Below the pieces are notes generated by a model, which saw only the letters and a program-made list of their open reading frames with translations, was not told the DNA's origin and did not search any database. A program made the translations under genes and the position numbers. This document shows, piece by piece, positions 1 to 64,000 of a DNA stretch of 64,000 bases. Origin of the DNA: Arthrobacter sp. Bz4. GTDB lineage: Bacteria > Actinomycetota > Actinomycetes > Actinomycetales > Micrococcaceae. The DNA lies in the NCBI RefSeq assembly GCF_003075455.1, contig NZ_QDAE01000003.1:62001-126000 (forward strand), given 5' to 3'. Positions within the stretch are counted from its first letter, which is position 1; each line of letters begins with the position of its first letter.

Positions 1-1236
1 GATGAAGGAGTCGGCTGTCTGCCCAATTGCGACAATCAGGCCGGCCACACCTGCGAGGGAGAGCCGGTAGTTTTCGGTCCAGCCCAGGATGCAGATGGCG
101 AGGTAGGTGAGGAAACCTGCCACCACAAGGGACGCAATCGTCACCAGTCCCAGCATCCGGTACTGGAAGATCGAGTAAACGGCGACCAAAATCAAGCCGA
201 TGATGCCTGCAATCATGCCGAGCCGGAGCTGGTCGGCTCCGAGAGTGGCCGAGATCTGCTGCTCGCTCTGGATCTCGAAGCTGATCGGCAGTGCGCCGTA
301 CTTCAGTTGTTCGGCCAACGCCCCGGCCGACTCCTCCGTGAAGCTACCGCTGATCGAGGGCCGCCCATCGGGGATGACGGCCTGGGTGGTCGGAGCCGAA
401 ATGATCGTCCCATCGAGCACGATGGCGAACTGGTTCCGTGGATCGCCCTGACCGAAGGCGAAGAGGCGTTCGGTGACTTCCCGGAAGGTCTCGCTGCCCT
501 CGGAGTTGAACTGGATGTTGACCGCCCAGGTGTTCAGTGACTGACCCTGCGCGCCGCGCTGCATGCCGAAGTCGGCGGAGTCGATGTCGGTGCCCGGCAC
601 TTCCACCGGCCCGAGAATGTATTTGCCCTGGGTGCCCGGCTCGCAAGCGACCATTGGCTCATCGGCGGGCGCTGCTTCTTCGGCGGGTTCGAGTGCTTCG
701 GGCGATGTGCAGTCGAGGGCCTCGAACTCGGAGAACAGTTCTGCCGTGATCCAGTTGGGATCGCTGGCATTGGTGGGTTCGTCGGTAGGAGCGGGCAGTT
801 CTTCTTCGGGGGTGGGCGTTTCCGCGGCGGGCGCCTGGCCCGGACCGCCAAAGAGTACTGGTCGGAATTCCATCTGTGCCGACGCCTGAATCAGTTCGCG
901 GGTTTCGGCGTCGGGAATACCGGGGAGTGACACAATCACGTTGCGGCCGGACTGGGTGTTGATCTCGGCCTCTGCCACGCCACTGCCGTCGACCCGCTGC
1001 CTGATGATTTCCACAGCCTGGTCGAGCTGCTCTTCGGTAATCTCATCGCTGCCGCCCTGCACCTGGGGCGCCAGGATCATCTGGGTTCCACCCTCAAGGT
1101 CGAGTGCCAGCTTGGGGCTCCAGCTCGCGGTGCCCCAGATGGACCCGCTGCCCAGGAGAACTGCTAGTAATGCAAACATAACGCCGAGCCAAACGAGTGT
1201 CCGTTTGGCTGCCGTGCCTGGGCCGGTACGAGGCAT
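1..1236 (-). CDS. secD: Protein translocase subunit SecD (3' end beyond window)
   Basis: SecD is the membrane component that, with SecF, uses the proton motive force to help pull secreted proteins through SecYEG. The visible 412 codons start at ATG 1236 and run off the left edge. An N-terminal membrane segment (about residues 11-30) is followed by the family motif LDLEGGTQMIL. The last visible residues, including YRLSLAGVAGLIVAIGQTAD, match the conserved TM4-TM5 region, so only the C-terminal end is missing. The central part carries a long Pro/Ala/Glu-rich insertion, common in actinobacterial SecD. It lies 89 bp downstream of yajC on the same strand, the usual sec order; secF would be expected next, outside the window. 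The family assignment is secure. Confidence 0.95.
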   Translation of the reverse strand, partial: MPRTGPGTAAKRTLVWLGVMFALLAVLLGSGSIWGTASWSPKLALDLEGGTQMILAPQVQGGSDEITEEQLDQAVEIIRQRVDGSGVAEAEINTQSGRNVIVSLPGIPDAETRELIQASAQMEFRPVLFGGPGQAPAAETPTPEEELPAPTDEPTNASDPNWITAELFSEFEALDCTSPEALEPAEEAAPADEPMVACEPGTQGKYILGPVEVPGTDIDSADFGMQRGAQGQSLNTWAVNIQFNSEGSETFREVTERLFAFGQGDPRNQFAIVLDGTIISAPTTQAVIPDGRPSISGSFTEESAGALAEQLKYGALPISFEIQSEQQISATLGADQLRLGMIAGIIGLILVAVYSIFQYRMLGLVTIASLVVAGFLTYLAICILGWTENYRLSLAGVAGLIVAIGQTADSFI

Positions 1237-1284
1237 GTGGAATTTCCTTTTATCGAGAGAGCGCGCGTCGGTGGTTCTAGGGGT

Positions 1285-1318
1285 GGTGGGGCATCACACT
1301 CGAGGGTGTTGCCCCACC
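1285..1318 (-). other. Intergenic hairpin between yajC and secD
   Basis: GGTGGGGCA (1285-1293) pairs perfectly with TGCCCCACC (1310-1318) around a 16-nt loop that can pair further. No T-tract follows in the secD direction, so it is more likely an mRNA stability or partial attenuation element than a terminator. This is a reading of the bases only. Confidence 0.4.
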
Positions 1319-1325
1319 CGCGGCG

Positions 1326-1862
1326 CTAGATGTCCTTGTTGTCCCGCTTGTTGTCGTAGTCCAGACGGATGTCCTCGTCTGAGCGGGCGTCAAGACGCTC
1401 TGGTCCGGATTCGGGGAGCACCGTGTCATGGGTCGGCTGATCCTGGCCGTCAACAGCAGTGGTCCGGGTGTCGGTGGCCGAGTTGTCGGCGACGGGGCTG
1501 GTCAGCGAGGATGCGTCGTCGGGGACGGCCGGCGTTTCTTCGTCATCGGCGGCCGGCTCAGGCTGCACCACCTTGGTGAGGGTCTGCATGTGTACCGTGG
1601 CCCTGGCACCGGGACCAAGCTCGAGCACTGCCTTGTTGTTCTCTTCGTCGAGAGAAATCACTGTACCGAACAGGCCGAAGTTGGTCATCACTTCGGTGCC
1701 GGGAACCATCTGGGTGCGCTGCTCCTTGATGGTCTTCTGGGTCTTCTTCTGCCTCCGGAACATCATGAAGATCAATGCTCCGAGTGCCAGCGGCAAAAGC
1801 AGGCTGAAAATATCGAAGCCTTGCTCTGGGGCGGCAGTCTGGGCTAATAAGGTTGAGAACAC
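1326..1862 (-). CDS. yajC: Preprotein translocase accessory subunit YajC
   Basis: YajC is a small single-span protein that associates with SecDF. The 178-residue product has one membrane segment (about 17-35), the basic stretch FRRQKKTQK just after it, and the family core MVPGTEVMTNFGLFGTVIS at about 53-71. The roughly 75-residue C-terminal tail is acidic, Ser/Thr/Asp-rich and low-complexity, longer than in E. coli YajC (110 residues) but usual for actinobacteria. It lies between ruvB (103 bp upstream) and secD. Confidence 0.93.
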   Translation of the reverse strand: MFSTLLAQTAAPEQGFDIFSLLLPLALGALIFMMFRRQKKTQKTIKEQRTQMVPGTEVMTNFGLFGTVISLDEENNKAVLELGPGARATVHMQTLTKVVQPEPAADDEETPAVPDDASSLTSPVADNSATDTRTTAVDGQDQPTHDTVLPESGPERLDARSDEDIRLDYDNKRDNKDI

Positions 1863-1965
1863 AGAGTAGTTCCGTTTCTATATCTTGGGATCCGCACGCA
1901 CCTGACGTGCCGCACGTCATATCAGTGTAAAGGGAAACGGGATTGTCCGCGTCCTTTCGGCGCCC

Positions 1966-3105
1966 CTATCCCTCGGTGTTGGCCCATTCCGTTACCCCAC
2001 TGTTGTCTTCGGCACGGTTGCCTTCCGGGCCGTTTTCCTCGGAGAGGACGGTGAAGAGGTCCTCCGGCATGGCAGCCGCAACATTCGCCGGCATGACGAG
2101 TCCCAGGTGGTCCCAGGCCGCTCGCGTGGCGATTCGTCCCCGGGGGGTCCGCCCCAGCATCCCCTCCCGCACCAGGTATGGTTCGGCGACGGTTTCGACT
2201 GTCTCGGGTTCCTCGCCGACGGCGATCGCGAGGGTCGAAAGTCCCACCGGACCGCCGTTGAACTTGGTGATCAGGGCGGTGAGCACGGCGCGGTCGAGCC
2301 GGTCGAGGCCTTTGGCGTCCACTTCATACATGTCCAGCGCCGCCCCGGCGCACCTGGCGTCGATCAGGTCGACGCCGTGCACCAACGCCCAGTCACGCAC
2401 CCGGCGGAGGAGCCGGTTGGCAATCCTGGGCGTACCGCGGGACCGGCCTGCCACCTCCGAGAACGCGGCCGAGTTGACCTTCATGTCCATCAGCATCGCC
2501 GAGCGACGCAATACCAGTTCCAGTTCTTCGGTGGAGTAGAACTCGAGGTGGCCGGTGAACCCGAAGCGGTCCCGCAGGGGCCCTGGAAGTAGCCCGGCCC
2601 GGGTGGTGGCGCCGACCAGGGTGAATGGCGGCAGGTCCAACGGGATGGCTGTTGCGCCCGGCCCTTTGCCGACGATGATGTCGACCCGGAAATCTTCCAT
2701 CGCCATGTACAGCATTTCCTCGGCCGGCCGGGACATGCGGTGAATTTCGTCGAGGAAGAGTACCTCGCCGTCGGTCAGCGAGGAGAGAATGGCCGCGAGG
2801 TCGCCGGCGTGCTGGATAGCCGGACCGGAGCTGATGCGCAGGGGCGCGTTCATCTCGGCGGCGATGATCATGGCCAGGGTGGTCTTGCCAAGGCCCGGCG
2901 GACCGGAGAGCAGGACGTGGTCGGCAGTTCGGCCGCGCAGCCGCGAGGCTTCCAGGACCAGGGAGAGCTGCCGGCGGACCCGTTGCTGCCCGACAAAGTC
3001 ATCGAGATTTTTGGGGCGCAGCGCTGCTTCCACCGCCCGGTCCTCTGGATCCCCGGTGGGTGAAACAACCGGGGCCTCCTCCCCCGCCGCGTCGTCGCGG
3101 GCCAT
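1966..3105 (-). CDS. ruvB: Holliday junction branch migration helicase RuvB
   Basis: RuvB is the hexameric AAA+ motor that drives branch migration of Holliday junctions with RuvA. The 379-residue protein shows the Walker A motif GPPGLGKTT, the Walker B region [10 protein letters not shown], the sensor segment GATTRAGLL and the C-terminal winged-helix region beginning near [14 protein letters not shown]. Its ATG overlaps the ruvA stop codon (TGATG), giving translational coupling. The N-terminus carries about 25 extra acidic residues and the C-terminus a short tail. Order here is ruvC, ruvA, ruvB, read on the minus strand. Confidence 0.97.
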
Positions 3106-3731
3106 CAGCTGACCCGGCTCCGCGCCGAGGCCCGGGCGCCGTCCTGGCCGAGTCTGCGCAGGGTGAGTTTCAGGATGTCACCCACGTTGCCGGACGCGGC
3201 CACCTCTGGTGCTTCGGCCGTCGCCGCGTCTATCGCGGTGGTTGCGTCCTTCTCCGACCAGCCGAGCCCCATCATTGCCGTCAGGACCTGTCCCTGCCAG
3301 GCGTTCTTCGGCGGGGCCCCGGCGGTGCCGAGCGGAACGAGTTTGTCTGCCAGTTCCAGGACAATCCGGCGGGCGCCCTTCGGGCCGATTCCCGGGACTT
3401 TACTGAAGGCCTTGTCGTCACCCGAAGAGGCAGCAACCCGGATGGCTTCCGGTGCGTGGACGGCCAGCACGGCCAGTGCCAACCGTGGCCCAACTCCGCT
3501 GACGCCGAGCAGCGTCTCGAACACCTCACGCTGGTCTGCCTCCTCGAACCCGAACAGTGTCATGGAGTCCTCACGGACAATCATCGCGGTGAAGACTTGC
3601 GCTTCCTGTCCGGTGCGCAGGGTGGCGAGGGTCTGCGGGGTGGCCAGGATCTGCATGCCAAACCCATTGACGTCCAGCACGGCCGAGTTGAGGCCAACGT
3701 GGCTGACGGTGCCGCGGAGGGAACTGATCAT
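3105..3731 (-). CDS. ruvA: Holliday junction DNA-binding protein RuvA
   Basis: RuvA tetramers hold the four-way junction and load RuvB. The 208-residue sequence begins [10 protein letters not shown], typical of RuvA, and has the two helix-hairpin-helix segments ([15 protein letters not shown] and [19 protein letters not shown]) that bind the DNA backbone. The C-terminal domain III, which contacts RuvB, contains [15 protein letters not shown]. It is coupled to ruvB by a one-base overlap and lies 88 bp after ruvC. Confidence 0.96.
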
Positions 3732-3819
3732 GCGCGCTACTCCAAAATTTCTATCCGAACATATCTACGAACAGCGTACTGGTTCCGGCCGGCTTTTCCG
3801 GATGCGCCACACCGTCGGG

Positions 3820-4392
3820 CTACCTGCGCCGTCGGGCTTTCGCCTCGGCTTCAGCCCAGATCCGCTGCGCGGCCGTGGCGTTGCCGCCGCCGGCCGACGC
3901 CCGGTTGGCGGCAACACCTTGCCGCCAGGCGTGGGTGATGGCCAGGGCCAGAGCGTCAGCGGCATCGGCTGGTTTGGGCGCCGTATCGAGCCGAAGGATT
4001 TTGGTGACCATCTTGGTGACCGCTACCTTGTCTGACTGCCCGTTACCGGTGACGGCCGCCTTCACCTCGGTGGGGGTATGAAGCGCCACCGGGATGCCAC
4101 GCCGGGCGGCCGCGACCATGACGACGCCGGAGGCCTGGGCGGTGCCCATGACGGTACTCACGTTCAGCTGGCTGAACACACGTTCGACGGCGAGCACGTC
4201 GGGTGCGTGGGTATCCAGCCAATCGTCGACGGCGTCGGAAATCACGAGCAGCCGACGGTCCAGTAACTGGTCGGCGGGGGTGCCGACCACTCCGACGGCG
4301 ACGAGCGTTGACCGGCGGTTGGGTTCAATGTCGACAACTGCCAGCCCGCAGCGGGTCAGCCCCGGGTCCACTCCCATCACGCGCAGGGTCAT
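3820..4392 (-). CDS. ruvC: Crossover junction endodeoxyribonuclease RuvC
   Basis: RuvC cuts Holliday junctions symmetrically as a dimer. The start chosen is ATG 4392, giving [11 protein letters not shown] and 190 residues; the reading frame stays open upstream but that part overlaps yebC and has no RuvC similarity. The acidic active site is visible: D9 in GVDPGLT, E70 in [11 protein letters not shown], and D143 and D146 in [15 protein letters not shown]. The tail is extended and basic. It lies 49 bp downstream of yebC, in the conserved yebC-ruvC-ruvA-ruvB group. Confidence 0.96.
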
Positions 4393-4441
4393 GCGGCAGC
4401 CCGGCGATGATGCGACTGGGCGGGAAGGTTTGCCACTGGGT

Positions 4442-5200
4442 TTAGTCGTCGCCGTCCAGCTCGGCGAGCACCTCGTCGGAGAGGTCGGCGTTTGAGTAGA
4501 CGTTCTGGACGTCGTCGAGGTCCTCGAGTGCGTCAACCAGGCGGATGAACTTGCGGGCGCCGTCGGCGTCGAGCTCCACCTGCATTGAGGGTACGAACTC
4601 GGCCTCGTCGGTGTCGTAGTCGATCCCGGCTTCCTCAAGACCCGCCACCACGGCGCGGAGATCCTGCGGTTCTGAGATGACCTCAAAGCGGCCGGCTGTT
4701 TCCTTGACCTCTTCGGCGCCGGCGTCCAGCACGGCGAGGAGAAGATCATCCTCGGTGAGTTCGCCGCTTGGCAGTGTAACCACGCCCTTGCGGGTGAAGA
4801 GGTAGGACACCGACCCCGGGTCGGCCATTGAGCCGCCGTTGCGGGTGACCCCTAACCGGACCTCCGAAGCGGCGCGGTTCTTGTTGTCGGTCAAACATTC
4901 GATAAGCAGGGCCGAGCCCTGCGGCCCGCGGGCCTCATACATGATGGTCTGGTATTCGACGGCGTCGCCCAGCAGACCGGCGCCGCGTTTGACGGCACGG
5001 TTGATGTTGTCGATCGGCACGGACGTCTTCTTCGCCTTCTGCACCGCCAGTTCAAGACCAGGGTTGCCGGCCATATCGGCACCGCCCGCACGGGCGGCGA
5101 CCTCAATATTCTTGATCAGTTTGGCAAAGGATTTGGCGCGCTTCGCATCAATCGCGGCCTTCTTGTGTTTGGTTGTTGCCCATTTAGAGTGCCCCGACAT
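4442..5200 (-). CDS. yebC: YebC/PmpR family regulatory/translation protein
   Basis: The 252-residue protein starts [20 protein letters not shown], the signature of the YebC/PmpR/TACO1 family. Members have been described as transcription regulators and, more recently, as ribosome-associated factors that help translate difficult proline stretches; which applies here is not visible. A strong AAGGAG site lies 11 bp upstream of the ATG, inside the 3' end of pdxT, which overlaps yebC by 17 bp. The YebC-ruvC linkage is widespread in bacteria. Confidence 0.93.
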
Positions 5201-5900
5201 GATCTACCGTTCTCCTTACGATCATCTGCATAAACAATTCGTGAATCCGCCGCTCCCCGGTTACCTCGGGATGAAAGCTCGTGGCGAGTAGGTTCCCCGA
5301 CCGCACCGCAACAATCCTAGCGACCCGGTTCGAATCGGGATGCTGCCCCGTGAGACCGGCTGGCTGCGCTGGTACCTGCGCGAGGACCTCGACCGAGGGA
5401 CCCACCCGCTCGACCCAGGGCGCCCTGATGAATACCGCGTGGACCGGCTGGACCTTCCCGGAGCGCTCCGGAGCCAACCCCGAGAACTCGAGCTCCGTTT
5501 CGAAGGAGTCCCGTTGCCGCCCAAAAGCGTTGCGGCGCACCACGATGTCCAGCCCGCCGAGGGTTTGCTGCGGGCGGCCCTGCAGGTCGGTCGCCGGGTC
5601 GGCGATGGCATCGGCGAGCATGATCATCCCCGCGCAGGACCCGTAGACGGGCAGCCCCGCACTGATGAGCTCACGAAGTGGCTCTGCCAGGTCGAAGGCG
5701 CGGGTCAGCTTGTCGATGGCAGTCGATTCGCCGCCAGGAATGATGAGGCCGTCAAGTCCGGCCAGCTCGCCGGGCCGGCGAATAGCGCTCGCCCGTCCGC
5801 CGAGGGACTCGACGGTGCGGATATGTTCCCGCACGTCACCCTGGACGGCCAACACGCCGATATGCACGCCGGATGTGTCCGGTGCGGGGAATGTGGTCAT
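5184..5900 (-). CDS. pdxT: Pyridoxal 5'-phosphate synthase glutaminase subunit PdxT
   Basis: PdxT releases ammonia from glutamine and passes it to PdxS for direct pyridoxal phosphate synthesis. The 238-residue protein is a class I glutamine amidotransferase with the oxyanion segment PGGESTAI (about 55-62), nucleophile C89 in GSCAGM, and the His-Glu pair H210/E212 in FHPEVT. It overlaps the start of yebC. Unusually for actinobacteria its partner gene pdxS is not adjacent: it lies about 6.3 kb away at 12179-13093 on the same strand, with five other genes between them. Confidence 0.95.
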
Positions 5901-5906
5901 CTGACC

Positions 5907-5962
5907 ATTCTAGGTTGGGGTGCACGTCAGAGGATAAACCGCCGCCCTGACTGCGATAAGTT
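5907..5962. promoter_or_regulatory. Divergent -10 elements for pdxT (-) and murT (+), both nearly leaderless
   Basis: On the minus strand TAGAAT (5912-5907) is followed by 6 nt and then the pdxT ATG. On the plus strand TAAGTT (5957-5962) is followed by 7 nt and then the murT ATG. Both place transcription start at or next to the start codon, and neither gene has a recognisable ribosome binding site in the 69-bp gap. No clear -35 was found. The inference is leaderless mRNAs, which are common in actinobacteria. Confidence 0.5.
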
Positions 5963-5969
5963 AGGTTCC

Positions 5970-7241
5970 ATGTTTCCCTTTAGTGTGCTGGTCGGTAAGG
6001 CCGTGCGCCGCATCTCGCGGTTGCGTGGCGGAGGCTCGGCGCTGCCGGGCCTCGTGGTCGAGAAAATCGATCCGGGGTTCATGGGTCGCGCCTTGACCGG
6101 TCTGCCCCATGGGGTGGTGGTGATCAGCGGAACCAATGGGAAGACGACCACCACAAAGATGGTGGTGGAACTCCTGCAGGGCCAGGGCCTGACGGTGTTC
6201 ACCAACCGGACCGGCAGCAATTTTACCCGCGGGGTTGCCGCCGCGCTGTTGGGCGACGTGAACTGGCGGGGCAGGCTCAAGGCGGACATCGCCGTGCTGG
6301 AACTGGATGAGGCGCATGCAGTCCACTTCGTGAAACTGGTACCTCCTACTCATTGCCTTCTGTTGAACGTGCTCCGCGACCAGCTCGACCGTTTTGGTGA
6401 GATTGACCAGACCACACGGTTGTTGGAACAGATCGCCGCGAAGACCACTGGCACAGTCGTCTTGAACCGTGAGGATCCCCGGGTGGCCGGAATCGCCTCC
6501 ACCGTGCCGAACGCAAAGATCGCCTACTTCGGTCTCGATTCCTCGTTGCGCAACACCTTCCCCAACGACGACGAGCTGCGCGGCGACATTGGCGTCGCTC
6601 CCCCCTCAAGCCTTCCCGCTGACGTCATCCTGGAACACGTCGACGGTAACTCGGCGTCCTTCCTGGTCGACGGCGAACTGACCAGCGTGGACCTGCGGCT
6701 TCGTGGCGTCTACAACATCTTCAATGCCGCAGCCGCCCTGGCCACCGCGCGGACCGTCCTGGGTGACGCCATCAACCGGGCGGCCCTGTTCGCCTCCCTG
6801 GCCACCGTTGAGCCGGCCTTCGGGCGCGGCGAATCGCTCGTGGTGGACGGCAAGCCGTTGGAACTGGTGCTGGTGAAGAATCCCAGCGGGTTCCGGCTGG
6901 GGCTGAAATCGTTCGATGCCACCGGCTACGCCACCATGATCGCGATCAACGACAATTACGCCGACGGTCGGGACATGTCCTGGTTGTGGGACGTCGACTT
7001 TGATTCGCTTGGTCTGGCTGGGGTGGAAATGGTCAGCGGCGTCCGTGCGTATGACATGGCTTTGCGGTTGAAGTACGACGACGTCGAGGTGCGGGCTGTG
7101 GAGCCCGACACAACGGCTGCGCTCCGGGCGTTCATCAGCTCAACCTCTGACCAGCCGAAACGGATTTTCTGCACCTACACGGCCATGCTCGCGGTCCGGC
7201 GCGACCTCTCCAAGATCACGACAGTCGAGGTGGTTTCCTGA
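5970..7241 (+). CDS. murT: Lipid II isoglutaminyl synthase, Mur ligase subunit MurT
   Basis: MurT with GatD amidates the alpha-carboxyl of D-Glu in lipid II. The start is ATG 5970 (MFPFSVLVGKAVRR), giving 423 residues; the frame is open further upstream but that part lies over pdxT antisense. It has the Mur ligase P-loop VISGTNGKTTTTKM, the central-domain segment VLELDEAHA, and the MurT C-terminal motif INDNYADGRDMSWLWD. Only two cysteines occur in the whole protein (in PTHCLL and IFCTYT) and no CxxC pair, so the four-Cys zinc ribbon described in S. aureus MurT is absent. The stop overlaps the gatD start (TGATG). Confidence 0.95.
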   Translation: MFPFSVLVGKAVRRISRLRGGGSALPGLVVEKIDPGFMGRALTGLPHGVVVISGTNGKTTTTKMVVELLQGQGLTVFTNRTGSNFTRGVAAALLGDVNWRGRLKADIAVLELDEAHAVHFVKLVPPTHCLLLNVLRDQLDRFGEIDQTTRLLEQIAAKTTGTVVLNREDPRVAGIASTVPNAKIAYFGLDSSLRNTFPNDDELRGDIGVAPPSSLPADVILEHVDGNSASFLVDGELTSVDLRLRGVYNIFNAAAALATARTVLGDAINRAALFASLATVEPAFGRGESLVVDGKPLELVLVKNPSGFRLGLKSFDATGYATMIAINDNYADGRDMSWLWDVDFDSLGLAGVEMVSGVRAYDMALRLKYDDVEVRAVEPDTTAALRAFISSTSDQPKRIFCTYTAMLAVRRDLSKITTVEVVS

Positions 7242-7963
7242 TGACCAAAGGCACCCTTAACATCCTTCAGCTCTACCCGAAGGAAATGAACATCTATGGC
7301 GACTGGGGCAACGTCCTGGTCCTGAAGCAGCGGCTGACCTGGCACGGGTATACCGCGAACATCCTCGAGCACAGCGCCGGCGACGAGTTCCCCGACGACG
7401 TCGACCTGATCATCGGCGGCGGTGGACAGGACAGTGGACAACTGGTCATCCAGCAGGACCTGCAGGCCATCGCGCCGAGGCTCAGGGAGCTCGCCGAGGA
7501 TGGTCTGCCCATGCTGGTGATCTGCGGGCTGTATCAACTGTTTGGAAAGTTCTTCAAGACCCACGACGGGACGATCATCCCGGGCATCGGAATCCTTGAC
7601 CTCGAAACTCATGGGACCAACGAACGCCTGATCGGCAATGTGGTGGCGGACAGCGAGGAGTTCGGCGAGATCCACGGGTATGAGAACCACAGTGGCCAAA
7701 CCCACCTGGGTGCTGGCGTCAGGCCGCTGGGAACTGTCACCAAGGGTGCTGGCAACAATTCGCAGGACGGGCACGAGGGTGCACGCCACCTGAACGTTGT
7801 TGCGAGCTATCTGCACGGATCCTTGCTCCCAAAGAATCCGGCGATCGCCGACTTCCTGCTGCGGAAGGCTGCCGAACGGAAGTTCGGGTCATTCGAGCCG
7901 GCTGATCTGGACGACAGTCTCGCCGATTTGGCCCGCCGGCATGCAGGGGCGCGACCCCGCTAG
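7241..7963 (+). CDS. gatD: Lipid II isoglutaminyl synthase, glutaminase subunit GatD
   Basis: GatD hydrolyses glutamine and feeds ammonia to MurT for lipid II amidation. The 240-residue protein is a class I glutamine amidotransferase-like (CobB/CobQ type) enzyme with nucleophile C95 in VICGLYQLFG and catalytic H192 in SYLHGSLLPKNP. It begins MTKGTLNILQLYPKEMNIYGD, typical of the family. The ATG overlaps the murT stop, so the two subunits are translationally coupled. Confidence 0.95.
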   Translation: MTKGTLNILQLYPKEMNIYGDWGNVLVLKQRLTWHGYTANILEHSAGDEFPDDVDLIIGGGGQDSGQLVIQQDLQAIAPRLRELAEDGLPMLVICGLYQLFGKFFKTHDGTIIPGIGILDLETHGTNERLIGNVVADSEEFGEIHGYENHSGQTHLGAGVRPLGTVTKGAGNNSQDGHEGARHLNVVASYLHGSLLPKNPAIADFLLRKAAERKFGSFEPADLDDSLADLARRHAGARPR

Positions 7964-7978
7964 AGTCGCCCGCCGGGA

Positions 7979-9262
7979 TCATCTGTCGTTGGCGAGGTCC
8001 CAGGGGTGGGCGCCGTCGGCCACCGCACCGAAGGTGTCGACAACCGCGCCGATTCGGTCGCTGACCTCCGCTTCCCGTTCCGGGGAGGTGCAGGTGCCGG
8101 GCGCCTGGTTCGGCCCCAGCGCGCACCAGCGATACGGGTCGCTGACAATGATCGACGGCAGCCAGGCCAGGTCGCTAACGCTCCAGTCGCCGTCGGTTTC
8201 GGCGAATTGGGCCCTGATCATCAGCCCCTCATTATTGACGGCGTGAAAGGGAGACAATTCACTGACACCGTTGCCGAGCCCGTAAACAATCCAGGTGTCG
8301 TTGTATTTTTCGATCGGCAGCACCGAGTGTGTGTGGTGGCCGTAGATGAAGTCGACCTCACCGCTATCGGCCAGGGCGTGGGCTACCTCCACCTGTTGCG
8401 CGTTGGGCAGCGTCGCATACTCGTCGCCGGCGTGGATGGCGGCGATGACGACGTCGGCCCCCTCCGCCCTGGCCTGCCGGGCCTTGGCGGTCATCACGTC
8501 GGCGTCGATCAGGTCCACCTGCCAGGGCTGTTCAGGGATCAGCCCGTTGAGACCGTAGGTCGCCTGAATGACAGCCACCCGTGCCGCGGGAGTTTCGAGG
8601 ATCAGGACCTCCCCGGCGGCCGCCTCATCGGCGTAGGACCCGGTGTGTTCAAGCCCAACTCCGTCCAGCACGTCGAGCGTGCGGTTCAGACCCTCAGTGC
8701 CGGCGTCGATGGTGTGGTTGCTAGCCGTAGTGCAGGCGTCGTAGCCGACCGCCTTCGCAGCCTCAAGGATCTGGGGTGGCACGTTGAACTGCGGGTAGCC
8801 GCTGAACGGCCCCTCGGGGACCGCCACCGGGGTTTCCAGATGACAGATTCCAAGGTCGGCGTAATCGAGGTATTCGCGCTGCCCGGACAGCAGCGGCTCA
8901 AAATCAAACGGTACCGCTGCGCCCCCGGAGGCCTTGCCGCCGACGGCATCAGCCGCCGCCTGGTCCCAAAGGCCAGGGTGGAGCAGCAGGTCGCCAGTGG
9001 CCGCCACGCTGAAGCACCGGTCCGCGTCGCAGGGCGGACCCTTCCCGGGAGTGCTCTCGGGGGTTGGTTCGGCGACCGGCGAAGACGTTGCGGGGCTGCC
9101 GGACGTCGGAGCGGCAGCCGTCGTCGTCGGACCCTGGCCCGCTGTACCGCCCTGCCCATCCGGGGCCTGCCCATCCGGGGTACCGCCATCCACTCCGGAG
9201 CAGCCACTGAGGAGCCCGACACCAAGCGCCAGTGCGGCGATCCTGCGTGGCACAGCTCTCAT
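7979..9262 (-). CDS. CapA family (PGA_cap, metallophosphatase fold) lipoprotein
   Basis: This 427-residue protein has a signal peptide ending in the lipobox LLSGCSG (Cys about 21), then a Gly/Thr/Pro-rich linker of about 60 residues, so it is predicted to be a membrane-anchored extracellular lipoprotein. The catalytic-type domain has ATGDLLLHPGLW, ICHLETPVAVPEGPFSGYP, TTASNHTIDAGTEGLNRTLD and IYGHHTHSVLPIEKYNDTW, the metal-site motifs of the CapA/PgsA-like calcineurin superfamily. CapA proteins are linked to poly-gamma-glutamate or capsule export, but no other capsule gene is nearby, so the substrate is unknown. It converges with gatD, 15 bp apart. Confidence 0.85.
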   Translation of the reverse strand: MRAVPRRIAALALGVGLLSGCSGVDGGTPDGQAPDGQGGTAGQGPTTTAAAPTSGSPATSSPVAEPTPESTPGKGPPCDADRCFSVAATGDLLLHPGLWDQAAADAVGGKASGGAAVPFDFEPLLSGQREYLDYADLGICHLETPVAVPEGPFSGYPQFNVPPQILEAAKAVGYDACTTASNHTIDAGTEGLNRTLDVLDGVGLEHTGSYADEAAAGEVLILETPAARVAVIQATYGLNGLIPEQPWQVDLIDADVMTAKARQARAEGADVVIAAIHAGDEYATLPNAQQVEVAHALADSGEVDFIYGHHTHSVLPIEKYNDTWIVYGLGNGVSELSPFHAVNNEGLMIRAQFAETDGDWSVSDLAWLPSIIVSDPYRWCALGPNQAPGTCTSPEREAEVSDRIGAVVDTFGAVADGAHPWDLANDR

Positions 9263-9389
9263 TTGCGACTCCTTTGACGACTATCCCCATGATAGGCGCC
9301 GCGACCCAACCCGGCGCAGGGTCGCCTCGGGTGGTTTCGGGGGCCGGGGTGCTGCAGAGCTGACCACCCATGTGTAAGGGTTAGTTGTT

Positions 9390-11397
9390 ATGAGCAACCC
9401 CTTCTTCGCACCCAGTACCCTGCCGTATCAGCTTCCACCGTTTGGGTTGATCCAGGATGACCACTACCTGCCGGCCTTTGAGACGGGTTTCGCCGAGCAT
9501 CTCGCCGAAATCGATGCGATCGTCTCCGCGCAGGAACCAGCGGACTTCGAGAACACCATCGTGGCCCTTGAGCGGCTGGGAAACCCTGCGCCGGGTGGCA
9601 CTGGTGTTCTACAACAGCTCATCCTCCCACTCGACTCCCGCGATTCAGGAGCTCGAAACCGAGGTGGCGCCACGTTATGCCGCTCATCAAGACAACATCT
9701 TCCTGAATCGCGGACTGTTTGAACGGGTCAGCGCAGTGTCCACTGATGGGCTGGATGCCGAGGCGGCACGCCTGGTCCAGGAATACGTGAAACGGTTTAT
9801 CAGCGCAGGCGCCCAACTCGACGACGAAGCGCAGGACAGGCTCCGGGCGTTGAACACCGAACTGTCCCAACTCAGCACCGACTTCCAGCAGCGGCTGTTG
9901 AAGGACACCAACCGCTCAGCACTGCTGATTGACACGGCTGAAGAACTGGACGGCCTCTCAGCGGATGACATTGGCTCAGCTGCCGCAGCAGCCGAATCGG
10001 CCGGCCACCCGGGAAAGTACCTGCTGACCCTGATTCTGCCAACGGCCCAGCCTGCGCTCGAGACTCTCACCAACCGCGCGACGCGTCAGCGCCTGCATGA
10101 GGCGTCAGTGAACCGGGGCTTCGCAGACAACGAATACGGCACACTAACCATCGCCGCACGGATGGCAGAGCTGCGCGCCGAACGGGCCGCGCTGTTGGGC
10201 TTCGACAGCCACGCCGCGGCTGCCACGGACGACCAGACAGCCCCGTCGCTCGACGCCATTCACCGGATGCTGGGGCAACTGGCCCCGGCGGCGGTTCGTA
10301 ACGCACGGGAAGAGGTGGTGGAGCTGGAGGCCGCCGCCGGTCACCCGATCGAGGCGTGGGACTGGGCGTATTACTCCGAGAAGGTACGTGCCGCCAAGTT
10401 TGACGTGGACCTCGCTTCGCTGCGTCAGTACTTCGAGTTGGAGCGAGTCCTGCAGGACGGGATATTCTTCGCCGCCAACCGATTGTACGGACTGACCTTC
10501 ACCGAGCGGGACGATCTGGAGGGTTACCACCCAGAGGTACGGGTCTGGGAAGTCAAGGACGCCGACGGCGAAGGGCTGGGCCTGTTCCTCGGCGACTATT
10601 ACACCCGGGACACCAAGAATGGCGGGGCCTGGATGAACTCCTTCGTGGAGCAGTCGGCACTGAACGGCACCCATGCCGTAGTCATCAACAACCTCAACGT
10701 TCCCAAGCCGCCCGCCGGCGAGCCGACCCTGCTGACTTTCGATCAGGTGGTGACCACGTTCCACGAGTTCGGGCACGCACTGCACGGATTGTTCTCCTCG
10801 GTCACCTACCCCACGTTCTCGGGGACCAGTGTGCCGCGGGACTTCGTCGAGTATCCGTCGCAGGTTAACGAAATGTGGATTCTGTGGCCCGAGGTGGTCG
10901 CCAATTACGCCAAGCATTACCAGACCGGTGAAGCGCTGCCGGCGGAGACCGTTGATAAGCTGCTCGCCGCGCAGACCTGGGGCGAAGGCTTCGCGACCAC
11001 GGAATACCTGGGCGCGGCGTTGCTCGACCTGGCGTGGCACGCGATTCCGGCGGGGACCACGGTTGCTGATCCGGTCGCCTTTGAGCGGGAAGCGCTCACC
11101 TCAGCAGGACTCGACTTTTCCCCGGTCCCGCCTCGGTACCGCACCGGCTATTTCAAGCACATCTTCGCGGGTGGGTATTCGGCTGCCTATTACGCCTACA
11201 TCTGGAGCGAAGTGCTGGACGCTGACACGGTTGAATGGTTCAAATCCTCAGGCGGCATGACCCGCGAAAACGGTGACCATTTCCGGACCGAGCTGCTCTC
11301 CCGTGGCAACAGCATCGACCCGTTGCAGGCGTTCCGCAACTTCCGCGGCCGCGACGCCCTGCTTGAGCCGCTGCTGACTCGCCGAGGGCTGGTCTAA
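9390..11397 (+). pseudogene. M3 family metallopeptidase (oligopeptidase A/Dcp-like), frameshifted
   Basis: Two overlapping frames together encode one M3 zinc peptidase. The first, from ATG 9390, gives the normal N-terminus (MSNPFFAPSTLPYQLPPFG) up to VALERLG near 9581. The second frame resumes with ETLRRVALVFYNSSSSHSTP from 9580 and runs to 11397, including the zinc site TFHEFGHALHG and the C-terminal block YRTGYFKHIFAGGYSAAYYAY. By comparison with the family spacing ALERxG-x-x-L-x-R-V, two bases appear to be missing at about 9579-9581. The rest is intact, so this is either a recent inactivation or a sequence error. If intact it would be a cytosolic oligopeptidase of about 670 residues. Confidence 0.8.
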
Positions 11398-11403
11398 GTC
11401 ACC

Positions 11404-12114
11404 ATGGTCACCATCGCGGCGTGCCAGCGCCTGCAACGTTCCTGGTTTGCCGCGTTGTCCTCGGCGACGGGGGGACGCACCTTCACGACCCACGGGTCCG
11501 ACTGGGTGTGGCTGCCAGCGCGCCGCGAACTGATCCTGCTCTTTCCGCAGGAAATCTCTCCGGCAGGGATTCGGCCCGCGTTGGCCGAGGGTGTCCGCCT
11601 GGGGGCCCACACGGTGGGCGCCTGGCTGGGCGGCGGTGTCAAGGGCGCGCCACTGACCGGGCTGGGATTCAGCCCAGGCTGGCAGCCCTGGTGGATGGCT
11701 GCGCCAGTTGAGGAGCCAGCCGGGTACGACGACGACGCCGCGGTCCTTTCCACCGAGGTCCCCGAATATGGGGGGCCACTGGCGCAAGAACTCAGGGTGG
11801 TGCGGTCCCAGCCCCGGCAGGCGTGGCACGCCGTGGCGCGGGTGGATGGCACGGTTGCCGGGGCCGGGTATTCGTTTTACCCATCGGGGGTTCCCGGGCT
11901 CCGAGGATTGGGCGGCATCTTCAACATGGAGGTGCTTCAGGAGTATCAGCGGCACGGTCTGGGCACCGCGCTGCTGAGCAGGCTCGCCAAAGCTGCTGCC
12001 GCCTCAGGCGCCGAGCATCTCGCGCTGAACGCGACCCCACAGGGTTATGAACTGTACTCACAGCGGGGTTTTGAACTGATCGGCAGAGGCCAGACCTACT
12101 GGCTGCAGCTGTAG
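11404..12114 (+). CDS. GNAT family N-acetyltransferase
   Basis: The 236-residue protein has a C-terminal GNAT domain with motif A V-L-Q-E-Y-Q-R-H-G-L-G-T-A-L-L (acetyl-CoA pyrophosphate loop, about residues 178-192) and motif B NATPQGYELYSQRGFELIG. The N-terminal half shows no motif I recognise. The acceptor substrate cannot be told from sequence. It starts 6 bp after the M3 peptidase stop, so the two are probably co-transcribed, and ends at a bidirectional terminator. Confidence 0.8.
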   Translation: MVTIAACQRLQRSWFAALSSATGGRTFTTHGSDWVWLPARRELILLFPQEISPAGIRPALAEGVRLGAHTVGAWLGGGVKGAPLTGLGFSPGWQPWWMAAPVEEPAGYDDDAAVLSTEVPEYGGPLAQELRVVRSQPRQAWHAVARVDGTVAGAGYSFYPSGVPGLRGLGGIFNMEVLQEYQRHGLGTALLSRLAKAAAASGAEHLALNATPQGYELYSQRGFELIGRGQTYWLQL

Positions 12115-12122
12115 CAACCAAA

Positions 12123-12155
12123 AGAGCGGACCACCAGAATCTGGTGATCCGCTCT
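12123..12155. terminator. Bidirectional terminator between GNAT gene and pdxS
   Basis: AGAGCGGACCACCAGA (12123-12138) pairs with TCTGGTGATCCGCTCT (12140-12155) with one C.A mismatch. It is followed on the plus strand by ATTGTTCT. It sits between the convergent GNAT gene and pdxS and could serve both. Confidence 0.8.
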
Positions 12156-12178
12156 ATTGTTCTCTGGAACCTGGGTGT

Positions 12179-13093
12179 TTACCAGCCGCGCTCAGCGAGG
12201 CGGTGAGGCTCAGGGATTTCGTCCACGTTGATGCCGACCATTGCTTCGCCGAGGCCACGGGAGACCTTGGCGATCATCTCGGGATCGTCGTGGAAGGTGG
12301 TGGCCTTCACGATGGCCGCGGCGCGTTCCGCCGGATTACCTGACTTGAAGATACCCGAGCCGACGAACACGCCGTCAGCGCCAAGCTGCATCATCATTGC
12401 TGCATCGGACGGTGTGGCGATGCCACCCGCGGTGAAGAGCACAACGGGGAGCTTACCGGTCCGGGCAACTTCCTTGACCAGATCAAACGGAGCCTGAAGT
12501 TCCTTGGCGGCGACATACAATTCGTCCTCGGCCATCGAGGACAGGCGGGAAATCTCCGACCGGATTTTCCGCATGTGCATCGTGGCGTTGGAGACGTCGC
12601 CGGTGCCGGCCTCGCCCTTGGACCTGATCATTGCGGCACCTTCATTGAGGCGGCGCAGCGCCTCGCCGAGGTTGGTGGCACCGCAGACGAAGGGCGCGGT
12701 GAACTTCCATTTGTCGATGTGGTTGGCGTAGTCAGCCGGGGTCAGGACCTCGGACTCGTCAATGTAATCGACGCCAAGGGACTGCAGCACCTGCGCCTCA
12801 ACAAAGTGGCCGATTCTCGCCTTTGCCATCACCGGAATGGAGACAGCCGCAATGATGCTGTCGATCATGTCCGGATCGCTCATTCGGGACACGCCACCCT
12901 GCGCACGGATGTCGGCGGGTACCCGCTCGAGCGCCATGACGGCGACGGCGCCCGCATCTTCGGCGATGCGCGCCTGCTCTGCGGTGACCACGTCCATGAT
13001 GACGCCGCCCTTGAGCATTTCTGCCATGCCGCGCTTGACCCGGCTACTGCCGGTCACGGGCGCGGTTGTCGAATTTTCTTCAACGGTGGACAC
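12179..13093 (-). CDS. pdxS: Pyridoxal 5'-phosphate synthase lyase subunit PdxS
   Basis: PdxS condenses ribose 5-phosphate, glyceraldehyde 3-phosphate and ammonia (from PdxT) to pyridoxal phosphate. The 304-residue TIM barrel shows GGVIMDVVT, the Schiff-base lysine K91 in [15 protein letters not shown], the second lysine in [12 protein letters not shown] and the phosphate loop [19 protein letters not shown]. It is highly conserved and full length. It lies 67 bp downstream of the phosphatidylinositol-phosphate synthase gene; pdxT is about 6.3 kb further along the same strand. Confidence 0.97.
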
Positions 13094-13160
13094 AATTCGC
13101 CCCTAAGTTAGGTAAAAGATAACAATTAATAATACGCCCGCGGATGGGCCGGATCTGCCG

Positions 13161-13781
13161 TTAGCGGGTCTCGTTGGCTGCCATCGCCTGTTTGTGCACA
13201 GCCACCACGCGCTGGATCACCGTTGCAACGCTTGCGAGAGCCAGCAGGATCAGGACGGTGAGCAGGAAACCATGCGGCAGCCCGAGACCGGTCAGGCCGG
13301 TTACTACCAGGACCGACACCAGCCGTTCAGCTCGCTCGGCGATCCCCACGTTGGCCGTGAAGCCCAGAGATTCGGCCTTCGCCCGGGCATAGGAGACCAG
13401 CATGCCGAGGACCAGACAGGCCAAGGCTGCAATGGCGATGGGGGTGTTGTTGCCGTCTCCAAAGAACCAGATGGCGACCCCGACGAACAGGGCGCCGTCG
13501 GCAATCCGGTCAAGGGTTGAGTCGAGGAAGTTCCCCCAGGTCCCCCCGGTGCCTTTGATGCGGGCCATGATGCCATCGACCAGGTCCGAGAAGACGAAGA
13601 GAGTGATGAAGACGGTGCCCCAGAACAGTTCACCCATCGGGTAGAAGACGAGAGCGCCGATCACCACGCCGAGCGTGCCAACGATGGTCACCGTGTCGGG
13701 CGAGACTCCCCATTTGAGCAGGAGCCTGGCGAGTGGACTGAACAGGGTGGTGAAGAACCTGCGTGCATATTTATTCAGCAC
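13161..13781 (-). CDS. pgsA: CDP-alcohol phosphatidyltransferase (phosphatidylinositol phosphate synthase)
   Basis: This membrane enzyme transfers a phosphatidyl group from CDP-diacylglycerol to an alcohol. In actinobacteria the homologue at this locus makes phosphatidylinositol phosphate from inositol 1-phosphate, the first step towards PI and PI mannosides. GTG 13781 is chosen as start (VLNKYARRFFTTLF, 206 residues); a second GTG at 13790 is possible. The diagnostic D-G-x2-A-R-x8-G-x3-D-x3-D motif spans DGIMARIKGTGG through GNFLDSTLD. About six membrane segments are visible. The start overlaps the 3' end of the HIT gene by 11 bp. The acyltransferase and pimA genes that usually follow it are missing here. 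Confidence 0.88.
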   Translation of the reverse strand: MLNKYARRFFTTLFSPLARLLLKWGVSPDTVTIVGTLGVVIGALVFYPMGELFWGTVFITLFVFSDLVDGIMARIKGTGGTWGNFLDSTLDRIADGALFVGVAIWFFGDGNNTPIAIAALACLVLGMLVSYARAKAESLGFTANVGIAERAERLVSVLVVTGLTGLGLPHGFLLTVLILLALASVATVIQRVVAVHKQAMAANETR

Positions 13782-14394
13782 CGGTGCCACCAGCGTTCTC
13801 GGCCCGCGGCCAACCTGCGGCCATCTGCGTTCTGACTTCGTCCAGCGTCTGGGTGATGGCCTTGGTTTGCGCGATGATTGGCAGGAAGTTGCCGTCCCCA
13901 CCCCACCGTGGGACCACGTGCTGGTGCAGGTGGGCTGCGATGCCTGCACCGCCGGTCACCCCCTGATTCATCCCGAGATTGAATCCGGTGGGTTTGGCTA
14001 CGTCGCGCAGCACCCGCATGGCCGTCTGGGTAAGTTCGGCGATCTCGACGGTTTCGTTGCTGTCGACGTCGGTGTAGTCCGGGACATGGCGGTAGGGGCA
14101 GACCAGGAGGTGGCCCGGGTTGTAGGGGAACAGGTTCAGGATCACGTAGGCATAGGTGCCCCGGTGCACGATGAGTGACTCCTCGTCGGTGCGGGACGGA
14201 GCGACGCAGAACGGGCAGTCGTCCTTGTCTTTGAACTGTGACTGCCCGCCCTTGATGTAGGCCAACCGATGCGGAGTCCAGAGGCGCTGAAAAGCGTCAG
14301 GTACGCCACCAATCTCGAAATCGTCGGTCACACCGTCATCGCCGGGATAACGCCCGTCGGCGTTTTGCCCGTCAGCCCCCGTAGCACTCTCCAT
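13771..14394 (-). CDS. HIT domain nucleotide hydrolase/phosphorylase-like protein
   Basis: HIT proteins hydrolyse or phosphorolyse dinucleoside polyphosphates and AMP conjugates. The 207-residue protein contains the histidine triad HLHQHVVPRW and the upstream family block YVILNLFPYNPGHLLVCPYR. CPFC near residue 60 could bind zinc with the conserved histidine, as in GalT-like branches. Its 3' end overlaps the PI-phosphate synthase gene and it starts 5 bp after thrS, the conserved actinobacterial thrS-HIT-pgsA order. Confidence 0.92.
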   Translation of the reverse strand: MESATGADGQNADGRYPGDDGVTDDFEIGGVPDAFQRLWTPHRLAYIKGGQSQFKDKDDCPFCVAPSRTDEESLIVHRGTYAYVILNLFPYNPGHLLVCPYRHVPDYTDVDSNETVEIAELTQTAMRVLRDVAKPTGFNLGMNQGVTGGAGIAAHLHQHVVPRWGGDGNFLPIIAQTKAITQTLDEVRTQMAAGWPRAENAGGTGAE

Positions 14395-14399
14395 ACGTT

Positions 14400-16415
14400 T
14401 TACTTGTCCCGATTCCGGACAGCTTCGACAATGCGTCGGACTGCCTCGTCGACCGGCACCTGGTTGTCCTGGCTGCCGTCCCTGAACCTGAAGGATACGG
14501 CCCCGGCGTCCTGGTCGTCACCGCCGGCGATCAGCACAAACGGAACCTTTTCCTTGCTCGCGGTGCGGATCTTCTTGGGGAACCGATCAGTGCCAATGTC
14601 CACTTGTGCGCGGATGCCTTCGGCTTTGAGCTTGTCAACGACGTCGAACAGGTACTCGTTGAAGGCTTCAGCGACCGGGATCGCGAGTACCTGGACCGGG
14701 GCAAGCCAGGCCGGGAACGCGCCGGCGTAGTGCTCGGTAAGGACACCCATGAACCGTTCGATGGAGCCGAACAGTGCACGGTGGATCATCACTGGTCGCT
14801 GGCGGGTGCCATCCGCGGCCTGGTATTCGAGCTCGAACCGCTCCGGCAGGTTGAAGTCCAGCTGGATGGTGGACATCTGCCAGGTGCGACCGATGGCGTC
14901 CCGGGCCTGGACAGAAATCTTGGGACCGTAGAACGCCGCTCCGCCGGGATCAGGCCGCAGTTCCAGACCCGAGGCTTCGCCCACCTCGGCGAGGGTCCGG
15001 GTAGCTTCCTCCCAGATATCGTCGGAACCTACCGACTTTTCAGGGTTCTTGGTGGAAAGTTCCAGGTAAAAATCATCCAGCCCGTAGTCCTTGAGCAGTC
15101 CGAGAACAAAGTTGAGCGTCTCGGTGAGCTCGTCCTTCATCTGTTCGCGGGTGCAGTAGATGTGGGCGTCGTCCTGGGTCATGCCACGGACGCGGGTCAG
15201 GCCGTGCACCACACCCGATTTTTCATACCGGTAGACGGAGCCGAACTCGAACATCCGCAGCGGCAGTTCGCGGTAGGACCGACCGCGGGACTTGAAGATC
15301 AGGTTGTGCATGGGGCAGTTCATCGGCTTGAGGTAGTAGTCCTGGCCCGGCTTGCGCACCGTGCCGTCCTCATTGAGTTCCTCGTCGACGTGCATTGCCG
15401 GGAACATACCGTCGCGATACCAGTCCAGGTGGCCCGACACCTCGTAGAGGTGTCCCTTGGTGATATGCGGGGTGTAGACGAACTCGTAGCCCGCGTCGAC
15501 GTGACGCTGACGCGAGTAATCTTCCATCGCCTTGCGGATGATTCCGCCCTTGGGGTGGAACACCGGCAGGCCGGAACCGAGCTCATCTGGGAACGAGAAC
15601 AGGTCCAGCTCGGTGCCGAGTTTGCGGTGGTCGCGGCGCTCGGCTTCGGCGATACGTTCCTGGTAGGCCTTCAGCTCGTCTTTGGTGGGCCAGGCGGTGC
15701 CGTAGATGCGTTGCAGCTGCTGGTTCTTTTCGCTTCCACGCCAGTAGGCTGCGGCGGACCGGGTCAGGGCGTACGCGTTCGAAATGAGTTTGGTGTTCGG
15801 CAGGTGCGGACCGCGGCAGAGGTCCTTCCAGACGACGTCGCCGCTTTTGCGATCGATGTTGTCGTAAATGGTCAGTTCGCCGGCACCGACCTCGACTGAC
15901 GCGCCGTCGTCGTCGGTGATATCGCCCGAACCGCCCTTGAGGCCGATCAGTTCCAGCTTGTACGGCTCGTCGGCCATCGCTTCGCGGGCTTCAGCCTCGG
16001 TTGCGACCCTGCGAACAAACAGCTGGTTGCTGTTCACGATTTTCAGCATCATCTTCTCAAGCTGCTTCAGATCGTCGGGAGTAAAGGGAGCCTCAACGTC
16101 GAAGTCGAAATAGAACCCGTCGGTGATGTACGGGCCGATACCCAGTTTGGCGCCTGGGCGCAGCTGCTGAACGGCCTGTGCCATAACGTGTGCGGCCGAG
16201 TGGCGCAGCACTTCCAGACCCTCGGGCGAACCGATCGTGATGGGCTCCACCTGGGCGTCGGCGGGGATTGGCTGATCGAGATCCACCAGTTCCCCATTCA
16301 CCCGGACGACGACGACGTCGCGGCGTTCGGCGAACAGGTCAACGCCGGAAGTGCCCGTGGTCACCTGGTGCTCTTCGCCGTCGACGATGAGGGTGATATG
16401 GGAGGGCGCTGACAC
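14400..16415 (-). CDS. thrS: Threonyl-tRNA synthetase
   Basis: ThrRS charges tRNA-Thr. The 671-residue protein has an N-terminal TGS domain (about 1-65), the editing domain with the [14 protein letters not shown] motif, class II motif 2 in the region [20 protein letters not shown], motif 3 near [17 protein letters not shown], and a C-terminal anticodon-binding domain. The zinc ligands are consistent with NCPMHN. Its leader (16416-16540) shows no T-box. Length and order are normal for actinobacteria. Confidence 0.97.
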
Positions 16416-16542
16416 AGTGGTCTCCTAGCAAAGGTGGGACGGCGGGTTAACTCTCTGATGGTATCCGCTGTGCTGGACGCGACCAACAACCTTGCAAGCG
16501 CGCGCCGGTGCTGAACCGCGAAAGTGTCAGTAGGATCAACTC

Positions 16543-16980
16543 ATGAAACCTCAGGTCTCAGTCATCACGCTGGGCGTCCGCAACCTTGAAACGGCTTACA
16601 ACTTCTACGCAAAGGCCCTGGGTTGGGACCCTCTGGTTTACGTTCCTGATGAGGTTGCGTTCTTCCAGGTGGGCAATGGTCTGGTGCTGTCTCTCTTCAG
16701 GGGTGACCATCTGGCCGCCGAAGCCGGGAATATTGGGCACGGTCCAGTTGCGCCTCCGCTCACCCTGGGTCACAACGTGGATTCCCCCGAAGAGGTGGAT
16801 ACCGTCCTCAATGCCGCTGTTGCCGCAGGAGCAGAACTGATTGCCGAAGGAACCGCGATGAGCTGGGGCGGTTACTCAGGGTATTTCGCGGATCCTGATG
16901 GCTTCCACTGGGAGGTCTGCCACAATCCGGGGCTATCAATCGCCGACGACGGCACCGTGTCACTCCGCGAAATCGTCTGA
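16543..16980 (+). CDS. VOC superfamily (glyoxalase/bleomycin-resistance fold) protein
   Basis: The 145-residue protein is a single VOC module with two beta-alpha-beta-beta-beta units: SVITLGVRNLETAYNFYAKA at the start and GGYSGYFADPDGFHWEVCHN at the end, the latter with the usual metal-ligand glutamate position in WEV. Such proteins act on glyoxal-type, catechol or drug substrates; nothing here selects one. It is monocistronic, divergent from thrS. Confidence 0.8.
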   Translation: MKPQVSVITLGVRNLETAYNFYAKALGWDPLVYVPDEVAFFQVGNGLVLSLFRGDHLAAEAGNIGHGPVAPPLTLGHNVDSPEEVDTVLNAAVAAGAELIAEGTAMSWGGYSGYFADPDGFHWEVCHNPGLSIADDGTVSLREIV

Positions 16981-17138
16981 CCTGCAGCGACCTGAAATCA
17001 GTGTTCTGAGAACACTGTTCGTCCTGCGGAATCTAAATGATTCCGTGCGTGTTGCACACTGTGCAGGGCAAAATCGACCCTGCACCCAACAACTTCAGTT
17101 TTCCGTCTGAAGGTTTCGACAACTTACGAAGGAGCACC

Positions 17139-17396
17139 GTGGACTACACTCCCGATGCCGGCACGATCACCATGTTCTCAACCAGCTGGTGCGGCTACTG
17201 CCGTCGACTGAAGAAGCAGCTCGATGCCAAGGGAATCGGCTACACCGAGATCAATATCGAAGAGGTAGAAGGCACCGCAGCACTGGTGGAATCCCTCAAC
17301 GGGGGCAACCAGACAGTCCCGACGGTGCTTTTCCCCGATGGATCTGCTGCCACCAACCCCTCGGTATCGGACGTTGTGGCTCGTATCGGCGCGTAG
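17139..17396 (+). CDS. mrx1: Mycoredoxin (mycothiol-dependent glutaredoxin-like protein)
   Basis: Mycoredoxin reduces mycothiol-protein mixed disulfides. GTG 17139 is preferred over an upstream ATG at 17037 because GAAGGAG lies 4-5 bp before it and the resulting 85 residues match the family length. The active site is C18-G-Y-C21 in TSWCGYCRRLKKQL, followed by the glutaredoxin-fold cis-proline segment QTVPTVLFPDGSAATNPS. CGYC rather than CPYC is characteristic of actinobacterial Mrx1. With the mycothiol-dependent dehydrogenase at 19658 it shows that the organism uses mycothiol. Confidence 0.92.
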   Translation: MDYTPDAGTITMFSTSWCGYCRRLKKQLDAKGIGYTEINIEEVEGTAALVESLNGGNQTVPTVLFPDGSAATNPSVSDVVARIGA

Positions 17397-17511
17397 CCCG
17401 TTCGCATTGCCACCACCCCTGCGTGTCTCCATTCCTCCCAGGACGCCGTCCTGCTCCCTCGGCCTTTCTTAGCGACCGCGCCTGTCTCTCTGCGGCACCT
17501 GGCCGCTCTTT

Positions 17512-19149
17512 TTAGAAGGGTGGTGGATCGGGGAGCGTGGTGTAGGTTTTGCCGGTCAGTGAGGTGGCGGTGAGGATGCCGGGGTCAGGCTGGTGGTAGT
17601 GCCAGTAGCCGTCGGTTTTGAGTTTGTGGTGTTTGCGGCAGAGCGCTGCGAGGTTGTCGTAGCTGGTGGTGCCGCCCTGGTGCCAGGGGATCGTGTGGTC
17701 GAGATCGCAGGCCGGGGCTGGCCGGTTGCAGCCGGGGTGTCGGCACGTTTTATCCCTGACGAGTATGGTCCGTCGGAGACTTTCCGGGACCGTATACCGT
17801 TCCCGGCCGACGCTCAGGACGGTGCCGGTTTCGGGGTGGGTGAGGATCCGGGTGAATCCCTTGGCGTGGGCGGCAAGTTTCCGGGCGGTGTCCGGGTCGA
17901 TCGGCCCGTACCCGGCGAGGTCGGCTGGTGTGTTACCACCGAGCAGGGTCATCACGGGTACGGTCACGAACACCACCGGGTGCACCCCCAGAACCGCCGC
18001 CAAATCCATCCCACCCGCACCGCTGTCTCCCGCACTGCCGTCTCCAGTACCGCCGTCTCCGGTGGTGCTGCCGTCGTGTTCAACGGGGTGGGCGCGGTTG
18101 GTTGGACTGGTTGCTGCCGCGCCGGGTTCGCAGTGGTGGGTGAGGAGGTCTCCGAGGAGGTCGGCTTTGAGTTGGGTGAGGGTGCGGTCTTCTTGCGGGT
18201 GTTGCAGGGCACGGGCCATGAAGGTGAGCCGGTGTTCGATGCCGCAGGCCTGTTCGGCGGGAAGATAGGCCGAGAACCAGGCCATGCCGTCGTGGGCGGG
18301 GGTGAGTTCCACGTGCCGGTCCTCAACGGCCGCGGCCTTGCGGGTGGTGATGGAATCGGGGTGGAGCTTTTCCCGGATCCGGTGGCAGAGGCTTTTCAAC
18401 CGGGGTGGGGTCAGGTGCGCTCCGCGTTGGAGGACTTGATCCTCGAACCCGGCCAGCACCTCGGCCGGTAGGAACAGGGCTTCGTCGGCGATGATCTGGG
18501 CTTGCCGGATAGCGATCACACCCGCGCCCAGGGACTGGAGGGTTTTCGGGAGGTCCAGGGCCAGGGTCAGGCTGTGATCCAGTAACCGGTGGGCGGCCCG
18601 CCCGGAAATGTTCAGTAACGGCGCTAGTTCCTCGACGGTGAGGGTGAACCCAAGCCCTGTGCCGATGCCCTGCCGGGACGAGGCCCGGGACGCAGCGAGG
18701 CTTTGCACTTCGCGGTGCAGATCAGCGATCAGTTCGGCCTGCCGGGCTGTGGCCCAGGACAGCAACCGATCCGCGGCCAGTAACAGGTCCGAGATCCCCG
18801 CCACCGGATCCGACGCTTCGTCAGATGGTCCGTCAGCCGGTCCGTCAGCGGCTTTTCCGGCGGGTTTCTTCGCGGGGACGCGGTTGGCTTCCCAGGGCAG
18901 CAACATGGAGACCAGCGATTCGGGGCCGGCCAGTTCCACCTTGGTGGCCGCCGTGTTGGCCGCATACCGGTGGGCCCGGCTGGCCTTCCCGAGTCGCCGC
19001 AACACACCGGCCACCTCGCCGGTGCTCCACGACGGATCCATCCCAGCCAACGAAACCGAGTCAACAGAACCCGGGCTAGCCGCACCCAGGCTGGCCGTAA
19101 AAACCTCAGCGATGCTGCGGTTCCCGCCGGTATTCTCCTGCTGCTTCAT
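17512..19149 (-). CDS. DUF222/HNH endonuclease domain protein (13E12 type)
   Basis: The 545-residue protein has an N-terminal DUF222 region and a C-terminal HNH nuclease motif: CRHPGCNRPAPACDLDHTIP, then NLAALCRKHHKLK. These families are multicopy in Micrococcaceae and mycobacteria; their DNA-repair or mobile role is not settled. A Gly/Asp/Ser/Thr-rich tract interrupts the middle (around residues 355-380). The start ATG 19149 is directly preceded by TGGAGGT, the same arrangement as at the paralogue at 50351. No LexA box was found upstream of this copy. Confidence 0.88.
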   Translation of the reverse strand: MKQQENTGGNRSIAEVFTASLGAASPGSVDSVSLAGMDPSWSTGEVAGVLRRLGKASRAHRYAANTAATKVELAGPESLVSMLLPWEANRVPAKKPAGKAADGPADGPSDEASDPVAGISDLLLAADRLLSWATARQAELIADLHREVQSLAASRASSRQGIGTGLGFTLTVEELAPLLNISGRAAHRLLDHSLTLALDLPKTLQSLGAGVIAIRQAQIIADEALFLPAEVLAGFEDQVLQRGAHLTPPRLKSLCHRIREKLHPDSITTRKAAAVEDRHVELTPAHDGMAWFSAYLPAEQACGIEHRLTFMARALQHPQEDRTLTQLKADLLGDLLTHHCEPGAAATSPTNRAHPVEHDGSTTGDGGTGDGSAGDSGAGGMDLAAVLGVHPVVFVTVPVMTLLGGNTPADLAGYGPIDPDTARKLAAHAKGFTRILTHPETGTVLSVGRERYTVPESLRRTILVRDKTCRHPGCNRPAPACDLDHTIPWHQGGTTSYDNLAALCRKHHKLKTDGYWHYHQPDPGILTATSLTGKTYTTLPDPPPF

Positions 19150-19248
19150 ACCTCCATCACATCATCTGCCACTGACATTCTTCGGCGTCAGGCAGGCCGG
19201 CAGGACCAACCCGGATTAAGCTCACAGCGAACAGCGTGAACGGTCTCT

Positions 19249-19539
19249 TCAGGACCCGGCAGGCGAACGCCACGGGGTGCGTACGCCGTCGTTCTCGCAG
19301 AATGGCGTGGTCGCAGCCTCCCCGGCCAGACAACCTCCATCGACTAATTTCCGAGCGCCAACCGGTTCTGCCAATTCAACGGTCGTCGCGACCATGTCGT
19401 TGCCGGGACAGTCATATCCCGCCTCAGGCAATGCCTCAACATCCCTTCTGATCACTACCTGATCTTCTTCGTAGCTGATCTTTGGCTCCAGCACAGGCCC
19501 GGTCACGCCGCCCGAGCAACCTATCCGGGTCACGTCCAC
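19249..19539 (-). pseudogene. Remnant of a small secreted/lipoprotein-like hypothetical gene
   Basis: Within the 508-bp space between the HNH gene and mscR, one minus-strand frame reads like protein: GYDCPGNDMVATTVELAEP, then LVDGGCLAGEAATT, then a terminal Cys. This Cys-rich pattern with an E-P-V/L-G-x-R-x-L-V-D-G core resembles the C-terminus of small hypothetical secreted proteins that I recall from Arthrobacter. No signal peptide, ATG or ribosome binding site is present; GTG 19539 is only the best available start, and upstream sequence is the mscR promoter. It looks like a 5'-truncated gene. Confidence 0.45.
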
Positions 19540-19586
19540 CCTAAAACTCGCTGAACTTGCCCAAAGTGGGGGAAAGATCACGTGAT

Positions 19587-19617
19587 TGAGCCACTGTCCG
19601 ACTCCGTGCCTATGCTT
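19587..19617 (+). promoter_or_regulatory. Candidate promoter of mscR
   Basis: TTGAGC (19587-19592), a 19-bp spacer and TATGCT (19612-19617) precede mscR. The start would fall near 19624, leaving a 34-nt leader with GAAAGGA before the ATG. Assigned by eye. Confidence 0.4.
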
Positions 19618-19657
19618 GGGATACCGCCCGGTACCCAACCGAAAGGACCGTGTTGAA

Positions 19658-20743
19658 ATGGCTCATAGAGTCCAAGCCGTAGTTGTCAGGGAAAAGAACG
19701 CACCAGCCAGCATCGAGACCATCCTCGTCCCAGATCCGGGACCTGGTGAAGCACTGGTCGATATCCTCACCTGCGGCGTTTGCCATACCGATCTGCACTA
19801 CAAGCAGGGTGGGATCAGTGACGATTACCCCTTCCTCCTCGGCCACGAAGCCACCGGTGTGGTCAGCGCCGTCGGACCCGACGTTACCCAGGTAGCACCC
19901 GGCGACCGCGTCATCCTGAACTGGCGTGCGGTCTGCGGCGAATGTCGTGCCTGCCGTCGCGGTGAAGCGCAGTACTGCTTCAACACCCACAACGCCACCC
20001 AGAAAATGACGCTTGAAGACGGCACCGAGCTCTCCCCTGCCCTGGGTATTGGCGCTTTCGCCGAGAAGACTCTCGTCGCTGCCGGCCAGTGCACCAAGGT
20101 GGATCCCGAAGCGGATGCGGCCGCCGTCGGCCTCCTGGGCTGCGGCGTCATGGCAGGCATCGGCGCCGCCATCAACACCGGCAACGTGCGCCGGGGCGAC
20201 TCGGTAGCCGTCATCGGTTGCGGCGGCGTGGGCAGTGCAGCCATCGCTGGCGCCAAGCTCGCGGGTGCGACGACGATTATCGCCGTAGACATCGATGACC
20301 GAAAGCTTGAAGCAACCAGGAAACTGGGAGCAACCCACACGGTCAACTCCAAGAACCAGGACGCTGTCGAGGCCATTCAGGCCCTCACCGGCGGCAACGG
20401 CGCCAACGTGGTGATCGACGCCGTCGGCCGCCCCGAAACCTACAAACAGGCGTTCTACGCACGCGATCTCGCCGGCACAGTGGTGCTGGTGGGCGTCCCC
20501 ACCCCTGACATGATGCTGGAACTGCCGCTGCTCGATGTCTTCGGTCGCGGCGGCTCGCTCAAGTCGTCCTGGTACGGCGACTGCCTCCCCTCCAGGGACT
20601 TCCCAATGCTGGTCAGCCACTACCAGCAGGGCAACCTGGACCTCGATGCCTTCGTCACCGAACGGATCAAGCTCGACCAGGTTGAAGCCGCGTTCGACAA
20701 GATGCACGACGGCTCGGTGCTGCGCTCGGTGGTGGAACTCTGA
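19658..20743 (+). CDS. mscR: S-(hydroxymethyl)mycothiol dehydrogenase (MscR)
   Basis: This zinc-dependent medium-chain dehydrogenase oxidises the mycothiol-formaldehyde adduct to S-formylmycothiol, and MscR homologues also act as nitrosomycothiol reductase. ATG 19658 ([10 protein letters not shown], 361 residues) follows GAAAGGA; the open frame extends upstream over the promoter. Catalytic zinc residues C39 ([10 protein letters not shown]) and H63 (LGHEATG), structural-zinc cysteines in [15 protein letters not shown], and NAD-binding [14 protein letters not shown] are visible. [16 protein letters not shown] is typical of this subfamily. The stop overlaps the start of the MBL gene, the same pairing as in mycobacteria. 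Confidence 0.93.
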
Positions 20744-21372
20744 TGGCTGCACGCATTGAACACCTGCTGACCAGCGGAACCTTCTCCCTCGATGGCGGAA
20801 CCTGGGACGTTGACAACAATGTCTGGATCATCGGCGATGACACCGAATGCATCGTCATCGACCCTGCGCACAACGCTGCAGCGGTGGTGGAACAGATCAA
20901 TGGGCGACAGGTCCGAGCCATCCTGCTCACCCACGGCCATGATGATCACATCCGCGCCGTCGGCGACGTCTACGACGCTGTCCGGGCGCCCATCCACCTG
21001 CATCCGGCCGACCGGATGCTGTGGGACCAGGTCTATCCTGACCCGGCGCCGGACCAGGACATCAACGACGGCGATGAATTCACGGTCGCTGGCGTCACCC
21101 TGAAGGCGCTGCACACCCCCGGGCATTCCCCCGGGTCCGTGAGCTTCTACCTCGGAGAGGCCGGCACCGTCTTTACCGGCGACACCCTGTTCCAGGGCGG
21201 TCCCGGCGCGACTGGCCGATCCTTCAGCGACTTCCCCACCATCATCGAATCCATCCGTGACCGCCTGCTCAGCCTCCCGGCTGACACGGTGGTTCGCCCC
21301 GGGCACGGCGATTCAACGACGGTGGGCGCCGAGGCGCCATCACTTGATGAATGGATTGCGCGCGGCCACTAG
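20743..21372 (+). CDS. MBL-fold metallohydrolase paired with MscR
   Basis: The 209-residue protein has the metallo-beta-lactamase motif THGHDDH (about 64-70), the second-metal His in LHTPGHSPGS, TGDTLF and the terminal histidine in VRPGHGDSTT. Its ATG overlaps the mscR stop (TGATG). The location suggests hydrolysis of S-formylmycothiol to formate and mycothiol, completing formaldehyde detoxification, a role parallel to glyoxalase II; that is inference from pairing, not from a substrate motif. Confidence 0.9.
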   Translation: MAARIEHLLTSGTFSLDGGTWDVDNNVWIIGDDTECIVIDPAHNAAAVVEQINGRQVRAILLTHGHDDHIRAVGDVYDAVRAPIHLHPADRMLWDQVYPDPAPDQDINDGDEFTVAGVTLKALHTPGHSPGSVSFYLGEAGTVFTGDTLFQGGPGATGRSFSDFPTIIESIRDRLLSLPADTVVRPGHGDSTTVGAEAPSLDEWIARGH

Positions 21373-21409
21373 ATCCTGCGTGCCGCCTAGAGCACAACCA
21401 GTACGACGA

Positions 21410-21445
21410 CGACCGCCCCGTGGCCAGCTGGCCGCGGGGCGGTCG
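21410..21445. terminator. Strong hairpin between MBL gene and lipoate-ligase-like gene
   Basis: CGACCGCCCCGTGGCCA pairs with TGGCCGCGGGGCGGTCG, 17 bp with a single G.T pair, flanked by AACCAG and CTGGTT that can pair beyond small bulges. It lies between convergent genes, so it probably terminates both, though T-tracts are weak on each side. Confidence 0.65.
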
Positions 21446-21514
21446 CTGGTTAAGACCCCCACCCGAGAGCCGGTGGAAACCGGTGCGATCAGCTCGCAAC
21501 GGTCGTTCTGGCTG

Positions 21515-22258
21515 TCAGGATACGCTGGGCTGGACCGCTGTGGAAGTCTCCGACGGCTCAAACCCATATCCCGCGCGGCGATAGGCGGCGAGGACGGCGT
21601 CTTCGACGTCGCCGACGGTCAGGCCACTCACCAGGTCATTCGCGGCGCCGGCCGTGGCCGGGTCCCAGTCCAGTCCCATCGCCGCGTACGACGAGGTCAA
21701 CACTTCCCGGATCGGGGCCGAGTCTTCCACCACAATTACCGAGGAAAAGAGCCAGGCCCCGGCGACCACCCGCTGGGCTGTCCCCACCAGCTTCACGCGC
21801 CGACCGTCATCGCCAATACCGTGCACACTGTATTCGCCGGGACAGTACTCGCCGGGAATTTCCCCCACCGCCGCGGTCACTCCCACCGAGCGCAGCGCTG
21901 ACGCGAGTAGTTCACCGAATCCGGAGAAGCGGTTCCGCGACCCGGCGACGGCGTCAGTCTGCGGCTCGACATGATCGATCACCAGGCAGCCACGATGATA
22001 GGCCGCGGCCCTGCCTCCCGCCCGGCGCACGAGCGGCTCAAACCCCAGTGCCCGTGCAGCCTCTTCGGCGGCAGGGAAACCCGGCAACCGGGTGTCGCGT
22101 TGCCCGAACGCCACGGTGGGCTCCGGCCGATAGAGTCGCAGCGTAGCGGGACGATCCCCCGCCGCCACAGCGCGCAGCAAGGTGATGCCCTCCGCCAGGT
22201 CAGCGGCGGCGCCGGCCGAGGCGGTACGGCGCACCACGAACAGGTCGGCACCGGTCAT
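21515..22258 (-). CDS. Lipoate/octanoate-protein ligase family protein
   Basis: The 247-residue protein belongs to the biotin/lipoate ligase fold: RLYRPEPTVAFGQRD, the substrate-loop motif RRAGGRAAAYH and the catalytic-lysine segment RRVKLVGTAQRV. It would attach lipoyl or octanoyl groups to dehydrogenase E2 or GcvH proteins. ATG 22258 (MTGADLFVVRR) is chosen because AGGAG lies 9 nt upstream; an ATG at 22279 is in frame but faces into the divergent gene. The two start codons are only 19 bp apart. Confidence 0.78.
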   Translation of the reverse strand: MTGADLFVVRRTASAGAAADLAEGITLLRAVAAGDRPATLRLYRPEPTVAFGQRDTRLPGFPAAEEAARALGFEPLVRRAGGRAAAYHRGCLVIDHVEPQTDAVAGSRNRFSGFGELLASALRSVGVTAAVGEIPGEYCPGEYSVHGIGDDGRRVKLVGTAQRVVAGAWLFSSVIVVEDSAPIREVLTSSYAAMGLDWDPATAGAANDLVSGLTVGDVEDAVLAAYRRAGYGFEPSETSTAVQPSVS

Positions 22259-22277
22259 CTGGGTTAGGCTCCTGTCC

Positions 22278-22661
22278 ATGATCTTCCTGCAGTTTCTGGT
22301 TGCCGCAGCGACATTCCTGCTGCTGGACGCCGTGTGGCTCAAATCGATGAGCAAATTTTATCGTCGGCATCTCGGCGACCAGCTTGCCGACAAACCCAAT
22401 TTTCTCTATGCGGCAGCGTTCTACCTAATCTATGTAGCGGGCATCGTGCTCTTCGCTGTTCAGCCCGCATTGGCCGCCGAGTCATGGTTGGCAGCGTTGG
22501 GCTACGGTGGGGCGCTGGGCTTTTTCGCCTATGCGACCTATGACCTCACCAATGCCTCGACACTGAAACGGTGGCCAGCGGTCCTGATCGCCGTGGACCT
22601 CGCCTGGGGTGCCGCACTGACCGGCCTGATCACCGTCGTGACGTACCTGGTTTTCGTGTGA
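22278..22661 (+). CDS. DUF2177 family membrane protein
   Basis: The 127-residue protein begins MIFLQFLVAAATFLLLDAVW and has four predicted membrane segments. The D-x-x-W near residue 17, the YRRHLGDQL block and FFAYATYDLTNASTLKRWP are features of DUF2177, whose function is unknown. TAGGCT (22266-22271) lies 6 nt before the ATG, implying a leaderless transcript that starts inside the 19-bp divergent gap. Confidence 0.8.
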   Translation: MIFLQFLVAAATFLLLDAVWLKSMSKFYRRHLGDQLADKPNFLYAAAFYLIYVAGIVLFAVQPALAAESWLAALGYGGALGFFAYATYDLTNASTLKRWPAVLIAVDLAWGAALTGLITVVTYLVFV

Positions 22662-22728
22662 TTCGGTTTGTGACCGACGACGGCGTGTAGCCGCCACGAG
22701 TCCCGATTCCGGATGGGACACTTATCTG

Positions 22729-25700
22729 GTGACGCCGCATACCCCCCAACTTTCCCGCCGGTCAGCGGCCCCGCAGCCGCGCACCCTGATTGATATCCTC
22801 ACCGCCACTGCTGACACGTTTCCCGACGCCTCAGCGCTCGACGACGGCACCACCAGCCTCAGTTACGCCGAGTTGCTCTCGAGTGTCAGGGCGATGGGGA
22901 AAAAGCTTCACCTGGCCGGGCTGGGTGCTGGCGACCGGATCGGCGTTCGTATTCCGTCCGGAACCGCCGAGCTCTACATCGCCATCCTCGCGATCCTCAT
23001 GATCGGGGCAGCCTACGTCCCGGTGGACGCCGACGACCCCGACGAACGCGCCAAACTTGTGTTCTCCGAAGCGAAGGTCGCAGGCATCCTGCGCGCGGGG
23101 CGCAAACCGGTGGTTCAAAAGGGGCGGAAAGCTCCTTTCCCTGCACCGAGGATGCCGACCCCCGACGACGACGCCTGGATCATTTTCACCTCCGGCTCCA
23201 CCGGAACACCCAAGGGTGTTGCAGTGTCGCACCGCTCGGCGGCGGCGTTTGTCGACGCCGAGGCCCGTTTGTTCCTGCAGGCCGAGCCGGCGGGCCCCAC
23301 CGACCGGGTCCTCGCCGGACTCTCCGTCGCCTTCGACGCCTCCTGCGAGGAGATGTGGCTGGCCTGGCGCAACGGCGCCTGCCTGGTGCCGGCCCCGCGT
23401 GCCCTGGTGCGTTCGGGCATGGATCTCGGTCCGTGGCTGATCACCCACGGCATCACCATGGTTTCGACGGTTCCTACCCTTGCCGCCCTGTGGCCGGTCG
23501 AATCTCTCGAAGCCGTCAGACTGCTGATCTTCGGCGGAGAGGCCTGCCCACCCGAGCTCGCAGCAAGGCTGGCGACCGAGGACCGGGAGCTGTGGAACAC
23601 CTACGGCCCCACGGAGGCGACCGTCGTCGCCTGTGCCGCTCTGCTCGGCGGTCCAGGACCGGTGCGCATTGGGCTCCCCCTGGACGGCTGGGATCTCGCC
23701 GTCGTCGACAGTTCAGGTATTCCGGTGGCCGCCGGCGAGGTCGGTGAGCTGATTATCGGCGGGGTTGGGCTGGCCCGCTACCTCGATCCGCAGAAGGACA
23801 AGGAAAAATACGCTCCCATGCCGTCGCTGGGTTGGGACCGCGCCTATCGCAGCGGGGACCTGGTCAGGTTTGACCCGGTGGGGCTCGAATTTATGGGACG
23901 CGCCGATGAACAGGTGAAGCTCGGCGGCCGACGGATCGAACTCGGCGAAGTCGACGCCGCCCTGCAGTCCTTGCCCGGCGTCGCAGGTGCCGCAGCCGCA
24001 GTGCAGACCACCGCCGCCGGCAACCAGATACTGGTGGGCTATCTCGTCGCCGCCGGAGCACCGCTGGACCTGCCGGAGCTGCGCTCCGAGCTTGCTGGTT
24101 CGCTGCCCGCGGCGCTGATTCCGATGCTGAGCGAAACCGATTCCCTGCCGACCAAAACCAGCGGAAAGGTGGACCGGTCGGCGCTCCCCTGGCCCCTCGC
24201 CCAGCACAACGACGACGACGCCCCGGCCCTCGACGACGAAGCCCAGTGGGTGGTGGACCAGTGGACGGCAGTACTCGGCGTCCCGGCGTCGGGATTGGAT
24301 GCGGACTTCTTCGCCCACGGTGGCGGCAGCCTGTCTGCGGCGCAGCTGGTGTCCGCCCTGCGGCAGCAGTATCCGACGGTCACGGTTGCCGACATTTACG
24401 CCCACCCGCGGGTGGGCGCGTTGATTGACATGGTGAAAGGATCGGAACCGGTCGGCGGCACGATCAGGATTGAGCGGAACGTCGCCCGCACCACCCGCAA
24501 AGCCCAGATCTTCCAGACGCTGATGGGCATTCCCCTCTTCATGCTGGTGGGGATGCGCTGGCTGACCTACCTGATGATCATCAATCAGGTTCTCGTGATC
24601 TCCGGGATCGCAGCGACAACCACGCTGTCCTGGGGGTGGATCCTTGCCAGCTGGATCGTGTTCGTCAGCCCGCTGGGGCGGATGGGGATTTCGGTTATCG
24701 CCGCGAGGATCCTGCTACGCGGGGTCCAGCCGGGAAGCTACCCCCGCAGCGGCAGGGTGCACCTGAAACTCTGGCTTGCCGAACAAATCGCGGACATGGC
24801 AGCCGCAGTCAGTCTTGCCAGCGCACCGTGGGTCACCTACTACGCCCGGGCGCTGGGGGCAAAGATTGGGCGCGACGTCGACCTCCACTCGGTCCCCCCG
24901 GTCACCGGAATGCTTCATCTGGGCAGCGGCAGCTCCGTCGAACCTGAGGTGGACCTTTCGGGCTGGTGGATTGATGGCGACCTGGTCCACATCGGCAGGA
25001 TCAGCGTCGGGGAGCGAGCCCTCATCGGCACCAGGAGCACGCTGATGCCCGGCACCCGGGTGGGCGCCGACTCACAGGTTGCCCCGGGTTCGGCGGTCCT
25101 GGGCAAGGTACGTCCCGGCCAGCAGTACGCTGGGTCCCCTGCCACCCGGATCGGCAAAGCCAAGCCCATCTGGCCCGATGCTCCGGCGTCGTCGCCGTCG
25201 GTCACCCTCAGCTTCCCGGCATTCGCCGCCGCCTCGGGCATCCTCTCGGGCATTCCCTATCTGGCCGCCGCCATTGCTGCCCTGCCGATCCTCGCCGCCC
25301 TGCGCGGCACCGCAGGACTGTCCGACGCCCTGCCACAACTCGCCTGGTCGGTGCCCATCGCTGGCCTGCTCTGGTTTGTGGCAACGATGATCCTGATCCT
25401 GGCAGCCGTCAGACTGCTCGGGATCGGGCTGCGGGAGGGGTATCATCGGGTCCGGAGCCGTGTGGGCTGGCAGGTCTGGGCCACCGAACGAGTCCTTGAC
25501 CTGGCCCGCGATCTGCTCTTCCCCGTGTACGCGAGCCTGTTCACGCCGGTGTGGCTGCGACTTCTTGGCGCTACGGTCGGCAAGAACGTCGAGATTTCGA
25601 CTGTGCTGTTGGTTCCGAAAATGACCACCATTGGCGACGGCGCTTTCCTCGCCGATGACACGATGGTCGCATCCTACGAACTCGGTGGGGGCTGGATGAA

Positions 25701-26604
25701 GGTGGCGCCGGCGAAAATCGGTAAGCGAGCGTTCCTCGGCAATTCGGGGATGACCGCCGCGGGCCGCCGGGTACCCAAAAATTCGCTGGTGGCGGTGCTG
25801 TCCGCCACCCCCGCCAAGGCCAAAGCCGGTACGTCCTGGTTGGGAAGCCCGCCGGTCCGGTTGCGCCGCACCCAGATGGAAGCCGATCAGACCCGAACCT
25901 TCGACCCACCACGACGGTTGAAGGTGGCAAGGGGAGCATGGGAGGTGTGCCGGCTCGCCGCAACGCTGCTGACCGTGGTGATCGCCGTGCTGGTGCTCGT
26001 GGGGCTCGACGCCATTGCCGGGCAGTGGGGCTACCTGGTTGCTGCACTCCTCGGCGGGCTGGTCATGATGACGGCCGGGACGGTGGCGGCCGTCAGCGCG
26101 GTCGCCGTCAAATGGTTGCTGGTCGGCCGAATCAGTGCGGGTGAACACCCCCTCTGGAGTTCGTTCATCTGGCGGAACGAGGTTGTCGACGCCTTCATCG
26201 AAACGGTTACCGCCCCCTGGTTTGCCCGGGCGGCCAGCGGCACTCCCGCACTCGTCTGGTGGTTAAGGGCCCTGGGAGCCAGGATCGGCCACGGCGTGTG
26301 GTGCGAAAGCTATTGGCTGCCGGAAGCCGACCTGGTAACCCTTGGTGACAGCAGCACAGTCAATCGCGGGTGCGTCATCCAGACCCATCTCTTCCATGAC
26401 CGGGTGATGTCCATGGACACCGTAACCTTGAAGGATGGCGCAACCATGGGACCCCACGGAGTGATACTTCCTGCCGCCTGCCTGGCTAGCGGATCGACGG
26501 TTGGACCGGCGTCGCTGGTAATGCGCGGCGAGACAGTGCCAGCGGGAAGCTACTGGATCGGCAACCCGGTCAGCCCGTGGAAAAGCCCGGCGGTAGCCCC
26601 ATGA
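22729..26604 (+). CDS. Pls/PosA-type single-module NRPS: homopoly(amino acid) synthetase, predicted cationic product
   Basis: The 1291-residue membrane enzyme starts at GTG 22729. Order: adenylation domain (about 20-490; FTSGSTGTPKG, NTYGPTEAT, A10 lysine K480), carrier domain (about 505-570; Ser534 in HGGGSLSAAQL), then membrane segments in pairs alternating with three left-handed beta-helix (hexapeptide) domains, ending about 1285. This is the layout of epsilon-poly-L-lysine synthetase, where soluble amino acid is joined repeatedly without condensation or thioesterase modules. Aligned by eye to PheA, the specificity residues are D203, A204, E207, S246, I267, G269, T291, V299, V300, close to the lysine code D-A-E-S-I-G-S-V of BacB. 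The stop overlaps the M1 peptidase start (ATGA). Confidence 0.88.
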   Translation: MTPHTPQLSRRSAAPQPRTLIDILTATADTFPDASALDDGTTSLSYAELLSSVRAMGKKLHLAGLGAGDRIGVRIPSGTAELYIAILAILMIGAAYVPVDADDPDERAKLVFSEAKVAGILRAGRKPVVQKGRKAPFPAPRMPTPDDDAWIIFTSGSTGTPKGVAVSHRSAAAFVDAEARLFLQAEPAGPTDRVLAGLSVAFDASCEEMWLAWRNGACLVPAPRALVRSGMDLGPWLITHGITMVSTVPTLAALWPVESLEAVRLLIFGGEACPPELAARLATEDRELWNTYGPTEATVVACAALLGGPGPVRIGLPLDGWDLAVVDSSGIPVAAGEVGELIIGGVGLARYLDPQKDKEKYAPMPSLGWDRAYRSGDLVRFDPVGLEFMGRADEQVKLGGRRIELGEVDAALQSLPGVAGAAAAVQTTAAGNQILVGYLVAAGAPLDLPELRSELAGSLPAALIPMLSETDSLPTKTSGKVDRSALPWPLAQHNDDDAPALDDEAQWVVDQWTAVLGVPASGLDADFFAHGGGSLSAAQLVSALRQQYPTVTVADIYAHPRVGALIDMVKGSEPVGGTIRIERNVARTTRKAQIFQTLMGIPLFMLVGMRWLTYLMIINQVLVISGIAATTTLSWGWILASWIVFVSPLGRMGISVIAARILLRGVQPGSYPRSGRVHLKLWLAEQIADMAAAVSLASAPWVTYYARALGAKIGRDVDLHSVPPVTGMLHLGSGSSVEPEVDLSGWWIDGDLVHIGRISVGERALIGTRSTLMPGTRVGADSQVAPGSAVLGKVRPGQQYAGSPATRIGKAKPIWPDAPASSPSVTLSFPAFAAASGILSGIPYLAAAIAALPILAALRGTAGLSDALPQLAWSVPIAGLLWFVATMILILAAVRLLGIGLREGYHRVRSRVGWQVWATERVLDLARDLLFPVYASLFTPVWLRLLGATVGKNVEISTVLLVPKMTTIGDGAFLADDTMVASYELGGGWMKVAPAKIGKRAFLGNSGMTAAGRRVPKNSLVAVLSATPAKAKAGTSWLGSPPVRLRRTQMEADQTRTFDPPRRLKVARGAWEVCRLAATLLTVVIAVLVLVGLDAIAGQWGYLVAALLGGLVMMTAGTVAAVSAVAVKWLLVGRISAGEHPLWSSFIWRNEVVDAFIETVTAPWFARAASGTPALVWWLRALGARIGHGVWCESYWLPEADLVTLGDSSTVNRGCVIQTHLFHDRVMSMDTVTLKDGATMGPHGVILPAACLASGSTVGPASLVMRGETVPAGSYWIGNPVSPWKSPAVAP

Positions 26605-27956
26605 GGGAAGCCATCAAAAGCGTCGTCGCGCGCGTAGGTGACACGCTCGACCCCTACACCCCCGGGCACGGGTCCGCCGACTGGGCCGCCCTGCACTACG
26701 ACCTTGACCTTGACTACCGGCTGGCGAGCAACCGACTGACCGCCCGCGCCGTCATCACCGGCCGCGCCGCCGGTCCCTCGTCCCAGTCATTGGAGCGGAT
26801 TGAGCTGGACCTGGCGGGTTTGAAAGTCACCAAGGTGACCCTGAGCGGCGGCCAGGTCCAGCGCTTCAGCACGCGAGGATCCCGGCTGATCGTCACCCCG
26901 GGTGAACCCATCGGCGGGGGTCAGGAATTCACCCTCGACATCAAGTACGGCGGAAACCCCAAACCCACCAGAAGCACCTGGGGCGAGGTGGGCTGGGAGG
27001 AGCTCACTGACGGCGTCCTCGTTGCCGGGCAGCCCACCGGCAGCCCGTCCTGGTTCCCGTGCAATGACCATCCCAGCCACAAAGCCACCTACCGGATGGC
27101 TGTCACCACCGACGCGAACTACCGCGCCATCTGCAATGGCCGGCTGGTATCCCATACGCCAAAAGCGAGTCGCGGCACCTGGGTGTATGACCAGCCAGAG
27201 CCGATGGCCACGTATCTGGCCACAGTCCAGATTGGCCGCTACCAGTTGGAGCGGTCCAGCACCACCCCCGTGCCGCAGTTCACTGCCGCACCCGTGGGCC
27301 TGCGGGACGCGGCACGCCGCGCACTCTCGCGTCAGCACGAGATGATCAGCGCCTTCACCGAACTCTTCGGCCCTTATCCGTTTGATGCGTACACCGTGGT
27401 GGTAGCTGACGATGTACTGGAGATTCCGTTGGAAGCGCAGTCGTTGTCGATTCTGGGCAGTAACCATCTCACCACCGAGTGGGAATCTCAGCGGCTCATC
27501 GCCCACGAACTGTCCCACCAGTGGTTCGGTAACTCCCTGACGGTGAGTGCCTGGCAGGATATCTGGCTGCACGAGGGCTTCGCCTGCTACGCCGAATGGC
27601 TGTGGTCAGAAAGGTCGGGGTCCCTTTCCACTTCGCAGCGGGCCACCGAGGCGTGGCGTGCGCTCGCCACAGAACCGGAGGATCTGATCATTGGTGATCC
27701 CGGCGGCTCGGACATGTTCGACGACCGGGTTTACAAACGCGGCGCCCTGGCGCTCCACGCCTTGAGGACCGCCGCCGGCGACGAGCTCTTTTTCGGAATG
27801 CTTCGCGACTGGACCGCCCGGTTCAGGCACCAGCACGTCAGTACTGCCGACCTCATCGAGCTGGCCGATGAGAGCTGCTCCACGGTCCCCGGCTTCGACG
27901 CGGCAGCCCTCCTCCAGCCGTGGCTGTACCAGCCGGAGCTGCCAAACCTGCCCTGA
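26601..27956 (+). CDS. M1 family (gluzincin) metallopeptidase coupled to the Pls-type synthetase
   Basis: The 451-residue protein has the zinc motif HELSHQ (H302, E303, H306) and the downstream ligand glutamate in WLHEGFACYAEW, plus the N-terminal M1 beta-domain. It is about half the length of aminopeptidase N, with the C-terminal helical domain missing, as in the short actinobacterial M1 group. No signal peptide is seen, so it is probably cytosolic. ATG 26601 overlaps the synthetase stop. A peptidase coupled to a poly(amino acid) synthetase suggests product trimming or self-protection by degradation; in Streptomyces, poly-lysine producers encode product-degrading aminopeptidases. Confidence 0.9.
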   Translation: MREAIKSVVARVGDTLDPYTPGHGSADWAALHYDLDLDYRLASNRLTARAVITGRAAGPSSQSLERIELDLAGLKVTKVTLSGGQVQRFSTRGSRLIVTPGEPIGGGQEFTLDIKYGGNPKPTRSTWGEVGWEELTDGVLVAGQPTGSPSWFPCNDHPSHKATYRMAVTTDANYRAICNGRLVSHTPKASRGTWVYDQPEPMATYLATVQIGRYQLERSSTTPVPQFTAAPVGLRDAARRALSRQHEMISAFTELFGPYPFDAYTVVVADDVLEIPLEAQSLSILGSNHLTTEWESQRLIAHELSHQWFGNSLTVSAWQDIWLHEGFACYAEWLWSERSGSLSTSQRATEAWRALATEPEDLIIGDPGGSDMFDDRVYKRGALALHALRTAAGDELFFGMLRDWTARFRHQHVSTADLIELADESCSTVPGFDAAALLQPWLYQPELPNLP

Positions 27957-27999
27957 AGCCCGCCCTGCCGGTTGACCATCCCGGCAGGGCGGGCTTCGT
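27957..27999. terminator. Bidirectional rho-independent-like terminator
   Basis: AGCCCGCCCTGCCGG (27957-27971) pairs perfectly over 15 bp with CCGGCAGGGCGGGCT (27981-27995), loop of 9 nt, followed by TTCG. It separates the convergent M1 peptidase and aldo/keto reductase genes. Confidence 0.85.
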
Positions 28000-28006
28000 C
28001 GGGTGG

Positions 28007-29038
28007 TTAGCGCCCGCCGTCAATCTTGCGGCTGCGCTGCTCCTGGCCCGGCACACCGTAGGGGTAGTCGGAGACCTCCGGTGCGCTGACCGTTGAAAGC
28101 CTGTCGACCTCGGCGGCGCTCAGGGTCACCGAGTCGGCGCCCAGGTTGTCGGTGAGCTGATCGGTGTTCCGTGCCCCCAGGATGACCGAGGTGACAGCTG
28201 GCTGCTGGGCCACCCAGGCGAGGGCCACCTGCGATGCCGTGACCTCCCGCTCAGCTGCAATCTCTACGACGCTGTCAATAATGCGCCAGGTGCGCTCCTT
28301 GGCGTTGCGTTCCTTCCAGGCTTCCATGCCGCGCTCGGGGTTCTCGCCCAGCCGCGTCTCGCCGGTGGGAGAGGTATCCCGCTGGTACTTTCCGGTAAGC
28401 CAGCCACCGCCCAGCGGCGACCAGGGCAGGAGGCCGATATCGGCGTCGAGCGCTGCCGGAACAATTTCCGACTCGATCTCGCGGACCAACAGACTGTACT
28501 GGGGCTGCAGGGTGACCGGTGCGTTCCAGCCGTGGGCCTTGGCCAGCCAGACGGCCTTGGTCATTTGCCAGCCGGAATAGTTGGAGAATCCGTAGTAGCC
28601 GATCTTGCCGTTGCGGATCGAATCCTCGAGGAAACCCAGGGTCTCCTCCAGCGGGGTGAGTGGATCCCACGAATGCACCTGGTACAGGTCAATGTGGTCG
28701 ACGCCCAGCCGGGCCAGTGAGTCGTCCAGCGCCCGGCGCAGGTGACGGCGGGACAGGCCAATATCGTTGACGCCATCTCCCATCGGGAAACGTCCCTTTG
28801 ACGCGAGGACCATCTGGTCGCGCTCCGTGGGGTTCTTGGCCAGCCAGGAACCGATGATCCTCTCGGACGCGCCAGCTGTGTACACGTCGGCGGTGTCGAT
28901 GAAGTTGCCGCCAGCCGCCGCGTAGGCGCTGAGGACCTGGTGGGAAGTCGCTTCGTCGGCCTCCGCGCCGAAGGTCATCGTGCCCAGGGCGTACGCCGAC
29001 ACTGCAGTGCCGCTGTTGCCAAGCTTGCGGTATTCCAT
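28007..29038 (-). CDS. Aldo/keto reductase
   Basis: The 343-residue TIM-barrel NADP-dependent reductase starts MEYRKLGNSGTAVSAYALG. Catalytic residues are visible: Asp-Tyr in NFIDTADVYTAGASERIIG, Lys in VLASKGRFPMGD, and His in LYQVHSWDP. It belongs to the YajO/AKR11-12-like group whose natural substrates are usually unknown carbonyls. It is monocistronic, with a terminator on its 3' side. Confidence 0.9.
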   Translation of the reverse strand: MEYRKLGNSGTAVSAYALGTMTFGAEADEATSHQVLSAYAAAGGNFIDTADVYTAGASERIIGSWLAKNPTERDQMVLASKGRFPMGDGVNDIGLSRRHLRRALDDSLARLGVDHIDLYQVHSWDPLTPLEETLGFLEDSIRNGKIGYYGFSNYSGWQMTKAVWLAKAHGWNAPVTLQPQYSLLVREIESEIVPAALDADIGLLPWSPLGGGWLTGKYQRDTSPTGETRLGENPERGMEAWKERNAKERTWRIIDSVVEIAAEREVTASQVALAWVAQQPAVTSVILGARNTDQLTDNLGADSVTLSAAEVDRLSTVSAPEVSDYPYGVPGQEQRSRKIDGGR

Positions 29039-29112
29039 CGTGCTGCTCCTTTGAATCGACAGGTATAACTCGTATCAACCCTAGTTGCAGTGCGGCCGTT
29101 GACAGGGCGTCG

Positions 29113-29889
29113 TTACAGCTTCCGGATGGTGAGGATCTGCTCAGCCCGGCCGAAGGGACCCGTGGTGTCATGCAACACCGCGGAGGTCAGCCCAATCCCG
29201 TCAGCACCGAAACTGACGCTCGTCTCCAGGCCCAGCCACTCCCCCGCCGGTTCGCGGTACAGGTGGACCTGCAGGTCAAGGTTGGGGAACATCCAGCTGC
29301 CCGGTCCGGGAGGAACCCGTGCCGACACCCCGTTCGCTGTATCAATCAGGCCGATCAGCCGCACCAGATCAGCTGTCGGAGTGCCTTCAACCATCTGATG
29401 TGGGGTACGCAACCAGACCCGGCCCCGGCCCGGGCGATGACCCTCGACGACCCGAAACTCCAGGGACTCGATAAATCCCCCGGGCCAGGCGGTCATGTCC
29501 GCAAAGGGGCCCGCCTGGTCAGGGCCGGGCATAGGTGCGTCCTCGATTGCCGCAACCGCCGCACTGTCGGCCTTCGCCAGGCGCCAGGCTTTGGCACGGA
29601 TCACCGTCCGTCCGCCGGAGACCATCTCCGCTTCCAGCAGTTCGATGGTCTTGCCCGGTCTGATGACCTTGACCAGCACATCGAACGTGCCCCCGGGGAT
29701 CATGCCAAGGATGTCGAAGCTGAGTCGCGCCATCCGCAGGTCAGGTCGAGGACTGCACTGCTCGAGGCAGTGAGCCAGCAACCCGGCCGCTGGCGCCATG
29801 TGTTGTTCTTCGGGGTTCCAGGCACCCTGCGCGTGGATGGTGGATTCGAAACTGCCTTCGCCCAGCGGGCGATAGTAGGAAGCTGGCAT
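29113..29889 (-). CDS. TesB-like acyl-CoA thioesterase family protein (double hotdog)
   Basis: The 258-residue sequence matches the thioesterase-like superfamily: an N-terminal hotdog with ARLSFDILGMIPGG and VKVIRPGKTIELLEAEMVSG, and a C-terminal hotdog with PNLDLQVHLYREPAGEWLGL and SVSFGADGIGLTSAVLHDTTG-type residues. It would hydrolyse acyl-CoA; chain length is not predictable. It stands alone between the aldo/keto reductase and an AlkD-like gene. Confidence 0.8.
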   Translation of the reverse strand: MPASYYRPLGEGSFESTIHAQGAWNPEEQHMAPAAGLLAHCLEQCSPRPDLRMARLSFDILGMIPGGTFDVLVKVIRPGKTIELLEAEMVSGGRTVIRAKAWRLAKADSAAVAAIEDAPMPGPDQAGPFADMTAWPGGFIESLEFRVVEGHRPGRGRVWLRTPHQMVEGTPTADLVRLIGLIDTANGVSARVPPGPGSWMFPNLDLQVHLYREPAGEWLGLETSVSFGADGIGLTSAVLHDTTGPFGRAEQILTIRKL

Positions 29890-29990
29890 GAAGGAGCACC
29901 TTTGCTGGACTGCGGTGGGTGGCTGGCCCCAACCCGGGGCCGCCGCAGCACCAGTCTATGACGCGTTCCGCGGCTGTTGCGGTGGGCGCG

Positions 29991-30629
29991 CTACACCGGT
30001 GGCACGGCCAGTTCCGGGCGGGCTGTGGCCAGTTCCCTGGCGATCAGCTCGATTGCCTCGCCGACGACGTCGCGCCCGGCCCCCTCACGGTTTGCTGCTC
30101 TCGCGGCTTTGACCCGCCGCACCAGGCCGTCCCAGTCGCCACCGCCGGTACGCAAGGGGCGGAGCGACGAGAGGAGCGCCGCCCGGCCGAGCCGGGGGTC
30201 GACGTCGGTCGCCCACCGGTCCAATATCACTGCTGCACGGTCCCCGTCCCGTTGGTTCAGCCGGTCGGTCAACGGACCCACCACGTCGATGGCCAGCGGA
30301 TCGACCAACTCCGGCCTGCCCCCCTGCCGCAGAAATCCCTCCACCCGGGTCAGGTCTGTCACCTGAAGGAGTGCCAGTCTCGACTGCAGCACCACGATGG
30401 CCGCCAACCGGCGTTCAAACACCGCTACCGCCCACAGCTCCGAACTGAGCGCCAGCACGGCGTCGTGCTCCATCCCGCGGTAGCGGCGGAGGGCATCCCG
30501 GACGGCGCCCCGGACCGCGCCTACCGACGCCCCATAAATCCGCAGGCCCCCGCTACCCCGATCGTCGGCCCGCTCCCACGACGCCTCGCGCTGCAGCGCG
30601 GTGTCGATGAACTGCCCCGCCTCACTCAC
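29991..30629 (-). CDS. DNA alkylation repair (AlkD/HEAT-like) protein
   Basis: The 212-residue helical protein contains the AlkD core segment around ELWAVAVFERRLAAIVVLQS and the later LDRWATDVDPRLGRAALLSS, typical of HEAT-like DNA glycosylases that remove N3- and N7-alkylpurines. GTG 30629 is chosen as start (VSEAGQFIDTALQREASW); the open frame continues 31 codons upstream with unlikely composition. A second, unrelated member of the same superfamily lies at 51860. Confidence 0.78.
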   Translation of the reverse strand: MSEAGQFIDTALQREASWERADDRGSGGLRIYGASVGAVRGAVRDALRRYRGMEHDAVLALSSELWAVAVFERRLAAIVVLQSRLALLQVTDLTRVEGFLRQGGRPELVDPLAIDVVGPLTDRLNQRDGDRAAVILDRWATDVDPRLGRAALLSSLRPLRTGGGDWDGLVRRVKAARAANREGAGRDVVGEAIELIARELATARPELAVPPV

Positions 30630-30709
30630 AGTCCTATTCTTCCCTGCTCCGGCGGAAGGCCGAACGCGGTCGCCGTGTGGCAGGCTACTGATCGTCGCAG
30701 GACTCTCGG

Positions 30710-30875
30710 TATAGTGGGTCATGTCAATATTTCCAAGACTGCTAAAGGTGCTGGTCTAACTGCGTACGCAACCGGGGTCCTCTGATGACCCCAGTCATTG
30801 TTGTTCTTTCAATCTGAATCCTGAATCAAGTCTCGGCCGTGGGTTCACGCCGGCCGACTGCGGGGGATCAACTAA
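30710..30875 (+). promoter_or_regulatory. Promoter and possible attenuator leader of the CNNM operon
   Basis: TATAGT (30710-30715) is followed 5 nt later by an ATG that opens a 12-codon frame (MSIFPRLLKVLV, 30721-30759), so a leader peptide would start at the transcript's 5' end. Next come a 6-bp hairpin GGGGTC/GACCCC (30774-30792) followed by a T-rich run, and a GC-rich bulged hairpin (about 30833-30856) just before the ribosome binding site GGGGGA and ATG 30876. This resembles attenuation layouts of divalent-cation transporter genes, but no known riboswitch consensus was recognised. Confidence 0.4.
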
Positions 30876-32303
30876 ATGACGATCACCCTGCTCACCCTCT
30901 TACTGGGCATCATCATCATCCTCGCCATCATTGCCGCCAACGGCTATTTCGTGGCCCAGGAATTTGCCTACATGTCGGTCGACCGGACCAAGCTTGCGGT
31001 CCTGGCCGAAGCCGGCGACGTCTCCGCCCAACGGGCCCTGAAGGTCACCAAGCGAACGTCCTTCATGCTGTCGGGCGCCCAACTGGGCATCACCGTCACC
31101 GGTCTGCTGATTGGTTACGTGGCAGAACCGCTGGTCGGTGAGTCACTGGGTGTCCTGCTCGGCGGGGCCGGAGTGCCGGCCGCCCTGGGTATCTCAATCG
31201 GCACGGTACTGGCCCTCGTTGTTGCGGCAGTTGTCCAGATGATCTTCGGTGAGCTGTATCCGAAAAACCTGGCCATCGCCAATGCTGAGCCGCTGGCCCG
31301 CGGACTGGCTCGCTCAACCACGATCTACCTTGCCGCGTTCGGCTGGCTGATCACGATCTTCGACCACTCGGCCAACGCCCTGCTGCGGCTCGTCCGGGTT
31401 GAACCAGTCCACGACGTCGATACCACCGCAACTGCGAAGGATCTGGACCGCATTGTGGCCGATTCCCGCCAGAGTGGTGACCTGCCCGAAGAACTGTCGA
31501 TGCTGATCGACCGTATCCTCGACTTCCCCGACCGGGATATTGAGCACGCGATGATTCCGCGGTCACAGGTTGGCACCGTCGGGCCCGAGGCAACGGTGGG
31601 CTATGTGCGCACCCTGATGGCCGATGCCCACACCCGCTATCCCGTGGTGTCCGAAACCGAGGAACCCCTCGGCGTCGTCCAACTCGCGGATATTCTGCCG
31701 GCAAGCATCAGCGACGACACCCTGGTGACGGCGGTCATGCACCCGCCGCTGGTGCTGCCGACCCTGATGTCCCTGCCCAATGCGCTGGAGCAGCTGATGA
31801 ACTCCCGCAACGAGCTTGCCTGCGTGATCGATGAGTATGGCGGCTTCACCGGCGTCATCACCGTCGAGGATCTCGCAGAGGAACTCGTCGGTGAACTCAC
31901 CGACGAGCACGACGACGAAGCACCACCCACGATCGAGTCCGAAGAGGACTTCATCTGGCGGATGAGTGGTGACGTGCACGTCGATGAGGTGGAGCGCGCT
32001 ATCGGGCACGAACTGCCCGAAGGCGACTACGAGACGATCTCGGGTGTGCTGATCGCCGTTCGCGGCGAACTGCCGGCCGTCGGCGAAACAGTCACTGTGG
32101 TTCTCCCCGACGATCCCCGCGACCTGGTCGAGGATGAGCCCGTCCGCCGTGTGCTCGACGTCGAAGTCCTCGAAGTAACCCGGCATGTACCGAGCGAGTT
32201 GCTGGTGCGGCTGATCGAGCTCACCCCAGAGAACGCCGACGCCGGTGAGCGCGCTGAGCGCCGCACCGACGCAGCTGATGAAACCAGTGAGGAAACCCGA
32301 TGA
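30876..32303 (+). CDS. CNNM/CBS family transport protein (HlyC/CorC type) with C-terminal CorC domain
   Basis: The 475-residue protein has an N-terminal CNNM (DUF21) membrane domain (about 1-190; four membrane segments, QEFAYMSVDRTKL, GAQLGITVTGLLIGYVAEP), a CBS pair (about 215-335; FPDRDIEHAMIPRS, VIDEYGGFTGVITVEDLAEE), and a C-terminal CorC/HlyC domain (about 350-435). Homologues move or sense Mg2+, Co2+ or Mn2+. Its stop overlaps the next gene (ATGA), so the pair probably assembles together. Confidence 0.9.
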   Translation: MTITLLTLLLGIIIILAIIAANGYFVAQEFAYMSVDRTKLAVLAEAGDVSAQRALKVTKRTSFMLSGAQLGITVTGLLIGYVAEPLVGESLGVLLGGAGVPAALGISIGTVLALVVAAVVQMIFGELYPKNLAIANAEPLARGLARSTTIYLAAFGWLITIFDHSANALLRLVRVEPVHDVDTTATAKDLDRIVADSRQSGDLPEELSMLIDRILDFPDRDIEHAMIPRSQVGTVGPEATVGYVRTLMADAHTRYPVVSETEEPLGVVQLADILPASISDDTLVTAVMHPPLVLPTLMSLPNALEQLMNSRNELACVIDEYGGFTGVITVEDLAEELVGELTDEHDDEAPPTIESEEDFIWRMSGDVHVDEVERAIGHELPEGDYETISGVLIAVRGELPAVGETVTVVLPDDPRDLVEDEPVRRVLDVEVLEVTRHVPSELLVRLIELTPENADAGERAERRTDAADETSEETR

Positions 32304-33310
32304 TCGTAACCCTGGTAACGGTGCTACTCATCGTCCTTAGTGCATTCTTCGTCGTGATCGAATTCGCCCTGTTGGGTGCACGCCGCTATCGGCTTGAGGC
32401 CGAGGCGGCCAACAACCGTTCAGCGCGTGCCGCGCTGCGGGGTATCAACGAACTCACCATCATGCTTGCGGGTGCCCAGCTGGGCATTACCGCCTGCACG
32501 TTTGCTCTCGGCGCGATCACCAAACCGGCTGTTGATGCCTGGCTGGGTCCGGTACTCGCATCCTGGGGCATCCCGGAGGCAATAGCCGGCGGTACAGCGT
32601 TTGGGCTGTCCCTCCTGTTTGTGACCTTCCTTCACCTCGTCGTAGGAGAAATGGCGCCCAAGTCGTGGGCCATTGCCCACCCCGAGCGGTCTGCCAAGCT
32701 CATCGGACTGCCGTCACGCGGCTTCATTTGGCTCGTCCGGCCTCTGCTGGTCTGGGTCAATGCCATCGCGAACCGCCTCGTCGCTGCCAGCGGTGTCACA
32801 CCTGTGAACCGGGCTGCGGCCGGCGGGTTGGACGCCGGGTCGATTCGTCACCTGGTCGAGCATTCCGCTGCAACTGGGGCACTCGAGGCGTCCTACCAGA
32901 CGCAACTGTCGGGTGCGCTGGAACTGGAAAGCCTCACGGTTCGCTCACTCATCGCTCCCGGCGGCGCACCCACGGTGGTGCCGGACACTGCCACGATGGC
33001 CGATGTCCAGGAAGCGGCGGCGCGGTCGAAGCACCTCCGCATCCTGGTGCAGGGCGACGCCGGTACTCCTCCCGGGGTGATCCACGTTCGGGACACGCTC
33101 CTCGAGCCAGCGGATCGCCAGGTCCGTGAGCTGGCCGGTGCAGCCTTCCTGCTGGAGGCCGATGTTCCGGTCTATGAGGCGTTGGCTCAGATCCGGAGCG
33201 CGAGTGTTCAGCTTGCCGCCGTGATGGACGATGGCAAGTTCATCGGCGTCATTACGCTGTCTGATGTCATGCGGCGGGTTCTGCCCATGTCGATGACTCC
33301 CGCGAAGTAG
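32300..33310 (+). CDS. CNNM/CBS family transport protein, second subunit
   Basis: The 336-residue paralogue has the CNNM membrane domain (about 1-185; VVIEFALLGARRYRLE, GAQLGITACTFALGAITKP) and a degenerate CBS pair (about 205-330), but no CorC domain. Its ATG overlaps the upstream stop. Two-gene CNNM operons of one long and one short subunit are common in actinobacteria, suggesting a heteromer. Confidence 0.9.
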   Translation: MIVTLVTVLLIVLSAFFVVIEFALLGARRYRLEAEAANNRSARAALRGINELTIMLAGAQLGITACTFALGAITKPAVDAWLGPVLASWGIPEAIAGGTAFGLSLLFVTFLHLVVGEMAPKSWAIAHPERSAKLIGLPSRGFIWLVRPLLVWVNAIANRLVAASGVTPVNRAAAGGLDAGSIRHLVEHSAATGALEASYQTQLSGALELESLTVRSLIAPGGAPTVVPDTATMADVQEAAARSKHLRILVQGDAGTPPGVIHVRDTLLEPADRQVRELAGAAFLLEADVPVYEALAQIRSASVQLAAVMDDGKFIGVITLSDVMRRVLPMSMTPAK

Positions 33311-33338
33311 CCCGGACAGGCTGTTGGCCGCTGGAGTC

Positions 33339-34184
33339 CTAGGACCGATTCATCTCCATCTGGTTCTGGGCTTCGGCGGCCAACTGCTTTAAGGCCAGCT
33401 CATCGGCCGCCGAGAAGTCTCGCGGACGGTCATCGATGATGCACAGCGTGCCGACCGGCCAACCACCGGGGCCACGCAGCGCATATCCTGCATAAAACCT
33501 GATGTGCGGTTTCAGTTGCACCAGTGGATTGTTCCGGAATTTGCTGTCCGCCAGCGCATCACGCACCACCATCACCCGTTCGCTGCGAATGGTCTGGTCA
33601 CAGAAGGAAATCCGGCGCGGGACATTCTCACCGATGGGACCCGTCACCGATTTGATGAACTGGCGGTGCTGGCCGATCAGGGCAATCGAGGCAGAGCTGA
33701 CACCAAACTGCTCTTGTGCCCGTCGGGTGATCCGGTCGAATCGCTCCTCGGGAGCCGACCCCATCAGCCCGGTCCGATGCAACGACTGTAGCCGCAGCGA
33801 TTCGGCCTGGTTGACTGGGAACAGGGCAGCCGCCGTCGTCGTCAGGCGTCGCAGCGCTGGATCGGTCAGGCTTTCGAAGCTGCTTTCGGTGGGGACACCT
33901 GTGGCGAGGGAAACGTCGTCGGTTGTGTACGCCGCACGGCGCACTGGTGAATCCTTGTCATCGAGCATCTCGTTAATTGCGTGGGAGACCATGTCCCGCT
34001 GGAATTGCTCGAGCTGCATCAGGCCGTGAATGTACGCCTTGAACTCGACGATGTCGCAGGTGCCACCGATTTCTGTGTAGTTGTCCCAGACCGAGTTGAG
34101 GTCAAGCCCGGACGTCATGACGGCCAGGCGCGTGAACCACTGTTGAAGGTATGGGTCCATAAGGTTGTCTTTCTTCCTGCTCAC
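33339..34184 (-). CDS. GAF domain sensor protein coupled to an ECF sigma factor
   Basis: The 281-residue cytosolic protein has an N-terminal helical region I do not recognise (about 1-110, with FKAYIHGLMQLEQFQRDMVS) and a C-terminal GAF domain (about 140-275; RISFCDQTIRSERVMVV, FYAGYALRGPGGWPVGTLCI). GAF domains of this SFC type bind small ligands or sense redox state. GTG 34184 overlaps the sigma-factor stop (GTGA); ATG 34160 (MDPYLQQWF) is an alternative start. No ANTAR, kinase or HTH domain is attached, so its output is likely a protein partner. Confidence 0.75.
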   Translation of the reverse strand: MSRKKDNLMDPYLQQWFTRLAVMTSGLDLNSVWDNYTEIGGTCDIVEFKAYIHGLMQLEQFQRDMVSHAINEMLDDKDSPVRRAAYTTDDVSLATGVPTESSFESLTDPALRRLTTTAAALFPVNQAESLRLQSLHRTGLMGSAPEERFDRITRRAQEQFGVSSASIALIGQHRQFIKSVTGPIGENVPRRISFCDQTIRSERVMVVRDALADSKFRNNPLVQLKPHIRFYAGYALRGPGGWPVGTLCIIDDRPRDFSAADELALKQLAAEAQNQMEMNRS

Positions 34185-34816
34185 CGGGAGAGGGCGTCGT
34201 AGCCGTCGGCTTCCATGGCGTCCCGCAGGCGGGTCAGCCCTGCCTGAATCCGCGATTTGGCGGTGGGAAGCTTGATCTGTAGCGTCTCAGCGACTTCGAC
34301 ATAGGTCATTCCGCCGTAGTAGGCCAGGCTGATGGCCTCTGCCTGCCGGTCGGTGAGGGATCCAAGACACTTTCTGACGCTCTCTGACATCAGGGTGTGG
34401 TGCACCGTTTCTTCAACGCTGTCCGGTCGGACTGCCGCTGACCGCAGGCTGTACGCCGCGTCACGTCCGGCAGAACTTTGCTCGCTACGCACCCGGTCGA
34501 CGGCGCGCCGGTGAGCGAGGGTCAAAATCCAGCTTTGGGGAGAGCCTCGATCGGCGTCGAACTGGCCCGACGACGCCCACAGCATCAGATACACCTCCTG
34601 CACCACTTCCGCCGCAATTGCTGCATTTTGGATCACCCGCAGCACCAGCCCGTAGACCCGTTTGCAGGTCTGCCTGTACAGGGCAGCGAAAGCCTCCTGA
34701 TCTCCATCAGCGGTGCGGCCGAGAAGGTCTACCAGGGAGGGACTCTGGACGGCATCCTGCTGGACGGAATCCTTAACGCGAGGATCGACCGGACCGAGCC
34801 TATTGCTGTGGGACAT
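34181..34816 (-). CDS. ECF (group 4) RNA polymerase sigma factor, SigK-like
   Basis: The 211-residue protein has sigma region 2 (about 40-110; IAAEVVQEVYLMLW, SPQSWILTLAHRRAVDRVR) and region 4 (about 150-200; LTDRQAEAISLAYYGGMTYV with the HTH PTAKSRIQAGLTRLRD). It is closest in feel to the SigK branch, which normally is followed by the anti-sigma gene rskA. Here the coupled downstream gene encodes a GAF protein instead, and no RskA-like membrane protein is nearby. Confidence 0.88.
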   Translation of the reverse strand: MSHSNRLGPVDPRVKDSVQQDAVQSPSLVDLLGRTADGDQEAFAALYRQTCKRVYGLVLRVIQNAAIAAEVVQEVYLMLWASSGQFDADRGSPQSWILTLAHRRAVDRVRSEQSSAGRDAAYSLRSAAVRPDSVEETVHHTLMSESVRKCLGSLTDRQAEAISLAYYGGMTYVEVAETLQIKLPTAKSRIQAGLTRLRDAMEADGYDALSR

Positions 34817-34963
34817 GAAACCTCACCGTTGAGTCAGTGTGGGGGTCGAGACCGGGCAGCGCGAGAGCTCTGCGGCGCCCCGCACGGACCGAACTATGCC
34901 ATCCAAACCGCCCGCCCGCAATAGCGGACGGCCCCCGGGGCGCCGTGTGACGTTCAGGGCCGG

Positions 34964-35248
<285 letters not shown>

Positions 35249-35254
35249 TCAGCG

Positions 35255-35268
35255 TACCCCACCGGGTG
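35255..35268. promoter_or_regulatory. Candidate CsoR/CstR operator
   Basis: TACCCCACCGGGTG contains ACCC-N4-GGGT, the GC-tract inverted repeat typical of CsoR/CstR operators. It is 34 bp upstream of the repressor start, consistent with autoregulation. Assigned by pattern only. Confidence 0.5.
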
Positions 35269-35307
35269 TTTCCCACCGCACTTGAGAAGCGTACCCAGGC
35301 GTCCCTG

Positions 35308-36834
35308 CTAACCCGTCGGAGCAGTCAATCGGGGCCCCAGATCGCGATACTTGGCGGTCCGCCGGGTCAGGAGGGTGTCAATGGATTCCCCTGCCAGAGA
35401 CGACAGCTCGTACTCGATAGCTGCTCCCATCCGGAGGCAAAACGCCTTGGCTTCCTCGGCGGCGTCATCGCGCTCGTCCACCAGGTGGTCGACCAGCCCG
35501 TTGGCATGCAACGACGCTGCATTGACCCCTTGCGCTTCGGACAGCGCCGGCGCGAACTCGGTGCTCCGGTGCATGATCGCGCTGGCCCCCTCGGGTGGCA
35601 GCGGTGACAGCCAGGCGTGGTGGGCGGCGATGGTGCGGTCCGCAGGGAGGAGCGCCAGCGCTCCCCCGCCGGCGCCCTGTCCGAGCAGCACCGAAACCGT
35701 TGGTGACTGCAAGCCGATGAGGTCGTAAAGCGATCGGGCGATTTCGCCCGCAAGACCACCCTCCTCCGCCTCTCTGGACAGTGCGGCGCCAGCGGTATCA
35801 ATCACGGTCAGCAAGGGCAGGCCAAGTTCTTCGGCCAGTTTCATGCCTCGTCGCGCCTCGCGCAGCGACGCAGGACCCATTGAGCTTTCCGGTGCCACCC
35901 GGGACCTGTTATGGCCCAACACCACGCACGATTGGTGGCCGAAACGGGCAAGCGCCAACTGGAGACCGGGGTCCTTTTCGCCCTGGCCAGTGCCGTTGAG
36001 CGGCAGTACATCCTGGGCGGCCCAGCTGAGCAGTCTTCGCAGATCGGGGCGACGCCGGTTGCGGGAAATCTCGATGGAGGTCCAGGCGTCCACCGGGGAG
36101 GGTACGACGTCGAGGGTCGCCGGAGGTGGCACCGGTGCTGTTGCTTGCTGCGTCAGAACGTTCAGCGCGCGGTCAACGATTTCGGGGAGCAGCTCCGGAG
36201 GGACGACCGCATCAATGAGCCCCTTGTCGTACAGGTTCTCGGAGATCTGCACGTTCTCGGGGAACGGGGTGCCATACAGCGCCTCGTAGACCCGCGGGCC
36301 AAGGAAGCCGAGCAACGCGCCAGGTTCAGCGACGGTCACGTGGCCGAGGGAGCCCCAGGACGCCATGACGCCGCCGGTGGTCGGGTGCCGCAGATACACC
36401 AGGTACGGCAACCGCGCCCGCCGGTGGGTGCGCACGGCAGCCGAAATCTTCACCATCGACAGGAACGCGAGGGTGCCCTCCTGCATCCTGGTGCCGCCGG
36501 ATGCGGGCCCGGCGAGCAACGGAAGTTCCTCCCGGGTGGCCCGTTCGACTGCCTCGACAATCCGATTGGCGGCCGCCAGCCCGATGGAACCGGCAAGGAA
36601 CCGGAACTCGGAGACGATCACTGCCACGCGGCGGCCGCGGATCAGGCCCTCGCCGGTGATGACCGACTCGTCCACGCCGCTCTTCTCCCGGGCGGCCTGC
36701 AGCTCCCGCTCGTACCCCGCGTCCGGGTGCGGGCCGGGCACAGGTTTATCCCAGGCGGTGAAGGTACCCGGATCAAGAACCACGTCAATCAGTTCCGCTG
36801 CCGTGAGATGGCGCACCGGCTGGGTCGTCGTCAT
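35308..36834 (-). CDS. Fused AccD-AccA-like carboxyltransferase domain protein
   Basis: The 508-residue protein joins a beta-type carboxyltransferase half (about 1-255; GGTRMQEGTLAFLSMVKISA, PTTGGVMASWG, VAEPGALLGFLGPRV) to an alpha-type half (about 270-500; GPASLREARRGMKLAEELGL, IDTAGAALSREAEEGGLAGE, GQGAGGGALALLPADRTIAA). ATG 36834 (MTTTQPVRHLTAAELID) lies 1 bp after the CoA-transferase stop. The N-terminal four-Cys zinc ribbon of AccD is absent. No biotin carboxylase or carrier gene is in the operon. It may act as a malonyl-thioester decarboxylase, as fused or separate MdcD/MdcE subunits do, rather than in fatty acid synthesis. Confidence 0.8.
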   Translation of the reverse strand: MTTTQPVRHLTAAELIDVVLDPGTFTAWDKPVPGPHPDAGYERELQAAREKSGVDESVITGEGLIRGRRVAVIVSEFRFLAGSIGLAAANRIVEAVERATREELPLLAGPASGGTRMQEGTLAFLSMVKISAAVRTHRRARLPYLVYLRHPTTGGVMASWGSLGHVTVAEPGALLGFLGPRVYEALYGTPFPENVQISENLYDKGLIDAVVPPELLPEIVDRALNVLTQQATAPVPPPATLDVVPSPVDAWTSIEISRNRRRPDLRRLLSWAAQDVLPLNGTGQGEKDPGLQLALARFGHQSCVVLGHNRSRVAPESSMGPASLREARRGMKLAEELGLPLLTVIDTAGAALSREAEEGGLAGEIARSLYDLIGLQSPTVSVLLGQGAGGGALALLPADRTIAAHHAWLSPLPPEGASAIMHRSTEFAPALSEAQGVNAASLHANGLVDHLVDERDDAAEEAKAFCLRMGAAIEYELSSLAGESIDTLLTRRTAKYRDLGPRLTAPTG

Positions 36835-36835
36835 G

Positions 36836-38050
36836 CTAGGAGTCCTTCGCCAGCGCGTCGTCCAGCCAGCGCCGGATGTCGGCACCATCCTGGTCCAGCA
36901 GCGGAGGCGCGGTGTGGCTTGAGTTGGTGGTCTCCTGCTCGGAGCCATCGAAGAACCGCAACGGGGGGCCGGGGAGGCTGACCTTGCCCAGCAACTGGTG
37001 CTCGACGTCGATCAGCAGGCCCTGCGACTTCACCTGCTCCCACTCGTACACCTCATCGAGGGACCGGACCTTGCCCGCCGGAATGCCGGCTTCGTTGAGC
37101 TTTGCCAGCAGGGGCTCCGACTCGTACGCGGCGAAAGCCTGTTCGATCTCGCCGATCAGCAGGTCGCGGTTACGCACACGATCACCGTTGCTGGCGAACT
37201 CGGCGCGGTCGGCGTCGAGCCCGAAGGTTGTGGCGAACTTTTGCCACAGCTTCTCGCTGCCGACGCTGATCTGGACCTTCCCGGCGTCGCAGTTGAAGAG
37301 GCCGTAGGGTGCGATGGACGGGTGGTGGTTGCCCTGCGCCTTCGGCACCTCGCCGGCGACAGTGGTCCTGGTGCCCTGGAACGCGTGGACACCGACCAGC
37401 GCGGCAAGCAGCGAGGTCCGAACCACCTGGCCCTTGCCGGTTTTTTCCCTTTCCAGCAGTGCCGCCAGGGCGCCGTACGCCCCGTACATCCCGGAGAGGA
37501 GGTCAGCGATCGGCACACCGACGCGTTGCGGGTCATCCGGGCTGGGCCCGGTGAGTGACATCAGGCCTGCCTCGCCCTGCAGGATTTGGTCGTACCCGCT
37601 CCGGCTGGATTCTGGTCCGTCGTGCCCGAACCCGGTGATGGAGAGGACGACCAGGCGGGGGTTGAGCTGGTGCATTGCTTCGGTCGAGAATCCCAGGCGG
37701 TCCAGGACACCCGGCCGGAAGTTTTCGACGACGACGTCGGCCCGTTCCAGCAGGGCGGTCAGGACCTTCTTCCCGTCGTCGCTCTTCAGATCCAGGGCGA
37801 TCGATTCCTTGTTCCGGTTACAGGACAGGAAATATGTGGCCTGCGGGTTGTCCTCGGGCCCCACGAAGGGTGGGCCCCAGCCGCGGGTGTCATCGCCGGA
37901 ACCGGGGTTCTCCACTTTGATCACGCGGGCACCAAGGTCGGCCAGCATCATTGCAGCGTGGGGTCCGGCCAGGGCGCGGCTAAGGTCCACCACGAGGGTG
38001 CCGGCGAGTGGGCCGGACCGCTCTGCGGGGCTGGTAATAACGTCGGTCAT
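36836..38050 (-). CDS. Class III (CaiB/BaiF) acyl-CoA transferase
   Basis: The 404-residue protein moves CoA between carboxylic acids through an enzyme-bound aspartyl-CoA. The family start TLVVDLSRALAGPHAAMMLA, the segment ENFRPGVLDRLGF and the catalytic-aspartate region VPIADLLSGMYGAYGALAAL are present. It lies between the MatC-like carrier gene (48 bp) and the carboxyltransferase gene (1 bp). The inferred role is activation of the imported dicarboxylate to its CoA ester. Confidence 0.9.
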   Translation of the reverse strand: MTDVITSPAERSGPLAGTLVVDLSRALAGPHAAMMLADLGARVIKVENPGSGDDTRGWGPPFVGPEDNPQATYFLSCNRNKESIALDLKSDDGKKVLTALLERADVVVENFRPGVLDRLGFSTEAMHQLNPRLVVLSITGFGHDGPESSRSGYDQILQGEAGLMSLTGPSPDDPQRVGVPIADLLSGMYGAYGALAALLEREKTGKGQVVRTSLLAALVGVHAFQGTRTTVAGEVPKAQGNHHPSIAPYGLFNCDAGKVQISVGSEKLWQKFATTFGLDADRAEFASNGDRVRNRDLLIGEIEQAFAAYESEPLLAKLNEAGIPAGKVRSLDEVYEWEQVKSQGLLIDVEHQLLGKVSLPGPPLRFFDGSEQETTNSSHTAPPLLDQDGADIRRWLDDALAKDS

Positions 38051-38098
38051 GGTGATCTTTTTCCTTTCAGTGGGGTGTCCGGTTCCGGCGTTCAGGGC

Positions 38099-39475
38099 CT
38101 AGAGCCAGCCCGGCACCACGAGGACCAGCCAGGCGACCAGCGGTCCGACGACGACGATGATGCCGCCGTAGGCGAGGATCTGCTTGTAGAAGCGGTCCCT
38201 GTCAGTGCCCTCGGGGGCGTTGGCAAGTACCAACGCACCGTTGGTGGAGAACGGGGAAACGTCAACCACGGTGGAGGCGATGGACAGGGCGGCGATGACG
38301 CCGATCGCTCCGATTTCACCGGATTCCAGGAACGGGATGGCTAGCGGAATCAGCGCGGCGAGGATCGCCGTGGAGGAGGCGAACGCGGAGACGACTGCAC
38401 CGATGTAGCAGATCAGCAGGGCAGCGAGCAACGGCATGCCGAGGCTGGCGACACCGTCGGACACGTATTCGATGGTTCCGGCTTCCTGCAGGACACCCAC
38501 AAAGGTGAGCATGCCGCAGATCAGGAGCACCGTTGACCAGCTGATTTTTTCGACCGCACCCTTTTGGGACCGTGGAGAGATCAAGGCGAGGGCGACGGCG
38601 ATGGTGATGGCAACGAAGCCGACGTCGACCTTGAAGCCCAGCGCCACGACGGCGAGGACGATCAGACCGGCGATGGTGGCGAACTGCGCGAGAGTCTGCT
38701 TGTTCTCGGTGCCGACGGCGCCGTCGCTGGCTGGCTTGGCTTTGCCCTTGAGCGAGTCGGTGCCCGACCCGGTACCGCGGAAGTCGACGTCGGCACCCGA
38801 GGCGCGAGCGCCCACGCTGGCGTGCATCCGGGCATCGGCTGCGTTTTCGACGAACTGCTCGACCCGGGCGGAGAACAGTTTCCGGCCACCGAGAACCAGG
38901 AACAGGACGACGGCGATGAGGAAGTTGAAGATGAGGCTGGAGAGGAAGAGTGCCATGGGGCTGTAGTCGAAGCCGGTGTCGGCGACAATGCCGTTGACGA
39001 TGACGCCGTAGACGGCGATGGGCGAGAAGCCGCCGGCCTGTGCGCCGTGCACCACCATCATGCCCATCAGCAGCGGGCTGATCTTGTGCTTGGCCGCGAA
39101 ACCGAGCGCGACGGGTGCCATGATTGCTACGGCTGCGGGGCCGAGCGCGCCGACGGCGGTGATGACGCCCGTGATGACGAACATGATCCACGGGATCAGG
39201 GCCACCCGGCTGCGGACAAGTTTGACCGCTCCGCTGACCAGGAGGTCGATCGTGCCGTTGTTTTGGGCGATCGCAAAGAGATAGGTGACGCCAACCAGGG
39301 TGAGGAACAGGCCGCCGGGGAAGTTGGCAATGATGTCATCGGTTTCCATGCCGAGGAAGACTGCACCCAGCAGGAAAGCGCCAACAAAGGCGAGGGCACC
39401 CATATTGACGGGCAGCAAGGTAGCGATGAGGAACATCGCTGCCAGGATGATGATTGAGAGGAGTGGGACGGACAT
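38099..39475 (-). CDS. MatC-like dicarboxylate carrier (SLC13/CitMHS-type permease)
   Basis: The 458-residue protein has about 12 membrane segments and an N-terminal half resembling MatC_N, the domain of the Rhizobium malonate carrier MatC: NFPGGLFLTLVGVTYLFAIA, ALGPAAVAIMAPVALGFAAK, VHGAQAGGFSPIAVYGVIVN. A hydrophilic central loop (about 205-265) separates the halves; the C-terminal half has the second re-entrant signature near ASTVVDVSPFSTNGALVLAN. First gene of the three-gene operon and divergent from a GntR regulator, matching the mat gene layout. Confidence 0.82.
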   Translation of the reverse strand: MSVPLLSIIILAAMFLIATLLPVNMGALAFVGAFLLGAVFLGMETDDIIANFPGGLFLTLVGVTYLFAIAQNNGTIDLLVSGAVKLVRSRVALIPWIMFVITGVITAVGALGPAAVAIMAPVALGFAAKHKISPLLMGMMVVHGAQAGGFSPIAVYGVIVNGIVADTGFDYSPMALFLSSLIFNFLIAVVLFLVLGGRKLFSARVEQFVENAADARMHASVGARASGADVDFRGTGSGTDSLKGKAKPASDGAVGTENKQTLAQFATIAGLIVLAVVALGFKVDVGFVAITIAVALALISPRSQKGAVEKISWSTVLLICGMLTFVGVLQEAGTIEYVSDGVASLGMPLLAALLICYIGAVVSAFASSTAILAALIPLAIPFLESGEIGAIGVIAALSIASTVVDVSPFSTNGALVLANAPEGTDRDRFYKQILAYGGIIVVVGPLVAWLVLVVPGWL

Positions 39476-39622
39476 AGGTCTTCTTTCGCCAGTGAAAGTG
39501 TGATGTGACGCACGTTACCGGCGCACTGGACTAGACTGTTAGACACTGATCCATTTGTCAATTGTGACCTGCTCGCCCCCTAAACTGGCATGACATCTCC
39601 CCACTGACGTTGAGGACCGCTG
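39476..39622. promoter_or_regulatory. Divergent control region of MatC-like operon and gntR
   Basis: The 147-bp gap holds the small inverted repeat TGTTAGACA (39537-39545) and the nearby palindrome TTGTCAATTGTGA (39555-39567), candidate operators for the GntR protein. No -10/-35 pair stood out. Confidence 0.3.
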
Positions 39623-40324
39623 ATGAACGCACTGCCCGACCCACGGCAGCTTGGCCGCGCACCCCGGCCACGACTCTATGAGCAGCTGGTCGAGCAGATC
39701 CTCGTCTACATCGAGGACGCCCAACTGGGGCCCGGTGATCTCCTGCCCGCTGAGCGAATCCTTGCCGAACAACTAGGAGTTTCGCGGGCGACACTGGCTC
39801 AGGCGCTGGTGGCCCTCGAAGTGCTGGGCGTAATCGATGTGCAGCACGGCACGGGGGCGGTGCTGGTGTATCGGCCGAGCTTGGCAACGGTGATCAGGAA
39901 GCTACGTGAGCATCAGACCAGGCTGCCCGAGATCACCGAAGCACGCAGCACCCTCGAGGTGAAACTGGCCGCCCTTGCCGCTTCCCGGCGGACCGCAGCA
40001 GACCTGGCGGCTATTGACGCTGCCCTTGAAGCAATGGCCACCGAGGTGACGGCGGGCGGTCGGGGCACCCAGGGTGATGAGTCGTTCCATCAGGCGGTCA
40101 CCTCCGCCGCCCACTCCCCCGTGCTGGCCCAACTGATGGCGTTCATCGCGGAGATGGTATTGGAGACCCGGATTGAGTCACTGAGTCAGCCGGGGCGGCC
40201 CGAACAGTCACTGAAGTCGCATCGGATCATCGCCGAGGCGATCCGTTCCGGGAACCCGACGGCGGCCGCGGCGGCGATGCAGTCACACATCGATCTGGTC
40301 TCTGATGTGGCTTTGCTGAAGTAG
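39623..40324 (+). CDS. GntR family regulator with FCD ligand-binding domain
   Basis: The 233-residue regulator has a winged HTH (about 12-75; LGPGDLLPAERILAEQLGVS, then RATLAQALVALEVLGVIDV) and an all-helical FCD domain (about 85-225; LPEITEARSTLEVKLAALAA, FHQAVTSAAHSPVLAQLMAF, HRIIAEAIRSGNPTAAAAAM). FCD regulators bind carboxylic acids with a metal. Divergent from the MatC-like operon, it is the likely local regulator, equivalent to MatR. Confidence 0.9.
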   Translation: MNALPDPRQLGRAPRPRLYEQLVEQILVYIEDAQLGPGDLLPAERILAEQLGVSRATLAQALVALEVLGVIDVQHGTGAVLVYRPSLATVIRKLREHQTRLPEITEARSTLEVKLAALAASRRTAADLAAIDAALEAMATEVTAGGRGTQGDESFHQAVTSAAHSPVLAQLMAFIAEMVLETRIESLSQPGRPEQSLKSHRIIAEAIRSGNPTAAAAAMQSHIDLVSDVALLK

Positions 40325-40357
40325 TGCTCCCAGCTGCCCCTTCGGATCACGGTACTC

Positions 40358-40371
40358 GTGACTTTGGGCCC
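40358..40371 (+). promoter_or_regulatory. DosR/DevR-like box upstream of usp
   Basis: GTGACTTTGGGCCC matches 11 of 14 positions of the mycobacterial consensus GGGACTWWAGTCCC. A -10-like GACAGT begins 37 bp downstream (40395-40400), before a 5' leader with GGGAGG and the usp ATG. Confidence 0.65.
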
Positions 40372-40432
40372 TATCGGGTTGTGGTGCGGTGCAGGACAGT
40401 AGGTCTCCTAACCATCGCGCTGGGAGGCCACC

Positions 40433-41296
40433 ATGGAATCGTCAAAACCGATAGCCGTTGCAACCACTGATAATGCTCGTGGTCAGGCGGCGGTGACCTG
40501 GGCAGCCGCTCGCGCCGATCGTTATGGAGTGCCGCTGATTATTCTGCACGTCGTTGACGACCGCTGGGTCACCGAGGCGATTCCCTGGACGGAGAGCCTG
40601 ATGGACAACGGGCAGAAGCTGCTGGAAACCGCGGCACAACGTGTCCGCGGGAGCACCGGCGTCGACATCACCACCAAGCTGCTGGAGGGCAGTGTCGCTG
40701 GGGCGCTCGGCGAATTCTCGGCCAACGCGTCAATGCTGGTGGTTGGCTCCGGCAGCGCCCACCTGGGTGGCACGCTCACGGATAGGGCTCTGCAGATCGC
40801 GGCAACCGCCACCTGCCCAGTCGCAGTCATTGGGGATCATGCGGGAAACGGGAAGGGAGTTGTTGTTGGCGTCGACGGTTCGGAGGAATCCACCCAGGCG
40901 GTCGCCTTTGCCGCAGCCGAAGCCGACCGGAATGGCCAGGAATTAATTGTGGTGTATTCCCTGAACACGCCGAACCATCTCCTCGACAAGGGCCTCCTTT
41001 CGCCCAGCCTCGACAAAGCCCTCGAAGAGGAGGAACAGGTCGTGTTGTCTGAAACCGTTTCGGGCGTCCGGGAGGACTACCCGGGGCTTCTCGTGCGAAA
41101 GGTGATGGTGACCGACGCCAAACCCGCGGCGGCCCTGGTTCAGACAGCAGCCGGCGCCCACCTACTTGTGATCGGGAGTCGCGGTCGGGGAGGCTTCAGG
41201 CGGCTACTGCTGGGCTCGACTGCCCACGGGGTGCTTGGTCATCTGCCCTGTCCCACGGTGATTACCCCGATTCATAAAGTTAAGCATGACGACTAG
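40433..41296 (+). CDS. Tandem-domain universal stress protein
   Basis: The 287-residue protein carries two Usp domains (about 1-138 and 141-285). The second has a complete ATP-binding motif G-x2-G-x9-G-S/T in GSRGRGGFRRLLLGST; the first (VVGSGSAHLGGTLTDRALQI) is degenerate. Two-domain ATP-binding Usps are hallmark members of the mycobacterial DosR dormancy regulon, and a DosR-like box precedes this gene. It is first in the 40-50 kb stress block. Confidence 0.92.
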   Translation: MESSKPIAVATTDNARGQAAVTWAAARADRYGVPLIILHVVDDRWVTEAIPWTESLMDNGQKLLETAAQRVRGSTGVDITTKLLEGSVAGALGEFSANASMLVVGSGSAHLGGTLTDRALQIAATATCPVAVIGDHAGNGKGVVVGVDGSEESTQAVAFAAAEADRNGQELIVVYSLNTPNHLLDKGLLSPSLDKALEEEEQVVLSETVSGVREDYPGLLVRKVMVTDAKPAAALVQTAAGAHLLVIGSRGRGGFRRLLLGSTAHGVLGHLPCPTVITPIHKVKHDD

Positions 41297-41306
41297 GCGG
41301 CTGGCA

Positions 41307-41355
41307 GCGGCCAACTCACTCGTTGAAGGGTCTTTGGGCCCTAGGAGTTGGCCGC
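41307..41355. repeat. 11-bp inverted repeat flanking the PNPOx promoter box
   Basis: GCGGCCAACTC (41307-41317) and GAGTTGGCCGC (41345-41355) are perfect inverted copies separated by 27 bp that contain the DosR-like box. It could form a terminator-like stem after usp, though no T-tract follows, or a second protein-binding site. Confidence 0.6.
41328..41341 (+). promoter_or_regulatory. DosR/DevR-like box upstream of PNPOx-like gene
   Basis: GGGTCTTTGGGCCC matches 11 of 14 consensus positions. The -10 TAGGCT (41365-41370) starts 37 bp from the box start and is followed 7 nt later by ATG 41378, so the transcript is leaderless or nearly so. Confidence 0.7.
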
Positions 41356-41377
41356 AGATCGATCTAGGCTCGGGGTC

Positions 41378-41845
41378 ATGACTACCGGCGCTGAAATACC
41401 CAGGACCACTACCCTTTCCCCTGAAGAATGCTGGGAACTCTTCCGACGAGGTTCGATCGGCCGGCTAGCAGTCTGGGCCAACGAGCAGCCCGAGATTTTC
41501 CCCATCAACTACAGAATCGACGGCGGGGATTTCATCTTTCGGACAGGCCACGGTTCCAAGTTGGCCGCCGCTTTGGGCCAGCGGGTTGCACTGGAGGCGG
41601 ACGGAGTAGACAAGGAGGGGGTTATCGCCTGGAGTGTCGTTGTTAAAGGTCCCGCGTACAGGCTGGACCGCACTCCGGAGGTGCTCAACTCTGTGGGCCG
41701 TCTGCTCGTTCCCTGGGAGGCCGGCAAGAAGGATCATTTTGTTCGAATCGTTCCCGAAAGCATCAGCGGGCGACGGTTCCGAATCGCTGCGCCGCTCGCC
41801 TGGGGCGGTCGGTTGGATGACGCTATGCGTGCTGGGCTGGAATAA
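41378..41845 (+). CDS. Pyridoxamine 5'-phosphate oxidase-like (split-barrel flavin-binding) protein
   Basis: The 155-residue protein has the single split barrel: ECWELFRRGSIGRLAVWANE, IFPINYRIDGGDFIFRTGHG and a C-terminal FRIAAPLAWGG-like end. These proteins bind FMN or F420, and their reactions vary. Homologues are part of the mycobacterial DosR regulon, matching the box upstream. ATG 41378 is chosen because it sits at the predicted transcription start; an in-frame codon at 41348 lies upstream of the -10. The stop codon falls inside a 20-bp tandem duplication. Confidence 0.83.
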   Translation: MTTGAEIPRTTTLSPEECWELFRRGSIGRLAVWANEQPEIFPINYRIDGGDFIFRTGHGSKLAAALGQRVALEADGVDKEGVIAWSVVVKGPAYRLDRTPEVLNSVGRLLVPWEAGKKDHFVRIVPESISGRRFRIAAPLAWGGRLDDAMRAGLE

Positions 41846-41871
41846 GCGCCCCTAGGCTGGAATAAGCGCCC
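41835..41871. repeat. 20-bp tandem duplication across the PNPOx stop codon
   Basis: GGCTGGAATAAGCGCCC occurs at 41835-41851 and again at 41855-41871 with the spacer CTA, so the period is 20 bp. The first copy includes the TAA stop; the second is noncoding. Confidence 0.9.
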
Positions 41872-41887
41872 ATAAGCCCGCGCTGCC

Positions 41888-44329
41888 CTACTGCCCTGTC
41901 TGGCGGTTCTGACCTGTCTGGCGTTTCGAAGCTACTCGTGACTTCTCTGCCTCGGCGATGACCTGGACTGTGCGGAGAAAAGTATCGGGGTTCAGCGAGA
42001 TTGAGTCGATCCCCTGCTCGACCAGGAACGCCGCGAAATCCTCGTGGTCGCTTGGTCCCTGTCCACAAATGCCGATCTTTATTCCCGCCGCGTGAGCTTT
42101 GTCGATGGCACGCGAGATCATCCACTTGACGGCCTCGTCTCGTTCGTCAAACAGTTGTGCCAAATGCTCCGAATCGCGGTCGACGCCAAGGACCAGTTGT
42201 GTCAGATCATTGGAACCGATCGAAAACCCGTCAAAGTGCCGGGCGAACTCCGAGGCAAGAATAACGTTTGACGGTATTTCGCACATCATGTAGATCTGCA
42301 GTCCTTCGTCCCCCCGGACCAGACCGTTCTCCGCCATTACCTCGATGACCAGCTCTGCTTCGCGGAGCGTGCGGCAGAACGGCACCATCACCAGGACGTT
42401 CGCAAAGCCAAGCTGCTCGCGGACCCGCTTGATTGCGCGGCATTCAAGCGCAAATCCTTCCCGGTAACGCTCGTCATAGTAGCGCGAGGACCCGCGGAAC
42501 CCCAGCATCGGATTCTCTTCTGCGGTCTCAAAATAGCTTCCACCAATCAGATGGGCGTACTCGTTGCTTTTGAAGTCGCTGAGCCTGACGATGACCGGGC
42601 CCGGGTAATAAGGTGCTGCGATTTTTGCGATGCCCCGTGAGAGAACGTCAACGAAGTATTCAAGCAAAGTGTCATGACCGCGGGTGAGCTGTCTGATCTG
42701 CGCCATCTCGTCGGGATCAGTCACCAATTCCGGGTGAACAAGTGCCATCGGATGGATACGAATGAGGTTGTTGATAATGAATTCCATCCGTGCCAGGCCA
42801 ACGCCTGCCGCCGGGAGCCGCCACCATTGGAAGGCAGCGGCGGGGCTGGCGATATTGACCATGACCGCGGTGTTGGTCTCCGGCAGGGCGCCGAGGTCAA
42901 CTTCCTCCACCTCAAAGGCGAGCGTTCCCTCGTACACTCCCCCATCCTCACCGCCAGCACACGAGATGGTAATCGCCGATCCATCCTCAAGCAGCGAGGT
43001 TCCGTTCCCGGTACCCACCACGGCTGGTACGCCCAATTCCCGGCTGACAATCGCCGCATGGCTGGTGGGACCGCCATGATCGGTCACGATCCCCGCCGCC
43101 CGTTTCATCACCGGTACCCAATCCGGATCGGTCATCCTGGTGACCAGAATGGCGCCGTCCCGAAACTTGTCGATGTCCTGCGCATCAAGCACAACACAGG
43201 CGTCGCCGTGTGCGATTGCCTCGCCAATGGCCGCGCCTGAGAGGAGACGCCGCCCCGACTCCCGCAGGTGATACACGTTGAACGTGGTTTCGCTGCGTTG
43301 CGCCTGAACGGTCTCCGGGCGGGCCTGGACCATGAAGAGCTCCCCGGTTGATCCGTCCTTGGCCCACTCCATATCCATCGGCCGCTCGTAATGCTCTTCC
43401 ACCGAGACAGCCCAGCGGGCCAGCGTCAGGATCTCGTGGTCGGAAAGTACAATTGACTCCCGCTCCAGATCGGTCGTTTCTATCGTCCGCGTGCGTGCGT
43501 GCCCACCGCGGCTGTACACCATTTTTCGTTCCTTGGAGCCCACCGTCTTCTCGATGATCGGAACAAAGTGGGGTGTGGCAAGCAACGGCTTGAAGACCTG
43601 GTATTTATCCGGGTTGATACTTCCCTGAACGACAGTCTCTCCCAGGCCCCAGGCTGCGCTGATCACCACGCTGCGCGGAAAACCTGACTCCGTGTCGATG
43701 GAAAACATCACCCCCGACGCACCAAGATCCGAACGCACCATCAGCTGCACGCCGATCGACAGGGCGACGCTCACATGGTCGAATCCCTTCATCTCCCGGT
43801 AGCTGATCGCCCGATCGGTGAACAACGAGGCGAAACACCGTCTGCAGGCTTCAAGGAGTTCGCGTTCTCCCGAAATGTTCAAAAACGTCTCCTGCTGACC
43901 TGCGAAGCTTGCGTCGGGGAGGTCCTCTGCCGTCGCACTGCTACGCACTGCCACCGAGGCTGACGGCCTGCCGGTCCGGGAAGACAGCGCCCGATAGTGC
44001 CCAGTGATCTCGGCGGCGATGTCTGCAGGAAATTCGCCTTCCAGTATCAATGCCCGAATGGTCTCTCCTGCTTCCCGCAACGTCGACTCGCCAGCATGAT
44101 ACCGGTTGACCGTGTCACGAATGCCGGGTTCAATGCCGTTGACGGCGATGAAGGCCCGGTAGGCCGACGCAGTAGTGGCGAAACCGTCGGGGACCCGCAC
44201 ACCCGACCCGAGGAGGGAACGCGTGAGCTCGCCGAGTGACGCGTTCTTACCTCCGACCGAAGGCACGTCAGCTATTCCCACGTCTTGCAGCCACACCACG
44301 TACACGTCTGCACTCGCTGTTGAAGTCAT
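41888..44329 (-). CDS. ppsA: Phosphoenolpyruvate synthase (pyruvate, water dikinase)
   Basis: PEP synthase converts pyruvate, ATP and water to PEP, AMP and phosphate. The 813-residue protein has the N-terminal ATP-grasp domain (about 10-340; VGGKNASLGELTRSL, AVRSSATAEDLPDASFAGQQ), the mobile phosphohistidine domain with TDHGGPTSHAAIVSRELG (about 420-440), and the PEP/pyruvate TIM barrel (about 475-795; SIGSNDLTQLVLGVDRD, GICGQGPSDH). The last residues are a duplicated RQTGQ tail. ATG 44329 lies 6 nt after a -10 hexamer below a DosR-like box. Under oxygen limitation it could serve gluconeogenic or anaplerotic flux. Confidence 0.95.
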   Translation of the reverse strand: MTSTASADVYVVWLQDVGIADVPSVGGKNASLGELTRSLLGSGVRVPDGFATTASAYRAFIAVNGIEPGIRDTVNRYHAGESTLREAGETIRALILEGEFPADIAAEITGHYRALSSRTGRPSASVAVRSSATAEDLPDASFAGQQETFLNISGERELLEACRRCFASLFTDRAISYREMKGFDHVSVALSIGVQLMVRSDLGASGVMFSIDTESGFPRSVVISAAWGLGETVVQGSINPDKYQVFKPLLATPHFVPIIEKTVGSKERKMVYSRGGHARTRTIETTDLERESIVLSDHEILTLARWAVSVEEHYERPMDMEWAKDGSTGELFMVQARPETVQAQRSETTFNVYHLRESGRRLLSGAAIGEAIAHGDACVVLDAQDIDKFRDGAILVTRMTDPDWVPVMKRAAGIVTDHGGPTSHAAIVSRELGVPAVVGTGNGTSLLEDGSAITISCAGGEDGGVYEGTLAFEVEEVDLGALPETNTAVMVNIASPAAAFQWWRLPAAGVGLARMEFIINNLIRIHPMALVHPELVTDPDEMAQIRQLTRGHDTLLEYFVDVLSRGIAKIAAPYYPGPVIVRLSDFKSNEYAHLIGGSYFETAEENPMLGFRGSSRYYDERYREGFALECRAIKRVREQLGFANVLVMVPFCRTLREAELVIEVMAENGLVRGDEGLQIYMMCEIPSNVILASEFARHFDGFSIGSNDLTQLVLGVDRDSEHLAQLFDERDEAVKWMISRAIDKAHAAGIKIGICGQGPSDHEDFAAFLVEQGIDSISLNPDTFLRTVQVIAEAEKSRVASKRQTGQNRQTGQ

Positions 44330-44364
44330 GGCTCCATCTTGGCGAGCCAGACCCGGCAGAAGCA

Positions 44365-44378
44365 GAGTCTAAAGTCCC
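44365..44378 (-). promoter_or_regulatory. DosR/DevR-like box upstream of ppsA
   Basis: On the minus strand GGGACTTTAGACTC matches 12 of 14 consensus positions, the best of the set. CAAGAT (44341-44336) starts 37 bp from the box start, and the ppsA ATG follows 6 nt later. Confidence 0.72.
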
Positions 44379-44399
44379 GCCAGCAACCCTGCCTGAATA

Positions 44400-44413
44400 G
44401 GGTCGTAAGGCCC
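44400..44413 (+). promoter_or_regulatory. DosR/DevR-like box between ppsA and the GyrI-like gene
   Basis: GGGTCGTAAGGCCC (reverse GGGCCTTACGACCC) matches 11 of 14 positions in the reverse orientation. On the plus strand CACCCT (44437-44442) begins 37 bp from the box start and ATG 44449 follows 6 nt later. The box may also act as a distal site for ppsA, 35 bp from the proximal one. Confidence 0.6.
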
Positions 44414-44448
44414 TGTCACCGCTAACTCCCGGCCGACACCCTATTGGA

Positions 44449-44919
44449 ATGAGTGACAATGCACCCCAACCCACAAAAGTTCATACCCTGGAACAACCTG
44501 TTGCAGTGGTTCGCGAGCGTGTTCCGATGGACTCGCTCACTGACTTCTTCGGTCGTGCATTCCATCGGGTAATGGCCGCGACCCAGACGCAGGGCACCAA
44601 CCCTGCCGGTCCACCCTTCGCTCTTTACCATGGGATGCCGAGCGAGACCATCGACGTGGAGGCTGGGTTCCCGATCGCAGGACACTTCGCAGAAGCCGAC
44701 GGAGTGTCGCAGTCGGTGTTACCCGAGACCGATGCCTTTGAGGCCATCCATGTTGGTCCGTTCGACACCCTTGGCCAAACCTACGAGCTCCTTCAGGCCG
44801 CAATTGAGTCGGCGGGCCTCACCCCCGCGGATATCGCCTGGGAGTCCTATTTAACTGATCCGGAGGCGGAGCCCGACCCGTCAAAGTGGATCACCAAAGT
44901 TGTCTGGCCAGTGGCCTAA
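44449..44919 (+). CDS. GyrI-like/AraC effector-binding domain protein
   Basis: The 156-residue protein is a stand-alone SOUL/GyrI-type domain: PTKVHTLEQPVAVVRERVPM, GPPFALYHGMPSETIDVEAG and AESAGL-type middle, ending AWESYLTDPEAEPDPSKWIT. Such domains bind small molecules or, in E. coli GyrI (SbmC), gyrase. No DNA-binding domain is attached. The start codon lies at the predicted transcription start of a DosR-like promoter shared with ppsA. Confidence 0.83.
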   Translation: MSDNAPQPTKVHTLEQPVAVVRERVPMDSLTDFFGRAFHRVMAATQTQGTNPAGPPFALYHGMPSETIDVEAGFPIAGHFAEADGVSQSVLPETDAFEAIHVGPFDTLGQTYELLQAAIESAGLTPADIAWESYLTDPEAEPDPSKWITKVVWPVA

Positions 44920-44949
44920 GTGGTTCCCTCCCCACCCGAGGCTCACCTC

Positions 44950-45060
44950 ATGAACGTTCTTGTTGCCTACGCGACCTGGCACGGCTCAGTAATTTTGGGC
45001 AGTGCAGCCCATCTGACCCGCCGGCTGACATCGGCCAACGATCCCGTGGAACCGTCATGA
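44950..45060 (+). pseudogene. 36-codon flavodoxin-like N-terminal remnant coupled to the ABC transporter
   Basis: The frame reads MNVLVAYATWHGS, the first strand and phosphate loop of flavodoxin-domain proteins, then loses similarity and ends at a TGA overlapping the ABC ATPase start (ATGA). It is either the remains of a deleted flavodoxin gene or a short ORF kept for translational coupling. A complete flavodoxin gene occurs at 52838. Confidence 0.45.
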
Positions 45061-46019
45061 CGGCCGCCAGCCAGCTTCAGAGCGCTCCAATCCTGGGAGT
45101 GAACTCCCTGGTGAAGCGCTATGACAACCACACCGTTGTCAACGACGTCTCCTTCCACATTGAAGCCGGCGAAACGTATGGGCTCTTGGGCCCCAACGGC
45201 GCAGGTAAAACGACAATCATTTCAATGGTGGCGGGACTGATCCCTGCCGACTCCGGATCGGTCGAACTCATGGGTGCGGTCATGACGCCGACCAGCACCC
45301 GGGTAAAAGGGCACATTGGGCTCGTCCCTCAGGAACTTGCCATTTACCCGGATCTGACGGCCAAAGAGAATCTGATGTTCTTTGGCCGGTTGCAAGGGCT
45401 TGGGGGGAAGGAACTGAGGCAGCGGACGGACCTGGTCCTGAACCTTATTGGCCTCGGCGACCGTGCGCGAGAGCAGACCAAGAAATTCTCCGGCGGGATG
45501 AAACGCAGGTTGAACATTGGCATCGGCCTGCTCCACCGACCCACCCTGCTGATTTTGGATGAGCCAACCGTGGGGGTAGACCCACAGTCGCGCAATTCCA
45601 TCCTGGAATCCGTTGAGACTCTTGCCTCGGAGGGAATGGCTGTCCTGTACACCACCCACTATATGGAGGAAGCCGAACGGCTCTGCGACCGGATCGCGAT
45701 CATCGATCAGGGCCGGATTCAGGCGGAGGGCACCCGGAATCAGTTGGTCGAACTGACCGGCGGGGTGGACCGCATCGATCTGCGCGGCACCGGCAGCACC
45801 AGTAACGCAGCCACGGCGCTGCGGCAGCTCCCGGGCGTACAACAGGTCGATAGTGGTCCCTCAAACCTGCTGTTGACCGTCCACAACGGGCCAGGTCTTT
45901 TGGCACCCATTGTGGCCGAGGCCGGCGGTGCGGGAATGGCGCTGACTTCGGTGGAGATCGTCAGGCCCGATCTGGAATCGGTCTTCCTGCACCTCACCGG
46001 CAAAGCCCTGCGGGATTGA
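45057..46019 (+). CDS. ABC transporter ATP-binding protein (ABC-2/DrrA type)
   Basis: The 320-residue ATPase starts at ATG 45057 (MTAASQLQSAPILG). Walker A GPNGAGKTT, Q-loop VPQELAIYPDLTAKENL, signature FSGGMKRRLNIG, Walker B LLILDEPTVGVD and the H-loop region TTHYMEEAERLCDRI are all present, with a C-terminal extension as in DrrA-like exporters. It is followed by two permease genes with 1 bp and 4 bp junctions. The substrate is unknown; drug or lipid export is usual for this class. Confidence 0.93.
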   Translation: MTAASQLQSAPILGVNSLVKRYDNHTVVNDVSFHIEAGETYGLLGPNGAGKTTIISMVAGLIPADSGSVELMGAVMTPTSTRVKGHIGLVPQELAIYPDLTAKENLMFFGRLQGLGGKELRQRTDLVLNLIGLGDRAREQTKKFSGGMKRRLNIGIGLLHRPTLLILDEPTVGVDPQSRNSILESVETLASEGMAVLYTTHYMEEAERLCDRIAIIDQGRIQAEGTRNQLVELTGGVDRIDLRGTGSTSNAATALRQLPGVQQVDSGPSNLLLTVHNGPGLLAPIVAEAGGAGMALTSVEIVRPDLESVFLHLTGKALRD

Positions 46020-46020
46020 T

Positions 46021-47193
46021 GTGCGCGGGCTCAGGACCATGGTCTCCAATGACCTCAGGCTGCGGATCCGGGACCGGTCGGTGTTCATCTTCTCCCTCCT
46101 CGTTCCGTTGGCCTTGATGGGGGTTCTGAACCTCTCCTTTGGAGGTGGCGGAACGGACAGCGTCGACTTGCAGCCCGCCGTCGTCGTCGCAAGTTCTGAA
46201 AACAGCGGCCAGCTCGGGGAAGCGCTCCTCGAGGCCCTCGATACCCTCCCCATGATGGACGTCACCGTCACCAGGGTGGCTGCCGACGAGGTCAGCGGCG
46301 AAACAAGGGATACCGGGGCTGAGCTGGGGCTCATCCTGCCGGAAGGGTTCACGACTGCGGTAACTTCCGGGGAGGCCTCTACCGTCCAGGTCATCGAAGG
46401 TGATGTTGCAAGCATCGAAACCAATGTGCTGATCTCGGTGGTGGACGGGGTGCTTCAGCAGTTCGCTGCGGGCACCGTGACTGCCACGGCAGGCGGTATG
46501 GCCGGGCTTCCGGAGGACGAGCTAACCGGCCTGGCGCAACGGACAGCCGCTGGCCCGGCCGCCTTGACCCTTTCGGAAGGCCAGGCATCCGCCGAGCAAC
46601 TGTCACTCAGCGGCTCACTAGTGGCTGGTCAGACCGGTTTGTTCCTGTTGTTCACCGTCGGGTTTGGTGTTCTGGGACTGCTGGCGGAGCGGGAAGGTGG
46701 CACCCTGACCAGGCTACGGTCAGCTCCCGTCGCTCCCGGTACCATCATCTGGGCGAAGGCCCTGGTCGGGTTCATTCTGGGGGTGGTTGCCTCGTCCATC
46801 CTGCTGACGGTCGGTAGCCTGTTGTTTGACGTCTCGTTTGGGTCCCCGGCTGTGGTGGGGCTCCTGATCCTGGCGGTTGCGGCGGCGGCAACGAGCCTGA
46901 CCTTTGTCGTCGCGAAACTCGTGCGAAGCGCCGAACAGGCGAATGTCGCCCAATCGATCCTGGCCATGGTGCTGGGAGTCGCAGGCGGAGCCTTTTTTCC
47001 TTTGCAGACCTCAGGGATTGTCGCGACACTGATGGACTTTAACCCTATTTCAGCGTTCATTCGCGGACTCGGCATCACCTCCGGAGGCGGTGGGGTGGCG
47101 GACGTCGCTGTCCCCCTGGCGATCATGCTGGGATTTGCAGTCCTTGCCACCGTGATATCGCGCCTGCTGCCGGACCGGGGTGCCCGCTTGTGA
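46021..47193 (+). CDS. ABC-2 type permease, first subunit
   Basis: The 390-residue protein (GTG start) has one N-terminal membrane segment (about 18-38), a long extracytoplasmic region (about 40-195) and five C-terminal segments beginning GQTGLFLLFTVGFGVLGLLA. The cytoplasmic loop EREGGTLTRLRSAPVAPGTI is the ABC-2 coupling helix. The Ala/Thr/Glu-rich outside domain is typical of YhgE/ABC-2 exporters. Confidence 0.9.
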   Translation: MRGLRTMVSNDLRLRIRDRSVFIFSLLVPLALMGVLNLSFGGGGTDSVDLQPAVVVASSENSGQLGEALLEALDTLPMMDVTVTRVAADEVSGETRDTGAELGLILPEGFTTAVTSGEASTVQVIEGDVASIETNVLISVVDGVLQQFAAGTVTATAGGMAGLPEDELTGLAQRTAAGPAALTLSEGQASAEQLSLSGSLVAGQTGLFLLFTVGFGVLGLLAEREGGTLTRLRSAPVAPGTIIWAKALVGFILGVVASSILLTVGSLLFDVSFGSPAVVGLLILAVAAAATSLTFVVAKLVRSAEQANVAQSILAMVLGVAGGAFFPLQTSGIVATLMDFNPISAFIRGLGITSGGGGVADVAVPLAIMLGFAVLATVISRLLPDRGARL

Positions 47194-48356
47194 AACACAT
47201 CATGGGAATTGCCCTGGTAGAGTTTCAACGTTTCCTCCGGGACAGGTCGAACATCTTTTTTGTCTTCATTTTTCCTTTGCTCCTCATTCTGTTGCTCGGC
47301 TCCCAATTCGGGGCCAATAGCGGACGGTCCCAGGTGGCGCTGTCGGGCGGGTCCGGTACTGCCCTGGAAAGTGCTTTGAAGGTTCAGCTGGAAGAAGATG
47401 GCCTCCAGGTGTCGTTTGCCGGTGAGGAAACGGTGAAACAGCAGCTGGGCCGTGCCCGAATCGACGTCGGCATTTTCATCAGCGATGACGACGCCGCGGA
47501 CTACTCCGCGGGTCAGGAGGCCGACCTCGAGGTGATATCAGCGTCGCAGGCCTCGGCACAGGCCGTACTGCAGGAGGTGCGGACGTCAGTCCAGACGGTC
47601 AGCACAGCACAGCTACAGCGATCGCTCCTCCAGGAAGCGGGCGTCAGCGCGGCCGAGGCGACCACCGCCCTGGAGCGGGCGGAAACTTCTGTGGTACCCC
47701 CCGGACTGGAAATCGTGGACACCGACGACGTATCGCAGGAATTTTTGGGCTTGGGACGGTTCGATCTGGGCGCCACCCAGCAACTTCTGCTTTTCGTCTT
47801 CCTGAGCTCCCTCACCGGGGCTGCGACCCTCATCAACGCGCGGCGTCTCGGGGTGATCTCCCGCGTGATGGCCGCCCCGGTGACAAGCTGGCAGGCTGTG
47901 GCGGGGCAGGCACTGGGACGGTTCGGCATTGCCGTTGTCCAGGGGGCGTACATCATGGTTGGCACTGCTGTGCTGTTTGGCGTGCAGTGGGGCGATCCGT
48001 GGTTGGCAGGACTCGTTTTGGCGTTCTTCTGTGCGGTCTCCGCTGCTGCAGCGATGGTGATCGGCTCGGTCATGGATAACGACAGCGCCGCCTCGGGAGT
48101 GGGCGTGGGCCTCGGTCTCGTGTTGGCCGGTCTGGGCGGCTCGATGGTGCCCCCGGAGTTCTTCTCCGACACCCTTCAGACAGTGTCCCGGGTGACCCCG
48201 CACCGGTGGGCTTACGACGCGTTCGCTGAGATCCAACGACATGAAGGCACGTTGACTGACATTCTTCCGCAGCTTGCGGTGCTCGCAGGGATGGCTGTGG
48301 CTTTGCTGACCCTCGGCTCCATCCTGCTACGGCGCAGCCTCAGCAGGGCGCTCTAG
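47190..48356 (+). CDS. ABC-2 type permease, second subunit
   Basis: The 388-residue paralogue (GTG start, GTGA overlap with the first permease) has the same plan: N-terminal segment FFVFIFPLLLILLLGSQFG, external domain (about 45-205), and five segments from LLLFVFLSSLTGAATLINAR on. Two different permeases with one ATPase imply a heterodimeric exporter. Its last 4 bp overlap the convergent gene at 48353. Confidence 0.9.
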   Translation: MKHIMGIALVEFQRFLRDRSNIFFVFIFPLLLILLLGSQFGANSGRSQVALSGGSGTALESALKVQLEEDGLQVSFAGEETVKQQLGRARIDVGIFISDDDAADYSAGQEADLEVISASQASAQAVLQEVRTSVQTVSTAQLQRSLLQEAGVSAAEATTALERAETSVVPPGLEIVDTDDVSQEFLGLGRFDLGATQQLLLFVFLSSLTGAATLINARRLGVISRVMAAPVTSWQAVAGQALGRFGIAVVQGAYIMVGTAVLFGVQWGDPWLAGLVLAFFCAVSAAAAMVIGSVMDNDSAASGVGVGLGLVLAGLGGSMVPPEFFSDTLQTVSRVTPHRWAYDAFAEIQRHEGTLTDILPQLAVLAGMAVALLTLGSILLRRSLSRAL

Positions 48357-48706
48357 ACCAGACGCGCGCGTGCAATATTCCGGGCGTGGGTCCAGACAGC
48401 AAAAAAGATCAGCGGCACATGGATTGCGGGCAGGTTGTGGGCGAACCACCTGGGTAGGTAGATATCGGTCACCGAACCGGTGGAATCGCCGAGGCGTTGG
48501 GCCAGTGGGGTGAGCGGACAATGAAACCCGTTGCCGGCAAAAACAACAAGCTCGCTGCCGACAACGGCTGCAGCGACTCCCGCCCGCTGGTCTGTCCTTC
48601 CCCGTAACCCGGAGTAAAGCAGGTAAACCATGCATGCTTCGATGGAGAACCAGGCGGCGGTATGGAAGGACTTGACCGCCCGTAAGGCCCGCTGGTGTTC
48701 AGCCAT
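48353..48706 (-). CDS. Small membrane protein of unknown function with a CPLT motif
   Basis: The 117-residue protein has three predicted membrane segments (about 17-33, 44-62, 93-108). GNGFHCPLTPLAQRLGD and YLPRWFAHNLPAIHVP recall the CPLT-type DUF2784 family, though the match is not complete. The start (ATG 48706) follows AAAGGAG. A weak DosR-like box with a correctly spaced -10 lies upstream. I cannot assign a function. Confidence 0.7.
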   Translation of the reverse strand: MAEHQRALRAVKSFHTAAWFSIEACMVYLLYSGLRGRTDQRAGVAAAVVGSELVVFAGNGFHCPLTPLAQRLGDSTGSVTDIYLPRWFAHNLPAIHVPLIFFAVWTHARNIARARLV

Positions 48707-48765
48707 GGGTGGCTCCTTTCGCCCTCGTTGGCCTCCAGAGTGCACCCATCTGCGGCCAAGTGGCA

Positions 48766-48779
48766 GAGTCCAAGGGCCT
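48766..48779 (-). promoter_or_regulatory. Weak DosR/DevR-like box upstream of the CPLT membrane protein
   Basis: On the minus strand AGGCCCTTGGACTC matches 9 of 12 positions shared by the boxes at 40358 and 41328 (GGG-N-CTTTGG-N-CCC). CACTCT (48742-48737) begins 37 bp from the box start, the same spacing as at the other sites. Confidence 0.45.
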
Positions 48780-48807
48780 GTCCGCACAGCTGCCCTATGC
48801 TTGGACC

Positions 48808-49161
48808 ATGGACTTCCTTCGCCTTCTGCTCGTCTTTCTCCACATTCTCGGTACGGCCGCCATCGTGGGCGGCTGGTTGGCCACATTCAAGCACCCCACC
48901 GTCACGCAGTGGCAGTGGATCGGCGCCCTCACCCAACTGGTCACGGGCCTGCTGCTGGTGGGTCTCGCTGAGATGGGCGACGGCGACGGCCCGAACCACG
49001 CCAAAATAGCCGTCAAGCTGGTCCTGACCATCGGCGTGGTTGTCGCCGCGTTCATCGGCCGCCGTAAGGCCAAGTCCGGACACGACGTCGCTAAGGGACT
49101 GGCGCACGGCGTCGGCGGTCTTGCACTGATCAACGTCGCGGTAGCAGTCTTCTGGAGCTAG
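48808..49161 (+). CDS. Small integral membrane protein, unknown function
   Basis: The 117-residue protein starts MDFLRLLLVFLHILGTAAIV and has three to four membrane segments (about 5-22, 36-54, 65-80, 98-115). VGGWLATFKHP and WIGALTQLVTGLLLVGLAEM are its most distinctive stretches; I do not recognise a named family. TATGCT (48796-48801) followed by 6 nt and the ATG suggests a leaderless transcript. It converges with pfkB, overlapping by 4 bp. Confidence 0.75.
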   Translation: MDFLRLLLVFLHILGTAAIVGGWLATFKHPTVTQWQWIGALTQLVTGLLLVGLAEMGDGDGPNHAKIAVKLVLTIGVVVAAFIGRRKAKSGHDVAKGLAHGVGGLALINVAVAVFWS

Positions 49162-50183
49162 CCCGAGTCAGTGCCGGGCGAGGGGACGCGCTGGGCCATC
49201 AGTTCCGCTTCGAGACGCGCTATGTCGTTTCGATGACAGAGTTCTGTGCCGGGTGTCATCGCTGCAGCGCTTCCGGCAGCTAGGGCTGTCAGGAAGGCGC
49301 TATCAACGGGTGAGCCCTGCGCAAGTCGGAGAACAAATGCCCCGAGAAAACTGTCGCCTGCTCCCACCGTGCTGACGACCTGCACTGACGGGGCCGGTAG
49401 CCGGATGGTGCCGGCCTCGGATGCAAGCACTGCCCCGGCATGGCCTAGGGTCAGTGCGACATATTCCGCTGCCCGGTCGGCGACCAGGCCCGACGCCGCC
49501 TCAATCTGAGCCTGCTCAGTGTCAAGCGCCCGGCCGAGATGAGTCGCCAGCTCCCGCCGGCTGGGCTTGACCAGAAACACCCCTTCTGCCAGCGCCTCGG
49601 ACAGTGCTGCACCCGAGGCATCCACGACACAGCGGGCGCCGACCTTCCTGGCCAGGCGCGCCACCCGGGCATAAAAATCGTCCGGCACCCCGGGAGGGAG
49701 GCTTCCGCTGGCTATGACATACCCTTCCGGCAGAATCGCCTCCGAAACGAGCGCGAGACAGGCTCGCCACTCGGATTTGCTGAGCTCTGGGCCTTCGAGC
49801 ACAAACCGGAATTGGGCGCCCGTCCCCGTCTCGTCGACGGTGAAACTTTCGCGGGTACTTCCTTCGATGGGTGCAACGAGGACCGGGATCCGCTCGGCTT
49901 CGATGAGGCGACGATACGCCTCCCCGGTTGGACCGCCGGCCGTGCATACGGCGAGCACCTGTCCGCCGAGTCGCTGGATAACCCTTGCCGCGTTCATTCC
50001 TCCGCCGCCCGGTTCCAGTCGGCTCGCGGAGCACCGAAGTTTATGACCACCGATGACCTGGTCAGTGGACGTGTAAACGTCCAACGCAGGGTTCACCGTC
50101 AAACTAAGAATCGGTTTGGGATGCCGCGGCGTGGGCGCCCGTTGAGAGTCTCCAGAGTCGGAGCTGGCCGCTTTGCCATTCAT
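49158..50183 (-). CDS. pfkB: Phosphofructokinase of the PfkB (ribokinase) family
   Basis: The 341-residue sugar kinase resembles E. coli Pfk-2 along its length: TVNPALDV near the start, [20 protein letters not shown] in the substrate region, [26 protein letters not shown] and the catalytic [20 protein letters not shown]. It phosphorylates fructose 6-phosphate, though tagatose- or 1-phosphofructokinase activity is possible. The mycobacterial DosR regulon includes a pfkB gene; no convincing box was found here. About 20 extra hydrophilic residues precede the conserved start. Confidence 0.87.
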
Positions 50184-50270
50184 TGAGTACTACCCCCTGC
50201 GGTGGGTTTACGCCCAACTTACTCCCTGGTCAGTGCTACGTCACGAGGTGCCATTTTGCCGGTTTTTGGT

Positions 50271-50286
50271 TCGAATATTTGTTTGA
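50271..50286. promoter_or_regulatory. LexA (SOS) box upstream of DUF222/HNH gene
   Basis: TCGAATATTTGTTTGA differs from the actinobacterial/Gram-positive LexA consensus TCGAAC-N4-GTTCGA at two positions. It overlaps a candidate -35 TTGAGA (50283-50288), which is 19 bp from -10 CATAAT (50308-50313), a geometry suited to repression. Confidence 0.65.
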
Positions 50287-50350
50287 GAGAGTTGTCCACA
50301 TAGGCCCCATAATTCTCCGCAGTGTCGGAGCGGTTTGGGACAATGGAGGT

Positions 50351-51811
50351 ATGGACGGCAGCAGGGCTCCATCAGTGACTGAGAAGGAACTTCCCTTCCC
50401 GGGAACGGCTCCGCGCGGCCCGTCAAGCCTGGGCAATACCGCTGATGGCAATACCGCTGATGACAGTACCGCTGATGGCAGCGCTGGCCCGGATGCTGGC
50501 ACGCGTGCCTTACTCGACGCCCTCACGGCACTGAGGCCAGCCACGAACCCGGCCGGGATGATCGACCAGCTCCGCGGCCTGGAGGACCTCAAATCCGCCA
50601 TCGCCGGAGTACAGGCCCGGATCGCGGTTGCCTTCGACCGCTCTGAACGCCACCACCAGGCCCAGACCGGGGTGCCAACCGCGGAGCAGGGCAAAAGTAT
50701 CGGCGCGCAGGTCGCGTTGGCCCGGCGGGAATCCCCCTCCCGCGGCAACCGGCTCCTGGGCCTCGCCCAGGCCCTGGTCACCGAGATGCCCCACACTCTG
50801 GCTGCCCTGCACACCGGCCAGCTCAACGAATGGCGAGCCACCCTGTTAGTGAAAGAAACAGCATGCCTCTCCAGCTCCGACCGGACCGCCGTCGATGAAG
50901 AACTCAGCCCCGACACCGGGACCTTCACCGGGTGCGGGGACAAAACCATCATCGCCGCGGCCAAGGCTGCCGCCTACCGTCGGGACCCCCGCTCCGTGGT
51001 CAACCGCGCAGCCCACGCAGCCAACGAACGATTCGTCAGCATCCGCCCAGCACCGGACACCATGGCCTACCTCACCGCCCTGCTCCCAGTGAAGGAAGCC
51101 GTCACCGCCTACACGGCACTATCCCGGCACGCCGATACCGCCAGGGCGACCGGGGACACCCGATCCCGAGGCCAACTCATGGCCGACACCCTCGTCGAAC
51201 GCACCACCGGGGTACCCGGGGGTGTCTCCCGCGTCGAACTGCAAGTGATCATCACCGACCGCGCCCTCCTCCAAGGTGACAGCGAACCGGCCAGAATCCC
51301 CGGCTACGGCATCGTCCCCTCGTCCTGGGCCCGGGACCTCATCCACCCCACTGACATCCACCCCGACATCAACCCCGCTGGCAGTGACCCTGCTGACGCT
51401 GAGCGGCATGCCTTCGACGTCTGGGTCCGGCGCCTTTACACCACACCAACAAGCGGTGATCTGGTCGCCCTGGACTCCAAAGCGCGGCTCTTCACCCCGG
51501 CGCAACGCCGGTTCATCACCGCAAGGGACCACACCTGCCGCACCCCGTACTGCGACGCGCCAATCCGACACTACGACCACATCATTCCCTGGCACCAAAG
51601 CGGCCGGACGTCGATCACCAACGGCGCCGGACTCTGCGAAGCCTGCAACCACACCAAAGAACAACCCGGCTGGGGAGCCCACCCACGCCCAGGACCCAGA
51701 CACACCCTCCGAATCACCACTCCGACCGGACACAGGTACACATCCACCGCCCCACCCCTCCCCGCGCCCGGTACCGGATCTGACCCTGCGGGGTCTTTGT
51801 CTTCCCAGTAG
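50351..51811 (+). CDS. DUF222/HNH endonuclease domain protein (13E12 type), SOS-regulated
   Basis: The 486-residue protein starts at ATG 50351 ([14 protein letters not shown]), directly preceded by TGGAGGT exactly as in the paralogue at 17512-19149. It has an N-terminal DUF222 region and the HNH motif [20 protein letters not shown] with [10 protein letters not shown]. Three 15-bp repeats (50435-50479) encode NTADG-type units near the N-terminus. A LexA box lies 64 bp upstream; mycobacterial 13E12 proteins are likewise SOS-associated. The frame is open upstream to 50183, but that crosses the promoter. Confidence 0.88.
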
Positions 51812-51859
51812 TCTTGGCAGTCACACGATGCAATGGGTCATGAGGAAGAGGAACCCGTG

Positions 51860-52540
51860 ATGACGGAGACGACAACAGACGAGGTACTTGCCGAGCTGGC
51901 CTCCCTCGAGGATCCCGGAATCAGAGTGGTGAATGCGAGGCACGGGGACGATCACGGAGTAAATCTGGGGAAGCTGCGCGCCGTAGCCAAGCGTTTGAAG
52001 ACTCAACACGACCTTGCAGTGAGCCTCTGGGCAACCGGTGATACAGCTGCAAGGTTGGTCGCGCTTCTGATCTGCCGCCCGAAGGCTTTCGAACGTGACG
52101 AGCTGGACTCGATGCTCAGGGAAGCTCGTGCACCCAAAGTGCATGACTGGCTCGTCAACTATGTGGTGAAGAAGAGCCCGTTCGCCGAAGATTTACGGAT
52201 CGTTTGGTTTGCCGACCTGAATCCCGTCGTGGCGGCTGCCGGTTGGGCACTGACTTCGGAACGAGTGATCAAGAGTCCCGATGGCCTGGACCTTCAGGCC
52301 CTGCTCGATGTTATTGAAGCAGAGATGAAGGACGCCCCGGATCGGCTTCAGTGGGCGATGAACCACTGTCTGGCGATGATTGGGATTGAACACGTCGAGC
52401 ATCGTGCTCGAGCGCTTGATATCGGTGAGCGCCTTGAGGTCCTCAAGGACTACCCGACTCCCCCAAACTGCACCTCACCGTTCGCGCCGAGCTGGATCAA
52501 CGAGATGGTGAGCCGGCAGGGGACCCAGGAAACTGGGTAA
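51860..52540 (+). CDS. DNA alkylation repair protein (AlkD/HEAT-like superfamily)
   Basis: The 226-residue protein has a HEAT-like helical core: LGKLRAVAKRLKTQHDLAVS, VHDWLVNYVVKKSPFAEDLR, PDRLQWAMNHCLAMIGIEHV and LEVLKDYPTPPNCTSPFAPS. It belongs to the alkylation-repair-like group found widely in Arthrobacter and other soil bacteria. ATG 51860 follows GAGGAAGAGG; a GTG one codon earlier is possible. It lies 48 bp after the LexA-boxed HNH gene and may be co-transcribed with it. Confidence 0.85.
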   Translation: MTETTTDEVLAELASLEDPGIRVVNARHGDDHGVNLGKLRAVAKRLKTQHDLAVSLWATGDTAARLVALLICRPKAFERDELDSMLREARAPKVHDWLVNYVVKKSPFAEDLRIVWFADLNPVVAAAGWALTSERVIKSPDGLDLQALLDVIEAEMKDAPDRLQWAMNHCLAMIGIEHVEHRARALDIGERLEVLKDYPTPPNCTSPFAPSWINEMVSRQGTQETG

Positions 52541-52542
52541 GC

Positions 52543-52656
52543 ATGCGGATCGTCTCCTGGAACTGCGCGATGGGTTCCTCAAAGAAGGCCCACCTCCCGG
52601 CACGCCGCGCACACATGGTGGGAGCATTGCATTCACGGCGACCCAGCGTCGCGTAG
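52543..52656 (+). pseudogene. Remnant of an endonuclease/exonuclease/phosphatase-family gene
   Basis: The 37-codon frame starts MRIVSWNCAMGSSKKAHL, which matches the first strand of EEP-family nucleases/phosphatases (R-I-x-S-W-N). After about 18 codons similarity fades and a TAG ends the frame. Nothing further of the domain was found in the following 180 bp. It is read as the degraded 5' end of a deleted gene. Confidence 0.5.
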
Positions 52657-52837
52657 GTGTCTCAGTACACCTAGGAGACCGGTCGAGGACACCCAGCAAA
52701 CTCGATGACCACGCTTCAGTCGGTGCATAAACGCTCTCAGGCGTGAACACCATGAAACAGGCGGGGCAGACGTGGGGAGGTATCCCGGATAGGCTGTGAA
52801 TACGGCCTTAATCGTGGTCTCTATATTAGGAGTAACG

Positions 52838-53344
52838 ATGCGCGCACTTGTGGTCTACGAGTCTCTGTGGGGCAATACCGAGAAGGTAGCGCGAGCCATC
52901 GGCGCCAGACTTGCCGTCAATGCCGACGTTGAGGTGCGTGACTCGGATGCAGCACCAACGTTAGTTGATGGATACGACTTGTTGGTGGTTGGTGGCCCGA
53001 CGCACGCTTTCTCTATGACACGCGCATCCACCCGAGCTGACGCCGTCAAGTCCCACTCGGCCCCGCATGAGCCGGCCCGTGGCATCCGGGATTGGCTCAA
53101 CCAAGTCGAACGGCCCAGCACTGAGATCCCCGCCTTCGCGTTCGATACCCGGGTCGACAAACCGAGACTCCCCGGTTCCGCGGCAAAGGCGGCGAGACAC
53201 GAGTTGCGCTCACTTGGATTCGACACACAAGTCAAGCAGCAAACCTTCCGCGTCCATGGCTACGAAGGGCCCCTCCTGGACGGTGAGATCGAACGCGCAA
53301 CGGAGTGGGCAGGCGATCTGCTTGCGCGGCTTGGCGCTCCATAA
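52838..53344 (+). CDS. Flavodoxin-like domain protein
   Basis: The 168-residue protein begins MRALVVYESLWGNTEKVARA, with the phosphate-binding loop S/E-S-L-W-G-N-T of flavodoxins, followed by LLVVGGPTHAFSMTR, the second FMN loop. It is a stand-alone domain and presumably an FMN-dependent electron carrier or reductase. TAGGAG lies before ATG 52838, which is chosen over an upstream in-frame codon at 52796. Confidence 0.85.
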   Translation: MRALVVYESLWGNTEKVARAIGARLAVNADVEVRDSDAAPTLVDGYDLLVVGGPTHAFSMTRASTRADAVKSHSAPHEPARGIRDWLNQVERPSTEIPAFAFDTRVDKPRLPGSAAKAARHELRSLGFDTQVKQQTFRVHGYEGPLLDGEIERATEWAGDLLARLGAP

Positions 53345-53493
53345 GGCACACGGAGTACCTCCTGTAGACCGGATGAACAATCTTCGAAGCCCCCTCCGTC
53401 CGGCTGGACCCCTGAGGTTAGTAGGCTCCATCAACCGGACGGTCTGCGGGTTTCGGGGGCCGAGTTCGGTCTGCAACCACTGAGGAGGTCACC

Positions 53494-54738
53494 GTGTCAG
53501 TTCTCCTTTTCGCACCGGTCACGTTCAATCTGGCTGAAACAACCCGCATGATCGAGGTTGCAAAAGCACTTCGCGATCGTCATGAGTGCGTCTTCCTGGG
53601 GTACGAACCGGACTTCTCTCATTTCATCATCGACGCTGGGTTTACCTTCCATCAATTGCAACCGGTGTGGAATGAGCTAGAAAAAGCTCGGGCGCTGGCG
53701 CTGGATCAAGGCCGAGGGGTGCGCAACCCGTTCACCGTTGATTTGGTGCGCCGCCGGGTGGCGGCGGAACGCCGCCTGATTCGTGAGACCGCAGCTGTAG
53801 CCGTGGTGCACGGCACCAACGTCACCTCTCTGATCTCTGCACGCGCCGAAGGGATTCCACTCTTCTACCCGGTACCGTTTGCACTGACACGTCCTCATGT
53901 TGAGCAGACCAAACACGGCCTCTTCGCTATCCCAGGGTGGGTAGAGCCGGTGGTAATGCCTGCCTTCAGGGCTCTTTACAACACTGCTCCCCTGGTCCCA
54001 CGCGCCTTCAAAATCGCGGCCCGGGAAAACTCAAAGCGCCCGCTTCGCAGCATGGCGTCGATGTTCGAGGCAGACTACAACCTGCTCACCGTTATGCCAT
54101 GGGAACTGGAGGGCTATTCGTTGCCATCCAACTATGAGAGGGTAGGGCCAATCTTCGCGCACCTGCCAGGGGAGTTGCCCGACGTCGTTCACGATCTTGC
54201 GTCCTCTCCCCGGCCGCTGGTCTACCTTGCGCTCGGGTCTTCAGCAAGCAGACGTCTGGCTCTGGGTACCCTTCGATCCTTGGGTAAACTACCCATCAAC
54301 GTCGTCGCACCTGTGGCCCATTACCTTACTGATGGCGACCGCAAGGAGGTACCCGCCAATGTGACAGTGACCGGTCTGCTGCCGGCTCACCGGCTAGGGG
54401 GGCTGGTGGATGCGGCAGTCCTTCATGGTGGTCAAGGGACTGTGCAGACGGCATGCGCCACGGGAGTCCCCTTCGTGGGGATGGGATTGCAGCCGGAGCA
54501 GAGGTGGAATGTTGCCGTATGTGAACGCCGTGGCAACGCGACAGCTTTACGACCCCGCCAGGTCGGCACTCCTACCTTCGCGCGGTCGGTTCGAACTGCC
54601 ATCGAAGATTCGGGTATGCGCGATGCCGCGACCCGCACCAAACTGGCCTACGCGTGTGAAAACGGTGCGATCGCCGCGGCGTCCGCGATCGCACGCGTTC
54701 TGGCCTCTCCCAATCCCCGGGACTTCGAAGCTCCTTGA
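53494..54738 (+). CDS. UGT/MGT-type glycosyltransferase (GT-B, family 1-like)
   Basis: The 414-residue protein (GTG start, GGAGG upstream) has a GT-B layout: N-terminal LLFAPVTFNLAETTRMIEVA, and the C-terminal nucleotide-sugar signature around LPAHRLGGLVDAAVLHGGQG and PFVGMGLQPEQRWNVAVCER. HGGQGT is the diphosphate-binding motif of macrolide- and glucuronosyl-type transferases. The acceptor is unknown and no natural-product genes lie beside it. Confidence 0.85.
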   Translation: MSVLLFAPVTFNLAETTRMIEVAKALRDRHECVFLGYEPDFSHFIIDAGFTFHQLQPVWNELEKARALALDQGRGVRNPFTVDLVRRRVAAERRLIRETAAVAVVHGTNVTSLISARAEGIPLFYPVPFALTRPHVEQTKHGLFAIPGWVEPVVMPAFRALYNTAPLVPRAFKIAARENSKRPLRSMASMFEADYNLLTVMPWELEGYSLPSNYERVGPIFAHLPGELPDVVHDLASSPRPLVYLALGSSASRRLALGTLRSLGKLPINVVAPVAHYLTDGDRKEVPANVTVTGLLPAHRLGGLVDAAVLHGGQGTVQTACATGVPFVGMGLQPEQRWNVAVCERRGNATALRPRQVGTPTFARSVRTAIEDSGMRDAATRTKLAYACENGAIAAASAIARVLASPNPRDFEAP

Positions 54739-54987
54739 GTCTTCACCTGCCCTCCCATCCGTCATCAGTCCCGACGGAAACTATCGGATTGGTTCTGCAT
54801 CCTGCCCCACACAACTTGTGCTTCCTGGTGCTGGAAGGATTGGCATCAGGTGTGGCACTGCGATCTAAGGGAGCGAGCCCAGGCACCATATCCAGGCACC
54901 AGCGTAGCGGACGTCTTCGCCATCTCTTGATCGATCCCGAAGGCTAACCCGACGGACCAAAGGGACCATGCGTAGCCTCAGTCTTCG

Positions 54988-55707
54988 TCAAGCGCTTTCG
55001 GTCAGCATGCCTTGAGGGTGACGATCCCCCGGATGTCGTTCGAGCCATCCCTCGAGTCCGTCGAGGAGAAGGTCGAGGCCGAGCGGAAACTCGTCGCCAT
55101 AGGAGTAGCCCGGTTGAAGCACATGCTCCGCCGTCAGCTCGGCGAGGTACGGGTAATCGTTGACGGGAAGTTGGGCGAGCATGGCGTGCGCCATGGCAGC
55201 CGTCTCTTCCTGAGTGTGAAACGGCAGGTTCTTCTCCTGCATCGCGAAGCCGTAGATGTAGCTGTCCAATGCCGAGAACGCGTGAGCTGCCATGGCAATG
55301 GAAAATCCCGCGTTCCGCAACGTGCCGATCACCCGGTCGTGATGCCGCAGCGTGGCTGGCCCGGGATTGGTCCCTGAGTCCTTCAAACCGGTGGCCCATG
55401 GGTGGCGTGAGAGCGTGTCGCGGAATGAGACCGATCGCTTGCGGATCGCCGTCTTCCAATCGTCGCTGTGCAAGGGCAGTTCGATCTCGTTGAACACGGC
55501 GTCGACCATAGCATTGAGCAGGTCTTCTTTGTTCGCGACGTGGTTGTAAAGCGACATCGCTTCCACCCCGAGTTCTTCCCCGAGCCTGCGCATCGTCAGT
55601 GATTCGATGCCCGAGTCATCGGCAAGCGCAATTGCTGCGCCCAGCACCAGCTCGCGGTTCAGGCGGCCGCGTGATGCCGCCTCGGTCTTGGTCGAGAGTC
55701 TCGCCAT
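54988..55707 (-). CDS. TetR family transcriptional regulator
   Basis: The 239-residue repressor has an N-terminal HTH (about 15-65; [20 protein letters not shown]) followed by a TetR_C-type ligand domain. ATG 55707 ([14 protein letters not shown]) is preferred over ATG/GTG codons 12 codons upstream that lie in the operator region. It is divergent from the DUF4386 and dehydrogenase genes; two operator-like inverted repeats lie between them. Confidence 0.9.
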
Positions 55708-55727
55708 AATTTCTCCGTTCTGGTCTA

Positions 55728-55783
55728 TTGACAACCTTACCATGTAGGCGTACTTTACTTACACCATCAGCTTACAACGTAAG
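55728..55783 (+). promoter_or_regulatory. Promoter of DUF4386 gene with two TetR operator candidates
   Basis: TTGACA (55728-55733), 17-bp spacer and TACTTT (55751-55756) form the promoter. CTTAC-CAT-GTAGG (55736-55748) lies between -35 and -10, and the perfect CTTAC-AAC-GTAAG (55771-55783) lies downstream of the start. Both would block RNA polymerase when bound. Confidence 0.7.
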
Positions 55784-55792
55784 GATATCAAA

Positions 55793-56494
55793 ATGAACCG
55801 CACCTCGCTCGACTCGAGCAAGACCGACGTCGCGCAACGCCCGATGAACTTCACCACCTGGTCGCCACGAACTGCGGCCTTTGTGGCCGGACTCGGACTC
55901 GCGATCATGGCGGTGCTGGCTGGTTTCGCCAACTTCGGCGCGATTGTTCCCCTGATCGCTCGCGGTGATGCCGAACAGACCGCACAGAACGTCTCCGGCG
56001 CCCCGCTCCTGTTCTTCGCGGGTGTCGTCGGCTTTTTCATCGTGGCCCTGCTCGACATCATCGTGGCGGGGGCGTTCTACACACTGTTCCGGCCGGTGAG
56101 CCGTCGGGTCTCGGCGGCGGCCGCCTGGATGAGATCGGTGTACGCGGTCTTGTTGGTGGTTGCGCTCAGTCAACTCGTGATCGGGTTCTCGCTCCTCGGC
56201 GATCCCGAAGCCGCCCTCCCGGTGCTGGAGTCGTTCAACACCATCTGGGTCATCAGCCAGGGCCTGTTCGGCATTTCCCTTCTGCTGGTCGGCTATCTGG
56301 CCTTCCGATCGGGTTTCGTGCCAAAGGTCTTCGGCATTCTGCTCGCCATCGCAGGCATCGGATACCTGGCCGATGCTGTCGGTGTGGCCGTTATCCCCGA
56401 CTTCTCTGCCGTATTCGCCCAGTTCATGTTCGTGGGCGAGGTAGCGATTATCTTCTGGCTACTCATCGCTGGCCGCCGGCTGCCCGCCAACTGA
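55793..56494 (+). CDS. DUF4386 family membrane protein
   Basis: The 233-residue protein has six predicted membrane segments (from about 28 to 228) and begins MNRTSLDSSKTDVAQRPMNF. DUF4386 proteins are uncharacterised; LLDIIVAGAFYTLFRPVSRR, AAWMRSVYAVLL and FGILLAIAGIGYLADAVGVA are typical blocks. It is transcribed from the TetR-flanked promoter and lies 90 bp before the dehydrogenase gene, likely in one operon. Confidence 0.83.
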   Translation: MNRTSLDSSKTDVAQRPMNFTTWSPRTAAFVAGLGLAIMAVLAGFANFGAIVPLIARGDAEQTAQNVSGAPLLFFAGVVGFFIVALLDIIVAGAFYTLFRPVSRRVSAAAAWMRSVYAVLLVVALSQLVIGFSLLGDPEAALPVLESFNTIWVISQGLFGISLLLVGYLAFRSGFVPKVFGILLAIAGIGYLADAVGVAVIPDFSAVFAQFMFVGEVAIIFWLLIAGRRLPAN

Positions 56495-56520
56495 ACCGTC
56501 GACTGCCAAGGAGAAGACCA

Positions 56521-56559
56521 TGGACAATCCCGGCACCGGAAACTTCCCCAGGTCCTAGC
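56521..56559 (+). other. 12-codon ORF with a strong ribosome binding site
   Basis: AAGGAG sits 6 nt before ATG 56521, which opens MDNPGTGNFPRS and stops. It lies between DUF4386 and the dehydrogenase gene and may be the start of a deleted gene or a coupling peptide; no family is recognisable. Confidence 0.3.
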
Positions 56560-56584
56560 CACACCCCTAACTCAGGAGAACCGC

Positions 56585-57571
56585 ATGCAGGCAATCACAA
56601 GCCGCTCCTACGGCACGCCAGAAGTCGTCCACGTTGAAGAGATTGATACACCGGTCCCCAGAAAAGGGGAGGTATTGATCCGCAACTATGCAACCGTCGT
56701 CTCACAGGCGGAATCTACCGCACGCAACGGCAAGGACCCCCTTGCTAGGCTCTACTTCGGTTTAGCACGGCCGCGCTTTCCGGTCCTGGGAACTGGCTTT
56801 GCCGGTGAAATTCAGTCAATAGGAAGCGCTGTGACCAAGTTTCGTGTTGGTGATCAGGTCACAGGATCAGCGGGACCGACCTTCGGTGCCCATGCCGAGT
56901 ACGTCACGGTCCCCGAAAACGGGATCATCGCGTTGAAGCCTGCCGGCCTGGTACCGACGGACGCCGTGGCAGTCCTGGATGGTGCACTCACCGCCTTGCC
57001 CTTTCTAAGAGACGCCGCCAGCCTGAAGTCCGGTCAGTCGATATTGATCAACGGCGCCTCCGGCGCGGTGGGTACGGCGGCCGTTCAGCTCGCCAAGCAT
57101 TTCGGGGCAGTTGTCACCGGGGTCTGCAGCACGGCAAACCTTGACCTGGTGAAATCCCTAGGTGCCGACACAGTGATCGATTACACCGCACAGGACTTCA
57201 CAGAGCTGGGCCAGGTCTATGACGTTGTCTTTGATGCGGTAGGCAAGAGCTCATACATCCGCAGCCGGAAGCTTCTGAAGCCCGGCGGCATCTACCTGAC
57301 GACCGTGCCCTCCTTACCGATTTTGATGTGGATGCTGGTGACTCGCATCTTCGGCAAAACCCGGGCAAAAATCGCGTTCACCGGGCTTCGAAGAGCCAAA
57401 GCGATGGCTCTGGATGTGAAGTTCATCAGCCATCTGGCGGCATCGGGACACTATGTCCCGGTTATCGACCGAACCTACAACCTGAAGGAAGCCGCCTCCG
57501 CGCATGCCCGTGTGCAATCAGGGCGCAAGAAAGGCAGCGTCGTCCTCACCCTGCATGACCCCGGTGAATAG
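56585..57571 (+). CDS. NAD(P)-dependent alcohol dehydrogenase / quinone reductase-like (MDR family)
   Basis: The 328-residue protein is a zinc-independent-looking medium-chain reductase: RPRFPVLGTGFAGEIQSIGS, GAHAEYVTVPENG, nucleotide-binding INGASGAVGTAAVQLAKHFG and VVLTLHDPGE at the end. The catalytic-zinc cysteines of true alcohol dehydrogenases are missing, pointing to the quinone oxidoreductase branch. Control is likely through the divergent TetR protein, so the substrate may be a toxic aldehyde, ketone or quinone. Confidence 0.87.
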   Translation: MQAITSRSYGTPEVVHVEEIDTPVPRKGEVLIRNYATVVSQAESTARNGKDPLARLYFGLARPRFPVLGTGFAGEIQSIGSAVTKFRVGDQVTGSAGPTFGAHAEYVTVPENGIIALKPAGLVPTDAVAVLDGALTALPFLRDAASLKSGQSILINGASGAVGTAAVQLAKHFGAVVTGVCSTANLDLVKSLGADTVIDYTAQDFTELGQVYDVVFDAVGKSSYIRSRKLLKPGGIYLTTVPSLPILMWMLVTRIFGKTRAKIAFTGLRRAKAMALDVKFISHLAASGHYVPVIDRTYNLKEAASAHARVQSGRKKGSVVLTLHDPGE

Positions 57572-57729
57572 CGGCCTCCGCGGCAGCGGCACTGTTCTTT
57601 CCCTGACACCCGGAAACCCTGACCCGGAACATCGCGTCCCCGTCGTTTATCGAACGCATCATCTGAGTCCCGGTAACCATCTTGCTGGTGATAACACGCT
57701 GGCCTCTTCTGTCTTCTCGAAGAGGGCAG

Positions 57730-57770
57730 GAAAAAGGCCCGAACCCGCGAGTTTTCGCAGATCCGGGCCT
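57730..57770 (-). terminator. Rho-independent terminator of the nrd operon
   Basis: On the minus strand AGGCCCGGA and TTCGGGCCT pair around an inner GCGAAAACTCGC stem-loop and are followed by TTTTT. It lies 39 bp past the nrdF stop. Confidence 0.9.
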
Positions 57771-57808
57771 CTGACCAGACTTTCAGCAGGGACTTCGAAA
57801 ATAAACTC

Positions 57809-58810
<1,002 letters not shown>

Positions 58811-58872
58811 TTAGTTAAAGCGTACGACGCGGGCGGGCACCCGCCGTCGTACTGGTAGTCAGCAGCGGCTGC

Positions 58873-61044
58873 CTACAACATGCAGCTGACGCAGCCCTCT
58901 ACCTCGGTCCCTTCCAGCGCAAGCTGGCGGAGACGGATGTAGTAAATGGTCTTGATGCCCTTCTTCCAGGCGTAAATCTGGGCCTTGTTGATGTCCCGCG
59001 TGGTGGCGGTGTCCTTGAAGAACAACGTCAACGACAGGCCCTGATCCACGTGCTGCGTGGCAGCGGCGTAGGTGTCAATGACCTTTTCGAAACCCAACTC
59101 ATACGCATCCTCGTAGTACTCGAGGTTGTCGTTCGTCAGGTATGGCGCCGGGTAGTACACGCGGCCCAGCTTGCCTTCCTTGCGGATCTCGATCTTCGAC
59201 GCCACCGGGTGGATCGACGAGGTGGAGTTGTTGATGTAGCTGATCGAACCGGTGGGTGGAACGGCCTGCAGGTTCTGGTTGTAGATGCCGTGCTCCATGA
59301 CCGAAGCCTTCAGAGCACTCCAGTCCTCCTGGGTAGGAATGTGGATGTTCTTGAACAGCTCGGCAACCTTCTCTGTCTGCGGAACCCAGGCCTGGTTAGT
59401 GTACTTGTCGAAGAACTCGCCGCTGGCGTACTTGGACTTCTCAAAGCCACCGAATGTGGTGCCGGTCTGGATGGCCAGCAGGTTCGATGCCCGCACCGCG
59501 TGGTAGACCACCGAGTAGAAGTAAATATTGGTGAAGTCCAGGCCCTCTTCGGATCCGTAGTGCACCCGCTCGCGTGCCAGATAACCGTGCAGGTTCATCT
59601 GGCCGAGGCCAATCGCGTGGCTCTGGTCATTGCCGCGGGCAATCGACGGAACCGAGACGATATTGGACATGTCAGACACAGCCGACAGCGACCGGATGGC
59701 CGTTTCGATGGTCAGACCGAAGTCCGGCGAATCCATGGTCTTCGCAATGTTCAGCGAACCCAGGTTGCAAGAGATGTCCTTGCCGGTCTCGTCGTAGGAC
59801 AGGTCATCGTGGTACGTGGTGGGCTGTGAGACCTGAAGGATCTCGGAGCACAGGTTGGACATGATGATCTTGCCGTCGATCGGGTTGGCCCGGTTCACCG
59901 TGTCCTCGAACATGATGTAGGGGTAGCCGGACTCGAACTGGATCTCCGCGAGCGTCTGGAAGAAGTCGCGAGCCTTGATCTTGGTCTTCTTGATCCGGGC
60001 GTCGTCCACCATTTCGTAGTACTTCTCGGTGACCGAAACGTCGGAGAACGGCATGCCGTACACCTTTTCGACGTCGTAGGGCGAGAACAGGTACATGTCC
60101 TCATCCTTCTTGGCCAGCTCGAAGGTGATGTCAGGGATCACGACGCCGAGCGACAGGGTCTTGATCCGGATCTTCTCGTCAGCGTTCTCACGCTTGGTGT
60201 CGAGGAAGCGGTAGATGTCAGGGTGGTGGGCGTGCAGGTACACGGCCCCGGCACCCTGGCGGGCACCCAGTTGGTTGGCATAGGAGAAGCTGTCCTCAAG
60301 AAGCTTCATCACTGGGATGACGCCCGATGACTGGTTTTCGATCTGCTTGATTGGTGCACCAACCTCGCGGATGTTGGTCAGCGCGAACGCCACACCGCCG
60401 CCACGCTTGGACAGCTGCAGTGCCGAGTTGATGGACCGGCCGATCGACTCCATGTTGTCTTCGATGCGGAGCAGGAAGCAGGAGACCAGCTCACCGCGCT
60501 GGCGCTTGCCAGCGTTCAGGAAGGTGGGGGTGGCCGGCTGGAAACGGCCCTCGATGATCTCGTCAACCATCTGCAGCGCCAACTGCTGGTCGCCGCGGGC
60601 CAGGTGGAGTGCCACCATGCAGACGCGGTCTTCGTAGCGCTCCAGGAATCGCTTGCCGTCGAACGTCTTGAGCGTGTACGAGGTATAGAACTTGAAGGCG
60701 CCGAGGAAGGTCTCGAAGCGGAACTTCTTGCTGTACGCGCGCTTGTAGAGGTCGCGGATGAAGTTCATTGAGTACTGGTCAAGGGTTTCCCGCTCGTAGT
60801 ACTCGTTCTTCACGAGGTAGTCGAGCTTTTCCTCAAGATCGTGGAAGAACACGGTGTTGTTGTTGACGTGCTGCAGGAAATACTGGTGTGCGGCCTCGCG
60901 ATCGGCCTCAAACTGGATCTCTCCGTTGGGGCCGTAGAGGTTCAGCATTGCATTGAGCTCGTGATAGCCCATGCCGTGGAACCGCTCTAGCGCAGGTGCG
61001 GCGGTGCCGCCTGCTCCCTTTGTCTCTGTCTCTGCAACAGTCAT
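58873..61044 (-). CDS. nrdE: Class Ib ribonucleotide reductase alpha subunit NrdE
   Basis: NrdE reduces ribonucleoside diphosphates aerobically. ATG 61044 ([10 protein letters not shown]) overlaps the nrdI stop (ATGA) and is chosen over a TTG two codons earlier; it gives 723 residues. Radical-transfer and active-site segments [20 protein letters not shown] and ICSEILQ-type core ([15 protein letters not shown]) are present, as are the C-terminal redox cysteines in EGCVSCML that accept electrons from NrdH. The ATP-cone is absent, as in class Ib. Confidence 0.97.
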
Positions 61045-61514
61045 ATCCAAAACGCTTCCAATCCTTGGGCTACGCGGTCAACGTCCTCAGACGTTCCCAT
61101 CAATTCAAATCTGTATAGAACAGGTACTCCACATTTGGCTGCGATGATGTCCGCCGCCAGGCAGTAGGTCTCCCCGAAGTTCGTGTTTCCGGCGCCGATA
61201 ACGCCTCGGATCAAGGATCGATTTCCCTCGTCGTTGAGGAACTTGATCACCTGCTTGGGCACTGCGCCCCGCCCGGAAATTCCCCCATAGGTGGGAAGGA
61301 CCAGTACATACGGCTGCAGTGCCCTAAGAGTCGGATCTCGCGTCAGTAGCGGCATTCGTGCTGAGACCGTGCCCATTGCCGCGTCCAACTTCTGGACGAA
61401 ACGGTGGGTGTTGTCCGAAGACGACGAGAAATAAATCAGTCGGGCATTGGTCACCCCGCCCGGCTCGCTGGGAGCCGCTGCGGCGGGTGTAGTGTCCATT
61501 GCTGCGAGGGTCAT
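61041..61514 (-). CDS. nrdI: Class Ib ribonucleotide reductase maturation flavodoxin NrdI
   Basis: NrdI is the flavodoxin that supplies the oxidant to assemble the Mn2-Y cofactor in NrdF. The fold signature [20 protein letters not shown] and [20 protein letters not shown] are visible. ATG 61514 gives 157 residues with about 25 extra N-terminal residues; a GTG closer to the domain (VTNARLIYF) is possible. It overlaps nrdE and lies 67 bp after nrdH. Confidence 0.93.
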
Positions 61515-61581
61515 GAGGTGAATGCTTCCCGACGACGGCGCGCTGGCCACCCGTTCCACGGAAGATCCGTTTCCTGTCAGA

Positions 61582-61836
61582 TCAGGCGACCGAGCTGACC
61601 GATGCCTGGCCGAGTTCTGCCAGTTCGTTGATCTTGTCTGGCCGGAAACCCGACCAGTGATCCTGCTCAGTGATGACTACTGGAGCCTGCATGTAGCCCA
61701 ATGCGCGGACACGCTCCAAAGCGGCTGGATCCTGTGAGATATCCACGCTCTGGTAGGTGATGCCCTTCTTATCCAATGCCCGGTACGTGGCGTTGCACTG
61801 TACGCATGCTGGCTTGGTGTAAACCGTGACGGTCAT
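61582..61836 (-). CDS. nrdH: NrdH-redoxin
   Basis: The 84-residue glutaredoxin-like protein with thioredoxin-like activity donates electrons to NrdE. The active site is C11-V-Q-C14 in [18 protein letters not shown]; the conserved [12 protein letters not shown] follows near the end. First gene of nrdHIEF, with the control region immediately upstream. Confidence 0.96.
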
Positions 61837-61970
61837 AGTCCCTCTCCCCTTGTAATTCTTAGCTTGTTATCGACGCATATTCAGGAATTGGAGGGCTTCA
61901 AAAGTGGGCTTCCCGATGGTGTTCCGGGCTGCTCCGCCTATGCCTACCTTGCCAGCGGTTCGATATATAA

Positions 61971-62018
61971 ATACTACATCTAGTGCAAACCGATGGATGC
62001 GACCCCAAGATGATGTAT
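61971..62018. promoter_or_regulatory. Pair of NrdR boxes in the nrdH promoter
   Basis: ATACTACATCTAGTGC (61971-61986) fits the NrdR consensus ACACWATATMTWGTGT at 13 of 16 positions; CCCCAAGATGATGTAT (62003-62018) fits at 10 and lies exactly 32 bp away, three helical turns as usual for NrdR. An AT-rich -10 (TATATA, 61963-61969 on the minus strand) follows the first box. Confidence 0.6.
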
Positions 62019-62044
62019 TACAAGTATGTCATTCATCGGCTGGT

Positions 62045-62118
62045 TCGTCCACAGACAATCCACAAGTGAACCCCTGGGAAATGTGCGGAAACCGGCCAAT
62101 CCCAGAGCGTCGTCCACA
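62045..62118. promoter_or_regulatory. DnaA-box-like cluster upstream of nrd
   Basis: TCGTCCACA occurs at 62045-62053 and 62110-62118, with CAATCCACA at 62056-62064 and an inverted TGTGGA near 62123. Each is two mismatches from TTATCCACA and the first two are one mismatch from TTGTCCACA. DnaA regulation of nrd genes is known in E. coli; here it is a hypothesis. Confidence 0.35.
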
Positions 62119-62215
62119 CCCCTGTGGAGTACTTGCACACAGGCAAAATACTTCTGTGTCGTGAGTTGTCGGCGTGTCGCGGTTGCCCAGGTACTACGAC
62201 GCCGCACCCGCCACT

Positions 62216-62334
62216 GCTGTGCAAAGGGTCTAGCTGCGCAAAGGGGATAGTTGCGCAAGGGTTCCAGCCACGTAGAGTTTCCAGCCGCGTGAAGTTGACA
62301 GCCGCGCAACAGTGTCGGCAGCCGAACAGAAAAC
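62216..62334. repeat. Degenerate 17-bp tandem repeat array
   Basis: Seven consecutive 17-bp units start at 62216, 62233, 62250, 62267, 62284, 62301 and 62318. Most begin G-C/T-Y-G-C/Y-G and share a GCGCAA/GCGTGA core, for example GCTGTGCAAAGGGTCTA and GCTGCGCAAAGGGGATA. The array fills the space between the nrd control region and the 3' end of the downstream methyltransferase gene. Confidence 0.75.
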
Positions 62335-63609
62335 CTAGCCGAGAGGCTTCTGGGACAGGATCTGATCCACTCCCATCCGCCCATCACGGAAGGTCATCAT
62401 CGCGCCCACGAGATAGACCCGCCAGACCCGGGCCACTTCCTCGCCCATCATCTCAACGGCCTGATCCCAGTTGGCGTCAAACCGGTCATGCCAGGCGTCA
62501 ATGGTCCTGACATAGTGTTCCCGCATGGCCTCGACCCCGAGGATCTCGAATCCGGCGTTCTCGATCAGGTTGACCGTGTCGCCGACAGCCCGCATATGCA
62601 TATCGGGAGCAATGAAGGATTCGATGAACGGTCCACCACCCGGGTGTTTGCCGTGACGCGACATCTGCTGGATCAGTACCTTGCCGCCGGGCCGCACGTT
62701 GCGGAACAGGGTGGAGGTGTAGGTGCCGTAGTTTTCTTCACCGACATGCTCGCCCATCTCCAACGATGCCACCGCGTCGTAGGGTCCGTCGCGAACATCG
62801 CGGTAGTCCTGCAACCGGATCTCTACCCGGTCCTGCAGGCCACGTTCCTTGATGCGCTGATCGATAAAAGCCTTCTGTTCCCTGGAAATGGTCACACCGG
62901 TGACTTTGGCACCGAAGTGCTCGGCGGCGAAGAGACTCAGCGAACCCCATCCGCAGCCGACATCGAGGAAACGCTGCCCGGGCATGGTATCCAGTCCGAT
63001 CTTGCGGCAAACCTGGTCCAGCTTGTCCCGTTGGGCGTCCTCCAGCGTGTAATCCTGATCATCGGAGCGCCAATAGCCGCAGGAGTAGGCCATGTGATCA
63101 TCAAGGATCAGTTCGTAGAAGGCATTCGACAGGTCGTAATGGTGGCTGATTGCCTCGCGATCACGGAGCAGGCTATGCAGACGGCCCTTGATCTTCGCCT
63201 GCGACGCCGGTGCCGGGAGCGGCGGTCCGAAGACCCCCAGCTCGCGGGCCAGCTTGGTCAACTGCAACACCAGCGCGGGAGTGAGCTTCGGCATCGACAG
63301 ATCACGCGACGCCACCACCTTCCACAGATGGGTCAGCGCTGCTTCGAGGGAGCCTGGCACATCGATCTCTCCGGTCACATAGGCCTGGGCCGCACCCAAC
63401 TCCCCCGGGCTCCAGAGCAACCGCCGCAGCGCATTGGCGCTGTTGATCTGCACCTCTGGCTGGTCCTCCGGCCCGGCAGTACTGCCGTCCCAGGCCCGCA
63501 AATGGACGGGCAACTCGCCGCCGACAATGGGTTCGAGGATCCGCGCGAGCTTTCCGGCAATGTCCTTATCGATGCTGGCGGCCTGCAATGTGGCGTCTGG
63601 CTGAGTCAA
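62335..63609 (-). CDS. Cyclopropane-fatty-acyl-phospholipid synthase family methyltransferase
   Basis: The 424-residue SAM-dependent enzyme methylates phospholipid acyl chains. TTG 63609 (TTG-ACT-CAG, MTQPDATLQAAS) is chosen because AGGAG lies 7 nt upstream; the open frame continues 35 codons into the neighbour's 3' end without similarity. Motifs: SAM loop FLDVGCGWGSLSLFAAEHFG, the family stretch HHYDLSNAFYELILDDHMAY and the region ASLEMGEHVGEENYGTY. N-terminal about 170 residues form the lipid-binding part. It lies 17 bp downstream of a second family member. Confidence 0.9.
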   Translation of the reverse strand: MTQPDATLQAASIDKDIAGKLARILEPIVGGELPVHLRAWDGSTAGPEDQPEVQINSANALRRLLWSPGELGAAQAYVTGEIDVPGSLEAALTHLWKVVASRDLSMPKLTPALVLQLTKLARELGVFGPPLPAPASQAKIKGRLHSLLRDREAISHHYDLSNAFYELILDDHMAYSCGYWRSDDQDYTLEDAQRDKLDQVCRKIGLDTMPGQRFLDVGCGWGSLSLFAAEHFGAKVTGVTISREQKAFIDQRIKERGLQDRVEIRLQDYRDVRDGPYDAVASLEMGEHVGEENYGTYTSTLFRNVRPGGKVLIQQMSRHGKHPGGGPFIESFIAPDMHMRAVGDTVNLIENAGFEILGVEAMREHYVRTIDAWHDRFDANWDQAVEMMGEEVARVWRVYLVGAMMTFRDGRMGVDQILSQKPLG

Positions 63610-63626
63610 GGGAATGCTCCTGATGG

Positions 63627-64000
63627 TTATGGCCGGCGGTCGAAGATGAGCTGTTGCACATCGAGGTAACCGGACTGAAAACCGGCCCTCGAATAGCACA
63701 GGTAGAACTGCCACATCCGCTGGAAGACCTGGTCAAAGCCCAGCTCCGAGACGTCATCGGTGTGGGCAAGGAACCGCTCTTCCCACAGCCGAAGGGTCTG
63801 CGCGTAGTGGTCGCCCATGGAGAGCCGCTCCCGTACCCGAAGGCTGGTGTAGCGGTCGGTGATGTCCTCGATCGCCCGCACCGATGGGATGAAGCCTCCG
63901 GGGAAGATGTACTTGTGGATCCAGGTGTAGGACCGGCGGGTCACCATCATCCGCTCGTGCGGCATGGTGATCGCCTGAATAGCCACCCGGCCGTCCGGGG
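63627..64000 (-). CDS. Second cyclopropane-fatty-acid synthase-like protein (5' part beyond window)
   Basis: The visible 124 codons are the C-terminal part of a cyclopropane synthase family protein: PDGRVAIQAITMPHERMM, YTWIHKYIFPGGFIPS, LRLWEERFLAHTDDVSE and MWQFYLCYSRAGFQSGYLDV. The last block is the bicarbonate/lipid pocket region of CFA synthases. Upstream sequence would extend past 64000. Two consecutive family members are common in Micrococcaceae operons with an FAD oxidoreductase and a DUF1365 gene. Confidence 0.88.
   Translation of the reverse strand, partial: PDGRVAIQAITMPHERMMVTRRSYTWIHKYIFPGGFIPSVRAIEDITDRYTSLRVRERLSMGDHYAQTLRLWEERFLAHTDDVSELGFDQVFQRMWQFYLCYSRAGFQSGYLDVQQLIFDRRP

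Follow-up and report, generated by a model that had tools for sequence, protein, structure and literature searches.

The window analysed here, a 64,000-nucleotide stretch of DNA from Arthrobacter sp. Bz4, carries five genes preceded by a DosR-type box and a -10 hexamer. In the following list, box scores are matches to the mycobacterial DosR consensus GGGACTWWAGTCCC, and minus-strand boxes are given in minus-strand letters.

40358..40371, plus strand: usp box GTGACTTTGGGCCC, then T; 11/14
40395..40400, plus strand: usp -10 hexamer GACAGT
40433..41296, plus strand: usp, universal stress protein of 287 aa with two Usp stretches (Pfam PF00582, 7.2e-41)
41328..41341, plus strand: box of the PNPOx-like gene, GGGTCTTTGGGCCC, then T; 11/14
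41365..41370, plus strand: -10 hexamer TAGGCT of the PNPOx-like gene
41378..41845, plus strand: PNPOx-like split-barrel flavoprotein of 155 aa (Pfam PF12900, 6.3e-26); predicted leader of about 1 nt
44365..44378, minus strand: ppsA box GGGACTTTAGACTC, then T; 12/14
44336..44341, minus strand: ppsA -10 hexamer CAAGAT
41888..44329, minus strand: ppsA, phosphoenolpyruvate (PEP) synthase of 813 aa, predicted leaderless (NCBIfam NF005057, 1124.3 bits, cut-off 598)
44400..44413, plus strand: box of the GyrI-like gene, GGGTCGTAAGGCCC, then T; 11/14
44437..44442, plus strand: -10 hexamer CACCCT of the GyrI-like gene
44449..44919, plus strand: gyrI, GyrI-like small-molecule-binding protein of 156 aa, predicted leaderless (Pfam PF06445, 1.2e-10)
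48766..48779, minus strand: weak box of the CPLT gene, AGGCCCTTGGACTC, then T; 8/14
48737..48742, minus strand: -10 hexamer CACTCT of the CPLT gene
48353..48706, minus strand: CPLT gene, small protein of 117 aa with an FHCPLT motif

The ppsA product contains the Pfam PPDK_N and PEP-utilizers domains, and the CPLT protein matched no Pfam or NCBIfam family at E ≤ 0.001. Direct reading placed the five boxes and hexamers where the original prediction had put them, and each hexamer starts exactly 37 bp from the start of its box; for the minus-strand genes ppsA and CPLT, the box start is the higher coordinate, 44378 and 48779, respectively. The claimed agreement with the consensus (11 to 12 of 14 positions, the last box being weaker) also holds. 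Four of the genes had been said to begin at or within about 7 nt of the predicted start. This was correct for ppsA, gyrI, and the PNPOx-like gene, in which 6, 6, and 7 nt separate the hexamer from the gene start, but not for a fourth, as the distance is 32 nt in usp and 30 nt in CPLT. A further box at 2232 (12/14) was excluded; it lies inside long frames and lacks a -10 at +37 whichever way it is read.

For the random control, 200 first-order Markov windows were scanned with a box threshold of at least 11/14 and a -10 defined by A2 and T6 at +37. The number of boxes alone was unremarkable, with 16 oriented boxes in the window against 10.8 ± 4.5 in the random windows. Boxes with A2/T6 at +37 numbered six in the window, against 0.37 on average and at most 3 in the random windows. 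These six are the usp, PNPOx, ppsA, and gyrI boxes, the gyrI box reversed (44413, minus strand), and an unrelated site (17153, minus strand); the CPLT box is below the threshold and hence not among them. Genome-wide, the box plus -10 with up to one mismatch gave 34 sites, 11 of which precede plausible target genes, against 78 for a reversed-pattern control; the pattern by itself is therefore no predictor of targets. The expected excess over random sequence was thus seen for the window, which exceeded all 200 random windows, but not for the raw genome-wide count.

The base following the box was not used in the selection, and it is a T at 14 of 14 sites in this genome. Scoring the mycobacterial consensus at 12/14 or better on 80 named dosR loci resulted in 82 oriented sites, with step peaks at 37 (14 sites), 59 (18 sites), and 60 (10 sites). 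Four shuffled palindromes confronted with the same loci gave 2, 12, 118, and 30 sites, with a largest single-step count of 9; since the number of sites depends this much on the motif, only the step is telling. The shared box might be a chance similarity chosen by eye in a G+C-rich genome, as the unremarkable box count, the genome-wide count below the control, and the unrelated site at 17153 would allow. However, none of the 200 random windows reached four sites with the right step, and other dosR-carrying genomes show the same step and the same unselected T; we regard coincidence as extremely improbable.

A search of the genome for the DosR homologue on which the original prediction depended found one, with a DosS/DosT-like kinase linked to it. 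The regulator (219 aa, C2:8148-8807), encoded on a different contig from the window, has DevR as its best solved-structure match (3c3w, 2.9e-62, 213 bits), followed by VraR with 124 bits. Aligned to DevR, it keeps the residues at D54, T82, K104, K179, K182, and N183, which we take to have phospho-acceptor or DNA-contact roles. Its own promoter carries a box at C2:8078 with a -10 at +37. The adjoining kinase (C2:8959-10626) has GAF, HisKA_3, and HATPase_c domains; its GAF-A matches DosT (2vzw) at 4.7e-48 and also DevS. It keeps the heme-ligand histidine and the tyrosine at the positions of DevS H149 and Y171 and has a Gly at the position of DevS E87, like DosT.

Another NarL/LuxR-type regulator could read a similar palindrome, in which case DosR would not regulate the window genes. 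The genome holds 17 GerE-domain matches, several in response-regulator-sized frames, and the boxes are mostly GGGTC/GGGCC, not strictly GGGAC. Against this, a single protein in the genome matches DosR at E ≤ 1e-35 and retains the DevR contact residues, a box precedes dosR as well, and the sites track dosR across the genus. In addition, OsdR of Streptomyces reads GGGCC-type boxes (PMC5069765). A different regulator is therefore improbable, and DosR remains our preferred candidate.

Among 23 same-genus relatives, 14 have DosR (at least 72% identity). The kinase (E ≤ 1e-30) is present in the same 14 and in none of the other nine, and a strong PNPOx match was found in 14/14 relatives with DosR vs 1/9 without it (Fisher 1.8e-5). 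Of 21 dosR copies listed, 16 from 15 genomes (this one included) were examined, and each has a promoter with the box and a -10 at +37. The loci of DosR-containing relatives contain 66 oriented perfect sites; the -10 lies at exactly +37 in 32 of them, and the next-best offset accounts for 9, although the sites are partly orthologous and these counts overstate independence. The loci of relatives lacking DosR yielded no perfect site in 56,022 bases; they hold other genes (Usp, distant PNPOx, regulators) and are not matched neighbourhoods. The T after the box is present at 53 of the 55 sites that relatives have at +37, vs 26 of 111 others. The predicted target sites lie near the putative -35 region and are conserved together with the regulator.

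The individual promoters vary in how far this geometry is retained. Most of the PNPOx relatives examined have the same box and -10 arrangement in front. The usp orthologues L222 and L223 keep the box with the -10 one base further, in line with the usp step of 38 in genomes G007 and G009, and 7 of 15 Usp loci in genomes with DosR are without a clear site at +37. In a set of five named loci, the step is 37 at 11 sites and 38 at 8 sites. The GyrI relative in G003 has its own box with a -10 at +37, and that in G007 has no box. For ppsA, the 23 same-genus relatives searched gave no match at E ≤ 1e-100, so conservation of its site cannot be footprinted within the genus; matches in three other genera have no such box. 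No partner box was found 20-24 bp upstream in the 14 promoters of this genome. A second box (at least 13/14, 24-35 bp upstream) is present in 9 of the 16 dosR copies of the genus, and the single-box form is therefore claimed for this genome only.

The CPLT gene is the least certain member. DosR may bind the four strong sites only, the CPLT site being a chance match and the gene outside the regulon. The 8/14 score, the 30 nt to the gene start, and the absence of the box from both orthologues found (2/2) suggest this; in the other direction, the -10 lies at exactly +37, the T typical of the other sites comes right after the box, and the gene adjoins PNPOx in G007 and lies about 1.1 kb from it in G009. 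We give the exclusion of CPLT a little under an even chance.

The combined evidence makes it highly probable that some members of a DosR/DevR/OsdR-type regulon lie in this window from an Arthrobacter-like actinobacterium. In the proposed mechanism, the heme of the GAF-domain kinase would sense O2 loss or NO binding, and the kinase would phosphorylate the DosR-type regulator. The regulator would then bind the 14-bp GGGNCNWWNGNCCC box at about -49 to -36, which is predicted to abut, or overlap by one base, a minimal -35-like CTR at -36 to -34, followed by a 17-18-bp spacer and a weak -10 (A-11, T-7). Such an arrangement would correspond to that of a class II activator, and the step of 37 bp may simply be the sum of box, -35, and spacer. 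The promoters would drive Usp, PNPOx-like flavoproteins, P-type ATPases, PEP synthase, the GyrI-like protein, and dosR itself, several probably on leaderless mRNAs. Genes for Usp, PNPOx-like proteins, P-type ATPase, ADH, and PEP/pyruvate enzymes are present in the predicted target set; P-type ATPase is a mycobacterial DosR target. By homology, the window genes would be under oxygen or NO control.

More tentatively, DosR-family promoters across actinobacteria might follow a two-step grammar, a generalization that is possible but rather doubtful. In one form, a strong box would touch the CTR and have the -10 at exactly +37. In the other, the strong box would sit at +59/60, two helical turns (22-23 bp) farther upstream, and a weaker box would occupy the +37 position. 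The present genome would then represent a single-box, often leaderless form with one DosT-like kinase, whose switch would be graded and non-cooperative, unlike the cooperative switch of M. tuberculosis.

The literature search, judged by titles and abstract openings of the top-ranked results, found no report of a DosR regulon in Arthrobacter. Arthrobacter is a common soil genus, and the system described here, with 14 predicted promoters besides its sensor and regulator, makes a low-oxygen regulon open to test in it. A simple physical reading of the fixed step (box, T, purine, -10 at +37) might make target prediction more precise across the whole DosR family, and the cooperative two-kinase system of M. 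tuberculosis could naturally be compared with a version that has one box and one kinase.

The probable Arthrobacter regulon is a new example of a known DosR-type system. A hypoxia/NO mini-regulon outside mycobacteria had been predicted; the presence of DosR and its kinase supports the regulon, but regulons of this type were already known outside mycobacteria, OsdKR of Streptomyces coelicolor being one (PMC5069765). OsdR recognizes a 16-nt box, AGGGCCGATCGGCCCT, and its predicted targets include osdR itself, several Usp, a zinc alcohol dehydrogenase, pyruvate phosphate dikinase, and the PNPOx-like SCO0214, whose site is listed at -50 (PMC5069765). The gene functions in the window had been said to fit the DosR regulon, and the gene content agrees with the OsdR list (PMC5069765 Table 1). 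Scans found no box of such geometry in front of PfkB. In both organisms, a DosR-type regulator stands beside a DosS-like kinase, and the -50 position of the SCO0214 site approximates the box-to-start distance in Arthrobacter. However, Streptomyces belongs to another order of actinobacteria, and the Arthrobacter set has PEP synthase where Streptomyces has pyruvate phosphate dikinase, includes the GyrI-like gene, and shows no partner box 20-24 bp upstream in the 14 promoters of this genome.

Compared with M. tuberculosis, the likeness lies in the regulator, which matches DevR, and in the kinase GAF-A, which matches DosT and DevS. For M. tuberculosis, a start-proximal DevR site that overlaps the -35 element has been described, and one-site DevR targets also occur (PMC3029386). 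The Arthrobacter system differs in having one kinase found at E ≤ 1e-30, with the DosT-type Gly, instead of DosS and DosT, in boxes that depart from GGGAC, and in single boxes at its 14 promoters instead of cooperative pairs.

The window corresponds to C3:62001-126000 in the 3.41-Mb genome of Arthrobacter sp. Bz4 (80 contigs). The original prediction called for a DosR homologue, and one is present in this genome, on contig C2, together with a kinase gene that adjoins it:

C2:8148-8807, DosR homologue, a 219-aa response regulator whose best solved-structure match is DevR
C2:8959-10626, minus strand, kinase with GAF, HisKA_3 and HATPase domains

The regulator matched DevR (3c3w) at 2.9e-62 with 213 bits, followed by VraR with 124 bits, and was the sole protein of the genome matching at E ≤ 1e-35. 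The nearest NCBIfam model was MadR (154.5 bits), far under its cut-off of 300. The regulator keeps the residues matching DevR D54, T82, K104, K179, K182 and N183 (positions counted on the alignment). The first GAF domain of the kinase was closest to DosT (4.7e-48) and DevS, and the kinase keeps a histidine at DevS H149 and a tyrosine at Y171 (also counted on the alignment). At the DevS E87 position the kinase has glycine, as does DosT; glycine also stands there in 2y8h, a deposited chain that we take to be the E87G mutant. We infer binding by the regulator, phosphorylation, heme, an O2 or NO response, and the start sites.

When the sequence was re-read, the five boxes and their -10 hexamers were found where they had been proposed, and in 5/5 sites the -10 carries A2 and T6 and begins exactly 37 bp after the first base of the box. 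Their scores against GGGACTWWAGTCCC (of 14) and the distances from hexamer to gene start are as follows:

40358, usp (universal stress protein), score 11, 32 nt
41328, PNPOx (split-barrel flavoprotein), score 11, 6-7 nt
44365, ppsA, minus-strand gene, score 12, 6-7 nt
44400, gyrI, score 11, 6-7 nt
48766, CPLT gene (48353-48706, minus strand, 117-aa frame for a small protein with an FHCPLT motif), score 8, 30 nt

Four near-leaderless genes had been claimed; we counted three (ppsA, gyrI and PNPOx), which are predicted to be leaderless or nearly so. A plus-strand frame at 48811 was rejected as the CPLT gene, and the CPLT site is doubtful as a DosR-type site. The small protein had no family in Pfam or NCBIfam and, among 38 genomes searched at E ≤ 1e-8, was found only in Bz4 and in the relatives G007 (of the same genus) and G009. 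No match to ppsA was obtained at E ≤ 1e-100 in 23 same-genus relatives, and no box of this kind was found at the ppsA matches from three other genera. Among the GyrI relatives, that of G003 has a box and a -10 at +37, and that of G007 is without a box.

Elsewhere in the window, a 12/14 box at 2232-2245 (GGGTCGAAAGTCCC) lies inside long frames with no -10 at +37 and looks like a decoy; an identical 14-mer occurs at C14:40754, where the gene downstream encodes a glycosyl hydrolase 65/HAD protein of 1047 aa. At 35308-40324, frames judged by eye to resemble a carboxyltransferase, a CoA-transferase and a carboxylate permease, followed by a GntR/FCD regulator (Pfam), are perhaps an organic-acid catabolic cluster adjoining usp.

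Boxes of at least 11/14 were unremarkable in number, with 16 in the window and 10.8 ± 4.5 in 200 random windows matched to it in first-order composition. The box together with A2/T6 at +37 was more frequent than in random sequence, as predicted, with six in the window against a random mean of 0.37 and a maximum of 3; the six comprise four of the proposed sites, the gyrI box read backwards, and an unrelated site at 17153 on the minus strand. In a scan of the whole genome, the IUPAC pattern with the step, at one mismatch or fewer, had 34 matches, fewer than the 78 of a reversed-pattern control, and pattern matching alone is therefore a poor predictor. All of these 34 but C16:42554 were inspected, and 11 precede plausible targets, namely three Usp genes, two genes each for PNPOx and P-type ATPase, ppsA, gyrI, dosR, and one ADH-like gene with an uncertain start.

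We list 14 promoters of the genome that have the common geometry of a box and a -10 at +37:

Window (5): usp, PNPOx1, ppsA, gyrI, CPLT
C2 (3): dosR, PNPOx2, a usp
C14 (5): PNPOx3, PNPOx4, a usp, a P-type ATPase divergent from that usp, a second P-type ATPase
C19 (1): ADH-like gene

The list draws on the window and on 24 further stretches (about 432 kb) partly picked for holding matches, with A2/T6 at +37 as a selection condition, so that the figure of 14 is neither complete nor free of bias. The gene starts 6-7 nt past the -10 in 7/14. Leaderless transcripts make up 24% in M. smegmatis (PMC6448022). The base directly after the box, which was not used in selection, is T in 14/14.

Across the genus, DosR (at least 72% identity) was found in 14 of 23 relatives, and the kinase (E ≤ 1e-30) in exactly these 14. 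Strong PNPOx matches (E ≤ 1e-27) occurred in 14/14 DosR-positive genomes versus 1/9 DosR-negative ones (Fisher 1.8e-5); the exception, G002, is without a box. G003 (one copy partial), G005 (one copy with an internal stop), G008 and G023 each carry two or three DosR copies at or above 72% identity, and G003, G008 and G023 also gave more than one kinase match. Among the matches listed, which may omit records very near this genome, the closest named dosR loci were those of Arthrobacter sp. 260, H5 and H20 (92-93% identity).

The dosR promoter had a box of at least 13/14 and a -10 at exactly +37 in 16/16 copies with loci given (21 copies, Bz4 included; 5 left out). For PNPOx, 17/21 DosR-positive loci (Bz4 included) combined a box scoring 11/14 or more with TANNNT at +37, versus 0/4 DosR-negative; in two of the four misses (G007 and G009), PNPOx lies directly behind usp and the box precedes usp, where the step is 38. 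For Usp, 8/15 DosR-positive loci had a box scoring 13/14 or more at step 37, versus 0/9 DosR-negative, two of the latter nine having 12/14 matches with A2/T6 at +37. In the relatives' DosR-positive loci, A2/T6 fell at +37 in 32/66 oriented perfect sites, partly orthologous and not 32 independent events, and the next-best offset reached 9. No perfect site occurred in the 56,022 bases of the DosR-negative loci, which surround other genes and are not matched neighbourhoods. Of 55 oriented sites scoring 13/14 or more in five named loci, four from Arthrobacter and one from a Micrococcaceae MAG, 11 had step 37 and 8 had step 38.

In G007 (L295:3692) and G009 (L296:3548), a phosphoketolase gene starts 7 nt past a -10 placed at the 37-bp step from a DosR-type box, a predicted leaderless promoter of DosR-type geometry in both genomes. 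The L295 copy matched NCBIfam NF003619 (1470.8 bits), and the frame in L296 resembles it at the N-terminus. No such phosphoketolase promoter was found in a scan of C2:20001-40000 of Bz4.

Numbering the first -10 base as -12 places the box at -49 to -36. In the relatives' 55 sites with the step, T stands at -35 in 53 and a purine at -34 in 51. Only 12/55 have a -10 that opens with T, and these -10s are therefore weak. At sites without the step, T follows the box in 26/111, T never being a selection criterion. We also used an outside set of 75 named dosR loci (L073-L147), excluding Arthrobacter and the Micrococcaceae MAG. Its 214 oriented perfect sites had step 37 in 40, 59 in 31 and 60 in 25, other steps reaching 9 at most. 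In a slightly smaller cut of these sites, T followed the box in 31/39 at step 37 versus 6/54 at 59/60, and because T is common at the one and rare at the others, we read it as part of the promoter. The T could instead be a base recognised by DosR or OsdR, its Streptomyces coelicolor counterpart, and the published consensuses would count for this, since both the stringent M. smegmatis DosR consensus GGGACTTNNGNCCCT (PMC6448022) and the 16-nt OsdR consensus AGGGCCGATCGGCCCT (PMC5069765) end in T. Most simply, the T would belong to a -35 element with CTR in place of TTG, overlapping the last C of the box.

In the outside set, step-59 sites have a weaker box 22 bp downstream (mean 10.8/14 versus about 7 in the surroundings; 21/31 at least 11). 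Step-60 sites average 10.7 at 22 bp, and at 23 bp 11/25 score 11 or more. Step-37 sites have on average a weak upstream partner (9.4 at 22 bp). No partner box at 22 bp was found in the 14 Bz4 promoters (mean 7.1). Since 9/16 dosR copies of the genus have a further box, scoring 13/14 or more, 24-35 bp upstream, single boxes are a trait of this genome and not of the genus. The step, the -35 overlap and the partner boxes fit a class II activator site.

Literature searches, mostly of titles, found no description of an Arthrobacter DosR-type regulon or of a two-step (37, 59-60) grammar with an unselected T. For M. tuberculosis, PMC3029386 already states that the start-proximal DevR site overlaps the -35 element. 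According to PMC5069765, OsdR binds DevR sites, and its predicted targets include osdR, Usp genes and the genes for a zinc ADH and pyruvate phosphate dikinase, as well as SCO0214, a PNPOx gene with its site at -50. The OsdR regulon and the predicted Bz4 regulon are closely akin in gene set and geometry, and a DosR-type regulon is a kind already known, with OsdR of S. coelicolor as the earlier case.
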